A stretch of 30,421 bases of DNA from Mesaphorura yosii. Taxonomy: Eukaryota > Arthropoda > Collembola > Poduromorpha > Tullbergiidae. Positions 1 to 30,421 of the stretch are shown here, one piece after another; the first letter of the stretch is position 1, and every line of letters starts with the position of its first letter. The notes beneath the pieces were generated by a model that had not been told where the DNA came from, searched no databases, and worked only from the letters and a program-made list of their open reading frames with translations. Location of the stretch: assembly GCA_009869945.1 (NCBI GenBank), contig WIXG01000634.1:1-30421 (forward strand), given 5' to 3'. A program made the translations under genes and the position numbers.

Positions 1-1000
1 ACAGCCACCAGGAATTACAGCAGTTTGAGTATTAAAAGATCGCAGATGAGCCTTGGTAGATTCGCTGATGTGGCACTTGTAACTGTCCCAAACTAACAAT
101 CGCTTTGCGAACGCGAACTTGCCATAAATACGAGATATCCAATCACTTGTCAAATCGTCATTCATCCACCCGTTCTTGCTGCTCACGACAATTGCTCCCT
201 GCGTAGAGTTCATAGCTTTGACTTCTCGTTTAGCATCTTTGAAAACGACGTATGGAACCAATTTAGTCCCATCACCTTTTGCAGCCAAAATTATTGTGGC
301 GTGCGCTTTTTCGTTTCCAGTTAATTTGAGTGGTATACTTTTGGATCCTACCTTGTCGATTGTGGTGGTACCTAGCATATCAAACCACAAGCTAGTTTCA
401 TCCATGGCGATAATGTTTGATGGTGAGACTTTGAACTCGTCAATTTTTTCGGATACGAACATAACGAAATTCACAATTTTCTCCAGCAGCATTTCAGGAT
501 CCTTTTGGGCTATTGTTGTTCGTCTCCTTAGGCTCAGGCAATGTCTAATTAGGAACCTCTCCAGCCACCCTTTACTTGCTTTAAACTCTTGGTTGGATGT
601 GCTCAACTCAGCAAATACTGCTCTTCCTTTCTCCTGTATCATCCTACGGGAAACTCTTAACCCATGCCCCCGTTGTGTTAGAATCCAATCCAACACATTC
701 CTATCCATTTCTGGGCAAACGACTTTTCGTCCTGCACCACGAAGTCTTTTCAATTTTTGACCATTCTTAGTCTCAATTGATGATCCTGCAATATATATAC
801 ATGCAGAATATTCTTGATACTTTGGAAAATAAATCGTATTAATTGATTTACATACTTAAATCTGATTCCTGGCTCTTCCAAAGACGAACCGTTTTCCGAT
901 CTATTGAATATTGCCTTGCGGTGGCACTTATCGAATTGGTCCTTGAAAACTCGACAACTTCCAATTTGTGCTTCATATTGAAGGACTTCTTAGGTGCCAT
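1..1000 (-). CDS. pogo/Tigger-family DDE transposase, partial at its C-terminus
   Basis: Two exons, 856-1000 and 1-785, separated by a 70-bp GT-AG intron; the start codon is at 1000. The N-terminus (MAPKKSFNMKHKLEVVEF) is a CENP-B/Psq-like helix-turn-helix for binding the terminal repeats. A second HTH/CENP-B-type region follows, then the DDE_1 catalytic core. The first aspartate is visible in the MDETSLWFDM motif and the second in LLVWDSYKCH, followed by the typical AVIPGG stretch. The third acidic residue should lie past the left edge. No stop or frameshift is present in about 310 codons, which is unusual for a transposon copy and suggests recent activity or domestication. A plus-strand open frame at 176-760 is only the antisense shadow of this gene. 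Family assignment is firm, activity is not tested. Confidence 0.88.
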
Positions 1001-1130
1001 TTAATAAAGTACTGAACTTAACAATGGTCAAAAGAAGTTAAATTACAGGCGAATCCGAAGCTTCTGTGTTCAGTGATGGTGAAAAAAAGTTTCAAAGGTA
1101 GCGGCCAAACTGAACGCAGTGTATAGGAAG

Positions 1131-1250
1131 AGACTGGGACGCAAATAGAGACTGGGGTACAATTAGAGAGTGGGGCACTGGTAATTTTGTGGTGTCTTTT
1201 CATGGGGCACGATTAAGGGGGTGGGGTACTACTTGAGCGTGGGGTACCAT
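1131..1250. repeat. subterminal 18-19 bp repeats of the pogo element
   Basis: Variants of the core TGGGGYAC start at 1135 (as TGGGAC), 1153, 1171, 1203, 1222 and 1240. Most are spaced 18 or 19 bp apart and several are followed by ATTA. They lie between the inferred terminus and the transposase start. Repeated short motifs there are natural candidates for transposase binding sites. The repeats are seen directly; the binding role is inferred. Confidence 0.7.
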
Positions 1251-1266
1251 TAAGGGAAATACGGTA

Positions 1267-2237
1267 TTAGAAACGTAACTCATTAATCTTCCCAACCAGT
1301 GTTGTGCCGGTCACATCTGCGCAGGGGAGACTCATCATGTGAGGTGAACAGCCGTAGAAAAGTAGATCGATGTACTTTTCGTGAAGAATTCTCGCATTTT
1401 GACCATTGAAGCGGTGTTAACAGTTATCCCAGAAATTACAGAAAATTTCCATTGGTGCTTAATTCAAATAATGTTTTCTCGAATTGCTCTGCGCAATGTT
1501 CGGCGGTTTTCGTATTGGCTTTACATTCGACGGGGCTGATCAGATAAGCTTCTCCATTGCAAACTAAAGTGTATGTTAACACTGGATGTCAGACCAACCG
1601 TCCTTAACTAACGTTCCAATCTTCCCATTTCACTTTTATTTGGAGAAATACCGTTTACGTTAACATAAGTAACGGAGACGCAGGAATCAAGAACGCGTCC
1701 ATATTGCTACTGACAAAGTAAAATTTAAGCGAAATTGGCCGAAGTTACCTTACACTGAATGTGCAAACTTTAACCTCACCAATTCCAGATAATGTTGTGA
1801 ATAGCGATTGTGACTGATCTTCACTTAAACTCAGTAGGAAATTGATGGAGCCTTGAACTCTCGCACTGAGTGAGACACACCTTCCTTCGTGAGAAGTAAA
1901 GCGCGACTAATGAGATTGACGCCTTTCTCTTTTGCCGTTTGAATTTTTGTACGCAAGAAATATTCTCAAGTGCAAGAATGAATTAATCAAGCATACTAAA
2001 AAAATGCAGATGGCATACAAATCACATTATTTCACTTCACAGCTTTGGGTTAATTGCACACCCCGTTTTATAACGTTATTTACCACTGTTATATCACAGG
2101 TACAACACTGTACTCGAGTTCCCTCTTGTCAAGAAAGGTGACTCAGTTGACGGAACTGGGGATATACACGCTGTGGGAGCGGAATAGACACATTAGTACA
2201 GATAGAAACGGCTCGGTTTAGACATTTTTACTCTGCC
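1267..2237. other. AT-rich stretch with no supported gene
   Basis: I find only short open frames without protein-like composition or paired splice signals. The 69-codon frame at 1932-2141 has low-GC codon use unlike the real exons here. Confidence 0.5.
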
Positions 2238-2491
2238 ATGCCTGACTATGTGAACCCCGACGAGCCGATTCCAATTGCAATGGATTCAAAGACCATGCTC
2301 ATTTTCCATTTTGTGGAGATCTTTTGGGCGTCGCTTCGGTGGTGTTTATCCTGGAATGGTAGTACGGACACCGGACGCTTGCATTAGATGCTATTCGCAA
2401 GTGGATGCGAGACGCCTGTGCTGTGGCTCGAGTTTGTATTGCCGCATTGAGGCTAAGATACATCATATCACCTTTATAAGGATAATTTGAA
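2238..2491 (+). pseudogene. possible frame-broken gene relic
   Basis: An ATG at 2238 opens a protein-like stretch beginning MPDYVNPDEPIPIAMDSK that continues for about 45 codons. A second protein-like stretch (ALDAIRKWMRDACAVARV) follows in another frame at about 2378-2490, and an AATAAA lies at 2574-2579. The two parts cannot be joined without a frame change or an unrecognised intron. I do not recognise the family. It could equally be chance open sequence. Confidence 0.22.
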
Positions 2492-2644
2492 TCTCAAGCA
2501 CCAAACACTTTGCAATCAATTTTTCAAATCCATAATTTAATATTTTCTCTCAAAGCTCCAATTGCAAGATTCAAATAAAGACTTTTGATGTTTGTCGAAT
2601 TATAGCTCTGTGAATCTTCACTGTTATGTGCAGGTGTCCAGTTC

Positions 2645-3215
2645 TCAGTTGTTGAAGAATTGGTAGTCGACGATATTGTTCAAGATGAAAGTCGAGTCTT
2701 CGCGAAACAAAGACGGACCCTGAACTCCAGCCCCAAGACCGTTAGCCAACCACAATTCATAATTGTAATGACGAAGAAAGTATCCCGGAATATTGAATGC
2801 TTCGAAACGAACTTCTCCTAAAGGGTGCAATTTTCGCATTATGGTGGGGCGAAAAGAATTGGAGAAGAGTGCTTGACCTACCTGGACCACGTTGTGGGCG
2901 AATCATAAAAGTCGCATCTTTCTTGAACAAATCTGTCCCATCATTTGGGACCAACTTGGCACGAAAATTTTGATGACGAATGTAATGTCCTGGATAATTC
3001 TTCGATTCGATTGAGTAGCAGTTTGGATCAGCTAGTCCGGGAACCAATTTGAAGACAGAATTCTCAAACAAGTCAGGGGAGCTTAGCTCATTATGTTTCT
3101 TGATCCAACCGAGTCCATTCTCATGTGCTAACCAATAGTCGAGCAATTTGTCCGTCGTGACTTGGAATCGAGCGTAGAGGCCGTAAGTCAGTGGGTATGA
3201 GAGTCCAATATCCAT
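2645..3215 (-). CDS. AbfB-domain (CBM42-like) beta-trefoil protein
   Basis: Two exons, 2882-3215 and 2645-2817, with a 64-bp intron (GTAGGT...TTTAG), give 168 residues. The protein is almost entirely one alpha-L-arabinofuranosidase-B domain: a degenerate first trefoil repeat at residues 1-55, then two clear repeats with the family hallmarks NYPGHYIRHQNF (about residue 75) and NIPGYFLRHYNYEL (about residue 120), each followed by an F-x-x-D-A/S-T-F segment. This fold binds arabinose or other sugar chains and is normally attached to fungal or bacterial glycosidases; here no catalytic domain is seen. No signal peptide is evident at the ATG at 3215, so an upstream exon could exist. The intron shows it is a resident eukaryotic gene. 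Ligand unknown. Confidence 0.82.
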
Positions 3216-3243
3216 TGCTGCTGCTGCTGCTGAGCTGTGCTAA

Positions 3244-3384
3244 TTGTCTACTACTGTCGAGAAGTTGGAAAACCTTGTGAACAAATTCGGAACCTGGCCC
3301 GAAGGTTTTTTGTCCACTGTCAATCCCAAAAGCTCATTCAATCTGGTAACCAACCAAAATGATTACATCGACAAGGCTTATGAG
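3244..3384 (+). other. possible orphan exon
   Basis: A plus-strand open stretch of protein-like composition (VEKLENLVNKFGTWPEGF at about 3259-3312) runs to a strong donor, GAG|GTAAGG, at 3384/3385. It begins after an in-frame TAA at about 3240, and I cannot find a convincing upstream or downstream partner exon. It could be a fragment of a degraded gene. I do not recognise the family. Confidence 0.25.
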
Positions 3385-3389
3385 GTAAG

Positions 3390-4093
3390 GACGCGATAAA
3401 TTCTCAGAGAGTCGACTGTGGTCAGTTTAAAATGCCCAGCAAATGAGTAGAACAGGTCTGATAAATGAATTGTAATTCATCAAGCAGTAAATCAAATGGC
3501 ACTAGACGGAGTTATATTTCGTCTTATCACTAACCGCAGAACTTTGGTTTAAATGTCATCAGAATGCCGCATGCTACATCCTAAAGAAGAGTAGAGATTC
3601 GTTTTCAGACAGTCAAGGACTCTTAAGATGATCAAACGATGATTAGTAGGTTTTAATCTACATCATGGTTTATGTATATGTAATTGGCCAACCTTTAATC
3701 CAAATCTTGGCATAATTGCAAATGTTGTCCATATGAATAATTTGCGCAATGCATTTCGTTTCAAGTTCAAATTGACACCGGAAACCTCAGATTGGTTGTC
3801 TTTGTCACAATAAGATTCCTGACGTTCGATGTCTGTGCCTTTCTAATCTTTTAATTGCACGTAGAGAGTGATTTCGATGTACTCCAATGCTCGATACAGA
3901 TGAGTGAGATGAGATCCAGACAAAGAAACTGCCAAGATGATAAGTCAATGCGTGGAAGATTCAAATTCATTCCACGCAAACACTGCAAGAAAAGAGCAAA
4001 AGAAATCCTCCTCCTTCGTGATTCCTTCGGTAAAACAAGCTGGAGAGACTGACTAACAGCATAATCTGTAGAAATTCGGCGTAGGCGTGCAGA
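3390..4093. other. intergenic, no supported gene
   Basis: AT-rich sequence without protein-like open frames; the 65-codon frame at 3855-4052 has no recognisable features. It contains whatever promoter serves the F-box gene that starts at 4094, but no clear TATA element was identified. Confidence 0.45.
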
Positions 4094-6080
4094 ATGGAAT
4101 CAATTCCGCCTGCTGAAGCTCATCCATCTTCCCCATCGCTACCGGTGCTGCAAACACGACCCGTCAACCCCTTCGAACAGGATTTAGTGAGTTGGAACGA
4201 CTTAATTAGCCGGAATTAATTGATTTGTGCCGAAATTAGCTTAACAAGCCCACTTTGCTCGCTTCCAGATTGTGGAGAAGGTTCTGGAGTTCACTGACCA
4301 CCGAAGCACACTGAATTGCCGTCACCTGAACCGCCAATGGAACAACATGGCAGTAGCAGTCCTCCGTGGGCACAAAGTTAGCCTGCAGCTAGATAGTAGC
4401 AACATTTCGGAGTACTTACGCCTCGCGGAGGTGACGGGGCAGACGGCGCCAAGCCTGAGGCTGAGCTTGCATGTGGGCCGGACCAGCGGGGGCGCCATGG
4501 ACAGCTACGAGACGCAGAAAGAGCTGCTCCTCGCCGTCAACAAACTCCTCCAGCGCTTCGGCGGTGGCAAAGTGCAGCAAGTGAGCTTTGTGGAGTCACT
4601 TTCCTTAACATCATGCTACCACGTCGAGCTGGACTGGGGCGCAGTCGGCTGTCTCCTAAAACGTGTCGCCCCGGGACTCCTCCATCTCGCCATCAAGGAA
4701 GGAGTCTTCAACCAGAACATTGGCTACTTCTTTCTGGACGACGAGGTCAAGTTCCCGCAGCTCCGCTCTCTCTCATATGCAGCTATTCTGAAGAATGCTG
4801 CTCTCCTCCCACAGATTGTGAACACGGCGCCGAAACTTACCCGACTGGAGGTGATCATGGAGCCCCTCGAACGGCACAACCCGTCTGCCTTCAATTTTCG
4901 AAACCAGAATCTCGCACATGCCTTCACCAACATTGCCGACGCCGACGGTAACACCACCGTCAACTCGCGCCTGGTCAGTCTAGCGACGGTACTCGATTCC
5001 CGCGAGACGTATCATGCGCTCCAGCACATCCATTACGGAAGGCTAACTTCGCTCAGGCTAACTATCAACAGCAACCCCGACGCTGAGTCCTCCACTATGC
5101 TGGGTCGCTTCCTCGCCAAGAATTGCCCCAACCTGGACTCCCTCCACCTGACCTTCGTGCAGAGCGTCGATCGAGTCGTCGTCTTCCCCGTCGATCAGCT
5201 CATCAGCGAATTTCCAGCTCAGCTGCCAGGCCTGCCCAAGCTCCGCCATTTCGGGTACGGCGTAAATCGGATGTCGATGGCGACCAACGGCCCGGCCATG
5301 ATCCGATTTGGAGCACTGAATTTCAGCACCCACCATTTTCCTGGACTCACGTGCGTCACAGTCAAATTCGGCGCTTTCCTCTATTCTGCCGACCGCTTCC
5401 TACCGCCACTCGCGGGCCCCTTCGCCCAGAATCCGAATCTGGCTGTCCCCGCGGCGGAGTGGTACGGAATCTGGCCGAACATCAACAACGTGGCTTTTCC
5501 CAACGTGTCATGGCTGCGCCTGGTGGTGGAGGAGCTCGATGGCCTCTTCTGCGACGGACGCCTGCTGGGCTACCCGACTGTCACCTCTCGAGACGCCTGC
5601 AACCAGCTCCACATGCTCTACCCCAACGTGCGGAGCCTCCGGCTGGAAGTCGAACTGCCTCCGACGCAAGAAATGGTGTCCAAACTGCAGATCGTCGCCC
5701 GCCACCTGTTTCAGGAGCTGACTGGGCTGGAGGAACTCGAAATCTTGAGCAACTGCGTCAACTTCCTGCCGCGCATCCTCTCGGCAGAGGCCGGAGCCCG
5801 CCAGCCGGCTCTGAAGAAGCTGCGTATTCCGCAAGCGGGGAAGGACGCTCTGGAGCTCATGGCTCGCCCCGGCCGCACCGCCGGTGGTGGCTGCCCCCAC
5901 TCTCGACAGGCGCATGGATCCGCTGAGCTGCAGCCGCCTGAATTGAGAATCTCAACCATTCTGAAGTGGTTTCCTAGTCTGAGGAGGGTCGCCGTGTCGC
6001 AGAAGTTTGTGCAGCGCCAGTGCGAGAATTTAATGGAGTTGGCGGCGAGGAAGCCAAAGGTTAAGATCACAGTGAACTAG
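4094..6080 (+). CDS. F-box and leucine-rich-repeat protein
   Basis: Two exons, 4094-4186 and 4269-6080, are separated by an 82-bp intron; the product is 634 residues. The F-box spans the splice site (about residues 25-65: NPFEQDLIVEKVLEF, then TLNCRHLNRQWNNMA) and would bind Skp1 in an SCF ubiquitin ligase. The remaining 560 or so residues are irregular LRR-like repeats (repeated LRSLSYAAIL, LTRLEVIM, LDSLHLTF, LRSLRLEVEL, LEELEILSN patterns) that should form the substrate-binding arc. The start is chosen because the ATG at 4094 reads in phase into a consensus GTGAGT donor and completes the F-box. It has a 3' AATAAA at 6130. Large lineage-specific families of such F-box/LRR genes occur in arthropods; the substrate cannot be told. 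Confidence 0.85.
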
Positions 6081-6129
6081 TTTACTGTTACTTTTACTAC
6101 TTACGTACGGTTTCTTAGTGTGTTCAATG

Positions 6130-6135
6130 AATAAA
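6130..6135 (+). terminator. polyadenylation signal of the F-box gene
   Basis: AATAAA lies 50 bp past the stop codon. Confidence 0.7.
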
Positions 6136-6179
6136 TTAAGTCTTGGTTGATCAAGACTGATGTACTGAAATTTGCATGT

Positions 6180-6185
6180 TTTATT
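6180..6185 (-). terminator. polyadenylation signal overlapping the stop codon of the MOXD1-like gene
   Basis: On the minus strand the end of the coding region reads GAATAAAAC, so AATAAA contains the TAA stop itself. The next obvious signal downstream is absent before the F-box gene's own signal. Confidence 0.6.
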
Positions 6186-8206
6186 CGCCTTTCTCGCAAC
6201 TCGAGACGTGCTCGTACACGTTGATGAGGTCGGATGGGTACCCCAGCCTGCCTTCCGTCGCGCCATGTGCCCGCGCCACCGCCGGAAAGCAGTTTGTCGT
6301 GTGTGGCGTGAAGCGTGACAGCTGCTGCCAGGCCGCCTTGCGCTCCTCCGTCCAGTTTCCGTTGTTCACGACGTCGAGGAAGCGTCGTCCGCTGTACTGG
6401 GCGGGGCTCGACACGAGGGGGTCGTGCATATCGCCCTCAACGGCCTCCACGCCAAAGAACCGCAGCACGGAGGGCAGAGGGACGTGACTCCCGCAGTAGC
6501 CGGACGTCGCCCTGACGGGGTAGTAAAGCAAGTACGCCTCACACATTTCGTGCGCCGTTGAAATCCCGCCAAATGTGGCGTTCCTTCGACCCGTCGTTTC
6601 GTAGCTGCACTCCAGCGTCAGCTGATCTCCGTGTCGAAGGGGCACCGGGATGCGGAAGGGACGGCTCTGCTGGTAGTTGAACTGGTAGTGTTCGTTGTTG
6701 TCTAGCCACGGCAGCTCCGTCCCGCCCCGGAAATGACGGAGCCGCATTTTGCGAGCTGCGAGATGCGCGTGAAGGAGGACGTTGAAGACTAGCGCACCAT
6801 CTGCGGGCGGGACGTAGTCGTGGAGGCAGGCGGGGTCGCAGTGCACCGAGTTGACAAAGGCAGGGCTGCCTGGCGGGATGACCTGCGACACGTCGACGGC
6901 GTAGCCGACAATCAGCGACCCCACGTCGTACTTCCGCAACTCCGGCGTGTAGTACACGTCCACGCCAGCTTCGAACCGGACGCCTTGCAGGAGGTTGGGG
7001 TTGTTGTAGTGTACTTCAAGCAGGTAGTACCGCGACTCAGCAGACTCGGCCCCGGAGTGCCCGCCGAATGCGAGCCCTGCCTCCTCGGGGAAAACGATCG
7101 GCTTGCCCCGAATCCCCCACGTGATTGGGTTGGCCGAGCAGAGTTGGTACTCCGAGAAATTAAAGCAGTCTTGTGGCGGCTGGCCCACCCAACGCTCCAG
7201 CAACGGCTCCAGCAGCGGCGCTCCGGCGCTCGGCACGCACTCGCGGACCATCCAATGGTGAACGTGCTCCTGGGCGACGGACGAAGACAGGACGGTTTCG
7301 TACTGAAAAGCAAACATGTTCAAACATGCACGGTTTACACAAGTGTTTACAGGGCAGGAGCTTCCATGGACGACGCGAGTGACTATGATTGCTTTTGCTT
7401 ACGCCAACGATATGGTGCTTCACCGCCAGTCTCGGCGCTTTGTGGATGGTGCAGCCGTAAAATGTTGACACGGTCGGCATGACTGCGTCACTCGTCACTC
7501 GCCACTTGTGCACACTGCGAAATGCGAGTCCGAATACGTGATAATAAAACAATGCTTGAAGGCCCTATTCAGAGTCTGACTACTCGATTACGGAGATTTA
7601 CCCTGGAAAGGCGGAAGGTGGCGCCACGGGCGGGTCGAGGAGGTTGACCATGTACGCTCCCCGCTGCGTGCTGGAGGACCCGTGGTACTGTATCTCGTCC
7701 GAGGGCCCAAACGCCCAGATGAGGTTGGTGGTGCTGTTGTCTATCGGGAGGTCCCCCTCCTCGTCGCAAGTGTTGAAGGGTCTCTCAACGACGAGCACCG
7801 TGTGCGTCGCGTTCTCGCGCGCCTGCAGAAGGGTCCAGTCTTGGCTCGCGTCCACCAGCGGCTCCCAGTTTCCGGTCCCGTGCCGGTCTGAGAAGTACGC
7901 GCTTCCGTTCTCGTGCACGCCGCCAATGACGATGTCCGCTCCCGTCATGCCCCCATCGGTCGACAGTCCGAAACCAACGAAGCCAGTCGTCTCGGCAGAG
8001 ATTTCGAACGTCACGACCCGTCTTGCAAAGTTCGTGCGCCAAAGCAAGGAAACTTTCCCGGCATTGTCGAGCACGTCACTCCGTTCAACGACGGAGCTCG
8101 GGTCTCGCCCGTTTGGCGATGAAGACGTTTTGATTCCAAAAAATGTCACGACTGCTGTTGTAATCGCCAGCAGCAGCAGAACACTTACAATCGTGCATAA
8201 CTGCAT
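6181..8206 (-). CDS. MOXD1: DBH-like/MOXD1-type copper type II monooxygenase
   Basis: Three exons, 7602-8206, 7403-7514 and 6181-7302 (introns of 87 and 100 bp), give 612 residues, the length of vertebrate MOXD1. An N-terminal hydrophobic segment (residues 5-25) acts as signal or anchor; a DOMON domain follows (about 45-175), then the two copper domains. All copper ligands are visible: HH at 254-255 (VHHWMVREC), H337 (LEVHYNNP), H417/H419 (LHAHL) and M492 (STAHEMC). The first domain's lead-in, FYGCTIHKAPRLAVKHHIV, lies in the small middle exon. The family uses ascorbate and oxygen to hydroxylate substrates in the secretory pathway; the natural MOXD1 substrate is not known. MOXD1 is favoured over dopamine or tyramine beta-hydroxylase by overall layout, but the paralogue choice is inference. 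The upstream in-frame extension to 8371 is not needed. Confidence 0.9.
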
Positions 8207-8489
8207 TGTGATGCGAATGTAATTACAGATTTCACATTGACTTGACACTGAAGTAAGCGTCAAGGGTAACTGAAAACCGAGGTAGACTAGATCACGTTCA
8301 TCATCTCGCCACAATTTTCGAGCGAGCAATATCAACACAGCACCCAATTTTGCGCAAAAGGATGAGCACACAATACATTGAATACGAGCAGAAACTCATT
8401 TTGTGGACACGACTGGCGGCCTCGTCCTTCAACGATTAAAGTCAGATTCACAAATTGTCGAATAAAATGACGCAGAACCATAAACGACA

Positions 8490-8790
8490 AATCAGCACAA
8501 TGGTGGACCGTTCGATGATGTTTCAGACGATCAACCGTGTTGAATGCAGACTCCCACTGAGTGCATGCGAAAACCTTTTCGGTGTTGACGTGCACGACGG
8601 AGGCATACGTGGAAACTTTCGAGCTGATGATATTCGAGTGGCTGCGCATGTGAATCTGCATCTCCAAGCCGGTGTAGAAGGACTTTGGGCAAAGGGCGCA
8701 GAAGAATCTTTTGTCTCCAGAGTGTCGTTGTCCGTATTAATACAGCCCATTCGTACTGAAGAACGTTTTCGGACACATTTTGCATGAGAT
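8490..8790 (-). pseudogene. C2H2 zinc-finger gene relic
   Basis: Reading the minus strand from about 8784, three finger units follow one another in one frame. Finger 1 (CKMCPKTFFSTNGLY) is interrupted by a TAA at 8737-8739 and has lost its first histidine. Finger 2 (FFCALCPKSFYTGLEMQIHM) is intact. Finger 3 (VFACTQWESAFNTVDRLKHH) has lost its second cysteine. The linker HSGDKRF resembles the usual TGEKP-type linker. One stop plus two lost metal ligands indicate decay. No flanking gene completes it. Confidence 0.65.
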
Positions 8791-9042
8791 GGTCACCGGT
8801 CCGGCGCCAGAGGGGCGACCAGTGTCGGAGCCGTCCACGACGGCTCGCCTAGCCTAAAGCTGGAGCCTACTTGAATAACATATCTAGCTGATACATTAAA
8901 TTATTGAAACTTTCGACGCGGCATTTTCCCCTAGCCTACTCTTTTAACTAATTCTAAACCACAGACTCAATAATGACTTCTTTCATTAGATCTTAACTAG
9001 AACTCATAAAATCTATTAGGGTTGCACGATATACACTAACTA

Positions 9043-9257
9043 AAATAATTATTCAAACGGTTAGGGTTGGTCTTATGTGAACGAAGATTTCTCAGAACTG
9101 TGTGCGGCTCAGTAGCTGAAATTTGCAGGGTTTATTCCTCCGACAATATTCAATTAACCAGCAAAGTTTGAAACGATTTGAAGCAATGGGTCCGAAGATA
9201 CTGGTATTTGAAGCCAGGAATCTTACAAATTAACGCCAAATAATTATTCAAATGGTT
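9043..9257. repeat. pair of 20-bp direct repeats near the Tc1 relic
   Basis: AAATAATTATTCAAACGGTT at 9043-9062 recurs at 9238-9257 with one mismatch, offset by 195 bp. They sit just beyond the 3' end of the Tc1 transposase remnant. Some Tc1 elements carry paired direct repeats inside a long terminal repeat, which is the likely explanation. Confidence 0.55.
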
Positions 9258-9280
9258 CACTTTTTCAAGTTTAGCCTACT

Positions 9281-9454
9281 TTAGTACCGCGTGTCGCATC
9301 ACCTGCTGTCGATTAGAGCCTGAATTCGCCTTGGCATGGATTCAACCAAATTTTTCGTTACATCGGGGCTTATGGAGTTCCATTCTTCTTCCACAACTGT
9401 ACGCAAAGCGGCTAAATTGGTGAATTTTAAGTCCAAACTCGGTGGTGAAGATTC
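9281..9454 (-). pseudogene. Tc1/mariner transposase, C-terminal relic
   Basis: The minus strand encodes the recognisable end of a Tc1 transposase: LAALRTVVEEEWNSI, then VTKNLVESMPRRIQALID and, after an in-frame TGA at 9299-9301, CDTRY and the ancestral stop at 9281. This matches the family's closing W-x-x-I ... SMPRR-x-x-A-x-I ... GxxTxY pattern. The catalytic DDE core is missing upstream, so the copy is dead. Confidence 0.8.
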
Positions 9455-9706
9455 ATAAACAGTCCGTGCAGTTTACTTTTAACCACATGAAAGGATTGTT
9501 GGAACTTGTGAAATTCACGCTCACCCTGGACGTTGGCACAGTTTGGCTGCAGTGCAAAGCGAGAGACCAGCCGCCAGTGCGAACTTCTGCTCTTTTCGAA
9601 TGGCGAAAGGCGTCTGCGATCCTTTGTTCCATGACGGTTGCAGTTTACCGACGGTTTTACAGTTCCCGGAGTGGGCAGGAGCAAAAAGACAGTGGGCAAA
9701 TTTTAG
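9455..9706. other. no supported gene
   Basis: Several overlapping short open frames occur on both strands, but none has recognisable domains or splice partners. It probably contains transposon debris from the adjacent Tc1 relic. Confidence 0.35.
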
Positions 9707-9712
9707 TTTATT
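9707..9712 (-). terminator. polyadenylation signal for the knottin-type gene
   Basis: AATAAA on the minus strand, about 70 bp after the stop codon at 9779. Confidence 0.5.
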
Positions 9713-9778
9713 TACTAAACATAACTGCATTTGTATTGTCAGTGATTTCGACTACTATTCATCAAGTAATTAGATAAA

Positions 9779-9994
9779 TTATGTGCCATGGTGAAGGGGC
9801 CAGGTGTCGGTGCAGGTGCCGTTGTGGCATTCCAAGTACGAACAGCAGTCGTCGTTTCGAGCGCAGGGGCCAAGGCTTCCTTGGCAGATTTGAGCGGCGA
9901 TCTCACCCACTGTCGCCAGCAGAATCGCCGCCACGGACAGGACGAGGGTGACCAGAAGAAGAAATGTGAAGTGGCGTTGGCCTGATGTCTCCAT
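9779..9994 (-). CDS. secreted single-domain knottin (inhibitor-cystine-knot-like) peptide
   Basis: A single-exon frame of 71 residues. Residues 9-33 are strongly hydrophobic and end in small residues, fitting a signal peptide cleaved near AAQ-I. The mature part has six cysteines spaced C-x6-C-x5-CC-x4-C-x4-C (starting CQGSLGPCARNDDCC), the classic cystine-knot arrangement seen in arthropod venom peptides, antimicrobial peptides and protease or channel inhibitors. The sequence alone does not say which role applies; the family is functionally promiscuous. A TATA-like CTTATA complement at 10097-10102 and a downstream AATAAA support an independent short transcript. It lacks the larger loops of the double-knottin gene at 21001, so it is at best a distant relative. 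Confidence 0.78.
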   Translation of the reverse strand: METSGQRHFTFLLLVTLVLSVAAILLATVGEIAAQICQGSLGPCARNDDCCSYLECHNGTCTDTWPLHHGT

Positions 9995-10096
9995 TTGCGA
10001 AAATTGTTGATGAAAACGAAAATGTACGTAAGGGAGAATTATTTCTCAAGCTCGACTTCGACTTCGAAACTGTAGCCAAGCGAGAGCGCCCGATTT

Positions 10097-10102
10097 CTTA
10101 TA
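10097..10102 (-). promoter_or_regulatory. TATA-like element upstream of the knottin-type gene
   Basis: The minus strand reads TAATATAAG about 105 bp before the ATG at 9994. This would place transcription start near 10070. Confidence 0.35.
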
Positions 10103-10457
10103 TTAGGCATTGATCGTGACTTTGAATTAATTTGTCGTTAGTCATCAGAAAAGGAATTTTTCCAATTTGGGGGAAAACACATGCTCCCTGGAACAGAGCG
10201 AGAAGAGACTGCGAAAAGGTGTAAAGAAGAACTTCTCGAAAACACGATGACGGCAGAACGATTTCCAGCGACGCATGTGACTTGGCATAACAAAATCGAA
10301 TTTGCAGTGCAGTAAATCTTCCATTCATTCTAAATTTGAGCTCATGATTCACAAGTGACGAGGTGTTATTAGAAATTCAATCCAAAGAACGAAAAAATCA
10401 CGCAAAAATTCGCGGTCAAGAAGATTTAAGCTACCAAATAAGCGAAAAATGAAAATG
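10103..10457. other. no supported gene
   Basis: The 84-codon minus-strand frame at 10098-10352 has no recognisable domain, signal peptide or splice partner. Nothing else stands out. Confidence 0.4.
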
Positions 10458-10475
10458 GTTTATTATAAGTGTGAT

Positions 10476-10720
10476 TTCAGAACATGTCAGCCGGGTAGGG
10501 GTGCAGTGTTGACCCGTTGGGCAGCTCCGCTCCGGCTTCAGGACGCATTCGAAGTATTGGCACAGATGAATTTGTAGCGGGCTTTCGAGTCCTGTAGTTG
10601 ATGCTCCTTTCAGCAGTAGAACAATTGCTACCCGGCGGGCACTTGCCCACATGGCTTGCAGCGGAGTTTGCCCGGAAGTTTGCAGATTTTGCATACCGCC
10701 GCTGGAGTGGACTCCGACAT
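10476..10720 (-). pseudogene. MYND-type zinc-finger remnant or short broken gene
   Basis: An ATG at 10720 opens MSESTPAAV followed by CKICKLPGKLRCKPC, matching the first half of a MYND finger. In the same frame, after TAG at 10628-10630, FYC, a TGA at 10610-10612 and KEHQLQDSKARYKFIC resemble the second half, where families usually have YCS-x-x-HQ-x-x-DW-x-x-H-K-x-x-C. Two stops and the lost Trp and His suggest decay. A different frame is open for about 80 codons and ends at 10476 with an AATAAA complement at 10458-10463, so a short transcript cannot be excluded. Assignment rests on motif pattern only. Confidence 0.38.
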
Positions 10721-10739
10721 TATGCGATTGGCTATTTCC

Positions 10740-11539
10740 TGAAGCAGCAAGCTAGCTAGCTGTCAACTTCAATTGTGTCACTGCTTTGTTAGCTGGAGTC
10801 CCGGTTAACCAAGGTTAAACAAACTCGAAACCCGACTTCTTGGTTCAAGCCCATCCCGTCGGCGATTGCGGCACGCACAGAAAAAAGAAAGGAGTTTCGC
10901 AGACTGTCGAGTCGGCTGCCTTTCGGGTTCGTTTCTTGGCGACTGCCGCATCCGAGGCTTTGTAATGTTGGTGTCATTGGGGCTCCGACCTTCCGTCATT
11001 GAGATAAGCAAATTAGCTTTAATCGCTCGCTGTGCTCTTTCTTCAATGCATCGCACTGCCCACCCCCCACTCAGGTAACCAAACTAGCTTATGCAGGCCG
11101 GAAGCGGCCTGCCGAATAAGCTATTAAGAACGATAATCTCAAAGGGACGGAAAGACAGAGGAGGACACGAAAAGGAAGAGTGGTTCGAAGCGATTTCGCT
11201 CTTTCGCAGCTCTCTTTTTTATCTCCTGAACCCTGCAACTTCCACTGCGTCAAATCATTTCATTGCTTTTCTTGTTGCACAAGCCTTGCTTCTGCTTGCG
11301 TCGTTCTTTCTTTATTCCTGCGAAGAACCAGCTGTTCGCCCGGTCTGTTCAAATTAGACTGATCGTATGCGATTGTGATTTTGTGATTACCCGGATCCAG
11401 CTCAACTTACACTTACGGGGGCAGACATCGACATGGTGCTTCTTTTTCTGGAAACTTTAACCAATCGCACTTCCAAAGTTCAGTCTGAAGCAATGGAGTG
11501 CGACGGGAGGAGAGAAGCTGACCTGCAGTAGCAGTGACA
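10740..11539. other. intergenic, no supported gene
   Basis: Short open frames on both strands share no protein-like features. A small perfect hairpin (GCAGGCC/GGCCTGC) lies at about 11093-11113. The right end holds the promoter side of the C15orf61 homologue. Confidence 0.45.
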
Positions 11540-12169
11540 ATGCGACGAATTGGCATTGGCAGTGTACAAATGAATTCTGTGGTTAAATTACTGAAAAAGC
11601 CGAAGGCTTCTGAGGTAAGTTTTCACGACGCTAACATTAAAGCTCACTAAGAGCAGACGCAGCGGACGAATTTCTTGATTTACGTATGCTGCAGGTTCTA
11701 ACTTGCCATTTGGAGAGCAGCAATTTCCCACCGTGGACGTCGTTCTTCCTGAGGCAGGCGAGTGTGGTCAACGACCAGTGGGGCAGGTCCCATTTTAATT
11801 GGACGGTGGGCGAAGGGACGAAGAACTACCACATCCTTCGCACGGGCTGCTTCCCCTTTATCAAGTACCACTGCACGCAGAGACCGGTCCAGGACCTCAC
11901 ATTTGACGACATCTTCTTCAGAGTCATCAAAGTGGCCAATTTAGGTTAGCACCTTACTCCGAATTGACAACTAATCGATTAATTGCCTAATTTTTCTTTC
12001 GAGTCTAAAGCATTGCCAATTGCCTTTCCGCTTTTTAGGAATTCCGTGCCTCGCCTACGGACTGTCCTTCCAGTTCTACCGGAAAAAGCACGTCGAAACA
12101 GTCTCGACGTCCTGCGGTCCAGTCAACATTTACTTTCACTACAAAGAAGACAAAGGCTCACTGTACTGA
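11540..12169 (+). CDS. C15orf61: C15orf61 homologue, conserved metazoan protein of unknown function
   Basis: Three exons, 11540-11614, 11695-11944 and 12039-12169, joined across 80- and 94-bp introns, give 151 residues, close to the human length. Conserved blocks run in order: KPKASEVLTCHLES, PPWTSFF, VNDQWGRSHFNW, NYHILRTGCFPFIKYHC, then across the second intron VANLGIPCLAYGL, and finally ETVSTSCGPVNIYF and a C-terminal KEDKGSLY. This pattern matches vertebrate C15orf61 throughout. The function is not established for the family. The first of two in-frame ATGs (11540, 11570) is chosen; the second would remove ten residues. All three splice junctions keep conserved residues in frame. An AATAAA lies at 12209. 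Confidence 0.93.
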
Positions 12170-12208
12170 AGTGCAACGGTTAATCATAGTTTGCCCTCCG
12201 AGAGACTG

Positions 12209-12214
12209 AATAAA
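12209..12214 (+). terminator. polyadenylation signal of the C15orf61 homologue
   Basis: AATAAA 40 bp after the stop codon. Confidence 0.7.
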
Positions 12215-12324
12215 GTGTTTATTTTAACAAGTTAACACGAAGTTTCGATAGCACATTGGCCCTTATTGTCTATCTATCGATTCTATCCCTCGGTTCAGAG
12301 GTAGTTTCCATTCGCATCGTAGAC

Positions 12325-12928
12325 CTACCCTGACGGGGTGACCAGCACACGCTGATTACCAACTTGGGTCCAGATCCCAGTAATTTGTGGCTTCTGCTGC
12401 TGGAGAAACCCCATGGTCGGATTCTCTCCTGGCTTGATCATGCTTGAGATTCGTGCAGAACTTCTCCTCCATCGACTTGGGTAAAATGCCCTTGTGAAGA
12501 GTGCCCACTGGGTGCGCCAGGCTCTTTGGAACTTCGACAAAAATACCATCTGGGCAGTCATTAAGCCAGCTGACTAAAGTATATCAAGTCGACTTACTGA
12601 CCGCGTCAAGCAGGCCGCATTTGTTGATCTGAGCCAGCGCTCTTCGGCGTCTGCTGATCGCGTTCGGTCCTTCGACCCAGCCGAGTCCCTTGAAGGTTTC
12701 CTTGGTTGATTCCGGGGCGACGGTTTCCCAGGCGGAGGAGTACAGCGAGGCTGTCGTGTCCAATCAAACTCCGCTTGTCCTCCTCAGCATGGATGGCGCA
12801 CTAACTCCCAATGCAATATGCGACGGAGTCAAATTAGCATTGAATTGAACCGTTTCCAAGAGAAACAGGCAACTTACGACGTAAAACGTCACGACCAGGA
12901 CACATGACAGAAGAATTCGATTCATCAT
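12325..12928 (-). other. second open frame through the same three exons, with a signal-peptide-like start
   Basis: Starting at the ATG at 12928 and using the very same splice sites, a different frame stays open for 142 codons to a TAG at 12325. It begins with a hydrophobic MMNRILLSCVLVVTFYV segment, then becomes Pro/Arg/Ser-rich in exon 2, as expected for a shifted frame. Exon 2 codon bias favours the other frame. Either the signal peptide belongs to the other product through a junction I cannot resolve, or both frames are used, or this one is a shadow. Confidence 0.3.
12356..12905 (-). CDS. small three-exon protein, unrecognised (frame 1 of an overlapping pair)
   Basis: Exons 12878-12905, 12598-12750 and 12356-12549, with introns of 127 and 48 bp, give 124 residues. 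Exons 2 and 3 in this frame have the strong G/C third-position bias of other genes here and read as ordinary protein (SAWETVAPESTKETFKGLGW, NGIFVEVPKSLAHPVGTLHK, ending NYWDLDPSW). The exon 2/3 junction joins GTC-A with AT-GGT in phase. The 5' end is uncertain: the only upstream acceptor after an in-frame TGA is CGACAG at 12751, which needs a phase-1 donor; the GTAAGT donor at 12877 supplies it if translation starts at 12905. No known domain is recognised. It faces the C15orf61 homologue tail to tail. Confidence 0.55.
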
Positions 12929-13289
12929 CTCGGCGCTGGTAGCTAACAAAGTGCTGTCTGCTCTCCAATGAAAAAGTGACCTGGAAATGAAAGGCGTCTG
13001 CGAAATGACGGAAATATTTTAAAGGATTTGGAATTCAAGTAAGCAGCGGTAGCGGTTGTTGTCGAGCTGGGAAGAGAACGAAAGATAAGGAAAGACGCAG
13101 AAGCTCTTTCGCAATGGCGAAGCTGGACCCTGTTCGCATTGACCATTTCCTGTTTAATTTGTCGGTTTAATTGGGTCGGCATTTGATTACGGCCTAAGCA
13201 TTGTCAGTCGGAGCTGAACATGATTGCTTCAAACTACTTGATCAGCGCCCGAACACCGAACTTGAATGCCGTCGCCGCGTAGTCCGGCT

Positions 13290-14856
13290 TCAGAATTTGG
13301 AAATTGTGTTTGCCTTTGTGGTGCACAGCAGAGTCACGAGTGCTTCGAGGATCATGTACAGCAGTTGCAGAGGCGTGTGCCGTGAGAAGACGAAGAAACC
13401 CCCCACGTAGATCTCCACCGGCGGGTAGGCCGCGTAGCACGCCCGCCAATACTTCCCCTTCGTGTTCGCTTGCGTCTCGCGCGCCCGCTTGTCTTTCAGC
13501 CGCCCCATTTTGGACGCAGATTCGCCGCCGACGGCGAGCACAAAAATCCCGCCCAGCACAACGAGCACGGTCAGTAGCATGAAGGCACGAGCTGCCGAAG
13601 CGAATCTTCCCCGAATCACGAAGAAGGAGCCGCCCACGACGAGCGCGGCGCCCTGCACGCAGACGGCCGGCAGGAGCGTGTGCAGAAACTCGTTCGCAAG
13701 CTTAGTGTCCAGGCATATGAAGCGGTAGATGGCGAGGAAGCGGCTGTGGCGCTGGTATTCAGGCCTGAGGCGTGACTCGCGAGGTGCCCGCCTAGGAGAA
13801 AAGCAACAGAATTCGGATTTGAGCAGTGCTTTCATAATTGAGATGATACCTATGCTTGGATTTGACTTACTCGAGCTCCTGAAAGACGCAGAGTTCCAGC
13901 ACGGCGAGGAGGATGGCAAGGCTCATGTAGGAGGCAAGTTGCTGGAGCACGAGCGCGGTGCCCGACCACTGCAGCAGCGCCCAGAAGGCCACCAGGAGAG
14001 GGTGGCCGTCGGTGTCACAGGCGGGAAACACGATTCCGACCACCGTCAGGTTGCACTGCACGAAGAAGAGAAGCAGAAACACAACTGGAGCGAAGACTAT
14101 GCCGACAAGGCACACAAGGATTCCCGCGGCAACAATCAAGTCCTCCCGTGTGCCCGCCCCGGCGTGGCGCTGCTGTCTGGGGTTCATCCACTCGCCTGAT
14201 GTAAGCAGACCCAAGTTTACTCGCATTACCACACTATAAAGTAAAGACTTACTTTGAAGAAGTTCATAGGCATGAGTCCGCATGTTGAACAGCGCCGCGA
14301 AGAGCTCCGCATTTGAGAAACTATGAAGGGCGAAGGTCACGAAGAAGGAGCTGACGAGACTCGTGAACAGCTCGAAGCACAGCACCAACTCGTCACTGCC
14401 CCCGACTTCTTTTCCTTGGCCTTGGGCGCGTTGCAAAAGGTGGAGGAGACCTTGGAACCCTGCAGCCAGTGCCCAGAGAACCACCGCCCCGGTGACCAGC
14501 CTCCACTTCAGCCAAGTCCACCGCAACTGCCGCCAGCCGCCGATGTACACGAGTCGCATCTGCTTCCGGTTCCAACGGAAGGGACTCGCCCACAACAGCC
14601 GAATCAGGAGCTCAGCCGCAAAGTACGTCCAACGCAGGGCGAATTGGCGCTGCGTAGGTACGGTCACGGGCGCAAGTGGAAGGGGGACAAACTTCAAGAT
14701 GGCGAGCAGGGCCTGCTTTGGCATTCTGGAACGAGGCAGGCAGGCAGGCGATACGAACGTCCAGCATAAATAGACTGCCGGCTGCCAATATCTTTCCGCG
14801 AGAAGAAAGTCAGAAGTCGCAACACTTAATCTTGATCGAACCTTCCCGCTACTCAT
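13290..14856 (-). CDS. multi-pass membrane protein, gustatory-receptor-like chemoreceptor candidate
   Basis: Three exons, 14253-14856, 13871-14195 and 13290-13791 (introns of 57 and 79 bp), give 476 residues. All junctions use GTAAGT donors and keep frame. Seven or eight hydrophobic segments are visible, among them WTYFAAELLIRLLW, VTGAVVLWALAAGFQGLL, LCFELFTSLVSSFFVTFAL, a long LIVAAGILVCLVGIVFAPVV, FMLLTVLVVLGGIFVLAV and LLYMILEALVTLLC. Intracellular-looking Arg/Lys-rich loops lie between them. The length, the lack of a signal peptide and a late hydrophobic segment close to the C-terminus resemble arthropod gustatory receptors, but the family's TYhhhhhQF signature is not seen. Translation could start at an internal ATG (residue 45). 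The gene is well supported; the chemoreceptor assignment is tentative. Confidence 0.72.
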
Positions 14857-14879
14857 GAAGTTATAAACGCTCTTAAAGG

Positions 14880-15186
14880 CTTTTATGAGAAAGCTTTTAA
14901 GTTTTTACCGGGAAGGAATTCAACAAACAATTCCGGCAAGTGCATTTGAATGCAGTTAAGTGCTTCTGAAAATGACTTTCGAGTGTTTTCGTGGTTTCTT
15001 CGCCTGACGAAATGGTCGACCTTGGTACAGTTGTGCTTCACGTGCCAATTTATTAAGCAGTTACTTCAGGGTTCAGAGATAGACAGAAAGAGTGCAAGTG
15101 CAGCGCACTGCGAAAAAGGAGGAATCTGACCGAAGTGGGCAACAACTCATTGGACCTATCCGGGGATAGGAAAGATAGTACCTGTC
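14880..15186. other. no supported gene
   Basis: Spacer between the membrane-protein gene start and the MULE relic. No protein-like frame or clear repeat was seen. Confidence 0.45.
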
Positions 15187-15753
15187 GTGAAGTCTTCCCT
15201 ACGGCTAAATGCTACGGTTGCCTTTTCCATCTTAGCCAAAGGATTTATAGAAATAATATGTATATGTTCGTCTGGTTTTAAGACATTATATTCTCAGGAC
15301 AAAGAATTTTTTACTGCCATAAGAGCTCTACATGCCCTCGCTTTTGTTCCACTTATAGATGTGATTCTAAGATGTTATGAGATCAGAAACTTCTACAAGG
15401 TCAACACGTCTGAGCCATTGAAGAAGATATACAAATATTTCCATGATACCTACATAGGCACAGATTAGGGTAATGCGCTCTTTCCTATCGGAATTGGAAT
15501 TTCTTTTTTGGAATTGTTACAACAGTTTCCGAGAAATTTTTCCACGTACGAACAATGTAGTTGAAGGTTGGCAATTTCGTATCAATTGTAAACTGGTGGG
15601 GAGTCGCCACTTGTGGAAATGCTTACATGTACTGGTTAAAGAACGTGTTCACAGGGAGGCACAGTGCAACAAACTGTCCTCTCGTTTAGTTGAACCGCAA
15701 AATAAGTACAGAAAGATAAATGAAAGATTAAGTGAAATCTTGCCGACTTACAA
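15187..15753 (+). pseudogene. MULE (Mutator-like) transposase, C-terminal relic
   Basis: The plus strand holds two protein blocks in different frames. The first ends TLYSQDKEFFTAIRALHALA, then FVPLIDVILRCYEI and DTYIGTD. After a frame change the second reads WNCYNSF, FPRTNNVVEGWQFRI, LWKCLHVLVKE and YRKINERLSEI. Together they match the tail of the FLYWCH-associated MULE transposases widespread in arthropods (A-L-A-F-V-P ... W-N-x-Y ... R-T-N-N-x-V-E-G-W-H ... L-N-E-R). At least one and probably two frameshifts and the missing N-terminal half make it a dead fragment. Confidence 0.75.
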
Positions 15754-16264
15754 CACGGGCGGGATTTTCCCTTTTCTTTCGCATGCCTCAAGGCCTTTTC
15801 CTCGTTTTCTTGCCACGCACTCAATCCTTTTGTTGCGCTACTTCAGCCCAGCTCCCGCATGTGGGGCAAGTTATTATTGGCATTTTTCACGAAACAAGCA
15901 AGAATTCGACGCACATGTCATGTTCGTTTGTGCTCGTTGAACTTGCTAATTGGATGCACTGTATTAGCTGGTTCCAATTTCCAATGAAATTAACAAAGAG
16001 AACGCTCTTTGTTAATTCAATTATCACAGGCATGCCGGACCGGAGCACGACAGGCTTGCGCAAATTTGAGCATATAATTAATTAAGCACCTGCATACATC
16101 GAATTATGAATTATCGATTTATTGCCCCACTTTCCCATGTACGAAGTGAATGTCCTGACGACTCGAGTTGATGTTGCTTTGTTTATCCGGCATTCAACCC
16201 TCCTTCATTCTTCTCCAGACTCACGCACTGCCTTCTTCTCGTCGTTCTCGTGGTGCTGGCAAAA
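15754..16264. other. intergenic, no supported gene
   Basis: AT-rich, with direct duplication of short runs such as GTTAATTCAATTA-type words, but no protein-like frames. The 117-codon frame at 15732-16085 shows no recognisable features. Confidence 0.4.
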
Positions 16265-16770
16265 ATGAGGTTCCTCGTCTGCGTTTCCGTTTTCTCGCTC
16301 TTGTGGTTCTGTCGCTGTGCAGGAGGCGAACACGCCGGGAGCGCCAAGGCAGTGGTTCCAGGTAACGTGCCCGAAAGAGGGCTTACGCTCCGCCAACCGC
16401 GCCAGACGAAGCAGGAGGAGGAGGACGAAGAGGAGGAGGTCATCGGTGGGCTGGCTGTCATTCAAGGGGTCCATTGAAGCATACGATAAACTAATTAATT
16501 AACCTAACTGATCCGTCCTCCTCTGCACCCGCACAGGCTTCCGACCTCTTCGCGAACCTCGCCGGCGGAAACCGGAGCGAAATGGGCCCACTCGCCCAAA
16601 TCTTCAATATCACCCGCACCGTCGAAAACGCCGGAAACTTCGTCCGGACGCAGGTGCAGGCGGTCGACAACTTTGGCCAGAGCGTCTGGAAACTCTTTGG
16701 CATCAACCCCCCAGCAAGCTTGCTCGGAGGCGGCGCGGGGAACGGGACGGGCCTTTTCGGATTAGGATAG
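16265..16770 (+). CDS. small secreted protein, unrecognised
   Basis: The ATG at 16265 begins a clear signal peptide (MRFLVCVSVFSLLWFCRCAG) followed by an acidic, Glu-rich stretch. A second exon, 16537-16770, opens after a good acceptor (CTCTGCACCCGCACAG) and reads ASDLFANLAGGNRSEMGPLA onward to a Gly-rich end (LFGLG) and a TAG stop. Exon 2 is open in phase 0. The donor is unresolved: the strong CAG|GTAACG at about 16361 is in phase 1 and does not fit; the phase-0 choice at 16439 (GAG|GTCATC) is weak. The mature protein would be about 110 residues and has no cysteine pattern. The N-glycosylation-type motifs NRS and NIT fit secretion. No family is recognised. Confidence 0.55.
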
Positions 16771-16965
16771 TCGCATAATGTAAAACTTCCACATGCAAAT
16801 AGAAAATATCGTCTGATTTCCAAGTGCGACTTTGACTTCGCAAATTTGCAACTGTTCAAATATTTGCGACGACTTGTTTTCGCAACCGAGTGCAATTAAT
16901 TCGCAGCGAGCAAAAGGTACAGATGTTGAGTGCAGGTTTTGATCCACAATTTTCCGTCGTGCATG

Positions 16966-16973
16966 TATAAAAG
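16966..16973 (+). promoter_or_regulatory. TATA box of the defensin-like gene
   Basis: TATAAAAG lies 105 bp before the ATG at 17071, giving a predicted transcription start near 16996. Confidence 0.6.
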
Positions 16974-17070
16974 ATGCCATCTAATTAACAGCGGCAACTG
17001 TTAATTGACTTTTACTGGTTTTCCATTTTGTTCTGACTGCACTCGAATTTTCAAGTGCGGGGGTGCCAAA

Positions 17071-17342
17071 ATGATTGCGAGAGTTCTGCTTTCTTTTCTG
17101 CTGCTGAGCGCTTTCGCCAGCTGTTTGGTCGCTGCGGGTGGAAACTGCGGGTTCGGAGTCATCAATGGCGCCGGAGGCTACCGTGGCACTTGTCGATGTA
17201 AGCAATCGGTCCTTTCTCGCTTTGCAACGAGTTTTTGCAATTTCTTTTCCTGTTGGCAGACATTTGTTTAGCCCACGAACGGGTTTACCGAGCTGGGAAC
17301 GTCGGATGCCCGTCTGGCTGGGACTGCTGTGTGCCCTCTTAA
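17071..17342 (+). CDS. beta-defensin-like cysteine-rich secreted peptide
   Basis: Two exons, 17071-17197 and 17260-17342, with a 62-bp intron, give 69 residues. Residues 1-22 are a signal peptide (MIARVLLSFLLLSAFASCLV). The mature peptide has six cysteines spaced C-x14-C-x3-C-x13-C-x5-CC, beginning NCGFGVING and ending CPSGWDCCVPS. The closing C-x3-C-x13-C-x5-CC and a GYRGTCR segment before the second cysteine match the beta-defensin/big-defensin arrangement, with an unusually long first loop. Such peptides usually disrupt microbial membranes; activity here is inferred. The intron falls between the second and third cysteines. A TATA box, short leader and AATAAA at 17441 make a compact complete unit. 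Confidence 0.72.
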
Positions 17343-17440
17343 TTTTAATACTTGGGCAATTAACATGCGTCGTGCTATCAACTTTGGATTTATTCATTAC
17401 ATTACAACACATTACAATTGAAACACATGAGAAGGAATTC

Positions 17441-17446
17441 AATAAA
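17441..17446 (+). terminator. polyadenylation signal of the defensin-like gene
   Basis: AATAAA about 100 bp after the stop codon. Confidence 0.6.
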
Positions 17447-17755
17447 TGAAACCAATTATTAATCAAATCTGAGTCCGAATCTGAATGAAGTCCAGCTGGA
17501 GTTGCCCTGCTGCCTTTTGTAGGCACACAAGCCCAGAGAACAAACGACAAAGGATGCAGGAACGCGGTGCCACTTGAACTATGCCACTGATAGCAATTCA
17601 CCGTTAGCTAATGATGTGCTTCACGTAAAATCATTTCCATGTTCAGAGTTCACGGGCAATTCCTGCACGCGCAGCGCAGGAGCGAAATAAGCACTCAAGG
17701 GCCTTGCTAATTTATCAGCAAATTGGGATGTGAATCACTGTACAAAGATGAACAC

Positions 17756-17761
17756 TTTATT
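17756..17761 (-). terminator. polyadenylation signal of the TBC1D10 homologue
   Basis: AATAAA on the minus strand, 93 bp beyond the stop codon at 17854. Confidence 0.6.
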
Positions 17762-17853
17762 CGAGGACGAAGGAAAGTACAAAGACAAACACGGAGTAAT
17801 TAAATAATTAAAGCCTTGTGCTTGGATTTGCACTGTGCATTGTGCGTGCTAAA

Positions 17854-19241
17854 CTAATTTTGTGACCGTCCACGCCCCCTCGCCGACCCGCCAGCTGCCC
17901 CGGCCGTCTTTTCAGCTGCCTTCTCGGCCGCCTTACGTTTCAGCAGCTGTTTGTGGTGTTCCTTCCGCATGTCGTCGTCGGTCACGGGGAGGCGCTGGAG
18001 CTGATGCACAAGGAAGCGCTCGTCAGTCACGAACTCGGGAATGTCCTTCAAGGCGGCGAGGGTCTCGTACATGCTGGGGCAGGTCTTGAGCACCTGAGGC
18101 TGGCCAATCGTGTACTTGAGGAGCACCAACGCCGTGCGGAAGAGCACCTTGATCCCCTCGCAAAGAAACATGTCCCAGACGCGGAGGACGGAAGCCCAGG
18201 GGAGGGTGCGGGTGAAGGCGCAAAGGAACCACTCCGTCATGTACAATACCGGCTCAACCTCCTGCCGCTTCTGAAATACAAACATTCGACATCCATACTA
18301 ATTATTTAATTGCATTTAGCCACTGGCGAATTAAGTGCACATACCAAATGTCTCCTTGCTGCAGGCGCAATCTGCCCCAACAACCCGAAGAGAATGTCGC
18401 CGTCGAGTTTGAGGGCCTGCATCCCCGGCGAGTAGTACCCCTTTAGGTATTTGCCACAAATTGCCACCATGCACCAGAACGAGTCTTCGGCGGGCATGTG
18501 GAGCAGAAGAGTGGCTGCGATGGGGGCGTGCGCCTGGCAGTAGCCGTCATCAATGTTCAGGTTCGAGTACGCCTTTAGAACTCGAAACAAGTCTTCTTGC
18601 CTGTGCCCAAAATAAAAGTTAAGGCCACAAGATTTAGCCTTTAGTCGGGTTGCAGGAGTTTCATTGTTTTCTTACCCGTGCCCGTTGGCGCTGAAGTGTT
18701 CGTGCAATGGAAACTGGCGGTGAACGTCTTTGCGAATGTCTTCTATGCACTGCGGATTGCCCTGCTTGCTGAGCAGCTCCTCGAAGGTGGTGGGGTTCGC
18801 TCGCTGGAGGTAGGCGGCTCCACAGAGGTAGAACCAGGCACGTCCTCGGATGGAACGCGGAATCCCCTTCCGGCATCGACTCCTCACGAGCTTGAACTCT
18901 CGCTTCATGTAGTGGTCCCACTGACTCAGCATCTTCAGCCACTTTATCTCTCGCTGTCGCACCACTTCCGGGGGCACGTGGTCCCTGAAGCCAAAAGACA
19001 CTCGTGAAGCTTATCAGAGGAGTATTCTTATCAGTTGTGGTGCTTACGTGTCCTGTGCATGCTGGGCGCCTCCCATAAACCCGAATCGGTCGATTTCTGG
19101 AGTGTCGGGCTGGACAACTGCTGCTGGAGCCTCTGGACTGCCACTGCCCTCGTCGTCGTCTGGCTCCACCTCGTCCAGATCAGTCTCCCGAGCTGGAGCT
19201 CGGGGTCGGGGCGCCACTCGAGAGTCGGAGCTGGCACTCAT
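17854..19241 (-). CDS. TBC1D10: TBC1D10-family Rab GTPase-activating protein
   Basis: Four exons, 19048-19241, 18676-18984, 18345-18600 and 17854-18270 (introns 63, 75, 74 bp), give 391 residues. An acidic N-terminus carries the family's DRFGFMGG block. The [13 protein letters not shown] lead-in opens the TBC domain, which contains [15 protein letters not shown], the arginine-finger motif [10 protein letters not shown] (I-x-x-D-x-x-R), the glutamine-finger motif GYCQAHAP (Y-x-Q), [11 protein letters not shown], and the closing [20 protein letters not shown] and RVWDMF. Both catalytic fingers are present, so it should be an active Rab GAP; vertebrate TBC1D10 proteins act on Rab35 and Rab27. 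The C-terminus ends in a lysine/alanine/arginine-rich tail. The fly orthologue would be whacked. The start at 19241 is the first ATG of the exon. Confidence 0.93.
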
Positions 19242-19510
19242 CGTCACTCGTCACTTCATAAACAGCACAGTGAGTGGAATGAGTCAATGGAATTAATTAA
19301 TTTTGACTTTTGTGGAATTTAATTTTGCACTTGAAAAAAGGCGATTCGAACCTTGCGCGGACGCAAGTATTCTCACTTTCGTGTACAAGAAAGCGGGTTT
19401 GAAAAGTGAAGACGGAAAATCGCTAAAGAATACACGTGAAGAATCTGAACGGGTGCTTTCGCCAGTGAATTTAATGGAATTAATTAATTAGGGTCAGTGC
19501 TTAATGTACA
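19242..19510. promoter_or_regulatory. shared spacer between divergent TBC1D10 and SLX9 genes
   Basis: Only 269 bp separate the two start codons, so the genes probably share a bidirectional promoter. The spacer is AT-rich and contains two copies of GGAATTAATTAATT (about 19289 and 19474). No TATA box is obvious, as expected for housekeeping genes. Confidence 0.5.
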
Positions 19511-20324
19511 ATGGGTAAATCACGAGGCAAGTTATCATTCGTACCTCCAGTACTTAACAAACTCGCTTCCAGTGGCTCGGGGCGTATCACGAAGTCCGTC
19601 ACCACCGCCAAAAGGGGCCTCCAACCACACTCTGCCCCTGCTCGCCAAATCCCTTCCCTTCCCGATGACGTTGATGATCTGAGGCCGAAGGTGGAGCGCC
19701 GTTTAGGTATCAGAAGATTCGATGGTGCGATCGAGAGCCACAACCAGGATCGGGGAAGTTGGGGCCAGGATCCGCTTCGGACGGTGCTCAAGAAGGTGCC
19801 CCTGAAGAAGACAAAACGGAAGGCGAAGAAGGACGACTTCAGAAAACGTAATAATTCGGTAGATTTAATAGCAGCTGTCTGGCGGGCAATTAATTAGTAT
19901 TCCATGTCCCGCTTCGTAGGTATTCAGGCCATTCAGGAGTTGGAGCAGGAGAAGAAGGCGGCTGTGGAACGTGCCAAGACAGTGATTGTGGGGGATTTGA
20001 ACCCTCTTCTGCAGGCGCTGTCTGAATCAACCACCCCGACGAAGGCGGAGAGCACCACATCCAAGGCGAAGAAGCTGAAGCGTTCACTCCAGGAGGCGCA
20101 GACAGATAGGGAGGCAGGGGCCGGGGTCAAAAAGGGGCGAATGAAGATGAAGGTCAAGCGACGAGATCAGGAAATGTAAGCCGACTAATTTTAGATGGAT
20201 TGCGTAATTTGGAGGAACTTTGCTCAAAGGAAAGCCTTGAATTGTATTTTTTTACAGCGCCGAGAGCCTGGAGTACTTTGCGACGGGGCTGGCCGCTCTC
20301 GCCGCCAAGAAGCCGCACGACTGA
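19511..20324 (+). CDS. SLX9: SLX9/FAM207 ribosome-biogenesis factor homologue
   Basis: Three exons, 19511-19847, 19920-20175 and 20258-20324 (introns 72 and 82 bp), give 219 residues. The protein starts MGKSRGKL, has the basic coiled stretch LKKTKRKAKKDDFRKR just before the first intron, then IQAIQELEQEKKAAVERAK and the hallmark TVIVGDLNPLLQAL, followed by a Lys/Arg-rich region and a short conserved-looking tail (SLEYFATGLAALAAKK). The order and the VGDLxPLLxAL block match FAM207A/SLX9, which joins early pre-ribosomes in the nucleolus and helps 40S maturation. The high Lys/Arg content fits nucleolar localisation. Sequence divergence is high, as usual for this family, so the assignment rests mainly on the block and its context. 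Confidence 0.78.
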
Positions 20325-20376
20325 CGACAACTACCAGCAATTAATTAATTAGGTTTTATTATTGTCAATTTTGTAA

Positions 20377-20382
20377 AATAAA
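20377..20382 (+). terminator. polyadenylation signal of the SLX9 homologue
   Basis: AATAAA 52 bp after the stop codon. Confidence 0.65.
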
Positions 20383-20424
20383 AGAGGAGTTAAAGCAGCA
20401 TTGACATCCCGGGCTGGGTGTGAT

Positions 20425-20612
20425 TTATCCCAAGAGATAACCCAGGTAGCCCACGTGGTGTCCTCCACCTGCAAATAAGCGCTCCTTAGCCTCACAGTGG
20501 AGCGGCGGAGACGGTAGCTAAGTTTAGCTGGGGCTTACCGAGAACAAGCGGCGGGTGGCCGTAGCCTTCGTGGTGAATCACCGCGCCGTGGGAATGCTGG
20601 ACGTGACCTCAG
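20425..20612 (-). pseudogene. possible His/Gly-rich secreted-peptide gene, broken or incompletely resolved
   Basis: On the minus strand, an exon ending at 20539 (HSHGAVIHHEGYGHPPLVL) joins in phase, across a 70-bp GTAAGC...TTTGCAG intron, to 20425-20468, which reads GGHHVGYLGYLLG and a TAA stop. His/Gly/Tyr-rich tails like this occur in cuticle-associated and antimicrobial peptides. Going upstream the frame meets a TGA (at about 20600) between HHPH and GHVQ. No signal-peptide exon was found. It may be a pseudogene, or the TGA may lie in another intron ending at a nearby AG. Confidence 0.35.
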
Positions 20613-20935
20613 TGTGGGTGGTGAACAATTGGAACGGGCTGCAATCAACCTGCATGGCGGCGTGGAGGACCATCGCGAATGCCGATTAAATCCGCGTCTT
20701 TGTCGTCGCCCTGCATTATATTTCGACCGACCTTCATCTTTGCACTGTGATTTACGAGGAAAGTCTTGGTTTGCTGTTATTTGGCAAGGCAAGCAATGAG
20801 TGCTGACCTCTGACATTCCTGACTCAGACTCAGACCTCCACCTCTGCCGTGCTGGTTCAGCGGTTGAGTGTTTTTCCCGAGAAATTCGCTTTCGCTCCAT
20901 TTCGATGTCAATTATTATCCCGACGTTCCAACGCC

Positions 20936-20943
20936 TTTAAAAG
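20936..20943 (+). promoter_or_regulatory. TATA-like box of the double-knottin gene
   Basis: TTTAAAAG lies 65 bp before the ATG at 21001, predicting a start near 20966 and a leader of about 35 nt. Confidence 0.5.
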
Positions 20944-21000
20944 GTGGCAGCCGCGATAGCCAAGTCAAGCATTTGTCTTTTGGCCTGCTTCACTATCGAA

Positions 21001-21371
21001 ATGGCTCCTGCAACTCGCGCATTTATCGCTCTGCTGCTTCTGGCGGGCCTTGGCGCAGGCACTCAAGCTGTAATTTTCTCATGATAAGGCTTTGGCTTTC
21101 AATTTATTGATCTGATTCTGGTTTACAGTGCATTCGGAACGGTTTTGCCTGTCAATGGGACTCGGCCTGGAGCCACTGCTGCTCCGGCTTCTGCCTGCAG
21201 GGCCCCGCCGACTCGTACGGCGTCTGCGTGCCGAAGGTCGTGCTCAGCCTAGACGAAGCGTGCGACATGAGCATGTCCCGAGGCATCTGCTGCACCGGAT
21301 ACTGCCACCAGCCAGACCCCAACACCTGGGGTTCCTGCGCCAGACATTCCCAATTCACGTCGATCTGCTGA
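21001..21371 (+). CDS. secreted double-knottin cysteine-rich peptide
   Basis: Two exons, 21001-21069 and 21129-21371, split by a 59-bp intron, give 103 residues. Exon 1 is exactly a signal peptide (MAPATRAFIALLLLAGLGAG then TQA) and the phase-0 intron falls directly before the first cysteine. Module 1 is C-x6-C-x8-CC-x3-C-x10-C (CIRNGFACQ ... HCCSGFC). Module 2 lacks the first cysteine but keeps C-x8-CC-x3-C-x10-C (CDMSMSRGICCTGYC), and one more cysteine ends the protein. These are cystine-knot-like modules. Module 1 has exactly the spacing of the second ectodomain module of the receptor kinase downstream, and the same intron position. Role unknown: ligand, decoy, inhibitor or antimicrobial are all possible. 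Confidence 0.82.
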
Positions 21372-21436
21372 ACAACTCAACACGTGCGACGGGCACGAAT
21401 TTCCCGTCTTTGTTTGTTGGTTTTGTAACTGCGATA

Positions 21437-21442
21437 AATAAA
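21437..21442 (+). terminator. polyadenylation signal of the double-knottin gene
   Basis: AATAAA 66 bp after the stop. It separates this transcript from the receptor kinase unless it is skipped. Confidence 0.55.
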
Positions 21443-21727
21443 TATTTGCTTGTTCTTGCGATGTGCAATGCGAAAGGAGTCAGGTCGAGATCACGTTATC
21501 AAACTTCTTATCTCTGGCCACTTCTTGAGAATTCTGAGCTCTGTGTGTGACTGCGACTCGTCTCATCTCTCAGCCGCTTGCATTTTGTCTGCTCATTTAC
21601 ATTTTACACTCGTCTTGCTGCGCAGTGGCTCTTCACGCTATTAGTCGACGTGTGCCCTTGCGGTGGAGTCCCAAACCTACTGCCACTTTGTCGTTTAGGG
21701 CGAAAATATAGTCAAAATACCCGCGAT

Positions 21728-23332
21728 ATGTTAGAGAGGTATCAAGTGCCATCCCTGCCAACATCTGCGTCGTGGTGCCTGAAGGCCAACGCCACGTGCT
21801 TCCCTGAAAGCGGTCGAGTCGCCGCCCCTGAGGATGTGCACCTGCCTGCCATTCTGCCCTGTTGTGAGGGCGATTGCTTCGTCCCCCGAGGACAGCAAGT
21901 CGGATTCTGTCCTTGGAAAATCGTATGTAATGCACCAGAAACGGTGCTCCCGAAGGCGAGGGAGTAATTCCGCCACCGCTTCCTGCTTCCCTTGTATTAA
22001 ACTCTGATTTCCCTGCAGTGCATCGACGACAACCACGCCTGCTTCGCCAACGCAAGTTCCGGCATCTGCTGCTCGGGCTTCTGCGATCAGGTTCAGGGCG
22101 AGCCCAACGGCACGTGCGCCGACCCGAACAACAGGAGAATGCCTCCCGTCTTCATTCCCCTGCCTCAAGACGGTCCCCAGCCCCAGCCGACCTCTGTGGA
22201 AAACACGACAGGGCCCTACATTTACGGGCTCATCGGCACCAGCGCTGCGCTCCTTCTCCTCCTCGTCCTCGGGGCAGCCGTCTGGTGCCGAATGCGAGGG
22301 TGGACGTTCGGAAGGGGCAAGGAGAGGCCCCCGCCTCTACCTCTGGCCACGTACGCCCACCTGAAACCCCTCCTCACGGACGCCTGCAGGAAGTTCGAAG
22401 TGGACAAGCAAGACTTCTGTGTCGATTCCTCCTTGTCGGGACTGCTCGGCAAAGGCGAGTTTGGCGTCGTCCTGAAAGCCCGCCTGCGGGGTGTGACCGT
22501 CGCCGCAAAAACTGCGTCGCTGTCGGTGGAGGGCCCGAGCGCCGAAGTGGCCGGTGCTGCGCAGTGGATGGCGTTGCTGCAGGAGCTGAAGGTTCGTGTC
22601 CACGTCGGCCTGCACGAGAACCTCGTCGCGCTGGTCGGTGCCCACACGCAGCGCCTCCGCCAGGGCGTGTGCTACGTCTTTGTAGAGCTCTGCGCCAACG
22701 GGAATCTGGAGGAGTACCTCGACGCCCATCGCGACACATTTCCAGGGTTACCGCAGCCAAAGCCAGGCGAGTACGTGGCCCTGCCCCCAACTGGGCGGGA
22801 GCCGGGTTTCCTCTCTCCGAAACACCTCCGTCTATGGAGTCGTGACATTTGCGCGGGGATGGAGCACCTCGCCTCGCTCCCCATAGTCCACTCTGACCTG
22901 GCCACCCGGAACGTGCTCCTGTCGGAGAGGCTGGTGGCTAAGATTGGGGACTTTGGCCTCTCACAGCGGGTGTACGACACCTGTCGGGGCTACGTCACGA
23001 GAAACGCCAACACGGGCGCCGGGTCGCGAGGCCGCATTCCGTGGCAGCACATGGCGCCCGAGGCCCTGACCCACCTCAAATTCTCGGAACAGTCTGACGT
23101 GTGGGCATTCGGAGTGACTCTCTGGCAACTGTATACACTTGGTGGACAGCTGCCTTACGCGCCGCTGGAGTGGAAGCAGGACTTTGCGCAGATGCTCGTC
23201 AACGGCACACGACTCTCCCAGCCAGAGCACGCCCCCAACGGGGTTTATGAGCTCATGCGGGTCTGCTGGGCTCTGGAGCCCCGAGAGCGGCCTTCGTTTG
23301 AGGAGCTGCACGGAGCCTTGCAAGAAATCTGA
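21728..23332 (+). CDS. receptor tyrosine kinase with knottin-like ectodomain
   Basis: The supported exons, 21728-21922 (possibly from 21626) and 22019-23332, give at least 502 residues. The ectodomain has two modules: C-x6-C-x20-CC-x3-C-x10-C (residues 17-61), then, after a phase-0 intron, C-x6-C-x8-CC-x3-C-x10-C (66-98). A transmembrane helix follows at about 132-154 (IGTSAALLLLLVLGAAVW). The kinase domain shows GKGEFG (209-214), the lysine in VAAKT (229), LHENLV, HSDLATRN as catalytic loop, DFGLSQ, IPWQHMAPEAL and SDVWAFG, with a short insert before the catalytic loop. Asp and Asn of the catalytic loop and DFG are present, so activity is expected; the HRD arginine is serine. LATRN and the WQHMAPE block indicate tyrosine specificity, nearest in style to PDGFR/VEGFR/Torso kinases. 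No signal peptide is visible at 21728, so the true first exon is unresolved. Confidence 0.85.
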
Positions 23333-23401
23333 TTAAAAATGCGAATATGCAAATTGTCTTTTTAAAGAAGAAACAAAATTCTCATTCCATGCCGTACTCG
23401 C

Positions 23402-23407
23402 AATAAA
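23402..23407 (+). terminator. polyadenylation signal of the receptor kinase
   Basis: AATAAA 70 bp after the stop codon. Confidence 0.65.
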
Positions 23408-23913
23408 AGCAGTGGAGTTGAGCTGTGCAGTCTCATTTGCATTCCTCTTTCTTTGCCGTTGCTTTGCTGCTTGCGCGACGCGGGAACGCTTCGACTATCG
23501 CCTTTTTGCTTCCCTCTGCCTGTCTGCCTGTTGCTTGCTCGCTCGCTCCTCTCGCCGTGTGTATTAGCATTCCTATGCGCTGCGCTATGCGGTGTTGTGT
23601 GCTCGGTGTCGTCGCCGTCGTTCTGTCGCGCTCTTCTTTCATTCGTCTTTAGTCTTCACTTCGGCTCGTCGGCTGCAGTTGAGTTCCTAAAATTTTGGTC
23701 ACAGCGAATTATTTCTTATCGTTAGTCGCTGTCGCTACTTTACTTCAGTGACAATTGCGCCGTGCTGCTAATTTTATGATCAGCAAGTTAATTAATTCGT
23801 GAACTGCAAGTGTAAAGTGTAAACTAAAGTAAAGTGTAAAGTGGAGCTAGTCCAGTCAGTCCTGTGGGCAAGAATTCAAGAATCCGCGTCCACTCCACTA
23901 TACCACCACAGGA
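23408..23913. other. 5' flank and leader of the LEMD3 gene
   Basis: Pyrimidine-rich, G/C-mixed sequence without coding features, followed by an A/G-rich run with repeated AAAGTGTAAA words at about 23813-23842. It probably contains the TATA-less promoter and 5' untranslated region of the next gene. Confidence 0.4.
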
Positions 23914-26575
23914 ATGTCTGCCAACAGCTACTCGCAGCTCTCGGACGTGGAGCTCCGCGCCGCGCTCCTCCAGCGGGGCTTTGACATCCCTGTCTCAGTG
24001 AACAGAGAGCTCCTCGTGAGAAAGCTGCAGAATGCCGACGCAGAGGCCAAGAAGAATGGGAGGAAGTCGACCGGAGGAGTTCACCTGCAGCCACTCGCAG
24101 CGGCGACGGCGGCATCTGTACAGCGAGCTAGACACTCCATGGGACCAACGCCGACTGCAACGGCTCCTGGTAAGTGCCCCTCGCCAGTTTGGAGCATGGA
24201 AGACCGAATTCCATATCAATTCCCTAATTTTTGCTTGTTGCATTTTGCAGCGGCTGCTGGACTGCCACCACGTCGAACTACGCCAGCACTGGTACAGGAA
24301 GAGGAGTCAGAGTCTGAAGAGGAGGAGGAGGAGGAGCAGGTCCAAGTTCACACGAGACCACCCCCTGCAGCAGCAACGGCTCAGCCCACCGACCCCCGGC
24401 GCTCACAGCGTTACTCCAACTACCTGAACCTTTTTCGCCAGACGCCGGTAGCAGCTGAGCCACTGCCCCATCAGCGCTACAACTCCCGACAGTTCAGTGA
24501 CGATGAGGACGACGACGAAGACACCGCAAATTCTCGAACCGGCCTCAGGTCTTATTTGAACCCTTTCAACTGGAAGCGGCGTTCGTCAGGAGGAGCAGGA
24601 TCCAGAGCGCCGGCGACGGCGGGTGGGACTCCAACTGCGGCGTCAAGACTGAGCAAATATATCACCACCACCTCACGCCAGCAGCAGCAAAATGGACAAT
24701 CGAGACGCGGGAACGCTCCATCGGAATCCGGGTGGGACACTCCGAAGCTCCTCCTCCTCTTGGGCGCCGTGTTCTTCTGCCTGATAGCCGGAGGCTACTA
24801 CTACAAGGGCCAGCAACAGCAGCAGCAGAGTGAAAAGGGTCTTATCGGAACGTGGCCGATTTGCGGACTGCCCGAGGTGGACGAACAAGTAAGTTACTAG
24901 CAACTGGCTTAGGCTTATGGCTTTCAAGTCAAGTCCGTGGCGCCTTAATTGTTTTCTTTCTGTGCCCGCAGCACTGCGTCCCCAACTCGGCGGTTGGACC
25001 GGCTCGCGAACTCTTCACGCTGCTGAAGGAGGAGCTCCAACGCCGTGCATCGTGGGCCCACTGCGGAGCTGACGTGGACGAGAAACTGAGCCTCGAGGAC
25101 GCCAGAACGCTGCTGTATCGCCTCAGTGACTTGGTAAGTCCACTCCAAGAGGGTAACTCGTTGAGAGGTCGCCCGGCGTGGCTCGTTTAAAGCGGGTTTG
25201 CCAATTTAACCAACTTTTCGCTTTTTACCTGAAATAGAGCAAAGCGACGGTCGACTCTGTCTTTCCCTCGCTCCTCAAACTCGCCGTCGAGAACGGAATG
25301 CGCTGGGGAGTTTTTGTCGAGAATGGCGAAGGGGCACAACGGAACAGCTACAAACAAGTGGCTGGCTTGGACCTCAGCACGGCGAGGATCTACGCTCCCG
25401 TCCCACCCTCCCTCTTCTGTAAAGTGTGGGTGTTGGCGAGCGCCACCGTAAACTACTCGATCTGGATTGGCGGAGGTAAGCTTTTGACTCCTCTCTCGCT
25501 CACGCGTGTTAATTTTCTGAGCACGGACACTCTTTTCTTTTTCGTGTTCCTGTTCCCTTGCAGCCTGCCTTCTCGTCTATGCCCTCGTGTTTGTGTACCT
25601 GCGCTGGAGACTCTCGAAGAAACTCGCCGAGGAACAACTGTACGCCATGGTGCAGCAGATTCTTGATTTGTTGCGGACCCATTACGAGGAAACCAAGTAA
25701 GTTTTTGCCACTTTTGCTTTTCCATGGCTTCTGCCTGATTGGCTCTGACCCTTGACCCTTTCTCTTGTCCTCAGGGATTCGCCCACCGCCCAGCCCTTCT
25801 TGGCCATTTCCCACATCCGAGACAGTCTAATCCCGCTCCAGGAACGCGCAGCAAAGGCCGCCCTCTGGCTCCGCGTCCAGGAGTACATCAGCTCGAACGA
25901 ATCCCGTGTCCGTGAGGAGGTTCAGCACATTGACGGGGAGGAATTTGTCATCTGGCGGTGGCTGCCGGCGGCCGGAAGCCCCGTCCTCCGCCGGAGCGAG
26001 GCCTCTTCGACCGGAAGCCCCGATGGGAGCAACAGCATTTGGCAGGGACAGGCATTCGAGATGGACGAAGGAAGCCCCAACTCACTCCCGGCGACGGCTC
26101 CCACCTGCTGCCTCAAAATCCGCCACATGTACGACGCGGGGAAGGGGTGAGCTGATTTCTTCATTGACTGCTTCTCCCTCGACTATATTTTTATAAACCC
26201 TGCTTTAATTCCGTAGAACTGCCACGTTCTCGAAGATCGAGGCTGCCATCCTGGAAAAGTGTGCCTCCGCCCGGGTTCTGCACATCGGCATCGACCCCCA
26301 CTCGCAGGATGGTGCCGTTTACGTCAAATGCGCCACGCGAGAGGACGCCCGAAAGGCCTACATGCAGATTCACGGCTGGTGGTACGACGGTGAGTGGAAG
26401 CAAGCCCCTCGAGCGCCCAGCCTGGCCCACTCCTCCAGCGGCAACTTTTCTAATACTACTCCTTCTTGTCTTCGCAGGCCACCTTCTCTCTGTGAAATTC
26501 CTGCGTGAGGAGCGATACGCGACGCGGTTCCCCGAAGTGATGGCCCAGCAGCGGCCGGCGGCTTTTGTGGGCTGA
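23914..26575 (+). CDS. LEMD3: LEMD3/MAN1 inner nuclear membrane protein homologue
   Basis: Eight exons, 23914-24169, 24251-24888, 24972-25133, 25238-25475, 25564-25696, 25775-26146, 26217-26389 and 26478-26575, all in phase, give 689 residues. Residues 1-45 are a LEM domain (YSQLSDVELRAALLQRGFDI), which binds BAF on chromatin. A low-complexity, Glu/Asp- and Gln-rich linker follows. Transmembrane helix 1 is at about 250-268, then the lumenal MSC (Man1-Src1 C-terminal) domain, with helix 2 near 425-450 (IGGACLLVYALVFVYL). The nucleoplasmic tail ends in an RRM-like domain (about 600-680; VLHIGIDPHSQDGAVYVKCA). The RRM separates MAN1/LEMD3 from the shorter LEMD2. The family anchors chromatin at the nuclear envelope and restrains R-Smad (TGF-beta/BMP) signalling through the RRM region. 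It is shorter than vertebrate MAN1, mainly in the N-terminal linker. Confidence 0.94.
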
Positions 26576-26812
26576 GCAGCCAGCCTTCGAAATCTCGAAC
26601 TCTGCGTCCAACATAAAGCGAGGGATGGCGGAGCAAGAGTGTGTTCGCCAAATTCAAACTTTCTAACTGAACGACTGTGTACATAATCAACAATTAACAC
26701 TGCTTAACTTAACTTACCGTGAAACATAATCCTGGAAAAAGTGTACATGTGAATGTAGACTTCCCCCGTAATTGTAAATTGTGCGAAACCACTTCTGAGC
26801 GTGTCGTGTGCA

Positions 26813-26818
26813 AATAAA
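26813..26818 (+). terminator. polyadenylation signal of the LEMD3 gene
   Basis: AATAAA about 240 bp after the stop, with a second AATAAA a few bases on. Confidence 0.55.
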
Positions 26819-27145
26819 TGAAATAAAATGTGCTTTCGATTCTGACTGATGCCAGTTGCCAGGCTTTAAAACGAAGTGTGGACGTGTGAGGCGAGAGATT
26901 AAAGACAAAAAGAACGGACATTCAGGAGGACGATGTATGTCAGTTCGAATTCTTGCTTGATTTACTGTCAGGTGGATTAGAAGGGAGCTGAGTCTGATTA
27001 ATCCGTGACCGTCGACTGACAGCAGAATACCGTAATCACTCTAAGCCTTAATTTTAGCACCTGTTTGTTCAGAGCAGAATCACAAAAGCAGCGCTGGTCG
27101 TTGATTTGCTGCTCATTCGCGTGCCTTCTGCCTCCGACTACAATC

Positions 27146-28963
27146 ATGAATCTAGGCACTTTCGTTCTCGTCGCCGTCCCGCTCCTCATCGAGCAATTCG
27201 CGGAAAGGTACCTCCAGTCTGACTACGAAAAGACGCTGCAGGAGTTTGAGGGCCAACTAGGCGTGCCCAGAATCCTCGAGTTCGACTTCATCGTCGTGGG
27301 CGGGGGCACGGCGGGCTGCGTCGTCGCCGGGCGTCTCTCCGAACACTTCAGCGTGCTACTGCTCGAGGCGGGGGGCGAGCCCGTGCCCGCCGTTCAGGTG
27401 CCGGGCTTCGGGGTCAGCCAGAGCCCCGCCATCAACGACCTGTACACGCTTCTCCCCAGTCCCGGCCAGGAGTGGACCGGCGTCTACCGCCCGACGTTTG
27501 GGCGGATGCTCGGCGGGTCGTCCTCCCACAACGGACGGGTCTACAACCGAGGAGCCCCGCAGGACTTTGACAACTGGGCAGCCCGCCTTGGAGACCCCAG
27601 CTGGAGCTACGAGAGCGTGCTGGAGTACTTCAAGCGGGCGGAGAACTTTACCGGCACGCTCTTTGACGAGGAGGACACAGGTTACTACGGCTACGGCGGT
27701 CCAATGCAGATCAGTAGCCAAAACCTGACCCTCTTGCCCCTCTGGATGGAGGCTGCGCAGGAGCTCGGCGTCCCCTTCCACGACCCTAACGCCCGCCAGC
27801 GCCCCAGCTTCGCCCCCTACCACCTTACTATCCACGAGGGGCAGCGCGTGTCGCCGTACAACCGCTACATCCTCCCCCACGAGGCGACACGTGCCAACCT
27901 CACCGTCTTTCGCTACTCCGACGTGCAGGAAATCCTTATCGACGACCAGTTGAGGGCGACGGGGGTCGCCTTCAACCGTCACGGGATCGCTCAACGCGCG
28001 CATGCGAGGAAGGAAGTCATCGTCAGCGCCGGAGCCTTCCGCTCGCCGCTCCTCCTCATGAAGTCGGGCATTGGGCCGGCAGACGTGCTCGCCGAGGCGG
28101 ATATCCCCGCACGCCTCCTCCGTCCCGGAGTTGGCCGCAATCTGGTGGACCACGTCAAGCTGCATCGAATCGGGCCGATCTACCTCAACGACTCGTCCCT
28201 CCTGCCGCGACTTCGCGACGGGCCGGAAGGCGAGGCGGAGCTGGAGCGCTACCACCAGGCGGGCGAGGGGATCCTGGCAGACATTCAGAGTGGCCCACAG
28301 GCGTTTCTCGTCTCCAGCCGGGCGGTCGCCGAAGGGGAAGGCTCCTGGTCCGACTTCCGCATCGCGATGGAGAAGCGTCCGTATGGCATCGCTCCTGTGG
28401 AGGAGGGCGACGAGTGGTTCTTCTTGGCTGTCTTCCTCCAGCGCCCCAGACACCAGGGCTCTATTCGGCTCAACGGAACTGCGTGGCGGGAGGGCGAACG
28501 GGACGACCAGCGCCTGGCTGCTGTCGACCTGGGCTTCCTCACCGACCCCTCCGACGTCACCGTGCTGGCGGAGGCCATCGAGCGAGGTCTCGCCGTCTTC
28601 GAGAACACGGCGGCCTTTCGGCGGGTGGGCGCCCGCTACCCGGCGGTGCCCCATGAGGATTGCCTGGACCACTGGTACCGCTCAGAGGCGTACTGGCGGT
28701 GCTACATTCTCCGGGAAGCGGTGGGTGACAACCACTTTGCGGGGTCCAACATGATGGGCCGCCGAGACGACCCCCTCACCGTCGTCGACTCGCAGCTGAA
28801 GGTCATTGGCGTGGAGGGTCTTCGCGTGGTGGACGCCTCCGTCATGCCCGTCATCACAAACGCCAACATCTACGCGCCAGTCGTCATGATTGGCGAGAAG
28901 GCGGCCGCCGACATTCTAAGAGAGCACGGAGCACTCTCACACGGCCTCCGAACGGGTGCATGA
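27146..28963 (+). CDS. GMC-family FAD-dependent oxidoreductase (glucose dehydrogenase/choline dehydrogenase-like)
   Basis: A single uninterrupted exon of 605 residues. Residues 3-15 are hydrophobic (MNLGTFVLVAVPLL), fitting a short signal peptide. The FAD-binding Rossmann motif is DFIVVGGGTAGCVVAGRLSE (about 47-66). GMC signature 1 is GGSSSHNGRVYNRG (123-136) and signature 2 is GAFRSPLLLMKSGIGP (about 300). The C-terminal substrate half ends with the catalytic block: His in DNHFAGSNMMG and Asn in ITNANIYAPVVMIGEKAA, with GVEGLRVVDASVMP between. All FAD and catalytic residues are present. The ATG at 27146 is the first in frame; upstream the frame is open but lacks ATG. Arthropod GMC enzymes oxidise sugars, steroids or alcohols and take part in cuticle, immunity and detoxification; the substrate cannot be told. 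Lack of introns contrasts with its neighbours. Confidence 0.93.
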   Translation: MNLGTFVLVAVPLLIEQFAERYLQSDYEKTLQEFEGQLGVPRILEFDFIVVGGGTAGCVVAGRLSEHFSVLLLEAGGEPVPAVQVPGFGVSQSPAINDLYTLLPSPGQEWTGVYRPTFGRMLGGSSSHNGRVYNRGAPQDFDNWAARLGDPSWSYESVLEYFKRAENFTGTLFDEEDTGYYGYGGPMQISSQNLTLLPLWMEAAQELGVPFHDPNARQRPSFAPYHLTIHEGQRVSPYNRYILPHEATRANLTVFRYSDVQEILIDDQLRATGVAFNRHGIAQRAHARKEVIVSAGAFRSPLLLMKSGIGPADVLAEADIPARLLRPGVGRNLVDHVKLHRIGPIYLNDSSLLPRLRDGPEGEAELERYHQAGEGILADIQSGPQAFLVSSRAVAEGEGSWSDFRIAMEKRPYGIAPVEEGDEWFFLAVFLQRPRHQGSIRLNGTAWREGERDDQRLAAVDLGFLTDPSDVTVLAEAIERGLAVFENTAAFRRVGARYPAVPHEDCLDHWYRSEAYWRCYILREAVGDNHFAGSNMMGRRDDPLTVVDSQLKVIGVEGLRVVDASVMPVITNANIYAPVVMIGEKAAADILREHGALSHGLRTGA

Positions 28964-29105
28964 ATATTACAGATGATTACGCGTTTCTCGAGCAGGTTTA
29001 ATAAGGCCGCGTGCAAACTATCCTTTATTCGTTGTGAAGTTCTGTGTGCTACTTTTTCTCGAAAGCACATCAGGAATCATTTTGGGGACGGAGTGCTTGG
29101 CGTTG

Positions 29106-29517
29106 CTAAAATATTATTCGTAGGCGTTTGGCCGCTCGCACCAACAACTGTTTACGCACGACTTCAGCAATTAAAATAGTCAGAAAAAATACAAGCCCAC
29201 CCAGGAGAGAATAGATTGCAAGCGAGACTTCTTGAACGTTGATTCCAACGAGTGTCGACTGGCTATTCATTTGACCTTTTGATAAGGAAAAACAAGATGG
29301 CTTGGCTTCCTCCACTTTCTGTCCATCTCCTTCAGTTGATGGCGCACGAGCCCGACCTGGACCATGTACAGCCTCCTGTGACAGTGTCATAACGAATCAT
29401 AACAGGCGTATTAACGCACGCAAAATTGAAACGATCGCGGAGCTCGAACTTCGGATCCACAAACGCTGTTCCCCAACGTTTCTCGTCAGGATTGAGCATC
29501 TGCTTCATTTTGCACAT
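29106..29517 (-). CDS. unrecognised single-pass membrane protein, tentative C-terminal exons
   Basis: The better-supported part is 29106-29375, whose frame ends with a transmembrane helix (SLAIYSLLGGLVFFLTILIA) followed by a basic cytoplasmic tail (VVRKQLLVRAAKRLRIIF) and a stop at 29106. Upstream, 29416-29517 reads MCKMKQMLNPDEKRWGTAFV onward to FNFAC and joins in phase across a 40-bp GT-AG intron, the shortest proposed in this window. The extracellular part is short and unrecognised. The model is weak: the plus strand is also open across this stretch (29302-29700), and the true 5' exons may lie beyond 29520 or be lost. Confidence 0.33.
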
Positions 29518-29700
29518 GTCGACCCAGCAAAAGCGGCTGAATACGGAAGAAACCAATTTTGGGAGCTTACAAAGCCGAATCTGTTGGACCGCGCTATTTC
29601 CGCAATTCCTTCTCTTTCGCTTGCAAATGACTTGAGACGCCTCCCAGAGCACTCATGGCGGTGTCTGGGCTCCGGCGGTCCTAAACAATGGCCACAATGA

Positions 29701-30421
29701 GTTCAGGTCGTCCCCCACTTCCAAAGTTTCCTTTCTACCTTGTTGGGGTGAAAGTAGAAATGGAGGAGATGATCTCTTGAGACGCAGACATTGAACGGCA
29801 ATACTTTGATGAACAGGTCGACGTCTGATTCACAAAAATGTCTCTGGAATCTAGGAAAGATGAGCGGGAAATTCAAAACGAAGGCCTCTCAAACGATTCA
29901 TTATGCCCAGTGTTATCCTAATCTCACCTTTACAGGCGAGTTACGTAAAGGAAGCCAAAGTCTTTTGTGCTCCACATGCCGGTGCTGTCCAAGGTCAAGT
30001 CTGCTCTTTCCTCTCGTATCATTTGCGCCATCCCACCGTACTAAAGACTTCCATCAGCGGACACGCCAGGTGCGTAAACCCAAGTACTCACGTTCTGGAA
30101 CTGAAGCCTATCCCAAAAATAGAATGAAATTCGTAGTGAGCTATTCTCTTGAGTTTCTTCAGAAATTTTTTGAAAGTACACTCGAGGTAGTAGAAATGTA
30201 AAAATTTGATATGGTGGACGTAGACCCCATGTTATATGACTAACTCCAGTGGTTAGACTCGATGGGGTGCCTCCGCCATTGGCTGGAGGAGGGGGTAAGG
30301 TAAGTTTTTTTGAAATTTTGGGCCGTTTTGACCGGGATTTATCTCGGAACTGCTTTGGCCTATAAAGCTGAGTTTTTGCAGGCCGATAGTATGGGTAAAT
30401 TGGGTCTAACGAATTCAACCA
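29701..30421. other. right-edge spacer, no supported gene
   Basis: Overlapping short frames on both strands have no recognisable features. The last 200 bp (about 30220-30421) has a distinct composition, with a CCTCC/GGAGG inverted pair around CCGCCATTGGCTGG at about 30271-30290, and resembles the end of a dispersed repeat cut by the window edge. I cannot name the repeat family. Confidence 0.35.

Follow-up and report, generated by a model that had tools for sequence, protein, structure and literature searches.

Animal receptor tyrosine kinases (RTKs) are usually described as fixed families with a fixed set of ectodomains. Those of the PDGFR/VEGFR/FGFR type carry Ig domains. The receptor gene described here, from the springtail Mesaphorura yosii, resembles them in the fold and motifs of its kinase and in its single transmembrane helix. 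It differs in having knottins in place of Ig domains, a very short ectodomain, and HSD for HRD in the catalytic loop. Its extracellular modules in turn resemble the Alo/PAFP-S antifungal peptides of beetles and plants (PF11410), with which they share the six-cysteine spacing, the Gly before the last Cys, and matches in Pfam and the PDB. Unlike these peptides, the receptor modules are fused to a membrane kinase, arranged in tandem, and acidic or neutral. In springtails, the Alo motif has been given as C-X6-C-X7-9-CC-X3-C-X10-C (PMC10051947). The word kinase is absent from the main text of that paper, and from that of the paper on the Folsomia genome (PMC5490193). None of the best matches listed in open-licence papers is an RTK with knottins. 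This fits a remark of the first-pass annotation of this DNA, that no described RTK family has them. Venus kinase receptors and choanoflagellate RTKs likewise have an ectodomain not otherwise used in RTKs; the ectodomains and the lineages are other ones. A further comparison comes from plants, where the characterised receptor kinases with a non-RD motif act in microbe recognition (PMC3411088, 2012). Like the springtail receptor, FLS2, EFR and XA21 lack an Arg before the catalytic Asp and have an extracellular recognition head (PMC3411088). They differ in their LRR heads and in being of the plant receptor-kinase type, and there is no homology of the whole receptors. The springtail receptor is of the tyrosine-kinase type and is a putative microbe sensor.

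Structure of the two genes

The window, i.e. the whole stretch of DNA that was analysed (30,421 nucleotides), is contig C634 of the assembly searched (93 Mb, 1127 contigs), in which 66 Chitin_bind_4 matches point to an arthropod. A two-exon gene at 21001-21371 encodes a predicted secreted protein of 103 aa, according to a splice model read on the DNA. It is followed by the kinase gene, which ends at 23332 and may start at 21728. The features of both are as follows.

21001..21069, + strand: secreted gene exon 1, signal peptide (MAPATRAFIALLLLAGLGAGTQA), ending in phase 0
21070..21128, + strand: secreted gene phase-0 intron, GT..AG, ending right before the first Cys codon (DNA reading)
21129..21371, + strand: secreted gene exon 2, including the stop codon (frame reading)
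21129..21227, + strand: secreted knottin module 1 (Antifungal_pept), 33.7 bits in the genome profile search
21261..21338, + strand: secreted protein module 2, 20.5 bits in the same search, below the cut-off of 22
21437..21442, + strand: AATAAA that may serve the secreted gene for polyadenylation (by eye)
21728..21922, + strand: kinase gene 5' exon; the in-frame ATG at 21728, which no signal peptide follows, is an uncertain start
21776..21910, + strand: receptor knottin module 1, with a long second loop; alignable to the other modules at six Cys and a Gly
21923..22018, + strand: kinase gene phase-0 intron, GTATGT..TGCAG (DNA reading)
22019..23332, + strand: kinase main exon with module 2, linker, transmembrane helix, kinase and stop, in a 443-aa stop-to-stop frame (22001-23332)
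22019..22117, + strand: receptor knottin module 2 (Antifungal_pept), genome profile search score 29.5 bits
22220..22288, + strand: predicted transmembrane helix IYGLIGTSAALLLLLVLGAAVWC, then basic residues (by eye)
22442..23317, + strand: tyrosine kinase domain, PK_Tyr_Ser-Thr (PF07714), 200.5 bits
22889..22912, + strand: catalytic loop HSDLATRN, which retains the catalytic Asp and has Ser for the Arg of HRD (non-RD; alignment)

Module 1 of the secreted protein (CIRNGFACQWDSAWSHCCSGFCLQGPADSYGVC) and module 2 of the receptor (CIDDNHACFANASSGICCSGFCDQVQGEPNGTC) have the same spacing, C-x6-C-x8-CC-x3-C-x10-C, with the core CCSGFC. Each is preceded by a phase-0 intron (21070-21128 and 21923-22018) whose last base adjoins the first Cys codon. 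Both points had been made in the first-pass annotation, and both are borne out by the DNA. A six-frame search of the window finds this exact spacing at two places. When the window was resampled 150 times with a first-order Markov model, the spacing never arose, and on this ground we reject a chance pattern. In receptor module 1, spaced C-x6-C-x20-CC-x3-C-x10-C, the first Cys does not directly follow an intron. The secreted protein's module 2 is without the first usual Cys and carries an additional Cys at the C-terminus.

The whole secreted protein matches the Pfam family Antifungal_pept (PF11410) with 44.3 bits (cut-off 22). The receptor scores 26.0 bits as spliced protein and 27.4 with the exon alone, so that PF11410 and PF07714 are both above cut-off in one protein. 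The Pfam scan found no Ig domain in the receptor protein, and Rfam gave no match at gathering score in the window. In a protein collection, none of 3420 candidates for residues 1-200 of the 437-aa exon product and none of 8 candidates for the secreted protein was a relative at E <= 0.001. Since a tyrosine kinase query found no relatives there, the collection is probably poor in animal proteins, and the outcome is uninformative on distribution.

A single open frame runs through module 2, the helix and the kinase, and their fusion is thus independent of splicing. The fusion of this knottin module and the kinase is real at the DNA level. One could still suspect an artefact of the gene model, with a small secreted knottin gene standing by chance beside an unrelated kinase, given that the 5' exon is uncertain and that the gene model is a reading of the DNA. 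For module 2 the single open frame already contradicts this, and the same build is seen in two other genes (on contigs C280 and C599) whose kinases form one clade with this one. We consider such an artefact extremely improbable. The gene very probably encodes a real membrane receptor kinase with knottin modules.

Elsewhere in the window, Pfam places a Tc5-type transposase fragment (HTH_Tnp_Tc5, DDE_1) at 1-855 on the minus strand. At 6181-8395, also on the minus strand, a DOMON domain adjoins copper monooxygenase domains; together they are probably one dopamine-beta-hydroxylase-like gene.

Identity and charge of the modules

A profile built from eight modules of this genome was compared with the PDB. 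The first matches were PAFP-S (1dkc, E 3.3e-8) and Alo3 (1q3j, E 1.1e-6), then pB1 (5xbd, 2.2e-5); bidentatide (0.33) and a nanobody (6) were non-significant. Six Cys and one Gly are invariant in all eight aligned modules. Judged by these matches, the modules belong to the Antifungal_pept family and are not generic knottins. From the cysteine spacing we infer cystine-knot pairing.

The cationic character typical of Alo/PAFP-S is absent from the window's receptor modules and from module 1 of its secreted protein. The net charges of the five receptor modules of the window, C280 and C599 are -2, -4, 0, -8 and -3, the window's pair having -2 and -4, and together they contain 3 Lys+Arg versus 20 Asp+Glu. 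The PAFP-S and Alo3 cores are at net +2 each, with 2 Lys+Arg and no Asp or Glu. A cationic character is likewise missing from the free knottins counted in this genome (-1 for the window's secreted module 1, -1 for C508, -5 for C422), and acidity is therefore not special to receptors. Set against the +2 cores, the charges of the receptor modules make microbe killing as by PAFP-S or Alo3 unlikely, and for this reason we read the modules as binding heads. The receptor could alternatively be a membrane-tethered antifungal peptide, still antimicrobial, whose engagement is reported by the kinase. Membership of an antifungal-peptide family, as seen in the Pfam and PDB matches, speaks for this; the excess of acidic residues, unlike the cores of PAFP-S and Alo3, speaks against it. 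On the grounds of charge we rejected antimicrobial receptor heads as the leading idea, and hold them to be very unlikely.

Two other small genes of the window, both without Pfam match, may be mentioned. On the minus strand, 9779-9985 encodes a small secreted-looking peptide with another knottin-like pattern, C-x6-C-x5-CC-x4-C-x4-C. On the plus strand, a gene at 17071-17342, spliced by eye from two exons, encodes a small Cys-rich secreted peptide of about 69 aa.

The 5' end of the kinase gene

A hydropathy scan found no signal peptide in the kinase gene's own exons. The single candidate exon is exon 1 of the neighbour: the ATG at 21001 opens the only signal-peptide-like ATG frame listed for 20501-21800, and this frame has a phase-0 donor. 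Since the kinase's own 5' exon is without signal peptide, the start drawn at 21728 is tentative. The frame upstream of receptor module 1 is open back to 21551. The codon score is +13.5 for 21776-21922, -4.4 for 21728-21775 and -2.7 for 21626-21727; the last stretch scores -13.6 and -12.0 in the other two frames. The same scan gave 8 ATG frames for C280, 3 of them with a phase-0 donor, and 4 for C599, 2 of them with such a donor; none was convincing as signal peptide.

These data bear on the possibility that the locus is one gene with two products, the kinase having no exon for a signal peptide of its own. Alternative splicing would then link the secreted gene's exon 1 to the kinase as well, and yield both a membrane receptor and a soluble peptide with two knottins. 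The exon starting at 22019 and exon 2 of the secreted gene both begin in phase 0 at a first Cys, and exon 1 could thus join either. The uniqueness of the 21001 frame, the same order of genes on contig C647, and the open frame back to 21551, in which 21626-21727 is least bad, would also agree with this. On the other side, a possible AATAAA stands at 21437 between the two genes, and a phase-0 acceptor would be needed upstream of 21776, where the DNA is non-coding by score. C280 and C599 have no secreted knottin alongside (9-10 kb examined). We judge a shared exon 1 unlikely on balance.

The receptor may instead have no cleaved signal peptide at all. Its helix would then act as a reverse signal-anchor (type III topology), by which the short N-terminal knottin part is translocated across the membrane. 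The in-frame ATG at 21728 is followed by no hydrophobic stretch, and the window's helix is followed by CRMRGWTFGRGKER. In C599, an ATG lies three codons before the first Cys of the module, and SRHRKKK comes after the helix. Against this topology, the sister receptors C539, C578, C454, C727 and C553 have signal-peptide-like starts (by eye), and disulfide-rich N-termini are unusual cargo for the reverse signal-anchor route. It is, to us, a doubtful solution.

Paralogues in the same genome

The profile search found 13 PF11410 matches in the genome, 7 of them marked above cut-off. Six of the 13 are in a receptor gene or an adjoining secreted gene: three in the window (one below cut-off), two on C280 and one on C647. 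On C280, an exon of 120 bases (CLPYQSSC..C) has its acceptor directly before the first Cys and is followed by a phase-0 intron. A second module (CIEDDEEC..C) comes next, then the helix, an intron and the kinase. On C599, the module CLELQSPC..CC..C..C, the helix and the kinase are in one frame; this module is not among the Pfam PF11410 matches and has no intron directly before its first Cys. In both genes a hydrophobic segment lies at the same place as the window's helix. The 9-10 kb examined at these two loci contain no secreted knottin gene next to the receptor. Directly downstream of the C599 receptor lies a gene for a secreted protein that is kelch-like by eye (L022 945-2978).

Contig C647 has a secreted knottin gene and then a broken receptor copy, in the same gene order as the window. 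The helix and N-lobe of this copy are 38% identical to the window's receptor over 116 residues. After the N-lobe the frame changes, there is a stop, and about 107 kinase residues are lost; the knottin part is visible by eye only. Read in this way, the pair of secreted knottin and knottin receptor is present twice in the genome, once degraded.

Contig C508 (L013 1347-1700) has a near copy of the secreted gene, 80% identical over 61 aa, whose intron shows no GT donor at the expected place. By eye, this copy seems to continue into kelch-like sequence rather than stop. A small Gly/His-rich gene seems to adjoin the secreted knottin gene both in the window (20430-20760, minus strand) and on C508 (L013 200-600), as if Gly/His-rich and knottin genes had been duplicated together (by eye).

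Origin of the fusion

The kinases of C634, C599 and C280 form one clade with support 100/98 and long branches in an IQ-TREE analysis of 25 kinase domains of this genome, which indicates that the fusion is old. The 25 rows are a selection by availability out of 109 kinase matches in the genome. Some row labels were given by eye ('S8like' for C981 and C646, plain 'Ig' for C328 and C313, 'cys' for C727, and 'unk'), and C328, C387, C185, C646, C313 and C604 are rows without Pfam scan. C992 (HAD loop; frame cut) and ten further loci were left out. Long-branch warnings concern C454, C313, C727 and the ACK outgroup and none the knottin clade; the deeper forks of the tree are tentative.

Outside the cysteines, 27 positions can be compared. 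At these, receptor module 2 agrees with the second module of C280 in 11, with Alo3 in 8 and with the secreted neighbour in 7; the neighbour agrees with PAFP-S in 9. As 27 positions are few, this is a comparison and not a tree. The first-pass annotation had attributed the fusion to local exon duplication. We reject a recent event of this kind, module 2 being closer to C280 (11/27) than to the neighbour (7/27) and the kinases forming one clade (100/98). One old fusion would explain the module identities better than a recent local one. What stands of that annotation as an interpretation is its main picture, a receptor tyrosine kinase with knottins and, beside it, a secreted protein made of like modules: knottin and kinase share an open frame, their fusion recurs in C280 and C599, and C647 holds a degraded pair.

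Some knottin exons begin in phase 0 right at the first Cys codon. They belong to the window's secreted gene, to those of C422 and C229, and to receptor modules of both the window and C280 (by eye for C280, C422 and C229). The secreted knottin of C229 scores below cut-off and is without the second Cys. With such exons, exon shuffling is a natural route to the fusion.

Kinase type and catalytic loop

Among the best ten PDB matches of the kinase, nine are VEGFR2 and one is EGFR; VEGFR1, CSF1R, FGFR4 and KIT come next. Lys164, Glu189, Asp293, Asn298 and DFG are invariant between the window's kinase and 12 other kinases (13-row alignment). The predicted ectodomain is two tandem Alo/PAFP-S-type knottins, and the kinase is PDGFR/VEGFR/FGFR-like by its matches, with the catalytic Asp but not the HRD Arg. 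Loss of this Arg could mean weakened or differently regulated activity.

The window's kinase is not alone in this respect. When 25 domains were parsed, the HRD Arg was missing in all 24 non-ACK domains, the window's included, and present in the ACK homologue. Genome-wide, the motif HRDLAxRN had 34 matches, two of which read Ser, leaving 32. HGDLAxRN had 62, and H(A/S)DLAxRN had 18, two of them not kinase loops, leaving 16. A reversed control pattern gave 0 in each of the three counts. About 32 RD versus about 80 non-RD tyrosine-kinase loops are thus seen in the genome, counted as DNA motif matches and not as confirmed genes, with intron-split loops missed.

Ectodomains of sister receptors

Among 17 further kinase frames, 10 have an ectodomain family above the Pfam cut-off. 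Kelch heads are found in four (C539, C578, C654 and C732; L027, L032, L033 and L041) and EB heads in two (C553 and C799). C454 has an LDLa head, C789 a subtilase head and C535 a lysozyme head, and C346 an Ig head plus a lysozyme match below cut-off. No ectodomain family was found by Pfam in the other seven (C37, C1099, C981, C599, C727, C610 and C992). In C789 (L034 254-2827), a subtilase domain (98 bits) and a tyrosine kinase are in one 858-aa frame. Aligned to a solved chain, itself Ala at the Ser position, this subtilase keeps the catalytic Asp region and has Ile and Asn at the expected His and Ser. We take Asp, His and Ser to be the catalytic residues of the family. As two of the three are replaced, the C789 head is probably not a protease. 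In C535 (L026 4160-5659), the C-terminal part of a C-type lysozyme (48.7 bits) lies directly before the transmembrane helix and tyrosine kinase. In the 25-domain tree the knottin rows form one clade and the subtilase rows another; the kelch and the lysozyme rows form no single clade. This scatter fits an exchange of heads and is no proof of it.

Possible function

On balance we favour a single-pass receptor tyrosine kinase with two tandem knottins that would have arisen and would work as follows. A secreted-knottin exon may have been joined once to a receptor kinase, before the C634, C280 and C599 paralogues split, the recipient kinase coming from the large non-RD set with exchanged ectodomains. 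Whether by loss or from the outset, the knottin module would be without the cationic character that goes with killing microbes, and would serve as a compact binding head. Its ligand could be a molecule of microbial origin, or else a peptide, from the host or foreign, that binds knottins of this kind. Ligand binding would bring receptors together, and the kinases would then phosphorylate in trans. The secreted neighbour would be a co-inherited soluble knottin, which may compete for the same ligand or present it. The roles that the first-pass annotation offered for it, ligand, decoy or antagonist, are likewise conjectural.

Tentatively, we regard an immune or barrier-sensing role as the likeliest. 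This reading comes from the effector-type heads (lysozyme, subtilase) and from the non-RD loop, as in plant microbe receptors. An immune role is argued from analogy and from ectodomain types; the kelch, EB, LDLa and Ig heads are uninformative on immunity. A bolder proposal, which is speculative and in our opinion rather unlikely, is that this lineage has an animal counterpart of the plant receptor-kinase arsenal, in which non-RD RTKs would carry retired secreted effectors as integrated decoys or sensors and the knottin receptors with their linked secreted knottins would be one branch. The retired effectors would be the antifungal knottin, the lysozyme, the dead subtilase and others, and they would, with the same low probability, sense microbial molecules aimed at effectors.

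The receptor may also matter for genes already published. Of the 12 springtail Alo gene models, 8 are without both ends and 2 more without the N-terminus (PMC10051947). We conjecture that some published springtail Alo genes may be exons of receptors like that of the window. For the receptor family itself, the data point to an RTK clade headed by antifungal-peptide modules, within a much larger non-RD set with exchangeable heads. If the immune reading is true, a repertoire of tyrosine-kinase receptors for microbes would have evolved in animals, in parallel to the non-RD receptor kinases of plants.
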